NCBI GenBank assembly: GCA_020852965.1
Contig: JADYZV010000039.1
Span: 62,001 to 126,000, forward strand
Length of the DNA stretch: 64,000 nucleotides
Reading direction: 5' to 3'
DNA from: Pirellulaceae bacterium
GTDB taxonomy: Bacteria > Planctomycetota > Planctomycetia > Pirellulales > Pirellulaceae
Position 1 is the first letter of the stretch; every line of letters begins with the position of its first letter. The notes beneath the pieces were generated by a model that was not told the origin of the DNA, ran no database searches, and worked only from the letters and a program-made list of their open reading frames with translations. Of this stretch, positions 1 through 64,000 are shown piece by piece. A program made the translations under genes and the position numbers.

Positions 1-672
1 TCTCCGTTCGTCGAGCCAGTCGAAGTAGGGTTGCTGCGTGCTGGCGTCGGACAGAACTTGTAGGATGCCGATCATCACGCCATCGTTGAACGTGATGTGT
101 GCATGGTAGCTTTTGGGATTGGGGAACCGCTGAGGAAATCCGCCGTTGGAGTATTGCGAGCGGAGCATAAAATCGAAGCCGCGCTCGCAGGCCGCACGCC
201 ACTGAGGGTTGCCCGTTTGCGCGACTGCCTGAGCCAAGTATTTGACCTGCGAATGCAAGTTGTTGTTGTCGTACGAGCTGTCGCGCGCATCGCGAGTAGT
301 CTCCACAGCAGCTCGCTGATCCTCGGTCAGTATGGCGAGCATGTCGTAGTCCTTTGGCCAGCCACCATCGGAGCGTTGATAGAGCAAGATGTTCGCGACG
401 ATTTCCGCCACCTGTTCAGGTTGATACGAAGCCTGTTCGGGCTTGGGCTGAATGAAGCGGTTAGTGTCTCGCAATTTGCGCCAGTGGTGAATGCTGCTGT
501 AGAATCCTGACACGTCGATCGGAGTCAACGGTTCGTTTTGAATCGAAGTGTTTTGTTGAGTCGCATTGCCGAGAGCATCTTGCGCATCGGCTAAATTCGC
601 GCTCGCCAGCCACAGGCAACTCGTTAAACAGCAGCCGAGCCAATAGGTGTCAGTGCGTTGAAGAACTAGCAT
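1..672 (-). CDS. Pectate lyase (PelA/Pel-10 type), N-terminal part, runs off the window start
   Basis: An open frame of 224 codons starts with ATG at 672-670 and continues through base 1, so only the N-terminal part is present. It begins with a signal peptide (hydrophobic LGCCLTSCLWLASANLADA, residues about 12-29), so the enzyme is exported. The visible catalytic-domain segments LLYQRSDGGWPKDYD, DNNNLHSQVKYLAQ, RGFDFMLRSQYSNGGFPQ and AHITFNDGVMIGIL match my memory of PL10 pectate lyases, an alpha/alpha-barrel family that cleaves polygalacturonate by beta-elimination. The catalytic arginine region would lie outside the window. No partner gene is visible. Family assignment is fairly sure; substrate is inferred from family. 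Confidence 0.8.
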   Translation of the reverse strand, partial: MLVLQRTDTYWLGCCLTSCLWLASANLADAQDALGNATQQNTSIQNEPLTPIDVSGFYSSIHHWRKLRDTNRFIQPKPEQASYQPEQVAEIVANILLYQRSDGGWPKDYDMLAILTEDQRAAVETTRDARDSSYDNNNLHSQVKYLAQAVAQTGNPQWRAACERGFDFMLRSQYSNGGFPQRFPNPKSYHAHITFNDGVMIGILQVLSDASTQQPYFDWLDERR

Positions 673-1148
673 GGGTGACTCAAATCCTCATTAGCGTTTT
701 AGGGGATCGACAGGTTCGGCAAGAATGGTTTCGCAAAAGATGGCATTGCCCACGAATCACGCGAATGAGCGCGAATACTGCGAGTCTAAGCAGCCATCCA
801 TAAGTTTCTGCGCATAATTGGCCGTTTGGGCGTTCGCCACGGTTGCTCGATATGACAGGATATTTATGCGTGGGTGCTTACTAGCAGCAAAGTGTTGCAA
901 CATCGTTAATCGACTCAATGATTCAATATACCATGCGACCAGGCGATAACGCTGATCGCTCGGTCGATCAATGGCTGAAACCCTCTTGGAATGTCGGAAA
1001 GGCTATGCGTTCCGTCGTGGCAGGAGTTGCCAAGTTGTGGGGGGAGCCATTACGATGGTCGCCAATGGGCTGTTTCAGTGGCTAGCGAAACTCGACACAG
1101 TTCCGCCAGGTTTCTCCAATCTATCCGACTCCAATAAAATACTACAGT
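673..1148. other. Intergenic region between divergent pectate lyase and gatA
   Basis: This 476-bp stretch separates two divergent genes and must hold both promoters. Bases 748-778 (CCACGAATCACGCGAATG and following) look like a degenerate scrap of the dispersed ACGAA repeat family seen intact near 24.0 kb and 43.9 kb. I see no convincing gene, tRNA or terminator. The frame opening at 971 overlaps gatA and has no family signal. Confidence 0.5.
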
Positions 1149-2636
1149 ATGTCCATCGAACAGCTAACTGCCTTGGAAATCGGTCGACGCATTGCGGCGG
1201 GCGAAGTTTCGAGCCGCGAAGTGACCGCTCATTTTTTGCAACGGATCGAGGGAGGCAATGCACGGATCAACGCGTTTGTACACGTCGACCCCGAGCGCTC
1301 GCTGCAATTGGCAGAAGACGCGGATCGGCGGTTGGCGGCTGGTGAATTGACGTCTCCGTTGGCTGGTGTGCCGATCGCGATTAAAGATATTTTGTGCGAA
1401 GAGGGGGTTCCGACGAGCTGTGGCTCGCGAATGCTCGAAGGCTTCGCACCTCCCTATACGGCCACGGCGGTACAGCGACTGTTGGATGCGGGGATGGTGC
1501 CGCTGGGCAAGACGAACATGGACGAGTTCGCCATGGGTGGGAGCACGGAAACGAGTGTGTATGGTGTGAGTCGCAATCCATGGGATCTCGAGCGCACACC
1601 GGGAGGCTCGAGCGGCGGGGCGGCGGCCGTGCTGGCAGCGGGATTGGCACCGTTGTCGATCGGTTCGGACACGGGAGGGTCGGTCAGGCAACCGGCAGCG
1701 TTTTGTGGTGTCTGCGGACTCAAGCCCACTTATGGTCGGATCAGCCGCTATGGCTTGGTCGCTTTTGCCAGCAGCCTGGATCAAGTTGGCCCGCTGGCGC
1801 ACACGATTGAAGACATCGCCGCCTGTTTGCAGGTGCTGGCTGGGCACGATCCGCGTGATAGTACTTCGCTAGCCGCCGAAGTGCCGCAATATGCAGCCCA
1901 GCTCGGTAGGCCATTGAAGGGGTTGAAAGTTGGGGTGATCCGCGAGCATGTCGAACACGCTGCATTGGATGGGGCGATTCGATTGGCGGTCGAGCGCGGG
2001 CAGCAGCAGCTCGCTGGCCTGGGGGCCCAAATCGTCGAGGTCCACTTGCCGCACACTCAGTATTCGGTGGCCACGTATTACTTGGTTGCACCGAGCGAGG
2101 CTAGTGGCAATCTATCGCGCTACGATGGAGTGCATTACGGCTTTCGCCAAGTGGGTAGTGCCGGTGCCGGTGCCGCTTCGCCGCTCGATGCGATGATTTC
2201 GCGCAGCCGCAGTGTTGGCTTTGGCGAAGAGGTCAAGCGGCGCATCATGCTCGGGACGTTTGCGCTCAGCTCGGGATACTACGATGCGTATTACAAGAAG
2301 GGTCAGCAGGTGCGTCGCTTGATCGCGAACGACTATCAAACCGCCTTTGAACAAGTCGACGTGCTGCTGGGGCCAGTGACACCCACGACCGCATTTAAGC
2401 TGGGAGAAAAGTCGAGTGACCCCGTGCAAATGTATCTGTGCGATTTGTTCACCGTCGGTGCTAATTTGGCGGGAGTACCGAGCCTGTCAATTCCGGCTGG
2501 GCTAGATGAAAAGGGATTGCCGTTGGCTGTTCAACTGCAGGCACCGGTATTGGAGGAGCCACGCTTGTTGCAAGTCGCCCATCAAATGCAGCGAGCTGGA
2601 TTTTTTGAACAGAAGTTGGCAAACGATACGCTGTAA
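1149..2636 (+). CDS. gatA: Glutamyl-tRNA(Gln)/aspartyl-tRNA(Asn) amidotransferase subunit A
   Basis: 495-residue amidase-signature protein of normal GatA length. GatA hydrolyses glutamine and delivers ammonia to GatB for transamidation of Glu-tRNA(Gln) or Asp-tRNA(Asn) in the cytosolic GatCAB complex. The Ser-cisSer-Lys triad is intact: Lys79 in GVPIAIKD, cis-Ser154 in PGGSSGG and Ser178 in GSDTGGSVR, the same numbering as in Staphylococcus GatA. The signature PTYGRISRYGLVAFASSLDQ follows. The ATG at 1149 gives the canonical N-terminus; no strong Shine-Dalgarno is visible. gatB follows after a 158-bp spacer filled with repeats. No gatC is visible in this window, so the third subunit must be encoded elsewhere. 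Confidence 0.96.
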   Translation: MSIEQLTALEIGRRIAAGEVSSREVTAHFLQRIEGGNARINAFVHVDPERSLQLAEDADRRLAAGELTSPLAGVPIAIKDILCEEGVPTSCGSRMLEGFAPPYTATAVQRLLDAGMVPLGKTNMDEFAMGGSTETSVYGVSRNPWDLERTPGGSSGGAAAVLAAGLAPLSIGSDTGGSVRQPAAFCGVCGLKPTYGRISRYGLVAFASSLDQVGPLAHTIEDIAACLQVLAGHDPRDSTSLAAEVPQYAAQLGRPLKGLKVGVIREHVEHAALDGAIRLAVERGQQQLAGLGAQIVEVHLPHTQYSVATYYLVAPSEASGNLSRYDGVHYGFRQVGSAGAGAASPLDAMISRSRSVGFGEEVKRRIMLGTFALSSGYYDAYYKKGQQVRRLIANDYQTAFEQVDVLLGPVTPTTAFKLGEKSSDPVQMYLCDLFTVGANLAGVPSLSIPAGLDEKGLPLAVQLQAPVLEEPRLLQVAHQMQRAGFFEQKLANDTL

Positions 2637-2658
2637 GCGTCTGCACATTAGTTTGGAT

Positions 2659-2753
2659 GTAGTGGACGAGGTTACGAGTCCCTGACGTATAAACGAATTA
2701 AAGGGACTCGTAACCTGGTCCACTACGAGGGGACTCGTAACCTGGTCCACTAC
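2659..2753. repeat. Family A intergenic repeat, three copies (one forward, two reverse)
   Basis: One forward copy of GTAGTGGACGAGGTTACGAG plus TCCC (2659-2682) faces two reverse-complement copies (2703-2726 and 2730-2753) that read GGGACTCGTAACCTGGTCCA plus CTAC. The forward and first reverse copies form a long stem with a 20-base loop, and the two reverse copies are direct repeats of each other with a 3-bp gap. The cluster fills the gatA-gatB spacer, so it would lie within any gatAB transcript. Other members occur at 8518, 10095 and 51294. Confidence 0.85.
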
Positions 2754-2794
2754 CCTGATTTTAATTTTGCCAGACCACTTGTTAGAAAAGCGAT

Positions 2795-4282
2795 ATGACC
2801 ACGGCACCTTATAAAATCGTCATTGGCTTGGAAGTCCATGTGCAACTGAGCACGGAGTCGAAGCTTTTTTGCAGTTGCGAGACTACGTTTGGCGCGCCCC
2901 CCAATACTCAAATTTGTCCGGTCTGTTTGGGTTTGCCTGGCGCGCTGCCGGTGTTGAATCGACGAGCGGTGGAGTTGGCAATACGCACCGGGCTGGCGCT
3001 CCATTGCGAAATCGCTCCAGAGACGAAGTGGGATCGCAAGAATTATTTCTACCCCGATCTTCCCAAGGGATATCAGATCAGCCAATTTGATCAGCCGATT
3101 TGCGGCCCGGGTTATCTCGATTTTCCTGACCCCGAGCGCGACGGCGAGAGCTTGCGTGTGCGCTTGATACGAGCGCACCTGGAGGAGGATGCGGGCAAGA
3201 GCATGCATGACGAAGCGGCGGGCAGAGCCGACAGTCGCATCGATTTAAATCGTACGGGCACGCCGCTGCTGGAGATTGTATCGGAGCCTGATTTGCGTTC
3301 GGCACCGGCGGCCAAGGCTTTTTTGACCGAGTTGCGATTGTTGCTGACCTATTTGGGCGTTTCCGACTGCAACATGCAGGAGGGGAGCTTGCGCGCGGAC
3401 GCGAATGTCAATTTACATATCGACAAGGAGGGGCGAACGCTGGCGACGCCAATCGTCGAGGTGAAGAATCTCAATAGCTTCCGCGCGGTCGAGCGGGCGC
3501 TGAACTACGAAACGCAGCGACAGTATGACGCGTGGTTGAAGACGGGGCAGGAGATGGGGCAAGCCCCCAAGCAAACCCGTGGCTGGGACGATGCGGCGGG
3601 GGTGACGGTGCCGCAGCGCGAGAAAGAGGAATCGAGCGACTATCGTTATTTTCCCGATCCTGATTTGGTGCCGCTACACATCGCGGCGGAACAACTGCAG
3701 AGTCTTGGCCAGGGGGGAGGGCAGCGACTTGAAGGACTGCCGGCCGCGCTGCGGAGAGAGCTCGAAACAGAACACGGATTGAAGCCCTACGATGCCGATG
3801 TGATCGTGTCGCAGGGCAGGGGGGTGGTCGAGTACTTTCAATCTGCGGTTTCTGCCGGAGCTGTGGCCAAGCGCGTGAGCTCGTGGATTCAACAAGATGT
3901 GCTGCGAACGCTCAATGAAACGGGTGGGAGTATCGAGACATTTCCCGTTGGTGCTGCGCGTTTGGCCGAGTTGCTACAAGCCATTGAAACAGGGGAGCTC
4001 GACAATTCGCGTGGGAAGGATGTGTTCCAGTATTGGTTGACGCAGGGCGTGAGCGAGCTGTCAGTGGCCAAGACCGCGTTGGGGATCGCCTCGGTTGATC
4101 GTGGCGAATTGGAGGCATTGTGTCGCGAACTGCTGGATGAGAACCCTAAAGTCGTTGAGCAGGTTCGGGAGGGGAATCTCAAGGGGCTTGGTTCGCTCAT
4201 TGGGGCGGCCAAGAAGAAGAATCCCAACGCCGATCCCAAATTGGTCCGTGAGCTGTGCCAGCAGTTGATCGAGGCGTTGTAG
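2795..4282 (+). CDS. gatB: Aspartyl/glutamyl-tRNA amidotransferase subunit B
   Basis: 495 residues, close to the usual 475-490. GatB binds the mischarged tRNA, phosphorylates the acyl group with ATP and transfers ammonia supplied by GatA. The start IGLEVHVQLSTESKLFC and the four-cysteine zinc site (C26, C28, C41, C44 in the FCSC and CPVC motifs) are typical. FYPDLPKGYQISQ, the nucleotide-site segment TRGWDDAAG and ESSDYRYFPDPDL follow. The C-terminal third is the YqeY-like tail that contacts tRNA, ending KLVRELCQQLIEAL. ATG at 2795. Probably co-transcribed with gatA across the repeat-filled spacer. Confidence 0.96.
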   Translation: MTTAPYKIVIGLEVHVQLSTESKLFCSCETTFGAPPNTQICPVCLGLPGALPVLNRRAVELAIRTGLALHCEIAPETKWDRKNYFYPDLPKGYQISQFDQPICGPGYLDFPDPERDGESLRVRLIRAHLEEDAGKSMHDEAAGRADSRIDLNRTGTPLLEIVSEPDLRSAPAAKAFLTELRLLLTYLGVSDCNMQEGSLRADANVNLHIDKEGRTLATPIVEVKNLNSFRAVERALNYETQRQYDAWLKTGQEMGQAPKQTRGWDDAAGVTVPQREKEESSDYRYFPDPDLVPLHIAAEQLQSLGQGGGQRLEGLPAALRRELETEHGLKPYDADVIVSQGRGVVEYFQSAVSAGAVAKRVSSWIQQDVLRTLNETGGSIETFPVGAARLAELLQAIETGELDNSRGKDVFQYWLTQGVSELSVAKTALGIASVDRGELEALCRELLDENPKVVEQVREGNLKGLGSLIGAAKKKNPNADPKLVRELCQQLIEAL

Positions 4283-4583
4283 CGACAATCGCCAGGCTTT
4301 AGACCAGGCAGTGCCAACTTCAGCCCAAAAATCTCGTTTGGCGCCCATCTTAAGGCAGAGATTCCGCTCGGAAAGGCGCAGTGCTCGCAAAACTTTTCGA
4401 GGTGAAGTGTTACAAATAGTTTCCAAATAATCCTCCCATTGCAGACCGGTCCCGCCGGAATTGCTACAATTTCGGGCATGTGTCAGGCGGCGTATGTCAG
4501 GGATTGCACCGTCGCCTCAGGTTGTCAGGAGGGCGGGGCTGAGGCCATGGAATCATGAATACCATATTCACGAGACGACAACT

Positions 4584-4871
4584 GTGTCAGGAACTCTCTC
4601 TGGAAAAGTCGTGCAGATTGACGACTCGGGTAATTTAGTCACCGACATACCGGGGACCAGCTTAACAGGTGCGCCGCGCGGCGCTTCGTTGCGTGTCGTG
4701 GTGGACGAGCATGAAACGTTCGGCTTATTCCCTACCGATCACAGCCAACCGGCCATGACGCTGGTGGCCACGGTCGACGAACAAGGCCCGCTGACGATCG
4801 TGTTGGTTGGTGACAGCGCTAGTGCGATGCTGGGCGTTCGCGCTGGTGCGCCCGTGCAAGTCCACTGGTAG
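4584..4871 (+). CDS. Stand-alone C-terminal domain of SAM hydroxide adenosyltransferase family
   Basis: A small protein (95 residues from GTG at 4584) containing only the beta-barrel C-terminal domain of the SAM-dependent chlorinase/fluorinase/hydroxide adenosyltransferase family (DUF62). The signature GKVVQIDDSGNLVTDI corresponds to the GEVVxIDxFGNLxTNI segment of full-length proteins. The larger N-terminal domain, which carries most of the active site, is missing, so adenosyltransferase activity is unlikely. The frame is open upstream to 4461 with possible starts at 4461 (MLQFRA), 4494 (ATG) and 4584 (GTG). I prefer 4584 because the conserved domain begins there, but the start is uncertain. 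It ends 39 bp before bioA. Function unknown. Confidence 0.6.
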   Translation: MSGTLSGKVVQIDDSGNLVTDIPGTSLTGAPRGASLRVVVDEHETFGLFPTDHSQPAMTLVATVDEQGPLTIVLVGDSASAMLGVRAGAPVQVHW

Positions 4872-4910
4872 GCTGGTTGATCGATGGGGCCAAACTGGGG
4901 CAGATGACGG

Positions 4911-6254
4911 TTGAGCGAAAATGTAAATGAATTTCTAGAGTGGGATCGCCAACATTATTGGCATGCCTTTACTCAGATGGCCGAATATGAGCCGCTGGTG
5001 ATCGATCGAGCCGAAGGGGTGTGGTTGATCGATACTCATAATCGACGATTGTTGGATGGTGTCAGCAGTCTGTGGTGCAATGTGCATGGCCATCGGCACC
5101 CGCGTATCGATGAGGCCATCATGCAGCAGTTGCAACGCGTGGCTCATGTGACTTCTTTAGGGATGAGCAATACCACCACCATCGAATTGGTGCGGCAATT
5201 GGTGGAGCGCACACCGGCGGGTCTCGAGTGTGCCTTCTTCAGCAGCGATGGTTCGAGTGCGGTGGAGGTCGCCCTGAAGATGGCTTTTCAGTTCTGGCGG
5301 CAGTGCGCGCATCCCGAGTCAGAGCGAGATCTTTTTTTGGCGGTGGGCAATGCTTACCACGGCGACACGTTGGGGAGTGTCAGTGTGGGGGGCGTATCGC
5401 GTTTTCATGCGATGTTTGACCCACTCCTATTTGACGTAGTGCGTGGACCGTGTCCCGACAGCTATCGTCGTCCGCAAGAGGTCGCTGAAGAAGAGTTGGC
5501 TGCTTACTATATCGAACAATATGCGGTATTGTTCGAACGTTTTGCAGGCAGGCTGGCCGCCCTGATCGTCGAGCCGCTGGTGCAGGGGGCGGCGGGAATG
5601 GTCATGCACCCAGCAGGTTTCCTGCGCGGGCTGCGCGAATTGGCGACGCGATACGATGTGTTGCTGATCGCGGATGAGATCGCGGTAGGGATGGGACGCA
5701 CCGGAAAATTGTGGGCGTGTGAGTGGGAAGAGGTCGAGCCTGATTTTTTATGCACGGGCAAAGGGCTCAGTGGCGGATACTTGCCACTGGCGGCAACCCT
5801 GACCACGCGCCGTGTGTGGGATGCTTTTCTGGGTGAGTACGCGCAGTCTCGCTCTTTTTTTCATGGTCATTCCTTTGGGGGCAACCCGCTCGGCTGCGCG
5901 GCCGCATTGGCGTCGCTCGAAATATTCGATGAGGAAAATACCTTGGCCAATGTGTCGCGACGTGGGCAACAATTGGACGAGTGTTTGTCGCGGTTGTACA
6001 AGTTTCGGGTGGTGGGAGATGTTCGGCGTCGTGGCTTAATGGCGGCGGTGGAGCTGGTGTCGGATCGGGCTTCGCAAGCCCCGTTTCCATGGGCTGATCG
6101 AATAGGGCATCAGGTATGTCAGCGGGCGCTCGAACGCGGAGTGTGGTTGCGACCGTTGGGGAATGTGATCGTGATCATGCCGCCGCTGTGTGTCGAAGCC
6201 GCTCACATCGAGCAAATTGTCGATGCGGTCGAGTATGGTATCGAGCAAATTTAA
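4911..6254 (+). CDS. bioA: Adenosylmethionine-8-amino-7-oxononanoate aminotransferase
   Basis: 447-residue fold-type I class III aminotransferase. It makes 7,8-diaminononanoate in biotin synthesis with SAM as amino donor. BioA-specific features are YWHAFTQM near the N-terminus (residues 16-23) and GVSSLWCNVHGHRHPRID (50-67). PLP contacts are SSDGSSAVEVALKMA (111-125), D255 in LLIADEIAVGMGR, and Lys284 in CTGKGLSGGYLPL. The only start giving the full N-terminus is TTG at 4911; the ATG within the first codons is out of frame. No other biotin gene is visible nearby. It is convergent with the secreted-protein gene that ends at 6298. Confidence 0.93.
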   Translation: MSENVNEFLEWDRQHYWHAFTQMAEYEPLVIDRAEGVWLIDTHNRRLLDGVSSLWCNVHGHRHPRIDEAIMQQLQRVAHVTSLGMSNTTTIELVRQLVERTPAGLECAFFSSDGSSAVEVALKMAFQFWRQCAHPESERDLFLAVGNAYHGDTLGSVSVGGVSRFHAMFDPLLFDVVRGPCPDSYRRPQEVAEEELAAYYIEQYAVLFERFAGRLAALIVEPLVQGAAGMVMHPAGFLRGLRELATRYDVLLIADEIAVGMGRTGKLWACEWEEVEPDFLCTGKGLSGGYLPLAATLTTRRVWDAFLGEYAQSRSFFHGHSFGGNPLGCAAALASLEIFDEENTLANVSRRGQQLDECLSRLYKFRVVGDVRRRGLMAAVELVSDRASQAPFPWADRIGHQVCQRALERGVWLRPLGNVIVIMPPLCVEAAHIEQIVDAVEYGIEQI

Positions 6255-6297
6255 TTGCGACGCTTGTGGTCGTTCAGCGGCTATGGCCACAGATCGT

Positions 6298-6828
6298 CTA
6301 TTCGCTTGCGTTATAGCGACGTGAGGAAGCGTTTGGAGGCGTTGCTTCAACCGGTTGGGGAACGATGTCTATGTCGGAGGCGGGGACCGATTCATGGGCG
6401 GCCTTTGGGGCTCTGGCACCTGTGGCCGCATCCTCGATCGGCTTGGGGAAGTCAGCTCGTGGGCCGGTCTGCAAGGCTTCCCATGGCTTGGGGTAGTAGT
6501 AGGTTTTGTACACGGGCGGGCAGTTTTTCCCGTTGTAGCGCCCAGCGTCCAAATTCTCTCGCCATACCATCGCTTCTTGGCTGTTCACCGCAATCTTGTC
6601 CGCAACCCAACCGCTCCAATAGCGTGGGCGATTATAAGCGCGGCGATACTCGGCGTGCGCATAATAAAACGGGTGAGGCAGAATATCAGGTCGCGGATCG
6701 GCGGTGTTATTGAAGGTCGGCCGTTCAGCGGCCAAGCTGTTTGGAGCATGGAGGCTCGCAGGCGCCAAAGCAGCTAAGAGCAACAGCGATCGTGTTAGCG
6801 GTGTGCGCGGTGGTTTTGAGAGGGGCAT
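6298..6828 (-). CDS. Secreted planctomycete protein of unknown function
   Basis: 176 residues starting at ATG 6828 (MPLSKPPRTPLTRSLLLL). A longer frame opens at 6882, but the downstream ATG puts a basic n-region directly before the hydrophobic stretch SLLLLAALAPASLHA, giving a normal signal peptide. The mature part is rich in Tyr, Pro and Trp, with PHPFYYAHAEYRRAYNRP and CPPVYKTYYYPKPWEAL, and ends in a low-complexity Ala/Pro tail. I recognise the look of a conserved planctomycete envelope protein but no named domain. It has one cysteine in the mature region. Convergent with bioA, 43 bp apart. Confidence 0.65.
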   Translation of the reverse strand: MPLSKPPRTPLTRSLLLLAALAPASLHAPNSLAAERPTFNNTADPRPDILPHPFYYAHAEYRRAYNRPRYWSGWVADKIAVNSQEAMVWRENLDAGRYNGKNCPPVYKTYYYPKPWEALQTGPRADFPKPIEDAATGARAPKAAHESVPASDIDIVPQPVEATPPNASSRRYNASE

Positions 6829-7195
6829 GGCGCATCCATTCACGCTACGAGTGCAAGTGTGGCGACGGGAGCCGACGAGCATCCTTGCTCGACGTTTGGC
6901 TCTTAGTGCCAGCCGGTTCCATCGCGGCCAGTGGTATCTTCGTCAAACACGTTAGGTTGGGATTAGTCGGATGTTTGGGGGTGAGGTCATGACGGCTGTA
7001 GTGGTTGTACTGCGGGAATGCGTACATACTTCAATTTGAACGAAGTGTTGCAAGAAATCTTTGTCAGCTCCAGCGGCCATGGACGTGCAATGGGAAGCGG
7101 TCTGTTAGAATGGTAGGGCAGGGTCGAGTGGGAGAGTCGACTGGGCCGTGCCTGAAAAATGGGCCGTACCTGAAAACCGTACTAAGAATTTTGCC

Positions 7196-8479
7196 ATGCA
7201 CGTGCATCGAGCGTCGGATGTTATCTCGTCGGTTCCGTCGATTTTTTGGGGGACGCTGTTGTGGTGTGTGTTGTTGTGGGGAGCCTTTCCAATTAGCGAA
7301 GTCAACGGGCAAGTGGGATTGCCGCCGTTCATCAACTATGGGCAGGCGCGCGAGCAACTCATTCGCGAAGTACTGATTCCTGGGGGCGTGACCGACGAAC
7401 GGGTTATCGAGGCGATTCGCAATACGGCACGTCACGAATTCGTACCGTTGAATGTGCGCGGCGAGGCCTATTACGATCGCGCGTTACCGATCGGAGCCTC
7501 GCAAACGATCAGCAGTCCGCTGATCGTTTCACTGATGACGCAGGAGCTGCAGACCGATCCGCAACAAAAGGTGTTAGAGATAGGAACAGGGAGCGGCTTT
7601 CAAGCGGCCGTTTTGAGCCCGCTGGTCAAGGAGGTCTACTCGATCGAAATTGTTCCCGAGCTGGGGGCGCAAGCGCGCAAAGTGCTGGATGCGCTGGGCT
7701 ATCAGAATGTATTTACCAAAGTGGGCGATGGTTTTCTTGGTTGGGAAGAGCATGCTCCGTTCGATCGAATCATCGTAACGTGTAGTCCCGAAAATGTTCC
7801 GCAACCGCTGATCGATCAGTTGGCCGACGGTGGCTTGATGATTATCCCGGTTGGCGAGCGCTACCAGCAGACGCTGTATCTGATGCGTAAAAAAGATGGC
7901 AAGTTGGAGCGCGAATCGCTCAGGCCAACTCTATTTGTACCGATGACCGGTGAGGCTGAGGAGCGGCGGAAGGTTCACGCCGATCCAACCAAGCCGGAGT
8001 TGGTCAATGGCGGTTTTAATGAGCAGCCGAGTGCTGCAGGTGTCATGCCGGGTTGGTACTACGAGCGTGGGGCCGTTTGGGAGGAGGCCGACGATGCACC
8101 GGAAGGAAAGCACTTCGTGACTTTTCGCAATGAGGTGCAGGGGAGGCCAACCAACCTGCTGCAGGGAGTCGCGCTCGATGGGCGGAAGGTCAAACGCATC
8201 AAGCTATCGGCTTCGGTCAAGTGCTCGAATGTGAAGCCCGGAATCGACCTCGATGAGCTGCCGGCTGTAGCCATTCGATTCTTTGACGACCAGCGCAGTC
8301 TGTTGGGAACGCAGTGGCTAGGAGCTTTTCGCGGTTCGCGGAATTGGCGGCCGGAGTCGCAAGTTTTTCGCGTCCCAGACGAATGTCGCGAGGCGATTAT
8401 CTCGATTGGGCTGTTTGGCGCCACGGGGGAAGCTTCGTTCGACGATATTCGGCTCGAAGCCGTTGTCCAGGCACCCTAG
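7196..8479 (+). CDS. Exported protein-L-isoaspartate O-methyltransferase with C-terminal beta-sandwich domain
   Basis: 427 residues from ATG 7196 (an upstream in-frame start at 7148 would bury the signal sequence). A hydrophobic segment WGTLLWCVLLWGAFPI (residues 18-33) looks like a signal peptide. Residues about 45-255 are a PCMT (Pcm) methyltransferase: GASQTISSP (100-108) and the SAM-binding motif VLEIGTGSGFQA (126-137), with PFDRIIVTC as motif II. PCMT methylates isoaspartyl residues to start their repair and normally lacks a C-terminal extension. Here residues about 268-427 form an added domain (GGFNE..GWYYE..FVTFRN..ASFDDIRLEA) resembling carbohydrate-binding jelly-roll modules. Methylation outside the cytoplasm would need SAM, so either the enzyme stays membrane-tethered or its activity has changed. 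Confidence 0.85.
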   Translation: MHVHRASDVISSVPSIFWGTLLWCVLLWGAFPISEVNGQVGLPPFINYGQAREQLIREVLIPGGVTDERVIEAIRNTARHEFVPLNVRGEAYYDRALPIGASQTISSPLIVSLMTQELQTDPQQKVLEIGTGSGFQAAVLSPLVKEVYSIEIVPELGAQARKVLDALGYQNVFTKVGDGFLGWEEHAPFDRIIVTCSPENVPQPLIDQLADGGLMIIPVGERYQQTLYLMRKKDGKLERESLRPTLFVPMTGEAEERRKVHADPTKPELVNGGFNEQPSAAGVMPGWYYERGAVWEEADDAPEGKHFVTFRNEVQGRPTNLLQGVALDGRKVKRIKLSASVKCSNVKPGIDLDELPAVAIRFFDDQRSLLGTQWLGAFRGSRNWRPESQVFRVPDECREAIISIGLFGATGEASFDDIRLEAVVQAP

Positions 8480-8517
8480 TGCTTCGTCACAATTCATCGT
8501 TGAAGTTGGGGGGGCAG

Positions 8518-8578
8518 GGCGAGGTTACGAGCCCCGAACGGTTGACGATTCAAACGGACTCGTAACCTCGTCCACTAC
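8518..8578. repeat. Family A repeat, inverted pair
   Basis: A partial forward copy (GGGCGAGGTTACGAGCCCC, 8518-8536) faces a full reverse copy (8556-8578, GGACTCGTAACCTCGTCC plus ACTAC) across a 19-bp loop. A further eroded copy (GAGTCGCAACCTCCTCCTC) follows at about 8587-8605. It lies 40 bp after the stop of the exported methyltransferase. Confidence 0.8.
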
Positions 8579-8771
8579 GCAATTTCGAGTCGCAACCTCC
8601 TCCTCAACCGGAAATCTAAGCTAGGCTCTTGGAGAGAGGTTGTTAATCTTAGTTATTCGTTAAAAACCTCCCAGCCTACTTGAACGGAACCTTCAGTTAG
8701 ATAATGCTATTACTGAATCTGGTTACGTTTCTGACCGTATTCGTCACGCTCAACACACGGAGTTACCTCAC

Positions 8772-9908
8772 ATGAAGTTCAATTTACTTGGGAAAGTAGC
8801 GAGTTTAGTGCTCGGTACGGCGATGTTAACTTGCCCAGCCAATTTGCAGGCGGGGTGGGGTATTCTTCATGGTGGCAGTAGTGGTGGAAGCTCCGGCTTC
8901 GGTTCGGGGGGGTCGAGCGGTGGATATGCGGCTTCGTACAGCTCCTACGGCGGATCTTCGGGGGGCAGTAGCGGTTATGCCGTGTCGTATGCTTCCTCGG
9001 GTGGTGGTTCATCTGGCCTAGCCAGGGGGCCTGGGCTACTTCAGCGTCTGCACAATCGCATTCACGCACGTAGGGCTTATCGTGCCTCGTATGGAAGCAG
9101 CGGCTATGGTTCGAGCGGCTACAGCACCAGTTACGCTTCGAGCGGCGGTGGATCGTCAGGCGGTTCGAGCGGCGGTTACGGAGTTTCTTACGGCAGCTCT
9201 GGCGGGGTAAGCTACAACTACGGAAGTGTTGGTTACAGTTCAGGCGTCAGCTATGGCAGTACCGGCTACAGTTCGAGTGTCAACTATGGCAGTACCGGCT
9301 ATAGTTCCGGCTACGGCGGTGTCTACTACAGTGCATCGAACGTCGATGTGGGTGCGGAAACGGAAGGCCTGGTATCTAGCGTCGAGTCCAACAGCCAGGA
9401 TGATGCAGTCTACTTGACCGTGGCGGTTCCCAACGGAGCCAAGGTATATGTCAACGACAACGAGACCACTAGCAGCGGTGTGGTTCGCAAGTTCGTAAGC
9501 CGCGGCTTGCAAGCTGGCAAGCAATACCGTTTTGAAGTTCGAGCTGAAATGGTAAATGCCGACGGCAAGCTAATGACGGAGGAAAAGACTTTGGTCGTTT
9601 CCGCAGGGGAAGAGCAGCAGGTCCAGTTTGCATTCGCTGAGCAAGATAGCCGGGTCGAAACGGCCATCACCCTCAACTTGCCGGAAGGCGCCAAAGTTAC
9701 TTTGGCTGGCAACGTTACCAAAGCTACCGGCGAGGCGCGTACATTCCGCACGAGCCGTTTGAAGTCGGGCGAGTTCTGGGATGACTACGAAATCGAAGTC
9801 GAGTATCAAGGCGAAGTCAAGCGACAAGCCATTCGTTTGGTCGGTGGCGATAAGCTGCAACTCTCGTTCGATTTCGATTCGCCGACTTCGACCCTAGCGG
9901 CCCGCTAA
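8772..9908 (+). CDS. Secreted Gly/Ser/Tyr-rich protein with two TIGR03000 domains
   Basis: 378 residues. A signal peptide (residues 1-27, ending LQAGW) is followed by about 170 residues of low-complexity repeats such as SYGSTGYSSSVNYGSTGYSS and SSGGSSGG, a composition seen in adhesive or elastic surface proteins. Residues about 210-292 and 293-370 are two copies of the planctomycete domain TIGR03000: LTVAVPNGAKVYVND..TSSGVVRKFVSRGLQAGKQYRFEV and the more diverged ITLNLPEGAKVTLAG..ATGEARTFRTSRL. A fragment LARGPGLLQRLHNRIHARRAYRA interrupts the Gly/Ser region. ATG at 8772. Probably a cell-surface or matrix protein; transcription ends at the hairpin at 9978. Confidence 0.8.
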   Translation: MKFNLLGKVASLVLGTAMLTCPANLQAGWGILHGGSSGGSSGFGSGGSSGGYAASYSSYGGSSGGSSGYAVSYASSGGGSSGLARGPGLLQRLHNRIHARRAYRASYGSSGYGSSGYSTSYASSGGGSSGGSSGGYGVSYGSSGGVSYNYGSVGYSSGVSYGSTGYSSSVNYGSTGYSSGYGGVYYSASNVDVGAETEGLVSSVESNSQDDAVYLTVAVPNGAKVYVNDNETTSSGVVRKFVSRGLQAGKQYRFEVRAEMVNADGKLMTEEKTLVVSAGEEQQVQFAFAEQDSRVETAITLNLPEGAKVTLAGNVTKATGEARTFRTSRLKSGEFWDDYEIEVEYQGEVKRQAIRLVGGDKLQLSFDFDSPTSTLAAR

Positions 9909-9977
9909 CTCAGCAGCCCGAATTGCCTAGCGATTCGCTAACGCGTGCCGTTTCGAAGTACTGATATCTATTTGAAG

Positions 9978-10010
9978 CCCTTTGCCGATCGTTGTCGGCA
10001 AGGGGTTTTT
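9978..10010 (+). terminator. Intrinsic terminator after the TIGR03000 gene
   Basis: CCCTTTGCCGA (9978-9988) pairs with TCGGCAAGGGG (9995-10005), giving an 11-bp stem with one G-U pair and a 6-base loop. It is followed at once by TTTTT (10006-10010). It lies 70 bp downstream of the stop codon on the same strand. Confidence 0.85.
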
Positions 10011-10020
10011 CATTGGCAGA

Positions 10021-10048
10021 TTGGTTTCTGCGCTGGCTGAGCTACAAT
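10021..10048 (+). promoter_or_regulatory. Possible sigma70-like promoter upstream of the HTTM pair
   Basis: TTGGTT (10021-10026) and TACAAT (10043-10048) are separated by 16 bp, just after a terminator and upstream of the next plus-strand operon. The GCTACAAT form of the -10 box recurs upstream of other genes here (4463, 33423, and as ACTACAAT near 54459). Prediction only. Confidence 0.35.
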
Positions 10049-10094
10049 CTACTCAAGGCTAGTGCTTCAGCCGTACTAGATTATGGGGTTGGTT

Positions 10095-10118
10095 GTAGTG
10101 GACGAGGTTACGAGTCTC
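10095..10118 (+). repeat. Family A repeat, single forward copy
   Basis: GTAGTGGACGAGGTTACGAG plus TCTC, identical to the 2659 copy over its first 22 bases. A weak reverse remnant (CGGACTCGCGGGCC) lies at about 10137-10150. An open frame reads through the repeat from 10083, but translation of the downstream gene more likely starts after it. Confidence 0.8.
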
Positions 10119-10199
10119 AGGCGGTCTACGAATCCATCGGACTCGCGGGCCTCATTCACAACCCCAATCAAAAGATTCTTACACGGGAGCGCAGCGGGC

Positions 10200-10931
10200 G
10201 TGAGACATTCTAGGCAAAGCGATTTGGCGAGTAGAGATGTTGAGCGCAGCGGCTTGTCGCCGACCTGGAAGTGGGTCATTAGCGGATTGGTGCTGTTGCA
10301 TCTTCTGGCGGTAACCGCGGAACCATTCCGCTTTTTTACGCGTAGCGCGCGTGGCACTTCACCGGCCTCGGATCCAGCCAGATGGGTGTTGGCACCGTAT
10401 ATTGAGCTGGCTTATTTGAATCATGGTTATTTCTTTTTTGCTCCTGAGCCGGGCCCGAGCCATTTGATGGAATGTCTCTTAGAGATGCCCGATTCGAGCC
10501 AGGTCTCGTTGATGTTCCCCGATAGGCGCACGCAGTGGCCCCGTTTGTTATACCACCGACATTTCATGCTGGCAGAGTTCTTGAATCAACTTCACGTTTT
10601 CCCCGCCGATGCCGCCGTGGCTGGTGAAGATCCGTCGCGGTTGGAAGCCTGGCAAGCCGAGCGGTCGGTGTTTGAGCGGGTGCGCGATTCGATGAGCCAG
10701 CATGTGGCGACTAAGTTCGGTGCCAGCTCGGCGCGTATCGAACGGGTGGAACATCGCTTGCCCAGCGACGATGAAGTCTTTCGGCAGCGTCTGCCGCTCG
10801 ATTCGCCCACGCTGTATGTGACGCTCCCCGATGCCCTCGAAACCGTCCCCCAGGCTCCGCCGACCGAAGAAGCGACTTCCTCCGCACCGAGTGCCGCCAT
10901 CAGGGGCTCCGCTATTGAGGAGCTGCCATGA
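10200..10931 (+). CDS. Single-TM protein, partner of the HTTM protein
   Basis: 243 residues from GTG at 10200, which has GGGAG at 10186-10190. A frame open from 10083 would translate the family A repeat, so I prefer the later start. One membrane segment, WKWVISGLVLLHLLAVTAEP, lies near residues 21-40, followed by an extracytoplasmic domain with WVLAPYIELAYLNHGYFFFAPEPGPSHLM and a C-terminal Pro/Ser/Ala-rich tail. The last four bases overlap the ATG of the next gene (ATGA), indicating translational coupling. I recognise this as a common companion of HTTM proteins in planctomycetes but can assign no function. Confidence 0.65.
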   Translation: MRHSRQSDLASRDVERSGLSPTWKWVISGLVLLHLLAVTAEPFRFFTRSARGTSPASDPARWVLAPYIELAYLNHGYFFFAPEPGPSHLMECLLEMPDSSQVSLMFPDRRTQWPRLLYHRHFMLAEFLNQLHVFPADAAVAGEDPSRLEAWQAERSVFERVRDSMSQHVATKFGASSARIERVEHRLPSDDEVFRQRLPLDSPTLYVTLPDALETVPQAPPTEEATSSAPSAAIRGSAIEELP

Positions 10932-11908
10932 GCGAAAGTAGCGACAGGCCGTTGCGGAGTTGGTTGCAGGCGTGGAACGGGGGCTGGGAAAGCTTCTGGT
11001 TCACCCCGCGAGGGCCACAGACCTTGGCCATCATTCGCATCGCTTGTGGAGCTATGTTGGCCTACGTGCATATCGTCTGGGCTAGCTTGATCCATGACTT
11101 TATGGGAGTCAATGCGTGGATATCGGTCGACGTGGTTCGCTCGCTGCACCGCACCGATTGGACGTGGAGCTGGTTGTGGTATACCGAAAATCCAACTCTT
11201 CTATGGTTGCACCAGGTGGCTGCCATCATTGCCAGTCTGCTGATGATGGTTGGCTTGTTAACGCGCGTTGCGATCCCGATAGCCTGGTGGTTGACGTTGA
11301 TGGTCTGTCATCGCATGACCGGTGCCTTGTTCGGACTCGACCAGGTGGTAGTCATGCTATCGATGTATTTAATGCTCTCGCATTGTGGTAGCACGCTGAG
11401 CGTGGATGCACGCTTGCGAAACCGCTATGTCCGAACAGGGAGCATCTTGAGTTCTTATTGGGTGAATTGGCTGTTTCCCGCTGCGACCCCATCGATTGCC
11501 AACAATGTCGCTACGCGCTTGCTTCAGCTTCATCTGTGTGTGATCTATCTGTTCGGCGGATTGAGCAAAATGCGTGGAGAGATGTGGTTTGATGGTAGCG
11601 CGCTGTGGTATTCAGCGGTCAATTATGAATACCAATCGCTCGACATCACATGGATTGGCCGGTGGCGACTCTTGGTTGCCAGCCTAACCGCCTTGACCAT
11701 CTTTTGGGAAACGTTTTACATTGCGCTGGTGTGGCCACGCTTGACTCGCCCAATCGTGCTGGCGACGGCAGTGCTGGTGCATGGTGGCATCGCGCTAACG
11801 CTGGGAATGGTTACCTTTGGCACCATTATGATTGTGGCCAATTTGGCGTTTATCGAGCCACGCATGTTGCTGCGTTTTTCGAGTGCTTCGAGTTCTCGGA
11901 GCTCTTGA
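10928..11908 (+). CDS. HTTM-domain (vitamin K-dependent gamma-carboxylase-like) membrane protein
   Basis: 326-residue polytopic membrane protein with about six to eight hydrophobic helices. The N-terminal part RPLRSWLQAWNGGWESFWF, ALAIIRIACGAMLAYVHI-like and MVGLLTRVAIPIAWWLTL segments, plus LCVIYLFGGLSKMRGEMW and DGSALWYS, match the HTTM family (horizontally transferred transmembrane domain), which includes gamma-glutamyl carboxylases. The carboxylase-specific epoxidase C-terminal domain is absent, so vitamin K-dependent carboxylation cannot be claimed. It starts inside the preceding gene's stop codon. Function in bacteria is unknown. Confidence 0.8.
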   Translation: MSESSDRPLRSWLQAWNGGWESFWFTPRGPQTLAIIRIACGAMLAYVHIVWASLIHDFMGVNAWISVDVVRSLHRTDWTWSWLWYTENPTLLWLHQVAAIIASLLMMVGLLTRVAIPIAWWLTLMVCHRMTGALFGLDQVVVMLSMYLMLSHCGSTLSVDARLRNRYVRTGSILSSYWVNWLFPAATPSIANNVATRLLQLHLCVIYLFGGLSKMRGEMWFDGSALWYSAVNYEYQSLDITWIGRWRLLVASLTALTIFWETFYIALVWPRLTRPIVLATAVLVHGGIALTLGMVTFGTIMIVANLAFIEPRMLLRFSSASSSRSS

Positions 11909-12061
11909 CTGGCGGGAGTTTGGGCCAGGTGGAATCGAACGCTGCTAGATGAGCTTGAATCGAGCCGGTTGCTATTGGCGGATCGTTATGCACTGCGGGT
12001 CCGTCTTGCTTCAGACTGCTGGTTCAGCGTGAAGATTGGCTCTGCTGCCGGCTACTGGCGA

Positions 12062-12131
12062 GGGCCAAAGCGGTGATGAATCCCCGCACTCCAAAAGAAG
12101 GGCCAAAGCGGTGATGAATTCCCGCACTCCA
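12062..12131 (+). repeat. Family R palindromic repeat, two tandem copies
   Basis: GGGCCAAAGCGGTGATGAAT plus CCCCGCACTCCA occurs at 12062-12093 and again, with one change, at 12100-12131: a direct repeat with 38-bp period. Each copy has short inverted arms (GCGGTGATGAATCCCCGC), as in REP elements. Other members lie at 30391, 32503 and 32697. The rest of the 11909-12138 spacer shows no gene. Confidence 0.8.
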
Positions 12132-12138
12132 GAGTTTA

Positions 12139-12783
12139 CTATCTTTGTGCTTGATTAAAAACTGACGTGACGGCTACGTTGAAAGTAGGGAGTAATATCG
12201 AATTTGCCCAGTCGCCGTCACCATAGCGACCAGCTTGCCGGTACTCGGTTGCACCTTTGTCGAGCGTCAATACGTAGATGCTGCGATCGCGAGGGTCGAC
12301 GATCCAGTACTCTGGGATTTGGGCCAGCGCGTACTCAGTGCGTTTGGTGATCAGGTCGCGGTTGGGATCGTCCTCGCTGACAACCTCGATGACAAGGTCG
12401 GCACCATCCCAGTATTTTGAATAGCGTCGATGTCGATGTTCAGGCAACATGTACATCACATCGGGCTCGCGGAACTTGCCCGTCGGCAGGCGAATGCGGA
12501 AAGGAGCCATGAGTGCTACGCCGCGCGAATCGTCGGTGGCGGACTGGTTAGGTAAGCTCTGATTCAAATTGCGCAATTGGCTGCACAGGAAAAATGCGAT
12601 CAACTGATGCAGCTCGGTCGGCATGGGTAGAACCTCCAGTCTTCCGTGGCTGAATTCGATCAGATGATTGGTCTCAAGGCTCAAGTAGTCTTGTTCGGAC
12701 CATTGCCCTTGCATGGGAAACAGGCTGGCAATTTCCCAAGTCGGATCACCTAATTCGCTTTTGAGTGGAGTTGGGACCGACAT
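12139..12783 (-). CDS. Uma2-family (DUF820) PD-(D/E)XK nuclease-like protein
   Basis: 214 residues, standard length for this family, which is expanded in planctomycetes and cyanobacteria. The fold signature is visible: FSHGRLEVLPMPT, FRIRLPTGKFREPDVMYM, and the core GADLVIEVVSEDDPNRDLITKR, where the acidic residues and lysine correspond to the PD-(D/E)XK site. EYWIVDPRDRSIYVLTL follows. No toxin, transposase or phage partner is adjacent, so its role (nuclease of unknown target) is not shown by context. ATG at 12783. Confidence 0.88.
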   Translation of the reverse strand: MSVPTPLKSELGDPTWEIASLFPMQGQWSEQDYLSLETNHLIEFSHGRLEVLPMPTELHQLIAFFLCSQLRNLNQSLPNQSATDDSRGVALMAPFRIRLPTGKFREPDVMYMLPEHRHRRYSKYWDGADLVIEVVSEDDPNRDLITKRTEYALAQIPEYWIVDPRDRSIYVLTLDKGATEYRQAGRYGDGDWANSILLPTFNVAVTSVFNQAQR

Positions 12784-12910
12784 AGTGCGAGCTCGATGCA
12801 GAGGAATTGGCGTTCAATGATTTAATCCATTGTAATAGGTCAGCCGGTTGGTGTGGGAAGTTCAAGATTCCGACACTTCTCGCAGAATGCCGCTTAGCCC
12901 CCTCCGTGTT

Positions 12911-14116
12911 TTACGCGCCGAACTTGCCCATGCGGCCGGCATTGGAGAGGGCGAGCAGCATTAGGTATTGGGCTTCGAACTGCCCCAGTCCTCCAGTGAT
13001 GGCTTGCGTCTCACCGAAGCTGGTGTGTGGGTCGGGGCGGCAGCAATCCGAGACCAGCAGCGTGGGAACCGGATGCCAACTGTGGCTCTTCAGATAGGCG
13101 GGTGTCGAGTGATCTCCGGTGACGATGAGCACCTCGGGCGCCAGAGCGGTGATGGCAGGGAGGCAGGCGTCGAGCTGCTCGGTACGTTTGACTTTTTCGT
13201 CGAAATTGCCATCTTCGCCAGTGCTGTCGGTGTACTTGAAGTGGATGAAGAAGAAATCGTACTTGTCCCAGTTCTCTTTCAAGACTTGCATCTGTTCGTC
13301 GAGTGTGGTGGCCCCGCCGATGATGTCCATGCCGACCAAGCTAGCTAGCCCTTTGTACATCGGGTAGACGGCAATGGCGGCAGCTCGCAGGCCGTAAACC
13401 TCTTCGTAGCTGGGCATATCGGGCCGGCAGGCAAAGCCGCGCATGGTGTGGAAGTTGGCTTTCTTCTGATCCTTCAAAATCATGCGAGCTTGTTTTAAGA
13501 ACTCTTGGGCCACTTCGGCAGTTTTTTGGCTGGCGGCGTCTTCGGCGATGGGCTCCAGTGGCGGCACACCGGTCGCTTGTGGGTCGGTGTCTTTAACATT
13601 TCCGCCCAATCCCGCTCCGCGAAAGACAACGACAAAGCGATGTTCTTTCACCGGTTCGACAAAGATCTCGACTCCGGCGATTTGGATCTGCCGTAGTGAA
13701 ATAGCGATCGGTGCGCTATCCTCCGTGGCGATGCGGCCTGCGCGACGATCGGAGATATTGCCGTCTGCATCGAGCGTACAAAAGTTGCAGCGAATGGCTA
13801 CGTCGCCGGGCTGCATTTGAAAGCCGATACCGGTTGCTTCCAAGGCTCCACGGCCGATTTGATATTTTAGCGGATCGTAGCCGAAAAGGCCCAAGTGCCC
13901 AGGGCCCGAGCCGGGAGCGATGCCAGGCTTGACCGGTATCGACAGCCCCTGCACACCCCGAGTCGCCAGTGCATCCAGGTTGGGAGTCTTGGCGGTTTCC
14001 AATTCGGTCTTGCCACCTGGAGTCATCGGCAGTCCGCCGAGGCCATCACCGACGAGCATAACGATTTTTGATTTGTTTTTGACTTGCAGGTCGCGGGTCA
14101 GGAGGTGCATGTCCAT
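12911..14116 (-). CDS. apgM: 2,3-bisphosphoglycerate-independent phosphoglycerate mutase, archaeal type
   Basis: 401-residue alkaline-phosphatase-superfamily enzyme interconverting 3- and 2-phosphoglycerate in glycolysis. Metal ligand Asp24 is in MLVGDGLGG and the nucleophile is Ser70 in APGSGPGHLGLFGYDP. RGALEATGIGF, IHFKYTDSTGEDGNFDEKV and IVTGDHSTPAYLKSHSWHPVP supply the other metal and substrate ligands of the ApgM family. ATG at 14116, with an alternative at 14110. It is divergent from the phosphoglucose-isomerase-like gene, and both belong to sugar-phosphate metabolism, though co-regulation is only inference. Confidence 0.92.
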   Translation of the reverse strand: MDMHLLTRDLQVKNKSKIVMLVGDGLGGLPMTPGGKTELETAKTPNLDALATRGVQGLSIPVKPGIAPGSGPGHLGLFGYDPLKYQIGRGALEATGIGFQMQPGDVAIRCNFCTLDADGNISDRRAGRIATEDSAPIAISLRQIQIAGVEIFVEPVKEHRFVVVFRGAGLGGNVKDTDPQATGVPPLEPIAEDAASQKTAEVAQEFLKQARMILKDQKKANFHTMRGFACRPDMPSYEEVYGLRAAAIAVYPMYKGLASLVGMDIIGGATTLDEQMQVLKENWDKYDFFFIHFKYTDSTGEDGNFDEKVKRTEQLDACLPAITALAPEVLIVTGDHSTPAYLKSHSWHPVPTLLVSDCCRPDPHTSFGETQAITGGLGQFEAQYLMLLALSNAGRMGKFGA

Positions 14117-14314
14117 ACTGGAATTCCGGTAGCGGGGTGTTTACGTAGACTTCGCAAAAATGTAGCCGTTCCGCGACTGTCATAAGAAATCGTGAACCGT
14201 TTCGCGAAAATTATGGCAGCTTCTAACGATTCAGCTACCCCAGTGTGGCATAAGCGCCGAAAGTGAGTACAAAAGACAACCCGTTCCATTTGTCTCTCAG
14301 GAAGTCTTTTGACG

Positions 14315-15682
14315 ATGCTGCCGATGCTGCGTTTTGACCCCTCGCTCGCGATGCAGGTAGGGAATGGTTTGGAGCCTAGCGAGCTCGCTTGCGTTGGTCC
14401 GGTGTTGGACAAGCTACGCGATGAAATATGTGACATCGACGAAAAGATGCTCTCGGGTGAGATACCGACTCCACCTTCCAAGCAGCCCCTGAATGCCGCC
14501 TTTGCCAGCCTGCCGCAGCGGCTATTGGCCGAGTACGAAGCCGATCGAACGGCTAGCCAACTCGCTCGGATGTTAGCCGTCACGAAACAACTTATGACCG
14601 AGGTGGACCGCGTGGTGGTACTGGCCGAACCAAGCTGGCTAAGCGGTCCGCGCGCATTGATGCAGGCGTGTTGTCAACCACACTTCAACGAACTGACTCG
14701 CGGAGAGCGTGGGAGCCGTCCGCGAATGGTTTTCGTCGGCGATAGTCTCGACAATGATGCTGTGCAAGGCGCGCTGCAACTGCTTGGAGCGCATCGCGGT
14801 CGGGCTGCAGACTGCTTGGCCCAGCGCTGGGCGTTGGTGGTGATGGGGGATGCGTGTGAACCGTTCGGCGTCGGTCGCTTGCTATTCCCGTTCATGCGTG
14901 CGCTCGAAGTCAATTGCGGTGGAGACGGTCAGCTTGCTCGTTCGCGCGCGATTGTGGTCGCCCGAGAAACGAGTCCACTGCGACAGCTAACTCGAGAGGT
15001 GGGCATCGCGCACGAGTTTTCTATTCCGACGGCAATGGGTGCAGCCTATAGCGGCTTGTCATTGGTCGGCTTGTTGCCGGCAGCCTTGTTGGGGATCAAC
15101 GTGATGAAGTTGCTCGAAGGTGCTCGTGCGGTGCATAATCACTTTCGGACGACTAAGGCGGCGAGCAATGAGGTATTGCAATACGCTGCGGTAAATCACC
15201 TGTTTCAGCGGAAGCTCGCCACTGGAGGGCGTAGTTGGAGTTTGTGGAGTGAGCGACTGGACGCGATGGCAGCCTGGTATCAAAGATTGATTCGTGACAG
15301 CCTGGGGGAAGTTCTACAAGTCGACGTGTGGCCGAAGTTTGGGAAATCCTTTGCCGCTCGGCCAGCGTTGCTCCAGCAGATCGTCGTCCGCCAATTTCGC
15401 TTCGACCCGCTGTCGTTGCCTGGCCCTAGAACGCAAGCTACAGAAACCGAGCAAGAGCCGCTCGCTCAGGATACAACCTCGTTTGGTTCGTCGCAAACTC
15501 TAGTGGGAACGCTGCTTGACGCAGTCGATCACACGCAGCAATCGCTCGTTCGGGCCGGCAGGCCGATGAGCGTGTTAACGTTGCCACGAGTTGACGAGCC
15601 GTGTGTGGGGGAGTTGTTACAATGGCTTATGTTAGCCACTGTGGTTGAAGCTCGATTGCTAGGACGAAACCCCTATCAATGA
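14315..15682 (+). CDS. Degenerate phosphoglucose isomerase homologue
   Basis: 455 residues from ATG 14315, which has AGGAAG ten bases upstream. Homology to bacterial phosphoglucose isomerase is clear in CCQPHFNELTRGERGSRPRM, SLDNDAVQGALQLL, YSGLSLVGLLPAALLGIN, LLEGARAV, AAWYQRLIRDSLGEVL and the ending RLLGRNPYQ. Key positions differ from my memory of active enzymes: the Gly-rich GIGGSYxGARAL is VLAEPSWLSGPRAL here, GxNVDND is GDSLDND, and the catalytic arginine of GGRxSxLS is alanine (GAAYSGLS, about 15040). I also cannot find the GQQHQ-type segment carrying the catalytic histidine. It is probably a pseudoenzyme. Its stop overlaps the start of the Rieske gene. Confidence 0.78.
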   Translation: MLPMLRFDPSLAMQVGNGLEPSELACVGPVLDKLRDEICDIDEKMLSGEIPTPPSKQPLNAAFASLPQRLLAEYEADRTASQLARMLAVTKQLMTEVDRVVVLAEPSWLSGPRALMQACCQPHFNELTRGERGSRPRMVFVGDSLDNDAVQGALQLLGAHRGRAADCLAQRWALVVMGDACEPFGVGRLLFPFMRALEVNCGGDGQLARSRAIVVARETSPLRQLTREVGIAHEFSIPTAMGAAYSGLSLVGLLPAALLGINVMKLLEGARAVHNHFRTTKAASNEVLQYAAVNHLFQRKLATGGRSWSLWSERLDAMAAWYQRLIRDSLGEVLQVDVWPKFGKSFAARPALLQQIVVRQFRFDPLSLPGPRTQATETEQEPLAQDTTSFGSSQTLVGTLLDAVDHTQQSLVRAGRPMSVLTLPRVDEPCVGELLQWLMLATVVEARLLGRNPYQ

Positions 15683-16080
15683 TAGACCACTATGCTCCTC
15701 CACCAATTGTTCGCGCAAATATGACCAATACTGAACCGCTTCCACTGTTTCCAGATGAACCGCCCCAGCCCGAGTGGATTACGGTAGCTCAAGTGGGCGA
15801 GATCCCCGAAGGGGAGGGACGCGCTTATCCGCTGGACAAGTGTATGGTGGCTGTGTTTCTGCTTGAGGGGAAATACTATGCCATCGATGATTTCTGTCCG
15901 CATCAGGGTGCCTCTTTGGCGGCAGGCTATATCGTCGAGGGATGCGCGGTAGCCTGTGCTTGGCATCATTGGCGGTTCTCGCTCGAAGACGGTACTTGGC
16001 TCGACAATCCGAAAGTCGCTGTCGATAAATTCTCGGTTCGGGTTGTTGGGCAAAACATCCAAGTTCAATTGCCGGGTTAA
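15679..16080 (+). CDS. Small Rieske [2Fe-2S] ferredoxin-like protein
   Basis: 133 residues from the ATG at 15679 that overlaps the previous stop (ATGA); ATG 15721 is an equally possible start (119 residues). A soluble single-domain Rieske protein: cluster motifs CPHQGASLAAG and CAWHHWRF give the two Cys and two His ligands. FLLEGKYYAIDDFCPHQ and DKFSVRVVGQNIQVQ complete the fold. Such NirD/BphF-like proteins pass electrons to oxygenases or reductases, but no such partner is next to it. Coupling to a dead isomerase homologue is odd. Confidence 0.85.
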   Translation: MIDHYAPPPIVRANMTNTEPLPLFPDEPPQPEWITVAQVGEIPEGEGRAYPLDKCMVAVFLLEGKYYAIDDFCPHQGASLAAGYIVEGCAVACAWHHWRFSLEDGTWLDNPKVAVDKFSVRVVGQNIQVQLPG

Positions 16081-16405
16081 GGTTGACTCGGGAGGATCCG
16101 ACAGCGGAGCGTCGGGGCACATTCGTCGTTTCTGCCGACTGTGTGGAATATGCTGAATGAAAAAGAGAAATGGGCGAGTGATAAAATGGTGTATATAGGG
16201 CGGCGATCGGGTGCTCCATAGGGAAAAAACCAGTCTTTTGCAGTAGCAAAACACCAGTTTGGGTAAATGGTGCAGGTCGGTTGGCGTATAGCGGTGAGTT
16301 TGACCAAGTTGCGTGGGGCATCTATCCTAAACAAATCCATTTCAACGATTGGGGTGGTGTCCAACTCATCTGATAGAGCTCGTTTCAGCCTGCGGTGCAT
16401 GCGTG
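16081..16405. other. Intergenic region with family B repeat upstream of the kinase
   Basis: The 325-bp spacer contains a family B copy at 16097-16123 (TCCGACAGCGGAGCGTCGGG plus GCACATT). A small hairpin TTTTGCAGTAGCAAAA lies near 16234-16249, flanked by direct ACCAGT repeats. The region holds the kinase promoter but I see no clear -35/-10 pair. Confidence 0.5.
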
Positions 16406-19234
16406 ATGAATGTCCCTGTTGACAATGGATCGAAATCTCAGCCCGGCGAGGACTTGGTCCGCGCGCCTGGGGCCGAGATCTCGACATCGTCTGGGACGGT
16501 GGCCTACGTGCCGCAGTCAAATTCGATGTCCCAAGAACTGCCGCAGGAGAGTGGGCGCGAGGACGATCGGACCGTCATCAGCCAACGCCCCGTCGCGGCA
16601 CCCGAAGAGTTCTATCGCTCGATGCCCTTGTCCGAGCTGGCGGGCATGCTCGAAGGTCGACAGTTGGATCACTTCGCCGTCGATCAGATGATCGGCGGTG
16701 GAGGGATGGGGGCAGTCTTCCGGGGGCGCGATTTGCGACTAGACCGCGTGGTGGCGATCAAGGTCATACCGTCGGCGCGGCGCGATCCGGAGACCTTGCG
16801 TCGTTTCCGACTCGAAGCGCAGGCGGCCGCCAAGCTCGATCATCCCAATATTGCACGCGTCTACTACGTGGGGGAAGCGGAGCAGTGGAACTACATCGTT
16901 TTCGAGTTCATCGACGGCGTCAATATTCGCGACCTCGTTGAAATGGAGGGGCCGCTGAGTGTTGACGATGCGGTCTATTACACGCGTCAAGTGGCCGAGG
17001 CGCTGCAGCACGCCTACGATCGGGATGTAGTGCATCGCGATATCAAACCCTCCAACGTACTAGTGACTGCGGTGGGTGCAGCCAAAGTGGTTGACATGGG
17101 GTTGGCTCGAAACACTGCTTTGGATCGATCGACGGCAGACGAGACGGCCAGTGGCGTGACGCTCGGGACGTTTGACTACATTTCGCCCGAGCAGGCTCGC
17201 AATCCTCGCGATGCCGATGTGCGCAGCGATCTATATTCCCTAGGGTGTACGCTGTTCTATATGTTGACCGGCAATCCGCCGTTTCCTGAAGGGACGGCGC
17301 TACAAAAACTGCTAAGTCATGGAAGTCAAGCACCGCCCGATCCGCGCGGCTGGCGCGAAGATCTGAGCGATGAACTGTTCGAAATCACCATGAAGCTGAT
17401 GGCCAAGCGACCTGGTGATCGTTATCAAACGCCGACCGAATTGATCAGCGATCTGGTGATGTTGGCCGAAGTCGAAAATTTGCCGCGCAGCCAATCGCCG
17501 GGAACGATGTTGGTTCCCAATCACAGTGCGCAAGCTTCATTGCTTGAAGCCAATCTGCCATGGTTGGTCGCGGTCGCATTTTTGCTCACGAGCACCATCC
17601 TGTGGCTGGTCAGTGTACAGACGCAGGCGAATACGTTTAGCATCTTACCTCTTGAATATCCGACCATGGATGCTGAGGCAGTGAACGCGGCGAGCGACTC
17701 ACCAGAGCCTGCCGATGACGGCAAGTCACCTCTCGCTCCTGTACCCTTCCAGGGGGCAGTCCCTGCGGTCACCCCAGCATCCTCGCTAAACGAGAGCCCG
17801 TCTCCGGCCGGAGGCGAAACAACCGATGGAAGTCCGGAAACCAAAGGGGCCGGGCCACCCGCCTTACAAACAACCCCGTCCATCGTTGCAAGCTCCGCCT
17901 CCTCTCAGCCAACGATCCCGCCTGCTGAGAGTCAAGACGTGGCCCCAAGCTTTGACCAAGCTATCGATCGATTGCTCAGCTCTCCCGATACCAAATCGCA
18001 ATCGCTCGACCCGACCGACCGTCAAGCGACCATTCGAACCAATAGCGGCGATGAGGGGGCATCGACGGTGGGCCCAGTCAGGCGACTAATCGTCAGCGCC
18101 GAAATGCCGGCTGGAGTAGAACCAAGCCACTGGGACAGTAGTTTAGCCAACGCGGTGGCGCGGATTTCCCAGCTTCCCGTCAGTGAATCCGATCTCGTGC
18201 CCGAGATTGAAATTCGTGGGCGGATTGTCTTGCGCAGACCGTTGGAAACTAGGGATCGAGAATTGCGCATCGTCAGTGGGGCCGGAGGTGCGGCGGTAGT
18301 CGAAGTGGCCCAAGGTACCCTAACCGACAGTCAGCAAACCGACGGAGTGTGGCGACTGCAGACTGCCGAGCTAACCGTGCAGGGAGTGGTATTTGAAATC
18401 AAGCTGGCTGCAGATGCCATTAGCCAGCCGAGCAAAGGGCTCTTTGCCTTGGCTGGTAGTTCGAAATTGGACCTCAAGAACTGCACGGTTACCGTCCGCA
18501 GTGACTCTCCTACCAACCGGTTTTTGGTTGTGACTTGCAATGGACATGCGGGCGGTCGCAGTTCACCGCAAGCGGGCTCGATGGTGGTGCGCACGGAATC
18601 GAGTGTCTTTCGCGGAGACACGACTCTCATTGGATTGAACTTTACCGAACAGACGCTCGACAATCGAGCGGACATTAGTTTGACCGATACGCTGGTCGCG
18701 GTCAGTGGTTCGGTGCTGGACGTGAAGGCACCCACAGGCGACGCACGGTCCCAACGTTTTGTACATCTTTTTTGCGCTTCGTCGACAATCGTCACCGAGC
18801 AGCCCTTTGCCGTGTTGAGCTACGCTGGCAATATGGCACCGCTGGTTGGAATGAACCGCACGAGTCAAAACTGCATCTACTGGTCTCGCGCGGGGGTGCC
18901 GCACGTGCAGATCCATGGAGCGCGTCGTCAGAGTCTACTCGGCAATTTCAATTTGTTGTTGTTGCAGGGAGTCACCAATCTTTACGACGCCAATATTCAA
19001 GAGCTGTGTCAAGCCTTCCAGGGTAGTGACAAAGTGGCTGCTTTTGGCTTTGCCGAAGCGTCGGCCAGCGGCTGGCTGACCGAACGGGCCAGCGAATCAC
19101 GCGTCCGCTGGCGCGACCCGGACTTTCCTAGAATGCCGCTGAGCCAGTCCACCCCCGACGACTTTGCCGTGACGGACGGGTTGTTTGTTCCAGGCATTAA
19201 GCCTAAAAATCTACCCCTGAGTGGGATAGAATAG
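16406..19234 (+). CDS. Membrane Ser/Thr protein kinase with large extracytoplasmic domain
   Basis: 942 residues from ATG 16406. Residues about 89-350 are a PknB-type kinase: Gly-rich loop IGGGGMGAVFRG, Lys119 in VVAIKVI, catalytic HRDIKPSN with Asp211, and TFDYISPEQA as the activation segment end. The metal-binding motif is DMG (229-231) instead of DFG, a common tolerated variant. A single transmembrane helix WLVAVAFLLTSTILWLVSV (about 384-402) separates it from a Pro/Ser-rich linker (about 420-560). A 370-residue C-terminal region follows, with repeated short beta units (FEIKLAADAI, LDLKNCTVTVRSDS) that suggest a right-handed beta-helix sensor. Planctomycetes have many such receptor-like kinases. 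Its ligand is unknown. Confidence 0.9.
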   Translation: MNVPVDNGSKSQPGEDLVRAPGAEISTSSGTVAYVPQSNSMSQELPQESGREDDRTVISQRPVAAPEEFYRSMPLSELAGMLEGRQLDHFAVDQMIGGGGMGAVFRGRDLRLDRVVAIKVIPSARRDPETLRRFRLEAQAAAKLDHPNIARVYYVGEAEQWNYIVFEFIDGVNIRDLVEMEGPLSVDDAVYYTRQVAEALQHAYDRDVVHRDIKPSNVLVTAVGAAKVVDMGLARNTALDRSTADETASGVTLGTFDYISPEQARNPRDADVRSDLYSLGCTLFYMLTGNPPFPEGTALQKLLSHGSQAPPDPRGWREDLSDELFEITMKLMAKRPGDRYQTPTELISDLVMLAEVENLPRSQSPGTMLVPNHSAQASLLEANLPWLVAVAFLLTSTILWLVSVQTQANTFSILPLEYPTMDAEAVNAASDSPEPADDGKSPLAPVPFQGAVPAVTPASSLNESPSPAGGETTDGSPETKGAGPPALQTTPSIVASSASSQPTIPPAESQDVAPSFDQAIDRLLSSPDTKSQSLDPTDRQATIRTNSGDEGASTVGPVRRLIVSAEMPAGVEPSHWDSSLANAVARISQLPVSESDLVPEIEIRGRIVLRRPLETRDRELRIVSGAGGAAVVEVAQGTLTDSQQTDGVWRLQTAELTVQGVVFEIKLAADAISQPSKGLFALAGSSKLDLKNCTVTVRSDSPTNRFLVVTCNGHAGGRSSPQAGSMVVRTESSVFRGDTTLIGLNFTEQTLDNRADISLTDTLVAVSGSVLDVKAPTGDARSQRFVHLFCASSTIVTEQPFAVLSYAGNMAPLVGMNRTSQNCIYWSRAGVPHVQIHGARRQSLLGNFNLLLLQGVTNLYDANIQELCQAFQGSDKVAAFGFAEASASGWLTERASESRVRWRDPDFPRMPLSQSTPDDFAVTDGLFVPGIKPKNLPLSGIE

Positions 19235-19348
19235 CGACCGCAAGCCTTGATTTTGTGGCACTTCCCGCGCACACTTGCTATACCAACTTTGCATGGCCCT
19301 CCCTAGAGTGGGGTGTGGGCCACAAAGAAGAACCGAGGAGAGTATCGA

Positions 19349-19765
19349 ATGAAGAAGATTTGTTTCGTGTTGATCTTAGCCGGATTTGCACTATCAACGG
19401 TTTCCCCAGTATTCGCATTCAAGCAGCTCAAAGACGCTTTCGCTGAAAGCTATGCGGCAGATGATGCGAATGCGGATTTCAAGAAACTGGTCGAAGAGGC
19501 CAAGTGCAATGTGTGCCATGTGAATAAAGAAAATAAGAAAAAGGTTCGTAATCCCTACGGCACAGCGCTCCATGAGGCACTGGAAAAGGCAGAGTTCCCA
19601 GTGAAGGAATTCAAGAAGGAGCCCGAAAAGTTTGCCGATGAGATCAAGAAGATCTTCAAGTCGGTAGAGCCTGAAGAGAGCGGTGACGAAAAGCACAAGA
19701 CGTTCGCTGATCGCATGAAAGCGAACCTACTCCCTGGCGGAAACGTAGACGGTAAGAAAGAATAG
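19349..19765 (+). CDS. Small periplasmic cytochrome-c-like protein
   Basis: 138 residues from ATG 19349, with GAGGAG at 19335-19340. The signal peptide is MKKICFVLILAGFALSTVSPVFA. One CNVCH motif (C53-H57) can bind a covalent heme, and NPYGTALHEAL follows. The C-terminal half is Lys/Glu-rich and lacks an obvious distal methionine in an MPP motif, so the axial ligand is unclear. The short length and charged tail differ from classical cytochrome c. It sits between the kinase and an ABC-type operon and has its own terminator. The CcsBA protein in this window could mature it. Confidence 0.75.
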   Translation: MKKICFVLILAGFALSTVSPVFAFKQLKDAFAESYAADDANADFKKLVEEAKCNVCHVNKENKKKVRNPYGTALHEALEKAEFPVKEFKKEPEKFADEIKKIFKSVEPEESGDEKHKTFADRMKANLLPGGNVDGKKE

Positions 19766-19795
19766 CTCATAACCATCGATCGAGTACCCCTGCAT

Positions 19796-19837
19796 GGGTC
19801 AAGTGTCCAGTTCGTTTGGGTGCTTGACCCTTTTTTT
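19796..19837 (+). terminator. Intrinsic terminator after the cytochrome-like gene
   Basis: GGGTCAAG (19796-19803) pairs with CTTGACCC (19823-19830), with an imperfect 19-base apical part, followed by seven T residues (19831-19837). It is 31 bp after the stop codon. Confidence 0.85.
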
Positions 19838-19866
19838 ATACTGCTGCAATATTTTTTGCCCTGAAT

Positions 19867-19900
19867 TACTTTGTGCCTTCGCGCCTTTGCGTGAGGCTTC
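19867..19900. repeat. Short dispersed repeat of the CTTTGTGCCTTCGCGCC type
   Basis: The run ACTTTGTGCCTTCGCGCCTT plus TGCGTGAGGCTTC is a form of a short repeat found between genes in many environmental bacteria, related in style to the ACGAAG family at 24.0 and 43.9 kb. Single copy here, directly after a terminator. Confidence 0.5.
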
Positions 19901-19945
19901 AATTCTCATCATTCGTTGGTATCATCAGCCGATTCAAGAGCGCCC

Positions 19946-22198
19946 ATGTCGTCGCGGTTATTTACTTTTCCCTTCCTGCAGCTTTGGCTCATACTCGCCA
20001 GCACCTGGGGGGGGGCCTGCGCTGCGCAGGCAGACACATCTGCATCTGAGCAGATTTTGTCAAGCAAGACCGAAGTCAATGACAGCCCCGTTCAAGTCAG
20101 TTTTGGATTAGCGGGAGTCTGGAAGCTCGGACAACTCTGCCCCGTACGCGTGCAGCTTGCCGCCGAGTTGCAAGCCGCTACGACCGTGATAGAAATTCAG
20201 ACTGTCGATGGCGATGGTGTGGACGCGATCTATCGTCAGCCTCTGACGGCCGACAGCTTTTCTCGTAGTGGTGTGGTCTGGATTCCCATCCGCATTGGCC
20301 GGCAACAGCCTTCCATCGAAGTGCGTTTGTTGGGGAATGACGCTCAGCTCATCTACCGTCATCACTATGAGGGGGGGGATTTAGGGCGCGGGCTGCCATC
20401 GAGCCAGCCATTGATCGTTGCTTTGGGTTCGTCGATGGGAGTCGAGTCGCTCAGCCGCTCGAGCGCCGATGGGAGCAGCGCCACGTTCTCGACGGTTCGG
20501 CTTGAGTCTGTCGACGAAGTACCGCCGAATTCAAATGCTTACTCGAGCTGCGATTTGCTGTTGATCTCAGGGGGCGATCGGGGGTTGCTTTCGAGTCTCG
20601 ATGGCACGCAGTGGTCGGCCGTCGATCGGTGGATTCGTCAGGGAGGAGCTTGTATTATCTGCTTGGGGGATCAGGATCAAGCGTTGGTGGCAGAACTCGA
20701 ACCGCTGATGGATTTGCTCCCGGGTCCTCTGGTTGGAGTCGGACGCATTAGCAATCCTGGCGCTTTGGAATCGTTGGTCGCGACCGAAGATCCGTTGGCG
20801 GATTTTGGTTGTGTATTGATCGAACCCCAGCGTGGACGAATTGAATTGGCGTTGACCGATTCCCTTTCTCGCGCTGTCCCATGGTGGCTGACCTATTCTC
20901 ACGGTCTGGGGACAATGCGTTTTGTAGCCAGCGATCTCGACCAGCCAGCGTTTGAGGATTGGGTGGATCGTCAGCGGCTGTGGGGGCGATTGATCGCGCC
21001 CTACATGGATCGCGCCGGAGCCGACGCGACCGAGGAGCAAGCCGTCGGTGAAGCGTCGTATCTAGGTTACAACGATATGGTTGGACAGCTCCGGGCTACC
21101 TTGGATTTGTTCCCGCAAGTGGGGGTGATATCGTTCGGACAGGTAGCCGCGTTGTTGGTTGGAGTGCTGTTGCTGATCGGTCCCATCGATTACTTTGTTT
21201 CGGTCAAGTGGCTGAAGCGCCCAGAGCTGAGTTGGGTTTTGGCCGGCACCATTCTCGTCGCCGTCTGTGTGGGACTGACGCTGCTGCTGGCTAAGATTCG
21301 CCCCAGCGAAGTTCACTTAAACTCGGCGCAGATCGTCGATATTGACGTCGACTCGGGCGATGACAACCGTGTAGGAATCGCCAGCGGGCGTTTGTGGAGC
21401 CACGTGTTTAGCGGCTCGGCTCGTGAACTCGATATTGCGGTCGCAGCCAGCCAAGCCAGCGCGCCAGTACGCGTCGATTGGCAGGGGCTACCGGGGCATG
21501 GTTTAGGGGGGCTGTTGTCCCAGCTCAGTACCGACCGCGGCATGCCGGCCTATACCATCGAGTCCGCTGACGACGGAATGACGAAACTGCTCGGCGTGGG
21601 CATTCCGGCGGCTGGAACGAAATGTCTGACCGCTCAGTGGACTCAGCCGATCGATCTCATCGCCACCTCGCATTTGCAAGAGATTCCCGGAGTTGATCAG
21701 CTCCAGGGAGAGTTGGCCAATCCGTTGTCGGTCGATGTACTCGACCCAGTGTTGTTCTATCACCACTGGTTTTACAGCCTCAATAGTCGCATACCGGCAG
21801 GCGAGTCGGTGAGGATTTCTTACGATACCATTCCCAAGGACATTTCGCGTCGGCTCAACGGTCGTCGTACTGTTGATGGCAATGAGACGACGACCAAGTG
21901 GGACCCGGCTGATCGCGAATCGATCGATCGATTGCTCGAACTGATGATGTTCTACAAGTCGGCCAGCGGAAAGACGTACACTTCACTGGCGCATCGCTTC
22001 CAGCCGCAGGTGGATCAATCGAATTTGCTGCAGACCGATCGCGCCATTCTGTTGGGCAGGCTCGAGCGGCCCTGGGCGGCGGTTCAGGTGGCCCTGAGTG
22101 ACGCTACCCCCGAATCTCAGCCACTCGAAGTCCAGCAGGACATGGATCGCGTCTGGTGTCGCATCGTCATACCCGTTGAGCCTACTTCGAAGAAATAG
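19946..22198 (+). CDS. Large membrane protein of an ABC-type (Gld-like) operon
   Basis: 750 residues from ATG 19946. A signal peptide (FLQLWLILASTWGGACAAQA) is followed by a roughly 350-residue extracytoplasmic region containing a GATase/DUF4350-like segment (SCDLLLISGGDRGLL, AVDRWIRQGGACIICLGD). Two transmembrane helices lie near residues 395-418 and 428-448 (VAALLVGVLLLIGPIDYF; LAGTILVAVCVGLTLLLA), then a second large beta-rich domain. It ends 14 bp before the ABC ATPase, so the two are one operon. The arrangement resembles planctomycete relatives of the GldA/GldG-type transporters, but there is no multi-spanning permease here. Substrate unknown. Confidence 0.65.
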   Translation: MSSRLFTFPFLQLWLILASTWGGACAAQADTSASEQILSSKTEVNDSPVQVSFGLAGVWKLGQLCPVRVQLAAELQAATTVIEIQTVDGDGVDAIYRQPLTADSFSRSGVVWIPIRIGRQQPSIEVRLLGNDAQLIYRHHYEGGDLGRGLPSSQPLIVALGSSMGVESLSRSSADGSSATFSTVRLESVDEVPPNSNAYSSCDLLLISGGDRGLLSSLDGTQWSAVDRWIRQGGACIICLGDQDQALVAELEPLMDLLPGPLVGVGRISNPGALESLVATEDPLADFGCVLIEPQRGRIELALTDSLSRAVPWWLTYSHGLGTMRFVASDLDQPAFEDWVDRQRLWGRLIAPYMDRAGADATEEQAVGEASYLGYNDMVGQLRATLDLFPQVGVISFGQVAALLVGVLLLIGPIDYFVSVKWLKRPELSWVLAGTILVAVCVGLTLLLAKIRPSEVHLNSAQIVDIDVDSGDDNRVGIASGRLWSHVFSGSARELDIAVAASQASAPVRVDWQGLPGHGLGGLLSQLSTDRGMPAYTIESADDGMTKLLGVGIPAAGTKCLTAQWTQPIDLIATSHLQEIPGVDQLQGELANPLSVDVLDPVLFYHHWFYSLNSRIPAGESVRISYDTIPKDISRRLNGRRTVDGNETTTKWDPADRESIDRLLELMMFYKSASGKTYTSLAHRFQPQVDQSNLLQTDRAILLGRLERPWAAVQVALSDATPESQPLEVQQDMDRVWCRIVIPVEPTSKK

Positions 22199-22212
22199 AA
22201 AGGTCCGCACGC

Positions 22213-23160
22213 GTGATCAAGACGGTAAACCTCACTAAAAAATATGGTGACATGTATGCGATTCGTGGCATCAATCTCGAACTACAGCAAGGGGACCTGT
22301 TTGGATTTATCGGCCCCAACGGTGCGGGTAAGACGACCACGATGAGGATCATCGCGACACTATTGTCGCCCACCTATGGCGAAGCCTACGTGTGCGACAA
22401 TTCGATCTATACCGACCCCGAAGAGATACGCCGACTGGTTGGCTACATGCCCGACTTCTTTGGTGTGTACGATGACATGACGGTGATTGAGTACCTCGAG
22501 TTTTTTGCAGCCGCCTATCGCATTCAAGGCGCCGCGCGGCGCAAGCGCTGTGACGAGATGCTCGATATCGTCGATTTGGATTTCAAGCGCGACGCCTACG
22601 CAAACACCCTCTCGCGCGGTCAGACTCAACGACTCGGCCTGGCGCGAGTGCTGCTGCATGATCCGCAGGTCCTCTTGTTGGACGAGCCGCTCTCAGGCTT
22701 GGACCCACGCGCTCGCATCGAAATGCGCAATCTATTGCGCAAGCTCGGCCAGATGGGGAAGACGATCATTGTCAGTAGTCACATTCTGCCTGAGTTGGCG
22801 GATATCTGCAACAAAGTTGGAATCATCAATCGCGGCGAGATGGGATTCAACGACTCGATCGAAGCCTTGATCAAGACGGTTCGTCCGCAGTCGATTCTGC
22901 ACGTGCAGTTGTCGCAGGCAGATCGCAGTCACGAAGCGCAGAGCTTCCTAGGGACGCAGCCCTTGGTCGAGAGTGTGGCCAGCTTGGATAATCCAGCCGG
23001 TGCTCTGGAAGTGACTTTGATTGAGGGACTGCACGACTTCAGTCCGTTGGCAACTGCTTTGGTCACAGCCGGTTTTCCGTTCAAGCGTTTTGCCGAAAAG
23101 GAAACCAACCTCGAGTCGGCCTTTATGGCGCTGACCAAGGGAAGTGGTTTGAAGATCTAA
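22213..23160 (+). CDS. ABC transporter ATP-binding protein
   Basis: 315 residues starting with GTG at 22213. Walker A GPNGAGKTTTM (residues about 34-44), Q-loop region VGYMPDFFGVYDDMT, signature LSRGQTQRLGLARVLL (Arg replaces the second Gly of LSGGQ), Walker B VLLLDEPLSGLDP and the switch SSHILPEL are all present. A C-terminal 80-residue regulatory tail follows, typical of drug/gliding-type (CcmA/GldA) exporters. It is co-transcribed with the preceding membrane protein. Its stop overlaps the stop of the convergent aldolase by four bases. Confidence 0.9.
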   Translation: MIKTVNLTKKYGDMYAIRGINLELQQGDLFGFIGPNGAGKTTTMRIIATLLSPTYGEAYVCDNSIYTDPEEIRRLVGYMPDFFGVYDDMTVIEYLEFFAAAYRIQGAARRKRCDEMLDIVDLDFKRDAYANTLSRGQTQRLGLARVLLHDPQVLLLDEPLSGLDPRARIEMRNLLRKLGQMGKTIIVSSHILPELADICNKVGIINRGEMGFNDSIEALIKTVRPQSILHVQLSQADRSHEAQSFLGTQPLVESVASLDNPAGALEVTLIEGLHDFSPLATALVTAGFPFKRFAEKETNLESAFMALTKGSGLKI

Positions 23161-23951
23161 TACCGAGCGATGTCGGCTTGGGCTGCTAGTCCCAGGGCTT
23201 TGCTTACGCTGCTGGCGCTGCCTGCGAGCATACCGAGGTCGCTCGAGACGGCGACGAATTGCATTCCTTGTGCGATGCGCAAATCGGCTTGCTCAGCGGT
23301 CAAGACGTGCATTCCCGTGGGGGTGCCGGCTTGGCGGCCCGCGTTGACGACTTGAGCAATGGCCGCTTCCAATGCTTCGTTCGTCGGGAACGTGCCATCG
23401 GGCTGGCGCATTTGAAAGGTCAAATCGTTCGGGCCGATGAAGATGGCGTCGCAACCTGGCTGCGCGTAGATTTCGGCCGAGTTGGCGATGCCCAGTGGAC
23501 TTTCGGTCTGCAGGATGACCAGGGTCTGGTCGTTGGCACCCAGGTAATACTCTTCCGTGGTGCAATCAAAATTCAAATTGTGCATGCCACCGCCGGTGCT
23601 GCGATTGCCCAGCGGAGGGTACTTGGCGGCTGCAATGGCCACTCGAGCCTGTTCGACCGTGTCGACCATCGGGACGACGATGCCGTAAGCCCCTGCGTCC
23701 AGGGCTCGTTTGATCCATGCGTGGGTCCCTTCGGGAATCCGGATCAGCGGTACGCAGCCGGCGTCGGCAACGGCGGCAACGACGGCCGCTGTTTCACGCC
23801 AGTCGTAAGGGGCATGTTCCATATCGAGCGTCAGCCAGTCGAATCCGGAGCGAGCTAACAATCGCGCGATGTGCAGGTGCCCAGTGGTGAGCCAGGTGCC
23901 AATCGAGGGCTGGCCACGTTTTAGCTTCTGTTTGACTCGATTGATACGCAT
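23157..23951 (-). CDS. HpcH/HpaI-family aldolase (2-keto-3-deoxy acid type)
   Basis: 264-residue class II pyruvate-dependent aldolase. Family features: GTWLTTGHLHIARLLARSG, the active-site LTLDMEHAPYDW, PLIRIPEG, ALDAGAYGIVVPMVDT, the metal ligand region ILQTESPLGIANSAEI, and CDAIFIGPNDLTFQM. These enzymes cleave 4-hydroxy-2-oxo acids such as 4-hydroxy-2-ketoheptanedioate or 2-keto-3-deoxy sugar acids to pyruvate and an aldehyde. No aromatic or uronate pathway genes adjoin it, so the true substrate is not shown. ATG at 23951. Convergent with the ABC gene. Confidence 0.88.
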   Translation of the reverse strand: MRINRVKQKLKRGQPSIGTWLTTGHLHIARLLARSGFDWLTLDMEHAPYDWRETAAVVAAVADAGCVPLIRIPEGTHAWIKRALDAGAYGIVVPMVDTVEQARVAIAAAKYPPLGNRSTGGGMHNLNFDCTTEEYYLGANDQTLVILQTESPLGIANSAEIYAQPGCDAIFIGPNDLTFQMRQPDGTFPTNEALEAAIAQVVNAGRQAGTPTGMHVLTAEQADLRIAQGMQFVAVSSDLGMLAGSASSVSKALGLAAQADIARY

Positions 23952-23996
23952 GTGTCCACTATCCCAAACTGTATTCTTTTACGAGTAAGTTCGTTT

Positions 23997-24038
23997 GTTG
24001 ACCACGAAAAACACGAAGACCACGAAGAACACGAAAAG
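23997..24038. repeat. Family C repeat, single arm
   Basis: GTTGACCACGAAAAACACGA followed by further ACGAAG units, in total four imperfect (C)ACGAARA steps. It is the same sequence type as the arms of the element at 43884-44070. It lies between the aldolase and aminotransferase genes. Confidence 0.7.
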
Positions 24039-24122
24039 CTGGCTCAATTCTTCTTTGATCAGTTCTTCAATGATTTAGTGCATCCCACGATTTTATCCTC
24101 AAACTCAAATGTGGTTGAAGCA

Positions 24123-25250
24123 CTACTTTGCTAGACGCTGCAGGATCTCGATACCGCGCTCGAGCACCGAATCGGGGACGGCGTACGAAATTCGAAAGTG
24201 ACTGTCTCGCGCGCTGAAAATGTTGCCTGGGATGATCAACAGTTCGTTCTCGATGGCCGTCTTGACGAACTCGGCCCCGCTTTCGCCAGGCGCTTTGGGG
24301 AATAGGTAAAAGGCGCCGCCGGGTGTCGCAAACTCGTAGTGGTCCTTCAAGCCGTCGATCAGTCGATCGCGCTTGTGGCGATAGTCGTTACAGTAATGCG
24401 TCATGTCGACATCCATGGCTGCCAATCCAGCCCACTGAAACGGTTGCGGTGCACACACGAAGGAGTATTGCTGCAGCTTGATCATGGTATCGATGACCGC
24501 TGCGGGGCCATGCACCCAGCCGACACGCCAACCGGTCATGGCATGGCTCTTGGAAAAACCGTCGATGACGATGGTGTTAGGGTTGGTGTCAGCGGGGGTT
24601 AGGAGCGGACCATCGTATACGAACTGGCTGTAGATTTCGTCAGAGATCAAGGCGACATGATGTCGCGCGGCCAACTCGGCCAGCCCAACGACTTCGGACT
24701 CGGTGGCTGTCACTCCCGTAGGATTGCCCGGCGTGTTGAACAAGATCAGCTTCGTGCGCTCGGTGATGGCCGCTTCGACGCGGTCCAAGTCGATACGGAA
24801 ATCGGGGTAGGTATCGATCATGATCGGCACACCGCCGACCAGCTTCACTAGCGCGGGGTACATCACGAAGTAGGGATCAAAAATGATCACTTCGTCGCCT
24901 GGATCAATCAGGCTGAGCATGGCCAGCACCAATCCACCACTGGTCCCCGAGCTGATGAACACATCGCGATCGGCGTGGTCGTAACGCTTGTCGATATGGC
25001 CCTTTAGTTTCGATCGCAGCGGTGCGATGCCCTGGGATGGCGTATACGCATTTTTATCCTGTTCGATGGCTTCGATGGCCGCACGTTGGATCGCGTCAGG
25101 AACAGGAAAGTCGGGCTGTCCGATGCTCAGGTTGACCGGGTTCTTGAGCTTGGCCGCCAAGTCGAAAATCTTGCGAATGCCGCTGCTGTCGAAAGCTTGG
25201 CTACGTTTGGAAATCCACGAACGGGATGAGGCGGACAGGGAGGACGGCAT
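24123..25250 (-). CDS. Class I/II aminotransferase (aspartate aminotransferase-like)
   Basis: 375 residues from ATG 25250; the frame is open to 25328 but those residues lie outside the conserved domain. PLP fold-type I features: NLSIGQPDFPVPDAI, YTPSQGIAPLR, SSGTSGGLVLAMLSL, FNTPGNPTGVTATE, DEIYSQFVYDG and the Schiff-base lysine in VIDGFSKSHAMTGWRVGW. The ending FRISYAVPDSVLERGIEIL contains the substrate-carboxylate arginine. Substrate specificity (aspartate, aromatic or alanine-type) cannot be decided by reading. Monocistronic in appearance. Confidence 0.9.
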   Translation of the reverse strand: MPSSLSASSRSWISKRSQAFDSSGIRKIFDLAAKLKNPVNLSIGQPDFPVPDAIQRAAIEAIEQDKNAYTPSQGIAPLRSKLKGHIDKRYDHADRDVFISSGTSGGLVLAMLSLIDPGDEVIIFDPYFVMYPALVKLVGGVPIMIDTYPDFRIDLDRVEAAITERTKLILFNTPGNPTGVTATESEVVGLAELAARHHVALISDEIYSQFVYDGPLLTPADTNPNTIVIDGFSKSHAMTGWRVGWVHGPAAVIDTMIKLQQYSFVCAPQPFQWAGLAAMDVDMTHYCNDYRHKRDRLIDGLKDHYEFATPGGAFYLFPKAPGESGAEFVKTAIENELLIIPGNIFSARDSHFRISYAVPDSVLERGIEILQRLAK

Positions 25251-25388
25251 GATAATCAACGATTGGTGGAATGGTGGCAGTCTTGCATAGTGAGCTCCAA
25301 GCCTAACATGAGTTAGTCGGGCAAACAATGATAGACGAGCGACTGGCGAGCGGCAGCCAGAGCGACTGACCGGCGGAGCGGTAAGCGA

Positions 25389-26360
25389 CTATTGGGCGGA
25401 GCTGCGATTGCCACTCGGGCTGGCTCCGATGCGCAGCCCGTCCGGCATAGGGCGCGCCGCCGATAGAAAGCCTTGCTCAAACAGGTACATTTTCAGCTTT
25501 CGGAAGGTGTCGAACGACTCGGGGTAGATCCACACGGTCACGACGGTTTCCGCCGGATTGCGGCTGGCGAGCTCCATGTAAAGTCGTCCCGATGTACTAC
25601 AAGCCTGCTCGATGGGTTCGGCCTCGTCGGTCGATACCTGTTCGAGTTCGAAACGATCGAGTTCCATGCCACCGGGAACCGACAACATGCGGTACTTCAT
25701 CATCCAGCCGCCGATCGGCCCCAAGGTGTCTTCGAGCGAGCTGCGCGAGGCGTTGCGCCGGGCTGCCAAAGGAACTTGTTGTTTGAGGGTATCGACCAAT
25801 CGATCCCAGGGGATGAGCGACACGCGATTGTTCTGTAGCTTGATGTGCATCTCGCGATGAAAGACCGTTTTGGCCATGGGCGTGGGCAGGTGCTCGAGCA
25901 CAATTTTCGGGCGTTTCGATTCTTCGGCTGCGCCCATTTTCTCGGTCATCTCGCTGAGTTTGGATTGTAGCGTTTTCAGCTTTTGTTCCTGTTCGATACT
26001 AGCCCGTTTGTCCTTGTCGAGCGTTTGCAAGTGCTTTTCCACCGCCTCGCGCGCCAGGGTGACTTGATCCAACAAGTTGTCGCGTTCGAGTTTGCGATAG
26101 GCATTTTCTAAGTCGTAGGCACGCAGTTGGTCATGCGTATCGAGCAGCGATTGTTGCAGCGCGCGAACTTCGCGCACGGGTTCGTCCAACTCGGCTGGCG
26201 GTGCCTTCTCCGCCAGTTCGCGCCCGTAGGCTTCGGCATCGATTTTCGTCTTCGAGCCGACCACCACGACCAGGATGATCATGATCCCGACCAAATTGGC
26301 GATGGTATCCAGGAATGAATCCTCGCCTACCGAAGCGTCTTCTGAGTGTCGTCGAGGCAT
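25389..26360 (-). CDS. Single-TM coiled-coil subunit of a TolQ/MotA-type motor operon (third gene)
   Basis: 323 residues. A short basic and acidic N-terminus (RRHSEDASVGEDSFLD) leads into one transmembrane helix IANLVGIMIILVVVVG (about 20-35), with Asp14 and Asp18 just before it. Acidic residues at this place are the proton-carrying residues in ExbD/TolR/MotB, so Asp18 is a candidate. Residues about 60-145 form a coiled coil (LQQSLLDTHDQLR, QEQKLKTLQSKLSEM). A mixed alpha/beta domain occupies about 155-310. No OmpA-type peptidoglycan-binding motif is evident. Third gene of a minus-strand operon, separated from the second by a 7-bp tandem array that ends 7 bp before its ATG. Confidence 0.7.
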   Translation of the reverse strand: MPRRHSEDASVGEDSFLDTIANLVGIMIILVVVVGSKTKIDAEAYGRELAEKAPPAELDEPVREVRALQQSLLDTHDQLRAYDLENAYRKLERDNLLDQVTLAREAVEKHLQTLDKDKRASIEQEQKLKTLQSKLSEMTEKMGAAEESKRPKIVLEHLPTPMAKTVFHREMHIKLQNNRVSLIPWDRLVDTLKQQVPLAARRNASRSSLEDTLGPIGGWMMKYRMLSVPGGMELDRFELEQVSTDEAEPIEQACSTSGRLYMELASRNPAETVVTVWIYPESFDTFRKLKMYLFEQGFLSAARPMPDGLRIGASPSGNRSSAQ

Positions 26361-26367
26361 ATTGTTT

Positions 26368-26437
26368 GGTTCTTAGTTCTTAGTTCTAGGTTCTAGGTTC
26401 TAGGTTCTAGGTTCTAGGTTCTAGGTTCTAGGTGCTT
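26368..26437. repeat. Heptanucleotide tandem array (10 units)
   Basis: Exactly ten 7-bp units: GGTTCTT, AGTTCTT, AGTTCTA, six GGTTCTA and GGTGCTT on the plus strand. The array occupies the spacer between the second and third genes of the motor operon and begins 8 bp upstream of the third gene's start codon, where its ribosome-binding site should lie. Followed (26452-26500) by a GC-rich repeat segment shared in inverted orientation with 28540-28592. Confidence 0.95.
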
Positions 26438-26509
26438 TTCATTTCTTTTGGTTTGGGTTCTCCTCGCCCAGGACTTTGGGGAGAGGGGCTAGGGGGGAGG
26501 GTATTGCAT

Positions 26510-28498
26510 TTACTGGCTGCGTTGGACATCCAGGCCGCTGCCTTCGAGCAGTTGTTGTAGTTGATGGAATCGCCACTGGGCGTCGGGTGCGACGTCGACT
26601 ACCAACGTTGGTTTCCAGTACCCACCGCTGAGCGCAAGTCCCCAACTGTCGACTCGCTCGGCGACCACGTGGGCCAAGCGTTCAGCCCGTTGTTGGGGTG
26701 AAAGGTCGAAAGTGATTGCAATAGCCGACGGGTCATTGGCCTTGCCGGAATCGGGTAGGACAATCCAGCGGTCGGCCAAGCACTGTAGGCGTATCGAACG
26801 ACCTACGCTGGTCTGCGATGGCGGGCCTTGCGACCACGCCCAACCTCGCCCACGACGACTGGCCACGGGAGCTGTCGACTCTTGCCGCTGGCCATTGAAG
26901 TCCTTGTTGAGCGACAATTGGGGCGAAGCCTGCTGACCGTTCATGTCGTCGGGTGGTTGCGACGCGCTACCTGGCGCGCCGCCGCTAGAGCCTGCCTGAG
27001 AACCGCTGGCGGACTGGCCGGCCGAACCGCTGGAACTGTCACTGGAGCCGCCTTGGTTGGGAGCGTTGAGGGGCATCGCCATTTGGCTGCCCGACATCTG
27101 CGAGCCGCCGCCGGACCCACCGGCCGCGCCACCAGCCGCGTTGCTTGAGGAGCTATTCGCAGAGCTGCTCGAACGGTTACCTGCTTGTGAACCTCCGCCG
27201 GCTGGACTGCCGCTGCCAGCGGAGCCAAACAAGCTCTCACCCCCCGCGCTTCCTGCCGGGTTGGTGCCTTTCGGATTGGTACCTGGAGTCGAGCCTTCAC
27301 CAAAGCCCATGGGGCCATTGCCCGATAGAGCTGGCCGGTCGCCTGTGCCATTGGACTGCGAACCGTCTCCCTGGAGCGCTGCGGCGGTATCGCTCGAGCT
27401 GCCATCGGCCCAACCGCCGCGCCCGCCTGCACCGTAGGCTCCATCACCAGAACCAGCCTGCCCACCACTAATACTCGAATAGTCGCCCCCGTAGCCACTG
27501 CCGCCGTGAGCGTCCGATCCGTAGCCGCCCAGTTCCGTCCCACCGCCTACTGCACCTCCGCTCAGCGGACGATCGCGCTGCGACAATCCGCGGTATTTCT
27601 GCGGCATGGCCAAAATCAAAGCCGCTTGACGTTCGCGGGCTAGTTCGAGCGCTCGGACAATTTTGTCTGTCAGTCCAGGCTCGCCGTCGGGGAAGGTCAG
27701 CTCGACTTCGTCGCCCATCAGCTCGTATCCGAATTGGTCGTCCCAACCGCTCATCGCCGCTCGAGCCATGGCATAAGAGCGAATGCCGGACGGGCGCACG
27801 ATCAACAGCGGATAAGCGGTACTAGTGACGGCATGGTTGGCTGGGGCATACTGCGTGCGAATGGTGCGGAGGGCGGCGTCGAGCGGATTGCCCGGTCCAT
27901 AGGGAGGCTCGAGATCCTCGGTTCGCAGCAGGATACCTTCGGGCTGAATGCGGATGCCTTGTTCGATGCACTCGAGGTAGATTGGTCGGCGATGGGTACC
28001 GTTAGGGCCATCGTAGGGAATGATGGCGAAAATCGGCTTGTCACCATCGGGCTTGTCGAGCTTCTGTTTGAGTTTTTCCCCCGCTTCGAGCAGTTGCTTT
28101 TCCAGTAGTGAAATCGCGTCTGCTTGAGCCTGCCGTTCTGTTTCGTCACTCTGCTCGTCGGCTTCCGCCAGTTCGGCGGTGCGTTTCAATTGCTCCACTT
28201 CGTCCAGCAACTCTTGGATGTGGTTTTCCAGGTGTTGCAGACCCAGTCGCTTCTTCTCCAGCTCGAGTCTGGCTTCGGTCAATTGCTTCTGGAAACCGCG
28301 ATTGGCCGATGCTAGTTGGCTCTCGACCTCTTCGGTTTGTTGTGTGGATTGTTTGGCGATCTGCAACGCCGAGGCGTGCGCAGCGGAAACGACCAGCATT
28401 AGGATGAGGACTAGCGCCCCCATCGTACACAGTAGCACGGCCAAGAATGGAAAGAGCGACGGAGCTAGTGAATCGCGTTGTCGACTAGCGCGGCTCAT
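26510..28498 (-). CDS. Single-TM coiled-coil/Gly-Ser-rich subunit of the motor operon (second gene)
   Basis: 662 residues. One N-terminal transmembrane helix SLFPFLAVLLCTMGALVLIL (about 14-33) has no acidic residue inside or just before it. A coiled coil spans about 45-150 (EVESQLASANRGFQKQLTEA). A globular domain covers about 153-305 (PIFAIIPYDGPNGTHRRPIY, YPLLIVRPSGIRSYAMARAA). A roughly 220-residue Gly/Ser/Ala low-complexity linker follows (about 310-530), and then a C-terminal domain (about 570-662: LADRWIVLPDSG, AERVDSWGLALSGGYWKPTL). It lies between the channel gene and the third gene, with tandem arrays on both sides. Role inferred from context as a MotB/ExbD-like partner. Confidence 0.7.
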   Translation of the reverse strand: MSRASRQRDSLAPSLFPFLAVLLCTMGALVLILMLVVSAAHASALQIAKQSTQQTEEVESQLASANRGFQKQLTEARLELEKKRLGLQHLENHIQELLDEVEQLKRTAELAEADEQSDETERQAQADAISLLEKQLLEAGEKLKQKLDKPDGDKPIFAIIPYDGPNGTHRRPIYLECIEQGIRIQPEGILLRTEDLEPPYGPGNPLDAALRTIRTQYAPANHAVTSTAYPLLIVRPSGIRSYAMARAAMSGWDDQFGYELMGDEVELTFPDGEPGLTDKIVRALELARERQAALILAMPQKYRGLSQRDRPLSGGAVGGGTELGGYGSDAHGGSGYGGDYSSISGGQAGSGDGAYGAGGRGGWADGSSSDTAAALQGDGSQSNGTGDRPALSGNGPMGFGEGSTPGTNPKGTNPAGSAGGESLFGSAGSGSPAGGGSQAGNRSSSSANSSSSNAAGGAAGGSGGGSQMSGSQMAMPLNAPNQGGSSDSSSGSAGQSASGSQAGSSGGAPGSASQPPDDMNGQQASPQLSLNKDFNGQRQESTAPVASRRGRGWAWSQGPPSQTSVGRSIRLQCLADRWIVLPDSGKANDPSAIAITFDLSPQQRAERLAHVVAERVDSWGLALSGGYWKPTLVVDVAPDAQWRFHQLQQLLEGSGLDVQRSQ

Positions 28499-28539
28499 GC
28501 ACGACTCCCCTTGAATGCGCTGATAGATTCATGCGTTTG

Positions 28540-28592
28540 CCCCTCACCCCCAGCCCCTCTCCCCAGGGTACTGGAGCGAGGGGAGCCAGAAT
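28540..28592. repeat. GC-rich dispersed repeat (CCCTCACCCCCAGCCCCTCT type)
   Basis: CCCCTCACCCCCAGCCCCTC followed by TCCCCAGGG and GCGAGGGGAGCC is a familiar intergenic repeat of environmental bacteria that yields spurious LTPSPSPQGTGARG-like translations. A related copy lies in the opposite orientation at about 26452-26500. Both copies flank heptad arrays. Confidence 0.7.
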
Positions 28593-28611
28593 CGAAAAAA
28601 TGAAAAATGAA

Positions 28612-28793
28612 ACCAAGCACCAAGCACCAAGCACCAAGCACCAAGCACCAAGCACTAAGAACCAAGAACCAAGAACCAAGAACCAAGAACCAAGCACCAA
28701 GCACCAAGCACCAAGCACCAAGCACCAAGCACCAAGAACCAAGAACCAAGAACCAAGAACCAAGAACCAAGAACCAAGAACTAAGAACTAAGC
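28612..28793. repeat. Heptanucleotide tandem array (26 units)
   Basis: Exactly 26 units of 7 bp (ACCAAGC, ACCAAGA, with ACTAAGA/ACTAAGC at the ends) occupy 182 bp between the channel gene and the second gene. Units change in blocks: six GC-type, then GA-type, GC-type and GA-type again, suggesting expansion and gene conversion. The last unit overlaps the channel gene's final codons and stop (28788-28790). Long frames across it are artefacts of the repeat, since 7 bp is not a multiple of 3 and all frames stay open. Confidence 0.95.
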
Positions 28794-30245
28794 AGCTTTT
28801 TTATTGTCGCGCATGCCAAAGGGGATCGTGCCGCGTTCTTGCTCAACGTGTTGCGCTAGCTGTTCGGTATCTAGCTTTACTTCGTCGATGGGTTTTGATT
28901 TGGCGGCCACGCGGGGACGGATTGGGGTGCCACGAATCACGCCGCTGCGTTCCAGGCAAGTGGCCAGTACGGCGACGGCTTCGCCGACGCAGGTTGTCGC
29001 TTCTTCGATACGGCCGACGTTCTCTAAACGCTGGACGCTGGCATGGATCGTCTCTTCCAACTTGCGCAGGTCGCTAGTCGATTCGATCAATTGGCGCAAT
29101 GAGTCGCTTTGGCGAATCATCTCTTTTTGTTGGCCTTGGATTAGTCTGGCCTGATCGCTGAGTGTGGTTTGCCATTGCTGCCAACGCAGGTCTTGATGGC
29201 GACTTCCTTCCTCTTGGAGTTTGCTCAGCTCGGTCACGTGTTTGTCGAGTGCCTGGCCGACGCGGTGACTGATCTGAGTCTCGACGACTTGGCTGCGTTC
29301 TTGGGTCCACTCGCTCCACTGTCGTTGAGTGTCGAACAAGGAATCGCTCCACAGGCTGGCTTGTTCGGTCACCAACTGTCGCACGCCGGCGAGCACGCCA
29401 TCGAGCGCTTCGCGCACGGGCGCAAGCAGATTGTCTTGTGCATCAAACGGATCGGCTGAAAGATACGGAATTAGGCAATCGGCCGCATCGGAGTCGATCT
29501 GGCTGAGGATGCTTTGTTCGAGTCGACTGATGGCGAACTGAACAAACATCGAAATGACCGTTAGAACCAAGGCGATCGCCGTTGTATCGAAGGCGATGTT
29601 CAATCCGGCCGTCAATTGATTCATCGCGTCCCCTTGCTGTGATGCAAGCGTAGCGGTATCGAGCTGGCTGAGCGTTTGAGAGATGCCCAGGACCGTTCCC
29701 AAGAAGCCGAGCATCGGCATCGCCCAGTGGATGATGCGTAGCAGGCTGTAGCTGTCGTGCTGCCGATCGGCTTCCAGTTCGGAAAGCGATTTCAGATCGG
29801 ATTCGAGCTGATTGCGACGACCGCGGTTGATTTGCAATTCGAGTACGCGCCAGATGCGAGCCCCGAACCAACTGCGTTGGAGTTGGTCGTTCTGCGTCTC
29901 CCAATTGGCGACCAACCAAGCTGGGCGTTGCTTGGCAGCGATCTCGTTACCATCGTCGATCAGTCTCTGGAGCGTATTGCTCCCGCGCGAAGTCAAGCGG
30001 GTTTGCTGCAGGGCGGCCATCCATTTGAGCGTTAGGCCGACGATGCCGACGATGAACAAGCAGACCGAGGCGATGGCGACGGGGTGTCCCAAGCAGTAAC
30101 GCCGCAAAATGGGATAATCGAGCGGCCCATACAGGATCAAGCCGAAAAACGCAGCCGATAAGCCTACCCCGATCAGCAAGACTTGAGGTAGCGGGAGTGT
30201 GCAGCTTTGCGGCTGAGAGCGACGGTTCGAGTTCACGTGTGTCAC
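28788..30245 (-). CDS. MotA/TolQ/ExbB-type proton-channel protein with long helical tail
   Basis: 485 residues. Four transmembrane helices: about 21-40, 55-75, 171-191 and 219-239. The third contains MLGFLGTVLGISQTL, the family's GxxGTVxGI signature, and the fourth begins FDTTAIALVLTVISMF, with the threonines expected in the ion path. Residues 240-485 form a long helical, coiled-coil-rich cytoplasmic tail (VGQALDKHVTELSKLQEE, QQKEMIRQSDSLRQLIEST). MotA-family subunits form pentamers that use ion flow to rotate a dimer of MotB-like proteins. It is first in a minus-strand operon with two different single-TM coiled-coil proteins. The long tail recalls ZorA of Zorya defence, but no helicase or nuclease genes follow. 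Confidence 0.85.
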   Translation of the reverse strand: MTHVNSNRRSQPQSCTLPLPQVLLIGVGLSAAFFGLILYGPLDYPILRRYCLGHPVAIASVCLFIVGIVGLTLKWMAALQQTRLTSRGSNTLQRLIDDGNEIAAKQRPAWLVANWETQNDQLQRSWFGARIWRVLELQINRGRRNQLESDLKSLSELEADRQHDSYSLLRIIHWAMPMLGFLGTVLGISQTLSQLDTATLASQQGDAMNQLTAGLNIAFDTTAIALVLTVISMFVQFAISRLEQSILSQIDSDAADCLIPYLSADPFDAQDNLLAPVREALDGVLAGVRQLVTEQASLWSDSLFDTQRQWSEWTQERSQVVETQISHRVGQALDKHVTELSKLQEEGSRHQDLRWQQWQTTLSDQARLIQGQQKEMIRQSDSLRQLIESTSDLRKLEETIHASVQRLENVGRIEEATTCVGEAVAVLATCLERSGVIRGTPIRPRVAAKSKPIDEVKLDTEQLAQHVEQERGTIPFGMRDNKKAA

Positions 30246-30390
30246 TTACTTCCATGTAGGCGGCAGTGTTGACTAGGACGCCTTGCCTAGTGTTCGGTTC
30301 TCCGAGTTGCGTTTCCGGAGCTCGGTTGCCGTTTCTTAGATTGCTGGGGATTGTGCTAAACCGTCGTCCTCGCGTCCAGGTCGATTTTGT

Positions 30391-30422
30391 TATGGAGCGC
30401 GGGGATTTATCACCGCTTTGGC
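30391..30422 (+). repeat. Family R repeat, one copy
   Basis: TATGGAGCGCGGGGATTTAT plus CACCGCTTTGGC matches the reverse complement of the copies at 12062 and 12100. It lies in the 277-bp spacer between the divergent motor operon and the next plus-strand gene. That spacer otherwise shows no gene. Confidence 0.75.
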
Positions 30423-30522
30423 AAAATGAGATGACCTTGCGACGAACTAACTGGTTTCGTACAAGCGCAGCATCAATGGAATGATTAAGTTTTTTGCAAT
30501 CTATAACATAGAGGCATCACGC

Positions 30523-30873
30523 ATGAACGCTTGGCTGGGACGCATTGGTTTTGTCGTCGCAATGGGGGGGCTGTTTTGGCTGTTGTCGCCACCGCTGGCG
30601 GCTTTGCGCGGACAGACGGCTTACAGTCAGCAGGAGAGTGCGGCGCGGCCATTGCAGAATTCCTTGCAAGTGCAGAGTACGATGCTCTCAAGTGGGGTGC
30701 AGCAATTGTCGGTGATCGATTCGCAATCCAAATCGTTGGCCGTCTACCACATCGAGCCGACGACGGGGAAGATCCTGCTCAAAAGCGTCCGCAATCTCCA
30801 GTGGGACTTGCAGATGGAGCATTTCAACGGCCAAGCCCCACTGCCTGGCGAACTACGACAAGTCCAACCGTAA
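30523..30873 (+). CDS. Small secreted or membrane-anchored planctomycete protein
   Basis: 116 residues from ATG 30523, with GAGG eight bases upstream (an in-frame ATG at 30481 lacks this). The N-terminal hydrophobic segment IGFVVAMGGLFWLLSPPLAAL acts as signal or anchor. The C-terminal part QQLSVIDSQSKSLAVYHI, TGKILLKSVRNLQWDLQM and FNGQAPLPGEL reads as a conserved planctomycete family. I recognise the pattern but know no function. Preceded by a divergent operon and followed by a family B repeat (30910). Confidence 0.65.
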   Translation: MNAWLGRIGFVVAMGGLFWLLSPPLAALRGQTAYSQQESAARPLQNSLQVQSTMLSSGVQQLSVIDSQSKSLAVYHIEPTTGKILLKSVRNLQWDLQMEHFNGQAPLPGELRQVQP

Positions 30874-30909
30874 GCAGCTTGTTGGCTAGGGTACGACCTC
30901 CATCCTAAA

Positions 30910-30934
30910 CCGTCGCTAAGCGTCGGGCCACATT
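30910..30934 (+). repeat. Family B repeat, intergenic copy
   Basis: CCGTCGCTAAGCGTCGGGCC plus ACATT, a variant of CCGACGCGGAGCGTCGGGCC. Inverted arms flank a short centre. It lies 37 bp after the stop of the small secreted protein gene. Confidence 0.75.
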
Positions 30935-31106
30935 GACATCCTTTTAGGGTATGAAATGGGGGCAAAAACGGCAGAATTGGCGCGGTTCCTGGCTTGTGGG
31001 GTAAAATTAAGGGGCTAAGGGTTTCGTTTTCTGGCGACCTTTGGTTAGTATAGGTAGCTTACGATGCCCCTTTTCTGTCGCCACCGGCCTAGGAGTTCCC
31101 CCAGCA

Positions 31107-32474
31107 ATGTCTAATTTTGTATCGCTTGATGAAGCTGCCAAGAAGCTTGGGGTCAGTGCCGATGAGCTGGTGGAGATGCTTTCACGGGGCGAAATTTTCG
31201 GTTATCGCGACGGAGCGAGTTGGAAATTCAAGCCGACTGAAATCGAGCGTGTCGCATCGGAAATGATGGGCGATGCCTTGGACGAAGACCCGGCGGGCTC
31301 CTCAATTCTGATGTCTGAATCGTCCCTTGGGCTCGGCAGTTCTCATGGTAGCAAGATTGGCAGCGATGTAGATTCCGAGGATGGGGCCGATCCCGACAGT
31401 GACGTGTCCCTAGTAGCTGACCCCTCTAGTGGCAGCGACGTCCGTTTGGTAGCCAATCAGTCTTCGGCATCGGACAGTGGTTCTTCGGTTGGTGGTTCTG
31501 CTGTGGGGAGCGATTTGGAGTTGGCACCCGATGAAGAATTGGTAGTTCCGTCCAGCGACGATGACGACGATGAGCTGGCCCTAGAAGTAGGTGATGGGGC
31601 CGATATTCTCTCCGGTTCTGACGTAGCTCCGGCGGTCAGCAGCGATTTAGACCTCGACTTGGCCGGCTCCGACGTCGTGTTAGCCGGCTCGCATGACAGT
31701 GATATTCCGTTGTCGGATTCGGACAAGCTCGACATCAGTGGCGAGGGCTCGAACGTATTGGGTGACTCCGATTTGAGCTTGGCAGGTGGGAGTGAATTGA
31801 TCAAAGGAGACAGCGATCCTGCTATAGATTCGTCCGGTCTGGGGCTTAGCGGTAGCGATTTGGAGTTGGCCGATGACGACCTGGTGCTAAGTGGCGGTAG
31901 CGACTTGGCCCTGGCCACCGACAGTGGTATCAACTTGATGAGTCCGGCGGACAGTGGCATATCCTTGGAGGACGAGCCGCTCGATTTGGCTGCCAGCGGC
32001 ATCTCCGGTTTGGACTTGGCGGCCGACGGTTCCGACCCGAGTATTTCTGGAAGCGGTTCGGCAGTCGATTTCCAGCAAGACGAGGAGTTCCAATTATCGC
32101 CATCGGGAGCTCTGGACACCGACGATGACAGCGGTTCACAAGTCATCGAATTGGAGGATTCGTCAGAATTTGGTGACGCAGAAGTCGCCCTACCATCTGC
32201 CGATGGTTTTGATGCCTTTGCCGACGTGGATGCTGGTGGCGATATAGGCTTTGGCGAAGTAGCTCCGGTGGGAGCGCCTGTCTCGATGGGGACGCCCGAA
32301 ATTCCGTATAGCCTGCCCCAGGTGCTCGGATTGCTAGGGATTCTGCTGCTGATGTGTCTGTCGGGGATCTTGGTCACGGACATCGTGCGCAACATGTGGG
32401 CATGGTCGGGCAATGAGAGTCCATTGACGAGTGGCTTTACCGAAATGTTGGTCGGAGCCTTCGGAGTGAAGTGA
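31107..32474 (+). CDS. HTH (excisionase-like) protein with Ser/Asp-rich repeats and C-terminal TM helix
   Basis: 455 residues from ATG 31107, with AGGAG at 31091-31095. Residues about 1-60 are a MerR/excisionase-like helix-turn-helix (SLDEAAKKLGVSADELVEML, GEIFGYRDGASWKFKP). About 330 residues of acidic Ser/Asp-rich repeats follow, with the recurring unit SDLxLA (for example SGSDLELADDDLVLSGGSDL), probably disordered. One transmembrane helix VLGLLGILLLMCLSGILVT lies near the C-terminus. The order DNA-binding-like head, long acidic linker, membrane anchor is typical of planctomycete proteins of this type. No phage genes adjoin, so a role in excision is unlikely; function unknown. Confidence 0.75.
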   Translation: MSNFVSLDEAAKKLGVSADELVEMLSRGEIFGYRDGASWKFKPTEIERVASEMMGDALDEDPAGSSILMSESSLGLGSSHGSKIGSDVDSEDGADPDSDVSLVADPSSGSDVRLVANQSSASDSGSSVGGSAVGSDLELAPDEELVVPSSDDDDDELALEVGDGADILSGSDVAPAVSSDLDLDLAGSDVVLAGSHDSDIPLSDSDKLDISGEGSNVLGDSDLSLAGGSELIKGDSDPAIDSSGLGLSGSDLELADDDLVLSGGSDLALATDSGINLMSPADSGISLEDEPLDLAASGISGLDLAADGSDPSISGSGSAVDFQQDEEFQLSPSGALDTDDDSGSQVIELEDSSEFGDAEVALPSADGFDAFADVDAGGDIGFGEVAPVGAPVSMGTPEIPYSLPQVLGLLGILLLMCLSGILVTDIVRNMWAWSGNESPLTSGFTEMLVGAFGVK

Positions 32475-32502
32475 AAACCCTCCTTTCCATAGGGTGCGGG
32501 TC

Positions 32503-32534
32503 TATGGAGTGCGGGGATTCATCCCCGCTTTGGC
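32503..32534 (+). repeat. Family R repeat, left member of an inverted pair
   Basis: TATGGAGTGCGGGGATTCAT plus CCCCGCTTTGGC. Its palindromic core is GCGGGGATTCATCCCCGC. It pairs with the inverted copy at 32697-32726; the 162 bp between them carry no recognisable gene. Confidence 0.85.
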
Positions 32535-32696
32535 CTGGCGTAGAGTCTGGACCAGGCGAGATCAAACGCTGCCCGATGAGATGGACCATGCCGAGCGCTA
32601 CTTGCTTTTGTCGGCACTGCCGGTCGACTTCGACTATTGCTGCTTCGCAATGCGTGCTTGCCGTGCCATTCAGCGCTGCTGCCAGCCACTTTGCGG

Positions 32697-32726
32697 GCCA
32701 AAGCGGGTATGAATCCCCGCACTCCA
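32697..32726 (-). repeat. Family R repeat, right member of an inverted pair
   Basis: GCCAAAGCGGGTATGAATCC plus CCGCACTCCA, inverted relative to the 32503 copy, so 32503-32726 could fold into one large hairpin or be a small non-autonomous element. The remaining spacer to 32872 shows no gene. Confidence 0.85.
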
Positions 32727-32872
32727 AAAAAGTCGAGGGCTACTTTTGACGTATTTGGCGTTTTGGCGTCGGACTCAAGTAATCTCTCTTTCGCTAGAAA
32801 CATGAAATTGGTACGGTTCGAGAACGTCTGGAACTCGAATCGACTGGAGATCGCAGGAAAGGAATCTGTGCG

Positions 32873-33379
32873 GTGCGCCAACAACAGCCCTTTCATATCA
32901 ACGCGCTCCGGTTCTCGGTTTTTCGGACGGGACGCGAGCCGCGGATTGTAACATCGAATGCGTTTCAGCCACGTCGGACGCTATTTCGACTGGTCGCATC
33001 GATTTGCTTGTGTGTGGCTTTCTCTGGGCTGGCGGGCTGCAATTCATTCGGTAACTCGCGGTTGGTCAAAGAGCTGCAGAGCGAGAACGACCGGTTGCTT
33101 TCGGAATTTCGCAGTCAGCGCGATCGAGCCGCCGAGCTGGAGAAAACTAATCAAGTGCAAGCTGCTCGGCTGGCCGAAAGCGAAAAACTACTAGCTCGAC
33201 TATCACAGGGGAGCGGTGCCGGAAGGTTGTCGAGCCTACCGCATGTGGGATTGACCACGCCGGCGACTGGCGTGCCCGCATTAGGCGCTGCAGGCTCTAG
33301 TCTGACGGCCCCTGCGGCTCACCCCTCTTCCGCCGCACCAGGCGAGCTGCGGTGGCAGCCCCGAGCTCGCGTCGAGTAG
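32873..33379 (+). CDS. Coiled-coil lipoprotein
   Basis: 168 residues from GTG 32873, which has AGGAAAGGA ten bases upstream. The signal sequence is long: a basic n-region of about 37 residues, then LVASICLCVAFSGLAGC, a type II lipobox with the cysteine expected to be lipid-modified. A coiled coil (ELQSENDRLLSEFRSQRDRA) of about 55 residues follows, then a Ser/Ala/Pro-rich tail ending WQPRARVE. Length and layout resemble small outer-membrane spacer lipoproteins, but no family name can be given. Confidence 0.65.
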   Translation: MRQQQPFHINALRFSVFRTGREPRIVTSNAFQPRRTLFRLVASICLCVAFSGLAGCNSFGNSRLVKELQSENDRLLSEFRSQRDRAAELEKTNQVQAARLAESEKLLARLSQGSGAGRLSSLPHVGLTTPATGVPALGAAGSSLTAPAAHPSSAAPGELRWQPRARVE

Positions 33380-33731
33380 GCCTTGCTATCGGCGCGAAGG
33401 CTGGAGCAAGTGGCCAATTGAGGCTACAATACTCTGTAGGAGCAACTGCTTTTCAGTTGGCATCCCCCCCCGTGACGAGCCCCGCCAAATTTCCCAGTTT
33501 ACTGTTAGCGTTTGTATACCCAGTTTGCGAAAGCAATTCGGCGGAGGACCGCCGAGCTGTGTTGGCTGCAGGCAGGGCAATATGCCACGCCTCCAGTGAC
33601 TGCTTCCCCCTCTCTGTTGATCACCCACAAGCGAGCCGTTGAGGTAGAATGAACGGTGTGGTTTCCATCGCCATTTCGCCCCGTCGTTTCGTTAAGTGCT
33701 CACCAACTCATAGCAAGTAGATTCCATATAT
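33380..33731. other. Intergenic region, no gene seen
   Basis: 352 bp between two plus-strand lipoprotein genes. It contains GCTACAAT at 33423-33430, a possible -10 box, without a good -35. No terminator hairpin with a T-run and no conserved protein were found on either strand. Confidence 0.4.
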
Positions 33732-35111
33732 ATGAATTCTCCCAAATGGAGTGTTTCGAACGTCTCGCGACGCAGCTTGCCGGTCCCATTTTATTCGCTG
33801 GTAGCCTGCTTGGCCGTGATACTCGCATTCGCCCCAGGGTGCTCCGAGGATACGTCCATTCGCACATATCGAGTGGCTAAAAAGGAGACACAACGCACTA
33901 CGGCTGCGCCCCATATCGGCTCGACCACGGCACCGGTCAAAGAGCAATTGATGTTGGCGGCCATCGTACCCAACAAGGATTTTGCTTGGTTCTTTAAGTT
34001 GACCGGTGATCCCGAGGTCGTGCTCAAGAGCGATCCCGAATTCCGTAGCATCGTCAAGTCGGTCGCCTTTGACGGCAGTGGCCAGCCAACGTGGAAGCTG
34101 CACGAAGGTTGGCAACAGCATATCACTCCCAACGATATCACCTATGGCAAATTGACCAATCGCGAAGCTGGCTTGACCGCCACGGTCACTCGCTTGGGAG
34201 TTGAGAAACAGAGTGATTCTGAGGAGAGTTGGCGTGAGTACATCGTTGGAAACGTCAATCGATGGCGCAAACAACTTTCGCTCGACGAGCAGGAGTGGGC
34301 GCAGATATCCTCAGAGCTCGAGGAGTTCCCTGAGCTTTCGCAGGGACCAGCCAAAGCCTACTTTGTGAGTATCGCCGGCAAGGGGAGCGGCGGCATGTCG
34401 GCACCGTTTATGAACCGAGGTGCGGGCGTGAAAGCGGGTGAGGTGCCGAGTTCAAAGAGCGTAGTGGCGGGAAGTGAGGGGGAGCCTGTGGCAGCGGAAA
34501 AGGGAGATACAAAGGGGAAGGAAGATGTGGAAGGGAGGGAAGGCGAGAGTGCAGATTCCGACGCGGAGCGTCGGGCCACATTACCCATTACGTACACCGT
34601 CCCTGAGGGTTGGAGGGAAACGGCGGCAAGTGGCATGCGCATGGCCGCCTTTACCATCGAAGAGGGGGAGTTGACGGGTGAAGTGACTGTGATCGCCGCC
34701 GGTGGCGGCATCGAAGCCAACATCGGTATCTGGCTTGGCCAAGTCGGTGTTGAAGCTGGTGCTGAGACGACGCAGCACATTCTGGCTGCGGCGGAAGAAT
34801 TGACGGTGGATGGTGTCACGGCCAAGCTATACACGATCGACGGAGCCACCACACCGGTCGGTGAAGCCAAAACGGAAGAGACTGCGGAAGGTGAGAGCGG
34901 CGGTGAAGTAAATCAAGCTGATAAGCCAGTAGAAAAGTCAGCCGTGGCAACAGCCCACGCAGCATCGGACGCCGCCCAAACAATTCTGATCGTCGATATT
35001 CCGTGGCGCGACCAGCAGTCGCTGTTCGTAAAATACAAAGGAGCCCAGTCGCTGGCGCAGTCGCAGCGCGAGGCGTTTGTCGAGTTCACAAAATCAATCG
35101 AGTGGAACTGA
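33732..35111 (+). CDS. Probable lipoprotein of unknown function carrying an in-frame family B repeat
   Basis: 459 residues. The signal peptide VACLAVILAFAPGC ends in a lipobox-like APGC. The first half has a conserved-looking domain (AAIVPNKDFAWFFKLTGDPE, ITYGKLTNREAGLTATVTRLG). A charged low-complexity linker (about 245-285) contains the residues DSDAERRATL, encoded by a family B repeat (34555-34582). The second half repeats the domain type (ITYTVPEGWRETAASGMRMA) and ends WRDQQSLFVKYKGAQ..FVEFTKSIEW. It ends 17 bp before ccsBA, so it may be part of the cytochrome-maturation operon. No function known to me. Confidence 0.65.
   Translation: MNSPKWSVSNVSRRSLPVPFYSLVACLAVILAFAPGCSEDTSIRTYRVAKKETQRTTAAPHIGSTTAPVKEQLMLAAIVPNKDFAWFFKLTGDPEVVLKSDPEFRSIVKSVAFDGSGQPTWKLHEGWQQHITPNDITYGKLTNREAGLTATVTRLGVEKQSDSEESWREYIVGNVNRWRKQLSLDEQEWAQISSELEEFPELSQGPAKAYFVSIAGKGSGGMSAPFMNRGAGVKAGEVPSSKSVVAGSEGEPVAAEKGDTKGKEDVEGREGESADSDAERRATLPITYTVPEGWRETAASGMRMAAFTIEEGELTGEVTVIAAGGGIEANIGIWLGQVGVEAGAETTQHILAAAEELTVDGVTAKLYTIDGATTPVGEAKTEETAEGESGGEVNQADKPVEKSAVATAHAASDAAQTILIVDIPWRDQQSLFVKYKGAQSLAQSQREAFVEFTKSIEWN
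34555..34582 (+). repeat. Family B repeat inside a coding sequence
   Basis: ATTCCGACGCGGAGCGTCGG plus GCCACATT, identical over all 28 bases to the copy at 40354-40381. Here it is read in the frame giving DSDAERRATL inside the linker of the lipoprotein gene. Confidence 0.9.
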
Positions 35112-35128
35112 TCGAAGGTACGATAATC

Positions 35129-38100
35129 ATGTCGGCAGGTAACTACGCAAAAGAACTCTCCACATCGCAAGCTAAGGCACGCAGCACCACGTCGTATCCC
35201 TACGCGATCCTCAAGCTCATGGGCTCGCTCAAGATAACGACGACGATGTTTGCGCTGGGCATCTTCATCATCCTGTTTGGGACTTTGGCTCAAGATGAAA
35301 TGGATCTGACCGAAGTCAAACGCGAATTTTTCAATTGTTGGATTGCGCGCATTCCGTTCGATGTGCTCTTTCCTCGAACGCTGTTTCCGCACAATGTGCC
35401 CTACCTGGGTGGCTTTGGGTTCTATTTCCCCGGTGGAGCTACGATCGGCTTGGTGTTGCTTGTCAACTTGGTCGCGGCCAAGGTAACGCGGTTTTCGTTG
35501 CGGGCGCGAGGTGCCAAGCTGGCTGCTGGATTGGCCACTTCGCTGATCGGTACGGCCTTGCTGGTGGCGGTCATTGTGGCTGGGCATACGGCCGATGGAC
35601 TGCAGGGAGCTCCTCCGATTTCCTACGACACGCTTTGGAGTTGGCTCAAGGGAGGTCTGGTAGTGCTGACCGTCGCGTTGATTGGCTACGCGAGCTTGGC
35701 CAAGCTACCTGGGTTGGCGCGAATCTTGCTTGCAGCGGCTGCGGCAATTTCTTTCTGGGTGAGCGGACTGGTGTTATTCGGCGGCGAGTCGACGCGCTTG
35801 GATGATCCAGGACTGCGCATCGTATGGCAACTGGTGCAAGCTTCGATCGCGTCGGGCGTAGCGCTGGCTGGGCTGTGGATGTTGTTTGGCAAGCGAGGCG
35901 GCAATGTGTTGATTCATGCGGGGGTTGGTTTGTTGATGGTCGGTCAGTTTGTCTTCGGTGATCGACAAGTCGAGCAGCGGATGGGATTGGCCGAAGGAGC
36001 AACGACGAATCTAGTGTTTACCCAAAGCGAACTCGAACTGGCGCTGATCGACACGAGCGACCCGCAAGAGGACGTGGTCTACGCCATTCCCGAAGCGCTC
36101 ATCCGTCGCGTCAATGCCTCGGATCAGGTGATCGACGATCCCGACTTGCCAGCCAAGCTGAAGATTGTGCAGTGGATGAAGAATAGTAGTCTATCGCGTC
36201 TCGAAGCTGATTTTGAGAATCCAGCGACCACCGGCAATGGCTTGCAATATATGGCGCTTCCCGCCAAGTCGCAGGGTGGAGCTATGCAGGAAGGGAACGT
36301 TGCAGCGGCCTATGTTCAAGTGATCGACAAGCAGACCGACGAGCCGATCGAGACGGTGATGCTCAGTCAACGAATCAATGATAGCGCTCAGATGTTCGCC
36401 GGGATGCAGCCCGATGAGTACGAACCGGTAACCATCGATGGCAAGCCGTTCGAGCTGGCCATTCGCTATCGGCAGGAACGCAAGCCTTTTGACGTGTTAC
36501 TGAAGGATGTTGAAAAACTGGATTACAGTGGCACCGACACTCCGCGCGATTACTCGTCGCTGCTGGTCATCACCGATCGCGAGACGGGCGAGACGCAGGA
36601 GGGGAAGACGTGGATGAACAACCCCATTCGCTATAAGGGCGAGACGTTTTACCAAAGCAATTACAACAAAATCCCGATTCCCGGCGGTGGCGTGGTGGAA
36701 ACGACGGGGCTGCAAGTCGTGGAGAACATGGGATGGGTCATTCCCTATGTGGCTTGCATGATGGTCTTCTGGGGGATGTTTGCTCACTTTGGCGGGACGT
36801 TCTTGACCTTTGCCAATCGCTACGCGCGCGGTGCCATTCCTACATCCGATGCGGTGCAAACAACCGACAAAGGTACTTGGAGAAGTCGCGTGGCGATGAT
36901 GGCAATCGGTCTGGGGGTGTGCGTCTTGACGGCTGGCTATTTTGCCAAACCCCAATCGCACAATCGAGCGCAGATAGATTACGCGGCGGTAGCAGAAATT
37001 CCAGTGCAGCACGAAGGGCGTATTAAGTCCTTCGACTCGGTGGCGCGCAATATGTTGCAGTTCATCAGCAAGCCGGTCTTTGGCAGCATGCCCTATGTCA
37101 AGGACTCGAAGGGGGGCAAGCATTCTCCCAGCGAATGGCTGCTAGCGGTCATGGCGGGACAGGATTGGGTGCGCGACGCTCGGATCTTCCGCATTTATCC
37201 CGATGAAGTCCGCGCCGTATTTGACCTCGAGCCGCACAGTGATTTTCGCTACTCGCTCAATGAGCTTGAGAAGAACATGCCCAAGTTCCGTGCAGAGATC
37301 GAGAAATTGCGCGAAGGTAACCGCGACCCGAAGTCGTTCGATTTTCGCGAACAGAAGCTGGCGGCTATGTTTCAGCAGCTCAACACGTTCGACCTGGTTT
37401 CCATCGCCTATCAACTCCCACCCATTCCAGACCCAGGCGACAAGCCGACTGAAGAGCAACGCCAGCAGTTCTTAGCCGATGTCATGAAGACTTTTGAGGT
37501 GATGCAAAACATAGAAGCGGGGGGACCGCCGGCTGTTATTCCACCTCAAGGTGAAGCGACCGAGGAGAATTTGAAGACCGCTAAATGGCAAGCCTACGGA
37601 CCATCGATCTTCGCTACCTTCTTAGGGCAGACCATGAGGATGGCCAAGGGGGGCCCCAACCCAGCCATCTTGGCCTTCACCGACATTATCGATGCCGTGC
37701 GTGCGAATGATGCGCCGGCTGCTAACAAGGCGATCGACCAGTATCACGATTTGCTGGCGGAAACTCCGCTGGCCGCCGCCTCGCTGGACAAAGCGGCCAC
37801 CGAGAGCTGGCTCAATAAGTTCAATCCAACCCTGCAGGGAATCCTGCTCTACGCGTTGGCGATCACCTTGAGCTTCTCTGGGTTTCTGTTTCGCTCCGAG
37901 AATCTACGCAAAGCCGCGTTTTGGATGCTGGTAGGGGTGCTCGTCATTCATACCATTGCCATCGTGTCGCGAGTTTATATTTCAGGCCGCGCACCAGTCA
38001 TCAATTTGTATTCGTCGGCCGTGTTCATCGGCTGGGCCTGTGTGCTGTTGGGATTGGTCTTAGAAGTCGTCCATCCCATCGGTATCGCCAATTTGGTTGC

Positions 38101-38767
38101 CGCCTTCATAGGGATCGCCACCCTCAGTATCGCTCGTTCGCTCGACACGAGTGACACCATGCACGTATTGGAAGCGGTGTTGGATACACAGTTCTGGCTA
38201 TCGACGCACGTCATTTCGGTCACGGCGGGCTACGCGGTCACTTTTTTGGCGGGCTTCTTAGGTGTCTGCGCGCTGGTGCATCGCATGGCTACTGGTTACG
38301 ACGCAATACCGGCCGGGCGGCGCGCGCCACAAACAGAGGCCTTCCAGCAGATTTTGTATCGGATGATGTATGGCACGATCTGCTTTGCCATCTTTTTCAG
38401 CTTCATCGGCACCGTCTTGGGTGGCCTATGGGCTGACGACAGTTGGGGACGCTTTTGGGGCTGGGATCCTAAGGAGAACGGTGCGATGATGATCGTGCTG
38501 TGGAACGCGATTCTGCTACACGCGCGCTGGGACAAGCAAATTGGTGCGCGAGGTTTTGCAGTGCTGGCCGTGCTGGGGAACATTGTCACCGCTTGGTCTT
38601 GGTTCGGTACCAATCAATTGGGAATCGGACTTCATAGCTATGGCTTTACCAGCGGTGCGTTGATTTCGTTGGGTGCCTTTGTCGGAGCCAACTTGTTGTT
38701 CGTGATTGTCAGCTTGATAGTCACGCGTGCCAATCAGGCGGCGCTGGCCAATACGAGCGCGCGTTAG
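35129..38767 (+). CDS. ccsBA: Fused cytochrome c biogenesis protein CcsBA (ResB-ResC)
   Basis: 1212 residues from ATG 35129; a longer open frame overlaps the preceding gene and is not needed. The N-terminal half is ResB/CcsB-like (ITTTMFALGIFIILFGTLAQ; GETFYQSNYNKIP) with several TM helices. A periplasmic region of about 270 residues (VQHEGRIKSFDSVARNML onward) follows. The C-terminal CcsA/ResC domain carries the WWD heme-handling motif in WGWDPKENGAMMIVLW, and conserved His in LHARWD and GLHSYGF. CcsBA moves heme across the membrane and attaches it to CXXCH motifs (system II). Likely clients here are the CNVCH protein and the PSCyt1 protein. One-protein fusions are known in several phyla. 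Confidence 0.92.
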   Translation: MSAGNYAKELSTSQAKARSTTSYPYAILKLMGSLKITTTMFALGIFIILFGTLAQDEMDLTEVKREFFNCWIARIPFDVLFPRTLFPHNVPYLGGFGFYFPGGATIGLVLLVNLVAAKVTRFSLRARGAKLAAGLATSLIGTALLVAVIVAGHTADGLQGAPPISYDTLWSWLKGGLVVLTVALIGYASLAKLPGLARILLAAAAAISFWVSGLVLFGGESTRLDDPGLRIVWQLVQASIASGVALAGLWMLFGKRGGNVLIHAGVGLLMVGQFVFGDRQVEQRMGLAEGATTNLVFTQSELELALIDTSDPQEDVVYAIPEALIRRVNASDQVIDDPDLPAKLKIVQWMKNSSLSRLEADFENPATTGNGLQYMALPAKSQGGAMQEGNVAAAYVQVIDKQTDEPIETVMLSQRINDSAQMFAGMQPDEYEPVTIDGKPFELAIRYRQERKPFDVLLKDVEKLDYSGTDTPRDYSSLLVITDRETGETQEGKTWMNNPIRYKGETFYQSNYNKIPIPGGGVVETTGLQVVENMGWVIPYVACMMVFWGMFAHFGGTFLTFANRYARGAIPTSDAVQTTDKGTWRSRVAMMAIGLGVCVLTAGYFAKPQSHNRAQIDYAAVAEIPVQHEGRIKSFDSVARNMLQFISKPVFGSMPYVKDSKGGKHSPSEWLLAVMAGQDWVRDARIFRIYPDEVRAVFDLEPHSDFRYSLNELEKNMPKFRAEIEKLREGNRDPKSFDFREQKLAAMFQQLNTFDLVSIAYQLPPIPDPGDKPTEEQRQQFLADVMKTFEVMQNIEAGGPPAVIPPQGEATEENLKTAKWQAYGPSIFATFLGQTMRMAKGGPNPAILAFTDIIDAVRANDAPAANKAIDQYHDLLAETPLAAASLDKAATESWLNKFNPTLQGILLYALAITLSFSGFLFRSENLRKAAFWMLVGVLVIHTIAIVSRVYISGRAPVINLYSSAVFIGWACVLLGLVLEVVHPIGIANLVAAFIGIATLSIARSLDTSDTMHVLEAVLDTQFWLSTHVISVTAGYAVTFLAGFLGVCALVHRMATGYDAIPAGRRAPQTEAFQQILYRMMYGTICFAIFFSFIGTVLGGLWADDSWGRFWGWDPKENGAMMIVLWNAILLHARWDKQIGARGFAVLAVLGNIVTAWSWFGTNQLGIGLHSYGFTSGALISLGAFVGANLLFVIVSLIVTRANQAALANTSAR

Positions 38768-39160
38768 TAGTCGACACGAATTGTTTAACGCCTAGCCGGA
38801 TTGGACGGTGGAGCGGTAGTGATCTCTCTTAAGAATTGTTGGCTAGATGCACGAGCGATCAGAGCAGTGAGGGTGTCCCGTCCAAGTAGGCGCAGGCGGG
38901 AGCGGAGTTGATTGCACCTAGCGACTAGACTGTACGCGAGAGGGTTTATGGAGAGAAGTTGGCGGTCGCATGTGACCCAGCACGTGACTACCGCAGGAGC
39001 CATTGCCTGCGCTGGCCGCGAAAGTGGGTTGGCACGCGCTGTGTTCATCATAGACCTACCTGTTGATCAAGCTCGCTTTGTGCATCAGCGGCCTGCTGCG
39101 GCTCGGCGTTAAACGATTTCACCGGGACGACACCAATTAATTGTTTGATGCCGATTACAA
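38768..39160. other. Intergenic region, no gene seen
   Basis: 393 bp between ccsBA and the EamA gene. An 88-codon frame on the minus strand (38785-39051) has no family signal and atypical composition. No clear terminator or repeat was found. Confidence 0.4.
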
Positions 39161-40111
39161 TTGGATGGCAGAAGGTTTCTGGTTTTTAGCCTTGCAAGTC
39201 ACTACACATTCGCGAGTAACTATTTGACATCCGACGGCAAACCCTGGCTGGGTCGTGTTCAAATTGTGCTGGCTGCCATGTTGTGGAGCACGAGTGGTTT
39301 CTTTGCCAAGGCACCGTGGTTTGATGCTTGGCCCGAGGATATCCGCGGAGTGATGCTCGCCTTCTGGCGGAGTGGTTTTGCGGCGCTTGTACTCGTCCCC
39401 ATGATTCGCCGCCCGACTTGGCGATGGCCCATGCTGCCGATGATGGTCTGTTTCGCGCTAATGGTCTGGTCGTTCATGTCGGCCATGGTGCATGGGCCTG
39501 CGGCCAATGCGATCTGGTTGCAGTACTTGGCACCCGGCTGGGTGTTGCTCGGCGGAGCCTTGTTGCTGCGCGAATCGGTGACCGCTGCCGACGTGCGGAT
39601 GATCGTGTTCTGTTTGGGCGGCGTGCTGTTGATCTTGGCGATGGAAATGTGGAGTGGCAGTGCGCTGTGGGCTACCATCATGGGGATCATTTCCGGAGTT
39701 TCCTTTGCAGGAGTGGTGCTGGCGATTCGGCGCATGCGCGATGCCGATCCGGCTTGGCTCATCACGCTCAATCATTCAGCGACCGCGCTATTGTTGTTGC
39801 CGTGGGTGTGGGGCGCACCGAGCGTGGAAGTGCCCGTGACCAGCTATATTGCGCTGGGGTTGTTCGGTGTTTTTCAAATGTCGATCCCCTATGTCTTGTT
39901 CGCTCGCGGTCTGCGCAGTACCCCAGGTCCTGAAGCGTCGGTGCTGTCGTTGATTGAACCATTGCTGGTGCCGATGTGGGTCTATCTGGCGTGGAGTCAT
40001 CATCCCAGCTACCAAGCACCGCAGTGGTGGACGTGGGCCGGAGGCGGCTTGATTCTATTGGGATTGCTCAGTCGCTATGTGCCGCCACTGCTGCGGGCGG
40101 CTAGGTGGTAG
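39161..40111 (+). CDS. EamA/DMT-family permease
   Basis: 316 residues with ten predicted transmembrane helices in two five-helix EamA halves. Typical segments: VQIVLAAMLWSTSGFFAKAP, FWRSGFAALVLVPMI, NAIWLQYLAPGWVLLGGALL (first repeat), IISGVSFAGVVLAIRRM, and ASVLSLIEPLLVPMWVYLAW (second repeat). DMT permeases export or import small metabolites; the substrate cannot be read from sequence. The start is unclear: TTG 39161 gives the longest form, TTG 39224 a shorter one starting nearer the first helix. A short GGTTCTT heptad array starts 4 bp after the stop. Confidence 0.85.
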   Translation: MDGRRFLVFSLASHYTFASNYLTSDGKPWLGRVQIVLAAMLWSTSGFFAKAPWFDAWPEDIRGVMLAFWRSGFAALVLVPMIRRPTWRWPMLPMMVCFALMVWSFMSAMVHGPAANAIWLQYLAPGWVLLGGALLLRESVTAADVRMIVFCLGGVLLILAMEMWSGSALWATIMGIISGVSFAGVVLAIRRMRDADPAWLITLNHSATALLLLPWVWGAPSVEVPVTSYIALGLFGVFQMSIPYVLFARGLRSTPGPEASVLSLIEPLLVPMWVYLAWSHHPSYQAPQWWTWAGGGLILLGLLSRYVPPLLRAARW

Positions 40112-40114
40112 GGT

Positions 40115-40140
40115 GGTTCTTGGTTCTTGGTTCTTGGTTG
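40115..40140. repeat. Short heptad array (GGTTCTT x3)
   Basis: Three exact GGTTCTT units (40115-40135) and the start of a fourth. Same unit as the arrays in the motor operon, again starting directly after a stop codon. Confidence 0.85.
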
Positions 40141-40327
40141 GGAACCAGATGGTGGAGTTCAGCAGGAAGTTGCGTTCGAATGCCCCTTTTTGCGTGGCAG
40201 AGTGTTAGACTAAGAGGAACCTACCCGACGCGCTATCCCCACCAAGATCGTGACGCTCATGTATCTCTCAAGTCTCACAACGGATACTGAAAGAAGACTG
40301 AGAGCTGGGGGGAGGAATGTTGTTGGT

Positions 40328-43300
40328 ATGGTTGGGCGGATTGTTGGGTGGGGATTCCGACGCGGAGCGTCGGGCCACATTAGAAGCCACATTAGAAGCC
40401 ACATTAGAAGCCACATTACAAGGCACACTGCGGGGCATATTGCGTGGGCAGTCGTGGGCTTTGCTTGGGTGGCGTTGCCATTGTTGGCCGATGAGCCCCA
40501 GGAGATCGAATTCTTCGAAGTTCGGATTCGGCCGACGCTCGTGCGCCATTGCTATGAGTGCCATTCACAGGCAGCCCAGGAGCCCAAGGGGGGCTTGCTA
40601 CTCGACTCGCGCGATGCCTTGCGAACCGGTGGTGACTCGGGGCCAGCCGTCGTACCAGGAGATGTCGAGCAGAGTCTGTTGCTCGACGCCTTGAATCACA
40701 CGAACTTCGAGATGCCGCCGGGAAAGAAGTTGTCGGACGAGACGATCGCCGACTTTGCTAAGTGGATCGCCGACGGTGCGGTCGATCCGCGCGATGCACC
40801 AACCAGTCCGCAGCAAGCGGCTGAGCAATTGTGGCGTGAATCGCTCAGCGAACGGCTCGATTGGTGGAGCCTCAAACCGGTTCAGCCGCAGCAACTGCCG
40901 AGTGTTGAAAGCGAATGGAATGGTGCGACACCTCTCGATCGCTTTGTGTTGGCACGACTGGAGCAGGAGGGCTTAACCCCTGCGCCGCCTGCCGACCGAC
41001 GTACATTGATCAAACGATTGTATTTGGTGCTGTTGGGCTTGCCACCCGACACTGCGGCCGTAGAAGCCTTCGTCAGTGATCCCAATACCAAAGCGTACGC
41101 GGAGTTGGTCGATCGACTTTTGGCTTCACCCCATTTCGGCGAGCGTTGGGCGCGGCATTGGATGGACGTGGTGCGCTATGCGGACACCTATGGTTACGAA
41201 TGGGATATCCCTGCCAATGGAGCCTGGCGCTATCGAGACTATCTGACGCGAGCTTTTAATCGCGATGTGCCCTTCGATCAACTCGTGCTCGAGCAATTGG
41301 CCGGGGATCTACTTGCCGAGCCGCGCATCGATTCCCAGAAGCAGATTAACGAGTCGTTGATCGGGCCGATGTTTTACCAGTTGGGCGAAAATCGGCATGG
41401 GGATAGCTCGGAATTCGACGGCATTCATCAAGAGATGTTGGACAATAAGATCGATGCCTTTTCCAAAGCCTTTCAAGCGACGACGATCGCCTGCGCCCGT
41501 TGTCATGATCACAAAATCGATGCGGTAGCCCAGAGCGAGTACTATGCGCTGGCGGGGACGTTCATGAGCTCTCGCTGGCTCAGTCAAACCGTCGACCTTC
41601 CCCAGCGCAATGCGACTGTCATTGCTGAACTGGAGTCAATCAAGAGCCAGCTGAAACCGTTGCTTGCTAGGTTGTGGCGACAAGACGCTCAGCAGATGTC
41701 ATCCGCCATGCTAGCCGCACTGACGAACAGCGAGAATAGCAACGCAACGTTTGTTCGCTGGCGCGAACTATTGACAAGCCCTACATCGACCCCTCTGACC
41801 ATGGAATCGCCACTGTATATGTGGCAGCAATTGGCGTCCGATGGAATGAAGCATTCATTTGCCGTATTGAAACGAGAAGTGCCTGAAACACCAGTCGATT
41901 TGTCCGAGCCTTGGCAGGATTTGGCTAAGCAGATTTCCGACGAGTCAGCGCGTCGCATTGCGGACAATGCACGACACTTTCAAACCACAATCGATTTTTC
42001 CAAGAGCTTACCAGAGGGTTGGTCCGTCGATGGTGCGGGATTACAACGAGTTACGGCATGCGGTGATTTTAGCATCGCGCCTGATGGTGATACGATCGTC
42101 GGGCAGCTGTTGCCTGCCGGATTGATGACCCATCGGCACTCCACGCGACTCAATGGAGCGGTGCGGACACCCTACTTGCGACAATTCAAGAACGCGTACC
42201 TGAGTTTCGAGTACGTGGGAGGTGACTTCGCCGCTCAGCGCACCGTGATTGACAATGGGTTTCTGACGGAAAAGCAAGGCTACTTGGACAGTGCACAGCC
42301 GGCCTGGCTAACTTTAAGTACGCTACCTTCGATGTCCGAGAGGCATAACTACATTGAATTTGCGACCAAGACCAGCAATCCCAATTTTCCTCCACGCGTC
42401 GGTTTGGGGGGCGCTTGCAGCGACGAGCAAATTGCCGATCCTCGCAGTTGGTTCGGTTTGAGACGAGCGGTGCTACACGATGTGTCACATCCGCCGCTCG
42501 ACGAATTGACTCGGTTTCAACCGCTTTTGGCGGGCGAACCGCCGCAATCATTCGAACAGGTGTTCGATCGCTATGCAGGTTGGTTCCATGGCGCACTGCA
42601 GGCTTGGTCAGAGGAGAGGGCCACCACCGATGATGTCTGGCTCATCAATTGGCTGCTGGCAAATGGTTTGTTACGAAATCAACTCGGCAGCGCTGAGCTC
42701 GACCAGGAGCCAGCGATTGCAGAATTGGTTAATCGCTATCGCCAAACGGAATTGCAGCTTACCGTCCCTTGGACCGTCAACAGCATGTGTGACATCGACG
42801 AAGGTTACGACTATCAACTCAATCTACGAGGCGAATACGATCGCAAGGGGGATGCGATTCCGCGCGGCTACTTGCAAGCCATCACGGAGGGTGACGCGTG
42901 CTTTCATTCGCCGGGTAGTGGTCGGCTCGAATTGGCCGAGCGAGTTGCCAGTGGCGACAATCCGCTGACAGCCAGAGTGATCGTCAATCGCAATTGGCAT
43001 TGGTTGTTTGGAACGGGATTGGTCGACACCCCCAACGACTTCGGGCGATTGGGCGGCACTCCTTCGCATCCTGAATTGCTCGATTGGCTCACGGCGCGTT
43101 TCGTCAGTCAAGGCTGGTCGGTGAAGCGGCTACTACGCGAGATACTGCTCAGTCAGACGTGGCAGCAGTCGAGTGCGACCAACGATCAGGCCGAGCAGCG
43201 AGATCCCGACAATCGGTTGTTGCACCACTACCCGCTGCGTCGATTGGAAGCGGAGATGGTGCGCGACGCCATGCTCAGTGTATCGGGGCGGATCGACGAG

Positions 43301-43795
43301 CGGCTATATGGAGCTCCCATCGATCCTCATCGCGCGTCCGAAGATCCCCAAAAACGATTGGTCTGTGGTCCACTAGATGGCGACGGTCGACGTTCGATCT
43401 ACATCAAGGTGACGATCATGGAACCGGCGCGATTGCTGGCTACGTTCAACGCGCCCGATCCCAAGATTCCAACCGGGCAGCGGGACGTGAGCAACACGCC
43501 CGCTCAATCACTGACGCTGCTCAACGATCTGTTTGTCCAAGAGCAAGCCGCACATTGGTCGGCGCGTATGCTCCAGCAGCCGCATGTTGGCGTAGACTCA
43601 AGGTTGCGTGAGATGTTCAATACAGGGCTGTGTCGGCCGGCAACCCAGCTCGAACTGATGCGCTGGCGGGCTGCGGTCTACGATTTGGCCGAACTGCATG
43701 GCGTAGCCTCCACCGCAGTTATGAGCAGTGATGTGGTCTGGCAAGACATCGCACATGCGTTTTTCAACCTAAAAGAATTTTTGTATTATCGATGA
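40328..43795 (+). CDS. PSCyt1/DUF1549/DUF1553 cytochrome protein
   Basis: 1155 residues from ATG 40328, with GGGGGGAGGA about 11 bases upstream (other in-frame starts: GTG 40250, ATG 40259). The N-terminal 30 residues include RRGASGHIRSHIRSHIRSH, encoded by a family B repeat plus 12-bp repeats, before a signal segment AWAVVGFAWVALPLLA. Residues about 61-150 are the planctomycete cytochrome domain PSCyt1: CYECH (C75-H79) and a distal methionine in NFEMPPGKKL. DUF1549 follows (FVLARLEQEGLTPAPPAD, GERWARHWMDVVRYADTYG) with a second CXXCH in ACARCHDHKID. DUF1553 is C-terminal (NRNWHWLFGTGLVDTPNDFG, YPLRRLEAEMVRDAML). It is normally paired with DUF1501, as here. Suspected role: oxidative breakdown of complex polymers; unproven. 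Confidence 0.92.
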   Translation: MVGRIVGWGFRRGASGHIRSHIRSHIRSHITRHTAGHIAWAVVGFAWVALPLLADEPQEIEFFEVRIRPTLVRHCYECHSQAAQEPKGGLLLDSRDALRTGGDSGPAVVPGDVEQSLLLDALNHTNFEMPPGKKLSDETIADFAKWIADGAVDPRDAPTSPQQAAEQLWRESLSERLDWWSLKPVQPQQLPSVESEWNGATPLDRFVLARLEQEGLTPAPPADRRTLIKRLYLVLLGLPPDTAAVEAFVSDPNTKAYAELVDRLLASPHFGERWARHWMDVVRYADTYGYEWDIPANGAWRYRDYLTRAFNRDVPFDQLVLEQLAGDLLAEPRIDSQKQINESLIGPMFYQLGENRHGDSSEFDGIHQEMLDNKIDAFSKAFQATTIACARCHDHKIDAVAQSEYYALAGTFMSSRWLSQTVDLPQRNATVIAELESIKSQLKPLLARLWRQDAQQMSSAMLAALTNSENSNATFVRWRELLTSPTSTPLTMESPLYMWQQLASDGMKHSFAVLKREVPETPVDLSEPWQDLAKQISDESARRIADNARHFQTTIDFSKSLPEGWSVDGAGLQRVTACGDFSIAPDGDTIVGQLLPAGLMTHRHSTRLNGAVRTPYLRQFKNAYLSFEYVGGDFAAQRTVIDNGFLTEKQGYLDSAQPAWLTLSTLPSMSERHNYIEFATKTSNPNFPPRVGLGGACSDEQIADPRSWFGLRRAVLHDVSHPPLDELTRFQPLLAGEPPQSFEQVFDRYAGWFHGALQAWSEERATTDDVWLINWLLANGLLRNQLGSAELDQEPAIAELVNRYRQTELQLTVPWTVNSMCDIDEGYDYQLNLRGEYDRKGDAIPRGYLQAITEGDACFHSPGSGRLELAERVASGDNPLTARVIVNRNWHWLFGTGLVDTPNDFGRLGGTPSHPELLDWLTARFVSQGWSVKRLLREILLSQTWQQSSATNDQAEQRDPDNRLLHHYPLRRLEAEMVRDAMLSVSGRIDERLYGAPIDPHRASEDPQKRLVCGPLDGDGRRSIYIKVTIMEPARLLATFNAPDPKIPTGQRDVSNTPAQSLTLLNDLFVQEQAAHWSARMLQQPHVGVDSRLREMFNTGLCRPATQLELMRWRAAVYDLAELHGVASTAVMSSDVVWQDIAHAFFNLKEFLYYR
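40354..40441 (+). repeat. Family B repeat followed by 12-bp tandem repeats in a gene start
   Basis: Family B core at 40354-40381, then three exact AGAAGCCACATT units (40382-40417) and two or three eroded ones (ACAAGGCACACTG, CGGGGCATATTG). The unit appears to be copied from the GCCACATT end of the family B element. The whole tract lies within the signal-sequence region of the cytochrome gene. Confidence 0.9.
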
Positions 43796-43883
43796 AGCAG
43801 TTAATTAGCTGCTTGGACGTTAGCGACGGTTGCTCGATTCAACTGAGAACATAAACATTCACAAACTCGAATGAATGGGAGGC

Positions 43884-44070
43884 GTATTAACCACGAAACA
43901 CACGGAGGTCACGAAAGAAAAGCGACACTTTCTGCGGAACACCAGCACTTAAGTAACCTTTATGTATGCCTGCTAGCCGGGGCGAAAGGGGGGCGATCAA
44001 CAAGAAGTGTTGAAGAACACACCAGTTTTTTCGTGTCCTTCGTGTTTTTCGTGGTCAACAGAGTATTAAC
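43884..44070. mobile_element. Family C inverted-repeat element (about 187 bp)
   Basis: The left arm GTATTAACCACGAAACACAC (43884 on) and right arm ending TTTTTCGTGGTCAACAGAGT plus ATTAAC (44046-44070) are imperfect inverted repeats of the ACGAAG type. GTATTAAC occurs at both ends. The centre (43925-44020) codes for nothing recognisable; the frame across it gives the familiar NHETHGGHE-like artefact. It looks like a non-autonomous palindromic element inserted between the cytochrome and DUF1501 genes. Confidence 0.65.
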
Positions 44071-44124
44071 ATGTGAGCGGTTTCCTGGAGACTTATATCT
44101 AGTAGCTTAAAACGGAATTAATAC

Positions 44125-45585
44125 ATGATGCACAATCGAACTCGAAATCCTAGCGGGAGCTGCTGTCCGGGACGGGTATCCAGACCAACTACGCGGCGAG
44201 AAATGTTGCGGAGCGCGTCGGGTGGTTTTGGGCTATTGGCACTGAGCGGTTTGATGGCCGAGCGTGGTTATGCTGGTTTAGCGACCGATGCACACTTTGA
44301 GCCTCGCGCGAAACATGTGATTTTTTGCTTCATGGATGGTGGTCCAAGTCACGTCGATACTTTCGATCCCAAGCCGCTGCTCGACAAACACCAAGGCAAA
44401 GCGATTGGCGAAGGGGCGGTTTCCACCAAATCGCAGAGTGCTGCCAACCGTGTTTGGTTAGGCAGTCCATGGAAGTTTCGTCGACGTGGTGCGAGTGGCT
44501 TGTGGGTCAGCGATCTACTGCCGCACATCGCGCAATGTGCTGATGACCTGTGCGTACTGCGCTCGTTAGTCGGTGTCCAACCTTTGCATGGCCAACAGGC
44601 TTTATTGCTGCACACGGGACGTGTGACGGGACGCGCACCGAGTCTCGGGTCATGGGTTTCCTACGGACTGGGAACCGAGTGCGAGTCGCTGCCGGGCTAT
44701 GTGCTGCTTAACAACGACTGGATTCCCAATGGTGGCTTCGAGAACTTCGGCAGTTCGTTTTTGCCAGCCACGCATGCCGCGACGCTGTTACGTGCCAAGG
44801 GACTGCCTGTTGATAACATTGCGCCGAGCGACAGCCGGCGGGTACAACGTAGGAAATTGGCACTGCTCAGCGAGCAAGATCACGACTTTGCCGCGCAGTC
44901 GGGCCAGTCGCAAGTCATCGAGTCGGCAATTCGCAATTACGAGACTGCCTTTCAAATGCAGTCGGCCATCCCAGACGTGGCAGATGTGGCTGGCGAAACG
45001 GCCGCTACACAGCGGATGTATGGCTTGGATAGCGCCAACGACTATAAACGGTTTTATGGAATGCAGTGCTTGCGAGCGCGACGTTTGGTCGAGCAGGGTG
45101 TGCGATTTGTCGAGATCACTTGTCCATTGACTCATCCCAACAATTCACCTTGGGATCAACATGGTGAATTGAAAAAATACCACGAAGAAAATGCCATGAT
45201 CACCGATCAAGCGGTGGCAGCGCTGATCGTCGATCTAAAACAACGTGGACTGCTGGACGATACGATGGTTGTGTGGGCTGGCGAGATGGGACGCACGCCG
45301 CACACGCCGCAAGTCAGTCCAACGTGTGGTCGGGATCATCATGTCGATGGTTACAGTATCTTTGTGGCTGGGGGTGGTTTTCGTGGCGGGTTGACATTTG
45401 GCAGCACCGACGACTTCGGCAATTCGGTGGTCGAAGATCCGATATCGATTCATGACGTGCATGCCACCCTGCTGCATCAACTGGGGCTCGACCATGAGCG
45501 TTTGGTGTTTCGCTTTGGGGGGCGTGACGTGAGTTTGACCGATGTGCATGGGGAGGTGCTACATCGCGTATTGCAGCAGAGCTGA
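44125..45585 (+). CDS. DUF1501 protein (sulfatase-fold, Tat-type signal)
   Basis: 486 residues from the tandem ATGs at 44125/44128. The N-terminus TTRREMLRSASGGFGLLALS resembles a twin-arginine signal. DUF1501 features follow: AKHVIFCFMDGGPSHVDTFD, ALLLHTGRVTGRAPSLGSWV, RARRLVEQGVRFVEIT, WDQHGEL and VVWAGEMGRTP, with GRDHHVDGYSIFVAGGGF near the end. The fold is related to alkaline phosphatase/sulfatase, and metal ligands appear in FMDGGPS and GRDHH. Function is unproven; the family almost always travels with PSCyt1/DUF1549/DUF1553 genes, as here, although an element separates the pair. Confidence 0.92.
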   Translation: MMHNRTRNPSGSCCPGRVSRPTTRREMLRSASGGFGLLALSGLMAERGYAGLATDAHFEPRAKHVIFCFMDGGPSHVDTFDPKPLLDKHQGKAIGEGAVSTKSQSAANRVWLGSPWKFRRRGASGLWVSDLLPHIAQCADDLCVLRSLVGVQPLHGQQALLLHTGRVTGRAPSLGSWVSYGLGTECESLPGYVLLNNDWIPNGGFENFGSSFLPATHAATLLRAKGLPVDNIAPSDSRRVQRRKLALLSEQDHDFAAQSGQSQVIESAIRNYETAFQMQSAIPDVADVAGETAATQRMYGLDSANDYKRFYGMQCLRARRLVEQGVRFVEITCPLTHPNNSPWDQHGELKKYHEENAMITDQAVAALIVDLKQRGLLDDTMVVWAGEMGRTPHTPQVSPTCGRDHHVDGYSIFVAGGGFRGGLTFGSTDDFGNSVVEDPISIHDVHATLLHQLGLDHERLVFRFGGRDVSLTDVHGEVLHRVLQQS

Positions 45586-45667
45586 CATCGGAGAGGAAAT
45601 GGGTGTGGCTGACTTATGCCCCCTGCCAGCTTGTCTGGCAGGAGCAGAAGTGTTGGATTTAAAGACT

Positions 45668-48169
45668 TTACAGCCAGCCTTGGGCAACCAAGCTGTAGCG
45701 CACCACGAGACTGGCGACGACGACGCTAACGATACTCATCAGTTTGATGAGAATGTTTAGGCTGGGGCCGCTGGTATCTTTGAAGGGATCGCCGACGGTG
45801 TCACCCACCACGGCAGCTTTGTGAGCGGGAGAACCCTTGCCCCCCAGCTTGCCACTTTCGATGTATTTCTTGGCGTTATCCCACGAGCCCCCAGCATTGG
45901 ACATAAATAGGGCCACACAAAAGCCCGACGAGAGCGAACCTGCCAGTAGGCCCAACACTCCTCCGACCCCCAGCACGAGGCCTGTCGCGATGGGTGTTAG
46001 CAACCCGAGCAGAGCGGGGAGGACCATCTCCCACTGCGCGGCTCGAGTACTGATCAACACGGGGCGCTCGTAGTCTGGCTTGACTTCGCCGGTAAGGATA
46101 CCTGGCGTTTCGCGCAATTGTCGGCGGACCTCCTCCACCATTCCCGACGCGGCGCGACCGACGGCTTTCATGGTCATCGCGCAGAATACAAAGGTGGTCA
46201 TGGCACCTAAGAACAGCCCGATGAGCACGCGCGGGTTCATCACGTTGGCTTCGTAATAGTTGGTAAAGTCGATGATGGTAGCCGCGCGCAATGGAGTCAG
46301 CCTCGCGCCGCTGGAGATAAAGGCGGCTTGGATTCGATCTTGTTCATGATGAATCTCGATTAGACCTTCAGGCATGCGGTGCGGCCCAGTTGAAAACTTG
46401 ACGTCGTTCCACTGAGGTGCAATGCGTTCATCTCGGCGTGACTCTGGGGTGACTAGGAAGGTATCGATCTGCGACCCCTGTTTGAAAATCACCAATCCAG
46501 GAGACAGCTTGTAGAGTCCGTCGGCATCGAGCGTTTGAGCAGCTTGTATCGACCAGCGTTCAAAACCGATGCGGACTTCTTCCACGTAGGCTGCCAAAAG
46601 TGCGAGAGCGGTCAGTGCAGCCGAGCCGATGGCAAAACCTTTACCGGTCGCTGCCGTCGTGTTACCGAGCGAATCGAGCGCATCGGTTCGCTCGCGAACA
46701 TGGCTCTCCAGTCCGGCCATTTCGGCGTTACCACCCGCGTTGTCGGCGATCGGTCCATAGGCGTCCGTAGCCAGCGTAATACCGAGTGTGCTGAGCATAC
46801 CCACGGCGCTGATACCCACGCCGTATAGTCCTAGCGCAAAGTAGTGCGGGTCGTTTAGATTCCAGCCGCAGGCAAAACCAAACGAAGATATCATGGCGGT
46901 GCAGATGATCAGCACCGGTGCCCAGACGCTCCCCATGCCGTCGGCGATGCCACCAATAATAATAGTGGCGGGGCCCGTTTCGGCTTGGGCAGCCAACCTC
47001 TGTGTTGGGCGATAGTGGTCGCTGGTCGCATATTCGGTATACTTGCCGATCAGCCAGCCCGCTCCCAGGCCAATCATTACACTGAAGGCCACGCCAGGAA
47101 TCGTGCCCCAAAGCAAAGTCCCTGGAATAACAGGCATCAACAACCATGTCAGGCCGAGCGTCGCCACGCAGACCATGATCGACGAAAAATTGATACCGCG
47201 TCCCAGTGCGTCGAGCAAATTCTTTTGGTCGGCATCTTCCTTAGTACGCACCAAATACATGCCAGCGATCGACAGCAATATGCCGACTCCCGCTAAGACC
47301 ATCGGCAGCAAGATCGTCGCCATTTGGTTGGCTTGACGCTGGTCTGCGGTTAGATCGGGAATCAAATTCGGGCTGGCGAAGGCGGCCACTCCCAGGGCGG
47401 CGGTGGCTAGGATTGAACCGCAATACGATTCGTACAAGTCGGCTCCCATGCCTGCCACGTCCCCCACGTTGTCCCCCACATTGTCGGCGATGGTAGCCGG
47501 ATTGCGAGGCGAATCTTCAGACATGCTCTGTTCGACTTTGCCAACCAGGTCGGCGCCGACGTCGGCCGCTTTGGTGAAGATGCCACCGCCTACCCGAGCG
47601 AACAGGGCTTGCGCGCTGGCACCCATGGTGAAACACAGCATGGCAACGGTAATGGCTTCCAGTGAAAGCGCGTGCTCGGCACCGGCAAGCATTGGCCATA
47701 TCCAGTACAGAACTGCAAACCAGATCGTGATGTAGGCCAGTCCTAAACCTACGACGGTCAAGCCAAGCACCGCACCGCTACGAAAAGCGACTCGCAAGCC
47801 TTGGTTCAGTGAAGTTCGCGCTGCCTGGGCGGTGCGCGAGCTGGCTTGCGTCGCGGTCTTCATCCCCAGCCAACCGCTCAACCCTGAAAAGAACCCACCC
47901 GTCAAAAAAGCAATCGGTACGAACTTGCTCTGCAAATTGAAGCCGTACGCGGCTACTGCCAACAAGGCTGCGATGACTAAAAAGACAACGAATACGACGC
48001 GGTACTGTTGACGCAGGTAAGCGTTAGCACCATCGCGGACCGCCGAAGCGATGGCCCGCATATCTTCATTCCCTTCGTCGCATTTCATCATCCATCGATA
48101 AAACCAGAAGGCTTGCACCAGTGCACAAATTGAGCAGGAGAAAGCGACCAACCAAATCACAACGTCCAT
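45668..48169 (-). CDS. hppA: K+-dependent membrane-bound pyrophosphatase (ion pump)
   Basis: 833 residues, longer than the usual 670-770. It couples pyrophosphate hydrolysis to H+ or Na+ pumping. Substrate-site motifs are intact: [47 protein letters not shown] and the C-terminal [29 protein letters not shown] has alanine where K+-independent enzymes have lysine, so the K+-dependent class is indicated. An insertion of about 100 residues ([14 protein letters not shown] to [17 protein letters not shown]) lies between transmembrane helices on the likely periplasmic side. Ion specificity is not decided by what I can see. ATG at 48169. Confidence 0.95.
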
Positions 48170-48766
48170 GACAATTGCGTTCCAAATTCAAAGGGGTAGA
48201 CTAAGTAAGCTAAGGTAACGGGAGGCGGGCCGATGGACTGATCGGCGCGCCACGCTTTGTCAAAACCAGGAAGCCGGCAGCCCTCTGGCGAAGCGATTCT
48301 AAGGATAGCATTTCTCAATACTAGTAGGGAGAGGGGAGGGTTGTTAAATTTCCTCAATTGGCCGTTTAGTGGCATGAGGCTGGTCTTTAAGCGGCTGGGG
48401 AAGATAATCGTATCCACGAACCAACAAGAAAGCTGCAAAGAGGTAGGCAAGTCGCAGTGGATGTCTCTACCCAGCGGCTAGGGGGCCATATCGAATTCTA
48501 ATTGTTCTAATTGATTGTCACCAGCGACAACATTGGCTTTCAGTCCCAATTTGGTTGGATACCCAAATCTTTCTGGGATAAGTCAGCGCTTCCTATGGAG
48601 TTGGAATCGCGCGCGACCGCATCCCTTATTTTCACTTTTTGCAGAAATACTTGTAAGAAATCGACTGTTTCTTACGTCTATATTGTGCGGCCAGTTTCTT
48701 GTGAGAACTGGTCCGGTGGCAATTCTGCGAGTGAATTCCCTTTTCATGTACCAAGGAGCATCGACC
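48170..48766. other. Intergenic region, no gene seen
   Basis: About 600 bp between hppA and the small plus-strand gene. Short frames here overlap hppA or lack any family signal. No tRNA, terminator with T-run or member of the named repeat families was recognised. The last 250 bp are AT-richer and probably hold the promoter of the next gene. Confidence 0.45.
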
Positions 48767-49036
48767 ATGCACAACGTGGCAAACTCAACACCTCACGCGC
48801 CGGCTCACAATGTTCGGTTAGGGCGCATCAAGGCAACGATCTGGGAGAACATGACCGAGCACGGTGTGCGGCATAATGTGTCGATCGCCAGGATTTACAA
48901 AGACGGCGAGCATTGGAAGGAGTCAAGCTATTTTCGCCGAGACGATTTGCCATTGGTTCTCAAAGTTGCCGATATGGCCCATTCGTGGATCTACGAACAC
49001 TCTGGTAGCCAACGCGCGAGCTCCGACTCGGAATAA
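48767..49036 (+). CDS. Small conserved protein (PC4/YdbC-like candidate)
   Basis: 89 residues from ATG 48767, with AAGGAG eight bases upstream; the longer upstream frame is not needed. The core RLGRIKATIWENMTEHGVRH, NVSIARIYKDGEHWKESSYF and DLPLVLKVADMAHSWIYEH reads as one small beta-beta-helix domain. A resemblance to the ssDNA-binding PC4/YdbC fold (short beta strands then a long helix, KAxIWxN and KDGxxW) is my impression only. It is followed 15 bp later by the decayed Rpn-type gene, without evidence of a joint function. Confidence 0.6.
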   Translation: MHNVANSTPHAPAHNVRLGRIKATIWENMTEHGVRHNVSIARIYKDGEHWKESSYFRRDDLPLVLKVADMAHSWIYEHSGSQRASSDSE

Positions 49037-49051
49037 CTCAGGAGCAGGTGT

Positions 49052-49707
49052 ATGTCGCTGGCGATCAAGCCGACGGTTGACTTCGCGTTCAAGAAAATCT
49101 TTGCCAGTCCCAAGAATACGTTGAGTTGCGGCCTGTCGCAACGATTTGCTTGCTGAGCAAGAACCTGTTTGGCAAGAGGGGACAATGCCATAGTCACTTT
49201 GCATTGACGGACGCAACCAGCGGCAAACGGCTCGACAATGGAGTTGAAGTACACACATTGGAGTTACGGAAGTATAATCTGAAGATAGGGGATATTCATC
49301 GTGCGTCCAAGATTGAGAAATGGGTTTTCTATCTGTTGCATGCGCACGAATATGACGCAGAGGAGTTACGAGTCATGCTGCCCGACGACGAGTTTCAGCC
49401 AGCCATCGATGAGCTAGAAAAAATCTCCAAGAAGACCAAGGACCGTATGATGTATAGCCTACGCGAAAAAGCCCAGCGCGACTATGAATGGGGGCTTTGG
49501 AGCGCCAAAACGGAAGGCCGTAAAGAAGGCCGTAAAGAAGGCCGCGAAGAAGGCCGCGAAGAAGGAAGGCTAACGGGCAAAATACAGGTCCTGCAGGAAT
49601 TGTTGGGAGAGGATGTCTCGACCGATGAAGCTCTGTTGAATCGACCCATGGATGAGCTGGCCGCGATGGCGTCGCAGTTACAAATGCGACTGCGCAAACG
49701 CGATTAG
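49052..49707 (+). pseudogene. Rpn/PDDEXK_2-family nuclease pseudogene with internal deletion
   Basis: The N-terminus MSLAIKPTVDFAFKKIFASP (ATG 49052, ribosome site CAGGAG) is typical of Rpn/PD-(D/E)XK 'transposase' nucleases. After SPKNT (about 49120) the frame shifts and resumes at LRPVATICLLSKNLF (from about 49123) in another frame, continuing through FALTDATSGKRLDNGVEVHT, VFYLLHAHEYDAEELR and REKAQRDYEWGL to 49707. Full-length relatives are about 290 residues; about 80 residues carrying the catalytic PD-(D/E)XK core are gone. The C-terminal EGRKEGRKEGREEGREEG is encoded by 12-bp repeats (49513-49560), normal for the family. Confidence 0.85.
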
Positions 49708-49734
49708 CGCCATAGGTTAAGTCCGTGTCAATCG

Positions 49735-51222
49735 TCAAAGTCCCAACGGCGGGCGGACAATGCTAGGAGTCGGACTGTGATTCAGTTGAGACGGATTCAG
49801 ACGCAATAGTTTTTCGGCGGCACGGAATCCGCTAATCACGGCACCTTCCATCGTGGCGGGCCAGCCCGTAGCCGTCCAGTCGCCAGCCAACATCAATCTC
49901 GGTGTGACGTGTGGCTCGGGACGCCAGGCGTACGACTCGGGAGAGATCGAGAATACCGACTGCGGGTCCGAAACAACTTGATAACGCAGCAACCTCGCAT
50001 CGCGTACAGCGGGAAAGACCTCACCCAAGTCGCCGTGGATTTGTTCGGCCAAATCGTCTGTTTGGCCTCCACGCCAGCTAGCTGTTGCGCTGATCACAAT
50101 CTGATAGTAGTGTTCGGCCCGAGCAGGCTTGGGTGAGGGAACGCCTTGAAGTGCCTTGGCTGCTTCCACAATGGCGCCCGTTTGAATCAAATTCCCTTTC
50201 GGAAATACCCATTGGCATAGGCGCCCCACGATGGCTGCGTGGGGCAGTTCGAACCACCGCCGGTCCCACCAGGTGTGGATGCCAGTGATCGCGGAGCTTT
50301 GTAATTGTCCACACGACTTGGCGACTTGCGCCAACCCGGCCGTGTCGTTGCCGTAGTCGATCTTGCCGAGCTGATGCCAGGGGATGGCCAGTACGAGTGA
50401 GTCGGCGGTGAAACTCTGCTGCCCGCTGGTGACACGGATTTCCGCATTGCTTGAGTAGTCGATGGAGCTCACGGGACTGTTTAAACGCAAGTCGACTTGG
50501 TGCGCGCGAAGTTGCTCTGCGGCGAGGGTGCCAAATAATTCGCCCAGTGGTCGGGTGGGGACAAGCAAGTGGAAAGCGTCACGATGCCGAAGGAATCCGT
50601 CCTGCAAGACTTTGGCAACCGCCGCCAAGCTCGCCCGAGATAGCTCTTCACCAAGCGCGCTGACGACAATGGTCGACCAAAAATGTTTGATGGCCCGAGT
50701 GGTTTGGCCGTGGCGCTCAAGCCAGGCGAGCGCAGTTTGTGCGTGAGTCGCGGTGTTGAGAGGCAGGTCGCTGATCGCCAGTAGTCCACGCGCTACGCTC
50801 AGTCGATCGCGCAGACTCAGCCCCGGCCATTTGAGCAACCAACCGCTCAAGTGCAATGGAGCGGGTAGTAGAGGCCATGCTTTGAGTTGTCGGTAGACTC
50901 CCGAAGGGCCGAAGAAGTGCAGTTGACGATGCGTCTGCCAAGCATCCTCTTGGTCGAGCCACCCGATCAACTGCTTGAGATTGGTGCAGCATCCCATGCC
51001 GACATGTTGGCAGTAGTCGATGCACTCCTGCTCGCCGCTCTGTGGGTGCTCGACGGTAAAGGATCCGGTACGACCGCCCAGTCGACTGCGCCCCTCCAAG
51101 ACCGTCACGTGTACACCGTGCTTGACCAATGCTAGAGCGGCAGAGATACCTGCCAAGCCACCTCCGACGACGATGGTGGAGCGGATTGTTGGGTTGGTCG
51201 CAGGCGCGAGAGGCAGGCGCAT
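49735..51222 (-). CDS. hpnE: Hydroxysqualene dehydroxylase (phytoene-desaturase-like FAD enzyme)
   Basis: 495 residues. The FAD-binding motif STIVVGGGLAGISAALAL (about 15-32) is followed by GRSRLGGRTGSF. HpnE-type features are CIDYCQHVGMGCCTNLK, FFGPSGVYRQLKAWPLLPAPLHL, ALAWLERHGQTTRAIKHFW and the C-terminal RLMLAGDWTATGWPATMEGAV. HpnE reduces hydroxysqualene to squalene after HpnC and HpnD. It lies directly downstream of the fused hpnC-hpnD gene on the same strand, separated by 124 bp that carry two family A repeats. Confidence 0.92.
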   Translation of the reverse strand: MRLPLAPATNPTIRSTIVVGGGLAGISAALALVKHGVHVTVLEGRSRLGGRTGSFTVEHPQSGEQECIDYCQHVGMGCCTNLKQLIGWLDQEDAWQTHRQLHFFGPSGVYRQLKAWPLLPAPLHLSGWLLKWPGLSLRDRLSVARGLLAISDLPLNTATHAQTALAWLERHGQTTRAIKHFWSTIVVSALGEELSRASLAAVAKVLQDGFLRHRDAFHLLVPTRPLGELFGTLAAEQLRAHQVDLRLNSPVSSIDYSSNAEIRVTSGQQSFTADSLVLAIPWHQLGKIDYGNDTAGLAQVAKSCGQLQSSAITGIHTWWDRRWFELPHAAIVGRLCQWVFPKGNLIQTGAIVEAAKALQGVPSPKPARAEHYYQIVISATASWRGGQTDDLAEQIHGDLGEVFPAVRDARLLRYQVVSDPQSVFSISPESYAWRPEPHVTPRLMLAGDWTATGWPATMEGAVISGFRAAEKLLRLNPSQLNHSPTPSIVRPPLGL

Positions 51223-51293
51223 ATGTTTATAGTTTCGTGAATCGACTTTACCATCCGTGCGAGCGAATGACTGGGATCCTCGCGCGGATGACG

Positions 51294-51340
51294 GGGACTC
51301 GTAACCTCGTCCACTACGGACTCGTAACTTCGTCGACTAC
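51294..51340 (-). repeat. Family A repeat, two reverse copies in tandem
   Basis: GGGACTCGTAACCTCGTCCA plus CTAC (51294-51317) is followed directly by GGACTCGTAACTTCGTCGAC plus TAC (51318-51340), and by the first bases of a third unit (GGACTC). It fills the spacer between hpnCD and hpnE and stops 6 bp short of the hpnCD stop codon. Confidence 0.9.
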
Positions 51341-51346
51341 GGACTC

Positions 51347-53317
51347 TCAGCGAATCAACATGCGGAGCGGGGCGAGTGCGTGTGTGGTCAACATTCCCAG
51401 TCGCTGTGTTTTGTGGAGTTGGAGTTTTTGCGTGGTCCACAGGAGTTCCTTGTTGGTCATCAGGGTTGGCAGCAATTCGCGGTAGCTGTGCCATATTAGC
51501 GAAAACATGCGCCTGCTGCGCGGCGACAAGATGTGAATCGTTGGCCAGCCGGCTAGATACAGCTTGTTTGCGTGTTCAGCTATTTCTTCGAGCATCGCTT
51601 GCCAATTGCCCGACGGTTGGCAGGTTAGCCAGGCATCTCGGTCGACGGAGTACTCGTCAAACATTGCCTGGGGGATATAAATGCGTCCTGCACGCGCGTC
51701 TTCACCGATGTCGCGAAGGATATTGGTCAATTGAAATGCGAAACCGCAATCGCAGGCTGCCTGAGTGGGGATTTCCGATGTCCGTTCCGCATTGCGCCAA
51801 ATGTGCGTACAGGCCAAGCCGACTGCTGCGGCGACGTGATAACAATAGTGCCGCAGTTCGTTCCAGTCGGTCGGTTGTCGATGTTGTACGTCCATTGAGA
51901 CACCGGCGATGATGTCATCGAGAAGTTGAACTGGAATTTGATACCGCTGGACACAATTCGATAGTGCCGGCCAGAGCGAAGTGAAGTCGAGTGGCCGGTG
52001 ATCGAGCGTCGAAAGATTCGTGGCACCGTTTTCGAAGGGGCGGTGTTCTGGATCTGTCGGCTGAGGAAAACTGAGTGAAGTTGCGATTTGAGCATCGCAG
52101 TGCTGCCAAAGTTGAGCCCTTAGTTCTTGCAACTGCGCTGCGCGGAGTGTGGCAGGCCCAGCATTGTCCCCCAGGTCATCGGTGATTCGCGCAAAGGCAT
52201 ATAATGCACATGTCGCCTGGCGCCGTGCGGAATCGAGCAGTGCGAACGAGGCAAGAAAGCTGCTCTTGCTCTGGCGACAGATCTGCGCGCACCAGCGCCG
52301 GCTCGCACGCAGTTCGGCCGATTCCGGTTCGTGGTGATTGAGTTGAGCGAGCCGTTTTTGTTTCACTGACTCGCTCCATGGCGCGGCGTTGCGGCTCACG
52401 AGTGAGGTCGTCAGCAGCTTCGCTTGTGTCCATTTGCCAATCTGAGGACGCGTAGTCCAGACGTCGCATTGCTGCGCCTCGATGGCTTGCAATATGGCTA
52501 GTCCGCCACGCACGAAGAGATCAACATCGGTTCGCATCCAATGCGGCACCAACTCAATAAGTGGCCAGCCCTCTAGCAAACTCCGCCGAGCCGTGCTGAC
52601 CCACTGAGCCAGCGCGCTGCGAAGTTCTGGAGTGACCTGTCTCCCCAGCAACATGGCTTCATCCACGCCGTGCTCGAGCCAGCGCGATTGCGGGAAGTAA
52701 ATGCGTCCTTGCTGGGCATCGCGCGACATATCTTGGCAAAAATTGGCAAGCTGCAAGCCCGTGCAGACCGCATCGCTCAACCGCAGCGAGACGGGGGTGA
52801 CGGCTCGTGCCAGTTGCAATAGGATGCGACCGACAGGATTGGCCGAGTGTTGACAGTATTCCAGCAATTGCTCGTCGTTGGCATAGCGCCGCACGTGCTG
52901 GTCCTGACGAAACGCGTGCAGCAAGTCGACGAATGGCTCGAGTTTCAGATTGTGTCGCTGGATGGTTTGCTGTAAGGCGATTAGGATAGGGTGACAAGGC
53001 TGGCCGCTTGGGGGCCGCTCTAAGGCCTCTTGCCACCAATCGAGCAACAGCAGACTTTGTTGCGGATTGTCAGGCATGTCAGCCAAATCGTCTGACCAGC
53101 GGCAGTATGCGTAGATATTGTGAAAATCTTGCCGAAGCCTGCGGGGTAATAGGACTGAGGCGACAACAAAGTTCTCGGAGTGGCTTGCGGCCCAGCGGCT
53201 ACAATAGGCCAGTGCTTGTTCGGGCGTAATCGCCTCGGTTTGGTCGGGACCGAACCTCGCCAATTCATCGGTGAAAACCAGCTTTTTTGAGGTCGTGCTC
53301 AGGTTGGATTTCAGCAT
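51347..53317 (-). CDS. hpnCD: Fused HpnC-HpnD: presqualene diphosphate/hydroxysqualene synthase
   Basis: 656 residues from ATG 53317 (a frame open to 53392 would overlap the divergent ispH start). Two complete trans-isoprenyl diphosphate synthase domains in one chain. The first has the Asp motifs YCRWSDDLADMPD (about 73-85) and NFCQDMSRDAQQGRIYFP; the second has FARITDDLGDN (about 376-386) and NILRDIGEDARAGRIYIP (about 528-545). The domain order corresponds to HpnC then HpnD. HpnD joins two farnesyl diphosphates to presqualene diphosphate and HpnC converts that to hydroxysqualene. Usual genomes encode these as separate genes of about 280-300 residues. Operon with hpnE; divergent from ispH. 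Confidence 0.9.
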   Translation of the reverse strand: MLKSNLSTTSKKLVFTDELARFGPDQTEAITPEQALAYCSRWAASHSENFVVASVLLPRRLRQDFHNIYAYCRWSDDLADMPDNPQQSLLLLDWWQEALERPPSGQPCHPILIALQQTIQRHNLKLEPFVDLLHAFRQDQHVRRYANDEQLLEYCQHSANPVGRILLQLARAVTPVSLRLSDAVCTGLQLANFCQDMSRDAQQGRIYFPQSRWLEHGVDEAMLLGRQVTPELRSALAQWVSTARRSLLEGWPLIELVPHWMRTDVDLFVRGGLAILQAIEAQQCDVWTTRPQIGKWTQAKLLTTSLVSRNAAPWSESVKQKRLAQLNHHEPESAELRASRRWCAQICRQSKSSFLASFALLDSARRQATCALYAFARITDDLGDNAGPATLRAAQLQELRAQLWQHCDAQIATSLSFPQPTDPEHRPFENGATNLSTLDHRPLDFTSLWPALSNCVQRYQIPVQLLDDIIAGVSMDVQHRQPTDWNELRHYCYHVAAAVGLACTHIWRNAERTSEIPTQAACDCGFAFQLTNILRDIGEDARAGRIYIPQAMFDEYSVDRDAWLTCQPSGNWQAMLEEIAEHANKLYLAGWPTIHILSPRSRRMFSLIWHSYRELLPTLMTNKELLWTTQKLQLHKTQRLGMLTTHALAPLRMLIR

Positions 53318-53367
53318 AATAAGTAGAAAACGCAATTGCTCGAAGTTAGACGCGAGGTAGTCAAAGC

Positions 53368-54309
53368 ATGGAAATAATTCTGGCCGCTCCAAGAGGATTC
53401 TGCGCGGGTGTCAATATGGCGGTAACCAGCCTCGATATGGCCATCGCACATTTCGGTACCCCTATCTACGTTTATCACGAAATTGTGCATAACCAGTATG
53501 TGGTCAAGACGTTCCAGTCCAAGGGGGCGGTGTTTGTCAACGAATTGGAGGAAGTCCCGGCTGGTTCGACGGTGTTGTTTTCCGCTCATGGCGTTGCCCC
53601 CGAGGTTCGCCACACGGCTCAGCGATTGGGGCTGTTTGCTATCGATGCGACTTGTCCGCTGGTGACCAAAGTCCACTTGGAGGCGATTAAGTACGCCAAG
53701 GGGGGGTACACAATACTTTTGATCGGCCACGAAGGGCATGATGAAGTGATTGGGACGATGGGGGAAGCCCCCGAGGCGATTGTGTTGGTCGAGGACGAGC
53801 AGCAGGTCGATCGGCTCGATTTTCCCCCCGGCAAGAAACTGGCCTATTTGACGCAAACCACGCTCAGCGTCGACGATGCCAACCGCATTATCGGCCGCTT
53901 GCGAGCGCGCTTTCCTTGGGTCGAATCGCCTCCCAAAGATGATATTTGTTACGCAACTCAAAATCGCCAGGAGGCGGTCCGGCTGCTCAGCGAACAAGCC
54001 GACCTGGTGCTGGTGCTCGGCAGTCAGAATAGTAGCAACAGTCAGCGGCTGCGCGAACTTGGGGCAGAGCAGGGCAAGCGCGCCTATCTGATTGACGGGA
54101 TTGAAGATCTACGTGCGGAGTGGTTCCACTCCGCAGATCGGGTTTTGGTTACCGCGGGCGCGAGCGCTCCCGAATCGGTCGTGCAGTCGACGATTGACTG
54201 GTTGGTCGAGAAGTTCGGTGCCACTCTTCGCGAAGAGACGGTGCGCAAGGAGGAAGTGCATTTCCCGCTCCCCAAGCCGCTGCGAGAAATTGTCAAGGCG
54301 AAATCGTAG
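53368..54309 (+). CDS. ispH: 4-hydroxy-3-methylbut-2-enyl diphosphate reductase
   Basis: 313 residues, normal length. Last step of the MEP pathway, producing IPP and DMAPP with a [4Fe-4S] cluster. The three cluster cysteines are C12 (PRGFCAGV), C96 (DATCPLV) and C194 (DDICYATQNR). Substrate residues H41, H74, H124 and E126 (GHEGHDEVIGT) are in place, as are LTQTTLSVDD and GSQNSSNSQRL. ATG at 53368. Divergent from hpnCD, 50 bp apart, so supply and use of isoprenoid units are adjacent. Confidence 0.96.
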   Translation: MEIILAAPRGFCAGVNMAVTSLDMAIAHFGTPIYVYHEIVHNQYVVKTFQSKGAVFVNELEEVPAGSTVLFSAHGVAPEVRHTAQRLGLFAIDATCPLVTKVHLEAIKYAKGGYTILLIGHEGHDEVIGTMGEAPEAIVLVEDEQQVDRLDFPPGKKLAYLTQTTLSVDDANRIIGRLRARFPWVESPPKDDICYATQNRQEAVRLLSEQADLVLVLGSQNSSNSQRLRELGAEQGKRAYLIDGIEDLRAEWFHSADRVLVTAGASAPESVVQSTIDWLVEKFGATLREETVRKEEVHFPLPKPLREIVKAKS

Positions 54310-54508
54310 TAGAACAATTGTCCTCAATTGTTTGGGATGCAATATCTTGGCATTAACATCCGTGCTAGCGAATGGCACGAATTCTCGCATGGATGGCAAG
54401 GCCGGAGCAGGGATGAACGAGCCTGCGTCAGGGCTCTCGAACAAACATGACGGGTGGACTACAATAGTCGCCGCAACCCGAACCCGCGACCCATTGAAAG
54501 TGCGCTGA

Positions 54509-55474
54509 ATGAACGCGCCTGCGATCGAACCAGTCATTCGCTTTCCCGAGCACTGGCGTCATCATCACTTGTTGGATTTGGAGAGTTTGTCGGCGGCCGA
54601 CATTACCACGCTGCTCGATACGGCTCAACAATTGAGCGACTTGTATGATCGCAACGGCAAGCTATCGTTGTTGGCGGGCAAGACGATGGCCAATCTTTTC
54701 TTCGAGAACAGCACCCGAACTCGCAACAGTTTTTCTCTGGCCGCCAAACGACTTGGGGCGGATACGATCGAGTTCTCGTCATCCGGCTCGTCGGTTTCCA
54801 AAGGCGAGACGTTTATTGATACGGCCAAGACGATCGAGGCGATGGGAGTCGATGCGGTCGTTACGCGGCATGGCACGCCGGGCACTTCGCATCTGCTCGC
54901 GCAGCACTTGAACTGTTCCGTTCTTAATGCTGGGGACGGGCCGCACGAACACCCGACACAAGGGCTGCTCGATATTCTCACGATTCGCCAACATCGTGGT
55001 TCGATTGCCGGGCTGACCGTTGCTTTGGTAGGAGACATCTCCCATAGCCGCACGGCTCGGTCGAATATTTGGGGATTGAAGAAGCTCGGAGCGCATGTCA
55101 TCGTCTGTGGCCCAGCCACGCTGGTGTCAAAGAAGTGGGAAGAGCTGGGGGTCGAAGTTGCCTATAGCTTGGACGCCATTCTGCCGCGCTGCGATGTCCT
55201 TAACTTGCTGCGCATACAATTCGAGCGCCAAGCTACTCGCCCCTTTCCATCGGTTCGCGAGTATGCTTTGTTGTACGCCATGAATGCAGAGCGGATGCGG
55301 CTGAGTAAGCAGGATATCTTGATCATGGCGCCCGGCCCGATCAATCGTGGAGTGGAAATTACACCCGAAGTAGCCGATGGTCCCCATTCGGTGATTCTGC
55401 AACAGGTCAGCAATGGCATTGCCGTGCGCATGGCCGCGCTGTGGTTGTTGCTTGGCAATGGGAGTTCCGCGTGA
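54509..55474 (+). CDS. pyrB: Aspartate carbamoyltransferase catalytic subunit
   Basis: 321 residues. Condenses carbamoyl phosphate and aspartate in pyrimidine synthesis. Carbamoyl-phosphate site [64 protein letters not shown] and the C-terminal [11 protein letters not shown] are all present, so the enzyme appears active. ACTACAAT near 54458-54465, 44 bp upstream, could be the -10 box. The next gene is a dihydroorotase-like protein in the same orientation. No pyrI regulatory subunit is visible. Confidence 0.95.
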
Positions 55475-55478
55475 CTTT

Positions 55479-55503
55479 AATGTGGCTCGACGCTCCGCGT
55501 CGG
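55479..55503 (-). repeat. Family B repeat, inverted copy between pyrB and the dihydroorotase-like gene
   Basis: AATGTGGCTCGACGCTCCGC plus GTCGG, the reverse complement of the family B consensus with one change. It begins 5 bp after the pyrB stop. The long open frame of the next gene reads through it, so the real start is taken downstream. Confidence 0.9.
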
Positions 55504-55541
55504 TGATTCTGGAGGTTGTTGCTTGCAAACGAGAGGCCCGA

Positions 55542-56864
55542 GTGACGGAAACAAAGCCAAGTTGGTTGATTGAACATGGACGTATTGTCGATCCGCGGCA
55601 GGGGGTCGATCGCGTTGGACGTTTGCTGATTGCCGGTGGAATCATTGCAGCCGTAGACCCCTGCGATGGCGACTTGCCACCAGACTTTACACGCATCGAC
55701 GCGCGCGGCTGCATGGTGGCGCCTGGCTTGGTCGACTTGGCCACCGAGTTGGGCGAGCCGGGACGCGAAGAAGATGAGACGATTGAATCGGGCACGCTGG
55801 CAGCGCTGTCTGGTGGATTTACGTCGATTGCGTGTGCGGCCAACACCGATCCGCCGATCGATACGGCTACGGCAGTCGAGTTTGTTCGACAGAAAGCCGC
55901 ACGCGCCGATCGCTGTCGCGTGTATGTCATTGGTTGTGTAAGCAAAGGACGCGCGGGAGAAGAGCTGGCTGAAATCGGTTCGTTGGTTGAAGCGGGAGCG
56001 GTGGCTCTGAGTGATTCGCCGCGGCCGTTGAGCAATACGGCGTTGCTACGTCGCGCGCTCGAATACTGTTTGATGTTTGACAAGCCAATACTCGATCGCC
56101 CCGAAGTGACAAGCTTGACGCGCGGTGGCGTGATGCACGAAGGGATGATGCAACTGGTCTTGGGTTTGGCCCCCATGCCGGCTGAAGCCGAGGACTTGGC
56201 AACCTCTCGCGATCTGCGGTTGCTGGAAACGACTGGAGGGCGACTGCATTTAAACAGCATCTCTACAGCCGGCAGTGTCGAGCTCGTGGGTCGTAGTAAG
56301 AAACGGGGTACGCAAGTCAGCGTTGGAGTGCGTATTGGCAATCTGTGTTTCAACGAAGAACAGCTCCGTACATTCGACTCGAATTACAAAGTCAATCCGC
56401 CGCTGCGTAGCGCAGCAGATGTTGAAGCCTGTCTGGCAGCCTTGGAAGACGGAACGATCGACGTGTTGACGTCAGGGCATCAACCCAAGTCGCTCGAAAA
56501 GAAGATGCAAGAGATGGATGCCGCTCCATTCGGGATGAGTACGCTCGACACGGCCCTGGCTCAGGTCATTACCTACTTGATCATTCCGGGCAAGCTGAGT
56601 TGGAAGCGTGCCATTGAATCGCTGTCGTGTGCGCCGGCCGGAGTGTTGGGAGTCGAGGCTGGTACGCTAGCAGTTGGCCAGCCCGCCGATGTGGTCGTTA
56701 TCGACCCGACTGCGACCTGGATCGTCCAACGCAGTGAAATGTCCTCGCGCAGTAGCAACACGCCGCTGTTAGGGAAAGAACTCCAAGGTCGCGCACGGCA
56801 GGTCTTCGTCGGCGGCCGGTTGAAGTTCAGTTTGAAGAGCCCTGTGGGCTTGGCTCCCGGGTGA
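55542..56864 (+). CDS. Dihydroorotase homologue lacking metal ligands (PyrX-like)
   Basis: 440 residues from GTG 55542, preceded by GAGAGG; the frame is open further upstream but runs through the family B repeat. The amidohydrolase fold and type I DHOase layout are clear (EEDETIESGTLAALSGGFTS, NTDPPIDTATAVEFVRQKA, DSNYKVNPPLRSAADVEA, PFGMSTLDTALAQVITYL). The metal-binding HxH of HVHLREPG is ATELGEPG (A67, E69). The later His positions read ILDRPEVTSL where I expect a NHPE-type segment, and VRIGNL where I expect PHH. Adjacent pyrB and loss of ligands point to a noncatalytic partner like PyrC'/PyrX of Pseudomonas, which stabilises the PyrB assembly. A true DHOase should be encoded elsewhere. 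Confidence 0.85.
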   Translation: MTETKPSWLIEHGRIVDPRQGVDRVGRLLIAGGIIAAVDPCDGDLPPDFTRIDARGCMVAPGLVDLATELGEPGREEDETIESGTLAALSGGFTSIACAANTDPPIDTATAVEFVRQKAARADRCRVYVIGCVSKGRAGEELAEIGSLVEAGAVALSDSPRPLSNTALLRRALEYCLMFDKPILDRPEVTSLTRGGVMHEGMMQLVLGLAPMPAEAEDLATSRDLRLLETTGGRLHLNSISTAGSVELVGRSKKRGTQVSVGVRIGNLCFNEEQLRTFDSNYKVNPPLRSAADVEACLAALEDGTIDVLTSGHQPKSLEKKMQEMDAAPFGMSTLDTALAQVITYLIIPGKLSWKRAIESLSCAPAGVLGVEAGTLAVGQPADVVVIDPTATWIVQRSEMSSRSSNTPLLGKELQGRARQVFVGGRLKFSLKSPVGLAPG

Positions 56865-57587
56865 ATGAGTTTTGGAGGAAGATTGGGTTGATCCGGAAAA
56901 CGGCGGTAGGAGGCGCGAGCTGAGCGACTTAGAAAATCCTGCTTCCAGCCAGATGAGCTGGCGGGGGAGCGGGGGGAGTGAAAAAAAGCCGCTGAGATAC
57001 CCAGTCCGTGAAGACTCGATTCTCAGCGGCTATTTCGAAGCTTCCGACCGACGGCGGCAAAAAGCGGAGCCGCTGCGAGACTAGCGTAGGTCGAGCGTGC
57101 TTCTGCACATGCTGCTAATTGACCTAGGCCAACGCGAAATATTGGTCCCTCTGCCGGAATAGGGCCGGAAGTTCATTGTTGTGTGGGCTTATCATGGCCC
57201 ACGAAGTTAATCATAGGCAAAGCTAAGCTGACAGCAAGGTTGATCGACTAAACTTAGCTCCTACATCGACGTTTTTCACCAGAAATTCAAATTCCCGCCG
57301 ATATCGGATTCTCTCTTCGGTTGGACACCTATATTGCACTTTACGTTGCTGGGGGGAGGTCGAGGGAGAATTCAAACCCAATAAACACGACGCGCCGGTG
57401 GCCGAGAGCGTGCTGCCGCGATTCACTGTAAGTGCTGGCCTGAGGTTTCCCTCGAATTTGACGCTCGGCTCCGTTAGAACCCGGATTATTCATGAGTCTG
57501 CGAGAAAACGAAGTAAACGATGATAGCAAATAGGTTTACGTCATACGAGCAAAAAAGATGACGATCAACGCCAGCGCGACAGTTTGC
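56865..57587. other. Intergenic region with a minus-strand terminator-like hairpin
   Basis: 723 bp between the PyrX-like gene and betA, which converge. A 70-codon plus-strand frame at 56872-57084 reads through the hairpin and has no family signal; two minus-strand frames (57223-57426, 57341-57529) also look random. Apart from the hairpin at 56981-57031 I see no named feature. A minus-strand small RNA ending at the hairpin is possible. Confidence 0.4.
56981..57031 (-). terminator. Strong hairpin followed by a U-run in minus orientation
   Basis: AGCCGCTGAGA (56987-56997) and TCTCAGCGGCT (57021-57031) are perfect 11-bp inverted repeats with a 23-base loop. On the minus strand the stem is followed by seven U residues (complement of A run 56981-56987). 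It would stop minus-strand transcription, for example read-through from betA, 557 bp upstream. Confidence 0.7.
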
Positions 57588-59222
57588 CTAAAGTGTAGTC
57601 TTGCGAGCAACGAAAAAATCAACATGTTCGGCAGACAACGGTTCGTTGCCCAGGATCAAATCAGCGGCGCGTTCGGCCAACATCATCACCGGCGCATAGA
57701 TGTTTCCGTTGGTAACATACGGCATTACCGAAGCATCGACGATCGACAATCCCTTCATTCCGTGAACCGACATTGTCTCGGGGTCTACGACGGAGAGGTC
57801 ATCGGTACCCATTTTGCAAGAACATGATGGATGTAGCGCCGTTTCCGCGTCGCGAGCCACCCAATCCAAGATCTCACTGGGAGTGCGGACCGATGGACCG
57901 GGCGAGAGTTCGCCATCGTTAAACTCTTCGAAAGCGGGTTGATTCAAAATGGACCGCGCGCACTCGACCGCTTCGACCCATTCGCGTCGATCTTCTGGAG
58001 TCGACAAATAGTTGAACTTCATACTCGGAGGGGCGGTCGGATCGGTCGACGTGATTTTGATCGCTCCCCGCGAATTGGAGTACATCGGACCGACGTGAAC
58101 TTGGTATCCATGCCCACACGCGGGTGAAGATCCGTCGTATCGCACCGCCAGCGGCAGAAAGTGAAACATCAAATTGGGGTAGACGACATCGTCGTTGCTG
58201 CGCGCAAATCCACCTGCTTCAAAATGGTTGGTCGAAGCCGCACCGGATCGAAACAGCAACCACTGCAGTCCAAGTTGCGGCTTGCGATACCACTTCATGT
58301 AAGGGTTCATCGACACCTTTTGTTTGCAGGCGTGCTGGACATACACCTCCAAATGATCTTGCAGATTCTCGCCGACCCCAGGCAGATCGTGAATAACGTC
58401 GATCCCCAACTGACTCAACTCCACCCCATTGCCAATTCCGGATAACTGCAACAACTGAGGCGAGTTGATTGCACCCGCACACATGACGACCTGCCCCCCC
58501 ATGAATTTTTGACCGTTCGCTTCAACACCGATGATGCGTTTGCCATCATTCAGTAGGCGCGTCGTCAGCACCTGCGTCTTGACTGTGAGATTCTTCCGTT
58601 TTTTGATCGGATGGTAGTAGGCTCGCGAGGCGCTCAATCGCCGGCCGCGACGGATATTGCGGTCGAACCGCGCAAAGCCTTCTTGTTGATAACCGTTGAC
58701 ATCATCGGTCAGCGGAAAACCGGCTTGCTGTGCCGCAGCCAAGAAGGCCCTGAATAGTGGATTGGTCGCTGGTCCGCGTTCCAAGATCAACGGGCCATCA
58801 TCGCCACGGTACGAGTCCCCGCCCGCCAGGCAGTTCTCCATCTTCTTGAAGTACGGTAGGCAATGTGAAAAATCCCACTGGTCCATTCCTGGATCGGCGG
58901 CCCAGCGCTGGTAATCCAGCGGATTGCCACGTTGGAAAATCATACCATTGATACTGCTCGACCCGCCCAGCACCTTACCGCGCGCATGAAAAATCCGACG
59001 CCCTTCCATGTTTGGCTCGGGATCGGATTCGTAACACCAATCGTAGCGTTTGTTTCCGATTGGAATCGACAGTGCTGCTGGCATGTGAATGAACACATCC
59101 CACCAGTAATCGGGTCGACCGGCTTCCAGCATCAGCACGCGATTCGCGGGGGCGGCGCTCAAGCGATTCGCCAGCACGCAACCGGCCGATCCGCCACCGA
59201 CGATGATAAAATCGTACTGCAC
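57588..59222 (-). CDS. betA: Choline dehydrogenase (GMC oxidoreductase)
   Basis: 544 residues starting with GTG at 59222, one base into the betB stop (TAGTG). Oxidises choline to betaine aldehyde with FAD. The GMC features are [19 protein letters not shown] (about 4-22), [18 protein letters not shown], and the C-terminal active-site region [10 protein letters not shown] and [20 protein letters not shown]. Length and these motifs agree with bacterial BetA. Third gene of a minus-strand operon: symporter, betB, betA. All three are overlapped or abutting, so expression is probably coupled. Confidence 0.92.
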
Positions 59223-60661
59223 TATAAATCCCCCGTTTCAACGTAGACCGTCTTCAGTTGCGTGTAGTGTTGGATGGCCCACTCCGAGTTTTCACGACCG
59301 ATGCCCGATTGTTTGTAGCCGCCAAAGGGGATCTCGATCGGAGTGATGTTGTAGGTGTTGATCCAGCATGTGCCCGCTTGAATCTGGGAAATTACGCGAT
59401 CAGCTCGACTGAGGTCGTTGGTAAAGACACCTGCCGCCAAGCCAAAGTCCGTCGCATTCGCCCGGGCGATGACCTCGTCCTCGTCGGAGAACGATAAAAG
59501 GCTGAGGACCGGTCCGAAAATTTCTTCCTGGACGATTGTCATTTCGTCACGGCACTCGGAAAAGATCGTTGGTTGGACGAAGTTGCCCCGCTCACCGACT
59601 TGATTCCCGCCGCATACCAAATCGGCCCCCTCCTGCTTTCCTTTGGCGATATAGTCTAAGACGGACTGGCAATGCTCAGGGCTGATCAAGCTGCCGATCT
59701 CGGTCTTAGGGTCGAGCGGGTCGCCGATCACGAGCTGCTGGGTTGCGGTCTTCAGTTGTTCGAGAAACGGGCGGCGAACATTGTCGTGGACGAATACGCG
59801 AGTCCCGTTGGAACAGATTTCACCCTGAGTAAAGAAGTTGGCAAGCAACGTTGCCTTCACCGCATTTTCGATGTTCGCGTCGTCAAAAATCAGCAGAGGT
59901 GACTTGCCACCTAGTTCCAACGTCAAGTGTTTCAGCTGTGATGCCGCAGCGGCCATGATCCTCCTACCGGTTTCGACCCCGCCGGTGAGCGAGACCTTTT
60001 CAATACCTGGGTGTTCGACCAGCAATTGTCCCGTTCGATGGTCGCCCAGCACGACATTGAACAGGCCATCCGGTAATCCGGCGTCGCGGAAGGTGCGAGC
60101 GAGTTCGAGTGCCGTGAGTGGCGTCAATTCGCTCGGCTTGAAGATCATCGCATTGCCGGCGGCCAGCGCTGGAGCCGCTTTCCAACAAGCGATCTGTAAT
60201 GGATAGTTCCATGCGCCGATCCCGGCGACGACGCCCAACGGTTCTCGAATCGTGTAGGCATAGTTCTTGCCGAGGCGGTAGTGTTCGCCCTTGATCGTCG
60301 GTGCAATTCCCGCAAAGTACTCCAGTGCATCGGCACCCGATTGAACATCGACCGAGCCTGCTTCGGAGATCGGCTTGCCGGTGTCGTAGACCTCAAGCAT
60401 TGCCAATTCGTCGTTCCTCTGCCGCAACAGATCGGCTGCCCTGTGCAGAATTCTTCCTCGCTGGGTGCCTGTCATCGCTCGCCACGACTTCTGGGCAGCG
60501 ATTGCACTTTCCACCGCTGCATTTACCTCGGCATCGAGCGACAATTCAACATCACAAATTGCCTCGTTTGTGGCGGGATAATAAGTGATCAAACTCTCGC
60601 CCGCGCTCGATGGGCGTGATGTCCCATTGATAAAACTTTGTTGTGTTTTCAGTGAGATCAT
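59222..60661 (-). CDS. betB: Betaine aldehyde dehydrogenase
   Basis: 479 residues. NAD(P)-dependent aldehyde dehydrogenase making glycine betaine. Visible motifs: [47 protein letters not shown], catalytic Glu in LELGGKSPL, the nucleophile Cys in [12 protein letters not shown], and [33 protein letters not shown] near the C-terminus is typical of BetB. Its ATG overlaps the symporter stop by four bases (ATGA), and its stop abuts the betA start. Confidence 0.93.
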
Positions 60662-62271
60662 ATCTTGCGAGTCTTCAATTCTCGTGGTTTGGAAAGGTGC
60701 CCTGTCAGACGCGAGACGATGAGGATCGTGAGCAGGCCCGCCAGCATGCTAGTTGTGCGGAATGGAAAATTGACTACGTCATCCACGTCGACCATCGGGT
60801 AGGGAATTATTCGCGGCAATCCCAGCGCGGGCTCGCCCCCGCCAAGTCGCAACATAGCGGCGACGATGAAACCAGCGAAACTTCCAATCGCATTGGCGCG
60901 CCGATCGAAAAGCGCTGTCACCAACTGAGCAAACAGGATGCAGTAGACTAGGTCGCTGCATAGAAACCATAATGCATAGACGCTCTGGATTTTCAAGGCG
61001 AGCAAGGTCGCGGTAATGCCGACAATCCAAATCAACCGACGAACCACCTTGTTCAGTGGAATGGCCGACGGCTTGCCTCTGGTCAAGGGGCGATAGACGT
61101 TCCACACGCCCATCGACGAGGCCGACAAGATCGATGAATCGACGCTGCTCATCACCGCTGCGGCGAGTGCCCCCAGCCCGATCGTAGCCACGATGGGCGG
61201 GGCAAGGTGCTTTAGGACATAGGGTAATGCGATCGCGGAGTTTTCGGGGCCACTTAAACCCATACTCGCCCAATCGGTCGTTGCGCAAATCATCCCGATC
61301 GCCACAGCCGGCAGCGAGGCGACTAGGCACAGTACGCCCGCGCCCACCGACAACCAAGCAGCCGTGTTTTCTGTCTTGCTCGATAACACACGCTGAAAGT
61401 AGACATGCCAGGGAATCCCCCCAAACACCAGCAGCAGCGCGTAGTCCCACCACAAGTAGCGCGTGTCGCCCCAAGACCGAGGTGGGGTCAACGACGCCGC
61501 ATCCCCCAGCTTCACTTGATAGGCAACATAGAGCCCAGTGAATCCCGATTCGGGCATCACAAACGGCAACGCGAGTAGCAGCCCAACCATCAATATGGCC
61601 AACTGAAAAATGTCCGTCATTGCCACCGCCCGCATCCCACCCAGGGCCGTGTAGGCGATGGCGATCGCGGCACTGAGTACGATCGAGAGACTGAAGTTAA
61701 TTTCTAAGATGAATCCAAACGTCGTTCCGAGTGCCGTCAAGATCGCGGCGGTCCAAAACACTTCGCCAAGTAACGCGGGCAAATACAACACGGTTGCCAT
61801 TGATTGGCCGAAACGGTCTTCTAGCGGGTCGAGCATGGTCGTGTAGTTTCTACGGCGCATGGGACGGGCAAAGATCAGCCCGCCTAGGATGAGGCTAAGT
61901 GCGTAGCCCCACGGCGCTTGCGCCCATACTAAACCGGAACTGTACACCGCCTCGGCGGTCCCGTTGATAAACCCACCACCAACCCAGGTTGCCGTCATCG
62001 TCAGCAGCGCCGTAATCAATGGCAGCGACCGACCTGCAAGCAGCATCTCCTCGACTCGCATATCTTGGGTTCGCGCGGCTGACAATCCCAGTGAGAACAT
62101 GGCCGAGTAGAAGAAAGCCAGCGCAAGATAGCCGCTCCAGAAAAGCTGGCCGTTCACGTAGTGCAGTACCCCCCCGAGCGATGTCAGCGCGGCAAACAGA
62201 GCGATACCAGCCAGCAGCGAGCGAATTCGGTGTTGGGAATTACGAATTGCGATATCGACTTGCTGCTTCAT
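60658..62271 (-). CDS. Sodium:solute symporter resembling animal high-affinity choline transporter CHT1 (SLC5A7)
   Basis: 537 residues from ATG 62271 (TTG 62313 is possible upstream). A 13-14 helix SSS-family transporter. Segments agree closely with my memory of CHT1: TMTATWVGGGFINGTAEAVY, GLVWAQAPWGYALSLILGGL, LLVFGGIPWHVYFQRVLSS, AAVMSSVDSSILSASSM, ALWFLCSDLVYCILFAQL and LRLGGGEPALGLP. It carries an extra N-terminal hydrophobic segment (SLLAGIALFAALTSLGGVL). Being first in an operon with betB and betA, it very probably imports choline with Na+ for betaine synthesis. CHT1-specific assignment is from motif memory, not alignment. Confidence 0.88.
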   Translation of the reverse strand: MKQQVDIAIRNSQHRIRSLLAGIALFAALTSLGGVLHYVNGQLFWSGYLALAFFYSAMFSLGLSAARTQDMRVEEMLLAGRSLPLITALLTMTATWVGGGFINGTAEAVYSSGLVWAQAPWGYALSLILGGLIFARPMRRRNYTTMLDPLEDRFGQSMATVLYLPALLGEVFWTAAILTALGTTFGFILEINFSLSIVLSAAIAIAYTALGGMRAVAMTDIFQLAILMVGLLLALPFVMPESGFTGLYVAYQVKLGDAASLTPPRSWGDTRYLWWDYALLLVFGGIPWHVYFQRVLSSKTENTAAWLSVGAGVLCLVASLPAVAIGMICATTDWASMGLSGPENSAIALPYVLKHLAPPIVATIGLGALAAAVMSSVDSSILSASSMGVWNVYRPLTRGKPSAIPLNKVVRRLIWIVGITATLLALKIQSVYALWFLCSDLVYCILFAQLVTALFDRRANAIGSFAGFIVAAMLRLGGGEPALGLPRIIPYPMVDVDDVVNFPFRTTSMLAGLLTILIVSRLTGHLSKPRELKTRKI

Positions 62272-62375
62272 TCCTATCCGTTTGTTCTTCGTCGATGGCG
62301 ACGGTGACCGCAATGTGCGAGGTCGTCAACCTTTTGTCATCTCAATGGGGTTGTTACGGCACGCTCGCGTCCTAA

Positions 62376-62456
62376 CGTAACACAACACGGCACATTTAGT
62401 AACCGAAGAGACACGCTCGGAAAACGCGATGTTATGATCGCCCCAAATGTGTTACG
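62376..62456. promoter_or_regulatory. Inverted-repeat operator candidate between the bet operon and BCCT gene
   Basis: CGTAACACA (62376-62384) and CACATTT (62391-62397) are mirrored by AAATGTGTTACG (62445-62456), whose reverse complement is CGTAACACATTT. A further TTGTTACG lies at about 62351-62358. The half-sites lie in the 371-bp region between the divergent bet operon and BCCT gene and could bind a shared regulator; a BetI-type regulator gene is not in the window. Confidence 0.4.
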
Positions 62457-62642
62457 ATATTTGGCGTGAGGTATTTTTCTATTCGCCAAATCCTCGGTCC
62501 GCTATAAATGTCGCGTCCAAACTGTCTAATATGCTTGTATCCTCTCGCTTGCGGGAGAGTGACGAGCACGGCGAGCGGGGAGGGCTAGCCGTATTAGGAG
62601 CACATCTCAACCTTCTCCTACTATCCACTGCCGACTAGCTTA

Positions 62643-64000
62643 TTGACTTCCAACAAGACCACAACGGAACTCCCTCGACTTCGCTTCGGCAAGCATATCG
62701 AGATACACCCAGTCGTTTTTCCTGCGGCTGTGCTGATATTGGTTGCGCTGGTCGCAGTCAGCATTCTGTACGGTGGTCCCGACATGTTAGGTCGCTGCAT
62801 TCGTCTTCGCGACTGGATCGGCGATCGCTTCGGCTGGCTGTACGTAGCCTCGATGTCCGGCTTTCTAGGTTTTGCGATCTGGTTAGCGATGGGACGTTAC
62901 GCTCATATCCGGCTTGGACGCGACGACGAACAGCCCGAGTATAGCACTTTGTCGTGGTTCGCCATGTTGTTCAGCGCAGGGATGGGAATTGGCCTGCTAT
63001 TTTTCAGCGTGGCTGAGCCGATATCCCATTTCCAATCTCCACCACCTGGATTCGCCGAAGGCTTGAATGCGACCCGTTTGGCGATGGCCGTCACGATTTT
63101 CCACTGGGGACTACATCCTTGGGCACTGTACGCAATCGTTGGACTGTCTCTGGCCTTTTTTGGCTTTCGCCTCGGGATGCCGCTCAGCTTTCGATCGTTG
63201 CTGCACCCCGTTTTAGGTGATCGCGTTTGGGGGCGTCTGGGCGATGTGGTTGATACGCTGGCTATTATCGCAACACTGATGGGCGTAGCGACTTCGTTGG
63301 GCATTGGCGCCAAGCAAGTCAACGCGGGGCTGTCGTTCCTATTGGGGATTCCCAGTGGAACGGGAACGCAAATCAGCCTAATTGCCGCAATCACAGCCTT
63401 AGCAACCATTTCAGTGGTATTGGGATTGGATGCCGGCATTCGCCGCTTGAGTGAACTAAATATCGTCTTGGCGTTTGGCTTGATGCTACTTCTGATTTTC
63501 GGTGGTGGCCTAGTCGCGTTTTTGAGCGCATCGATCGAGAACCTGGGGGCTTATCTACAGATCCTACCGTTCAATTCATTTCGTACAGGCGCGTTTAATT
63601 CGGCGAGTCGAACTTGGGTGAACGAGTGGACGGTGTTCTACTGGGCGTGGTGGATCAGTTGGTCGCCGTTCGTCGGGATGTTCATCGCTCGTGTCTCGCG
63701 TGGCAGGACGATTCGCGAGTTTATTACGGGTGTGGTGCTGGTGCCCACGGTCGTCGCGGCGTTGTGGCTGACGGCCTTTGGTACAGCCACTTTGCGTCAG
63801 CATACTGAGTTTCTAGAGCAAGCGGCTCTTCAAGCAGACTCGACAAACACACCGTCGATGGCGGGGCTGCCGCAGTATTGGGTCGGCGAACTGGATGCGA
63901 ATAAGCAGTTGATACGGCAGGACGACGGCACATTCCGGCGAACCCAGGTATCGCTCACGGCAGTCGAGTATTTGTCGTCTCCGGTCGTAACGCCCGACGG
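62643..64000 (+). CDS. BCCT-family betaine/choline transporter, N-terminal part, runs off the window end
   Basis: 452 codons are visible and the frame is open at 64000. The start is uncertain: no ATG precedes the domain, and TTG 62643 (LTSNKTTTELPRLRFG) is the best candidate. BCCT features: EIHPVVFPAAVLILVALVAV (TM1), WLYVASMSGFLGFAIWLA, LFSAGMGIGLLFFSVAEPIS, HWGLHPWALYAIVG, GVATSLGIGAKQVNAGL, and EWTVFYWAWWISWSPFVGMF with the aromatic substrate box. AGMGIG matches Na+-coupled BetP rather than H+-coupled BetT. An extended loop (about residues 395-452) follows a late helix. Together with the divergent bet operon it forms an osmoprotection island. Confidence 0.88.
   Translation, partial: MTSNKTTTELPRLRFGKHIEIHPVVFPAAVLILVALVAVSILYGGPDMLGRCIRLRDWIGDRFGWLYVASMSGFLGFAIWLAMGRYAHIRLGRDDEQPEYSTLSWFAMLFSAGMGIGLLFFSVAEPISHFQSPPPGFAEGLNATRLAMAVTIFHWGLHPWALYAIVGLSLAFFGFRLGMPLSFRSLLHPVLGDRVWGRLGDVVDTLAIIATLMGVATSLGIGAKQVNAGLSFLLGIPSGTGTQISLIAAITALATISVVLGLDAGIRRLSELNIVLAFGLMLLLIFGGGLVAFLSASIENLGAYLQILPFNSFRTGAFNSASRTWVNEWTVFYWAWWISWSPFVGMFIARVSRGRTIREFITGVVLVPTVVAALWLTAFGTATLRQHTEFLEQAALQADSTNTPSMAGLPQYWVGELDANKQLIRQDDGTFRRTQVSLTAVEYLSSPVVTPD

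Follow-up and report, generated by a model that had tools for sequence, protein, structure and literature searches.

A CHT (SLC5A7)-type symporter gene coupled to betB and betA in a Pirellulaceae genome, with a putative role in choline supply for betaine synthesis

What does a relative of CHT1, the human neuronal choline transporter, do in a bacterium, and how did its gene come to stand beside betB and betA? Both questions are raised by a 64,000-nucleotide stretch of DNA from a Pirellulaceae bacterium, here called the window, which carries a gene for a CHT1-type sodium/solute symporter (SSS), hereafter the window CHT. A sequence-only reading of this DNA had pointed to CHT1-type segments in the transporter, and all four of the peptides it quoted are present in the translation. 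We consider it very probable that the protein is a Na+/choline symporter of the CHT branch that feeds betaine synthesis by BetB and BetA, and the unit most likely reached the host by horizontal transfer from a Spirochaetota-related source.

The window CHT gene lies at 60658..62271 on the minus strand and encodes 537 residues of an SSS/SLC5 family protein from an ATG at 62271; with the in-frame TTG at 62313 as alternative start, the product would have 551 residues. At its stop the gene shares 4 nt (ATGA) with the start of betB, and the betB stop overlaps the GTG start of betA by 1 nt (TAGTG), in keeping with the translational coupling that had been proposed, and the three genes seemingly form one coupled transcript. 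The betB product (59222..60661, minus strand, 479 aa), a betaine-aldehyde dehydrogenase, scores 757 bits with NF009725 (cut-off 593) and falls 13 bits short with TIGR01804 (655 bits, cut-off 668.6). The betA product (57588..59222, minus strand, 544 aa), a choline dehydrogenase of the GMC family, passes both choline-dehydrogenase models, TIGR01810 with 794 bits (cut-off 732) and NF002550 with 831 bits (cut-off 605). The two equivalogs of the betBA pathway are thereby found in one operon, BetB through NF009725 only, and the description of the locus as a choline-to-betaine operon is borne out. At E ≤ 0.001 the 8.4-Mb genome of the host yields no BetA match beyond BetA itself, and for BetB it yields eight weaker matches, the best 43% identical. 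Promoter and terminator scans returned 2 and 5 matches against shuffle means of 2.9 and 6.0; these are not above the shuffles, and we therefore claim no promoter. On the opposite strand, about 370 bp upstream of the window CHT ATG, starts a divergent gene for a BCCT-family transporter of the betaine/choline/carnitine type (62643..63998, plus strand, cut by the window end; PF02028, 559 bits). The full protein has 591 residues (locus L134, 14644-16419) and scores 514 bits with the glycine betaine BCCT model NF047988, below its cut-off of 650. This neighbor could carry choline or betaine, so the window CHT need not be the sole choline route. BetS, which the sequence-only reading had listed as an SSS branch in a minor slip, is likewise a BCCT family member.

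Scores, trees and fold place the transporter within its superfamily. In a phmmer search of PDB chains the window CHT matches sfCHT with 583 bits (9rws) and human CHT1 with 383 bits (8j74, 9bfi), and any other chain scores at most 43.1 bits among the matches listed. sfCHT, from Salimicrobium flavidum, is a bacterial choline transporter published in 2026 as Na+-dependent and HC-3-inhibited, with cryo-EM structures 9RWS and 9RWT (PMC13220886). By BLASTP the window CHT is 53.7% identical to sfCHT and 44.7% to human CHT1 (SLC5A7); it scores 379 bits with CHT1 versus 52-66 bits with PutP, PanF and vSGLT, to which it is 25-26% identical over 378-440 columns. Trees and gene neighborhoods drew on a locus set made up of the best 80 of 317 relatives. 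In a maximum-likelihood tree with 66 rows, 42 of these 80 loci among them, the window CHT, sfCHT and human CHT1 group together against 12 other SSS proteins with 100/100 support, which is the outcome that the earlier reading had named as support from a BLASTP search and phylogeny. Support for the CHT group is 100/99 in a second tree, whose 54 rows include 22 of the 80 loci, 14 further CHTs of the host class and 6 outgroup rows; in both trees the SSS outgroup sits on long branches, about which the tree program gives a warning. Other human SLC5 proteins are set apart from the window CHT by score only. An AlphaFold model built from 38 sequences (pLDDT 83.6, pTM 0.85) was compared with the PDB by Foldseek: the nine best matches are all human CHT1 (E 8e-29 to 1e-24; TM 0.75-0.81 over the query length), and the first match other than CHT1 is SGLT2 (E 7e-14). 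sfCHT is absent among the 50 Foldseek matches listed, perhaps since the library ends on 8 April 2026. Within the sodium/solute symporters, the window CHT belongs to the CHT (SLC5A7-type) branch, of which it is a bacterial representative.

The neighborhoods of its relatives suggest what such proteins may do. Within 4 kb of the CHT gene, 24 of the 80 loci (best 80 of 317) carry choline-oxidation genes (betA, betB, gbsA or gbsB) and 27 carry a phosphatidylcholine-synthase-like (Pcs-like) gene. The remaining 29 of these best 80 have neither context, many but not all of them being incomplete; some context-less loci have neighbors, AlkZ-like, EAD11, an SBF transporter and others, that suggest no choline link. 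Neighbors were called by tblastn identity (BetA 45%, BetB 50%, GbsA 50%, GbsB 45%, Pcs 33%), with three Pcs queries taken from the counted loci themselves (L007/L136, L072 and L140). At these thresholds none of the best 80 has both contexts, a result that depends on them, because one locus, L043, comes near both, having a GMC oxidoreductase 38% like BetA besides its Pcs-like gene. Among the 48 loci of this set that are flanked by 3 kb or more on either side, 20 have the bet context, 14 the pcs context and 14 none. The nearest choline gene lies less than 500 bp away in 33 of the 51 positive loci, 500-4000 bp away in 18 and beyond 4 kb in none, a within-locus distance control for which only 36 of the 80 loci offer about 8 kb on both sides. 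In a control of 20 other SSS loci none has a choline-oxidation or Pcs-like neighbor; these loci come from the host's own genome (11) and from two genomes of the host order (6 and 3), with Bacteroidota and Bacillota absent. On a quick-method tree of 92 rows that holds all 80 loci, with contexts assigned to 60 rows, four context changes are needed versus 19.8 in shuffles.

The second context is likely that of phosphatidylcholine synthase, judging from profile matches. Ten neighbors were scanned, and six Pcs-like proteins among them score with every one of the five NCBIfam phosphatidylcholine-synthase models but stay below each cut-off, which makes the enzyme name likely, not certain. A CDP-alcohol motif is found in 48 of 48 cases when counted anywhere in the locus, independently of the Pcs match. 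Bacterial CHT genes thus often adjoin genes for enzymes that would consume choline, either for betaine or, as their likeness suggests, for phosphatidylcholine. With choline-enzyme neighbors at 51 of the best 80 of 317 related loci, choline is likely the substrate across the bacterial CHT clade. A search of the literature outside subscription journals found no paper that joins CHT1-type transporters with Pcs. In the available text of the sfCHT paper the physiological role of prokaryotic CHTs is called unclear, and the words "operon", "gene cluster" and "phylogen-" do not occur in its main text (PMC13220886). The nearest relative of sfCHT in our set, from Salimicrobium halophilum (L078, 97% identical), has gbsA and betA adjoining the CHT gene, a neighborhood that bears on this role.

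Within the host phylum the window operon is the exception, since 21 of the 23 CHT genes besides the window CHT adjoin a Pcs-like gene; none adjoins a Bet gene. One genome contributes two copies (L012/L141 and the second copy L014/L143), so that 21 of 23 genes correspond to 20 of 22 genomes. A protein query for Pcs found no match in the window's own genome and matched in four of four positive genomes; a search with the NF045886 Pcs profile matched none of the control genomes and so carries no weight.

The closest relatives of the window operon lie elsewhere. Four Spirochaetota metagenome proteins (L016-L019) are the sisters of the window CHT in both trees (100/100 with 66 rows, 100/99 with 54), and their loci show CHT, betB and betA in identical order and strand. 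Identity to the window operon is 60-62% for CHT, 58-60% for BetB and 66-67% for BetA. In the Spirochaetota runs, whose functions are predicted, the reading frames abut or are separated by as much as about 280 bp; those of the window operon overlap. Sisters with the same gene order suggest horizontal acquisition. CHT genes are sparse around the host, occurring in 3 of 199 genomes of a host-phylum draw and 7 of 119 of a host-family draw (both E ≤ 1e-60) and in 15 of 397 of a host-class draw (E ≤ 1e-80), the own genome counted each time, and in none of five other genomes of the host genus in the family and class draws. The alternative is that the operon descended vertically in the host phylum and was lost elsewhere. 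Its appeal is that CHT genes are present elsewhere in the phylum and that the G+C of the operon stretch is ordinary (0.52-0.58), so that base composition gives no sign of transfer. However, an AU test rejects a clade of the window CHT with the host-phylum CHTs (p 0.00017; p 0.00015 with L006 included), and the CHT neighbor in that phylum is Pcs-like and not Bet, as described above. BetA at E ≤ 1e-100 occurs in 3 of 119 host-family genomes, own included, and the other two copies are 41% identical, against 66-67% in Spirochaetota. We regard vertical descent as unlikely; the most likely history of the whole transporter-betB-betA unit is horizontal transfer from a Spirochaetota-related source.

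Other bacterial loci resemble the window in part. In gbsAB-type loci, such as those of Bacillaceae and of a Priestia megaterium plasmid (L015), the CHT gene likewise adjoins a choline-to-betaine pathway, with the difference that it lies on the opposite strand and that some have a GbsB-like alcohol dehydrogenase. The Priestia megaterium CHT lacks the equivalents of D349 and S350, and a plasmid search for CHT at E 1e-60 returned one record.

We then compared the site residues, numbered for human CHT1 after PMC11589582 and for sfCHT after PMC13220886. The choline cage of CHT1 (W62, Y91, W141, W254 and W406) corresponds to W96, Y123, W173, W288 and W435 of the window CHT. The residues of the Na2 site (A94, T95, V97, Q223), Na3 site (D220, D378, S379) and exit gate (R81, Q293, R294, S297) are kept as well. 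All 13 Na+-site, cage and exit-gate residues compared with sfCHT have the same letters; the window CHT differs in having F for sfCHT Y104 and Y446 and in belonging to another subclade, as sfCHT groups with Bacillota rows. CHT1 positions W62, Y91, W141, W254, W406, D188, Q259 and R260 do not vary in any of the 91 bacterial CHT rows, a set that includes the window CHT and sfCHT, and the five-aromatic cage as a set occurs in none of 12 other SSS rows. In CHT1, the choline hydroxyl is bound by the W62 backbone carbonyl and by a Cl- in the VGGGY loop, to which Y67 contributes its backbone nitrogen (PMC11589582). The corresponding loop of the window CHT reads 97VGGGF101, with W173 at the W141 position; the change from Y67, which lines the choline site in the human protein, to F101 recurs in the four Spirochaetota sisters and in seven further rows. 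Of the HC-3 contacts, E73, L246 and L247 are kept as E107, L280 and L281, and two differ, S243 (Y277 in the window CHT) and Y407 (F436). The substitutions Y407A and S243R weaken HC-3 in human CHT1 (PMC11589582). sfCHT likewise has Y at the S243 position, yet it is inhibited by HC-3. Likeness to human CHT1 (8J74, 9BFI and others) extends from overall identity and fold to the cage and the ion-site letters. The proteins differ at the three positions named and in some 40 extra N-terminal residues of the window CHT, and the human protein serves acetylcholine synthesis.

From these residues a mechanism may be drawn. The window CHT would import choline together with Na+, as published for sfCHT and CHT1, the quaternary ammonium being held in the aromatic cage, and the translationally coupled BetA and BetB would oxidize choline to glycine betaine, which may serve as an osmoprotectant and possibly as a nutrient. 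We infer choline transport by the window CHT from homology, site residues and the operon, and for this system we likewise infer ion coupling, Cl- dependence, HC-3 sensitivity, the direction of transfer and the physiological role. One could instead suppose that this CHT-branch protein has another main amine substrate, such as glycine betaine, carnitine or dimethylglycine, and that the adjoining BCCT protein is the choline importer. The nearby divergent BCCT gene and the Y67-to-F101 change would fit, and family membership alone does not fix a substrate. Against this, the cage residues are identical to those of the tested proteins sfCHT and CHT1, the Cl- loop that binds the choline hydroxyl is kept except for Y to F, and the relatives adjoin two unrelated sets of choline-using enzymes, for oxidation and, by likeness, for phosphatidylcholine synthesis (24 and 27 of the best 80 of 317 loci). 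We therefore hold another main substrate to be quite improbable and continue to favor choline.

Profile searches of the window CHT with Pfam and NCBIfam return the superfamily only (PF00474; TIGR00813 with 148.8 bits, cut-off 184), and the equivalogs for PutP (TIGR02121, 75.3 bits, cut-off 515.5) and PanF (TIGR02119, 62.3 bits, cut-off 328.05) are not reached. An ordinary PutP, PanF or generic SSS protein that resembles CHT1 through common SSS motifs alone would also give a superfamily result, but the BLASTP scores, both trees and the fold search rule out a generic identity and leave that idea virtually no probability. E. coli PutP, PanF and ActP share SSS superfamily membership with the window CHT, and they differ in showing 25-27% identity (28-61 bits) across only part of the protein and in the absence of the cage.

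It had also been suggested that the window protein bears on the origin of the animal transporter. No special kinship of this kind was found: AU tests reject a clade of the window CHT with human CHT1 (p 0.001) and one of the window CHT, its Spirochaetota sisters and human CHT1 (p 0.0022), and in scores against human CHT1 the window CHT is surpassed by 45 of the 90 other bacterial CHT rows. The 54-row tree puts human CHT1 in the midst of L185-L188, four proteins of the host class (86/88), each encoded beside a Pcs-like gene, and the 66-row tree puts it with two other host-family rows (94/63). Animal CHTs are represented in these trees by one sequence, the human one, on a long branch; AU tests do not reject a position outside all bacterial CHTs (p 0.44 and 0.18), nor one with the large group to which Bacillota, Bacteroidota, Spirochaetota, the window CHT and L006 belong (p 0.25). 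The placement of human CHT1 among Pcs-linked host-class proteins is therefore a lead. A tentative and rather doubtful extension would be that the CHT family switches between Pcs and Bet supply, that animal CHT1 came from an older Pcs-linked stock like that of the host phylum, and that the window operon is a later re-wiring spread by transfer. If true, the operon would show a CHT moved from lipid supply to osmoprotection. The same search of non-subscription literature found no paper on a bacterial origin of CHT1, and CHT is not mentioned in the available text of a 2021 review of prokaryotic SSS transporters (PMC7918813).

The sequence-only reading had further offered the protein as a prokaryotic model of CHT1. 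The choline site is indeed intact, but the model already exists in print as sfCHT (PMC13220886); what is added here is the operon and the two-context pattern. Together with the 51 of 80 related loci (best 80 of 317), the window operon offers a gene-context answer to the question of what prokaryotic CHTs do, and it provides model operons beyond sfCHT alone. These findings also outline a testable route by which a bacterial lipid or osmolyte supply system may have led to the neuronal choline transporter.

The bet operon of the window, in which the gene of the CHT-type symporter lies upstream of betB and betA, is accompanied by a divergent gene on the forward strand for a BCCT transporter of 591 aa (62643-63998, continuing to L134:16419 in the genome's own locus). 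The best match of this transporter is the glycine betaine BCCT model, with a score below the model's cut-off, and its gene and the bet operon may share a common regulation. Elsewhere in the window, a membrane-bound inorganic pyrophosphatase (PF03030) is encoded on the reverse strand at 45668-48169.

In three loci from Algoriphagus and Membranihabitans (L037, L039, L081), a GMC oxidoreductase is encoded between CHT and betB. Because these proteins are just 30-32% like BetA, and that of L037 scores far below the betA cut-off, their sequences suggest that another enzyme may oxidise choline there. The CHT-like protein of a Priestia megaterium plasmid (L015:7941-9653) has A at both Na3-site positions, D349 and S350 in human CHT1 numbering, and is the only one of 91 bacterial CHT rows that lacks the D349 equivalent; its ion coupling, judged from these residues, may be different or lost.

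CHT-type genes of the host phylum adjoin a phosphatidylcholine-synthase-like (CDP-alcohol phosphatidyltransferase) gene in L136-L143, L185-L193, and L195-L198, and the same neighbor is found in 27 of L016-L095, the best 80 of 317 relatives. This adjacency, in which the ORFs of L140 and of L141 even overlap, suggests that bacterial CHTs also supply phosphatidylcholine synthesis. In L140, an alpha/beta hydrolase gene (L140:10631-11497) is divergent to the host-family pair of CHT and synthase-like genes and may be another connection to lipids or choline esters.
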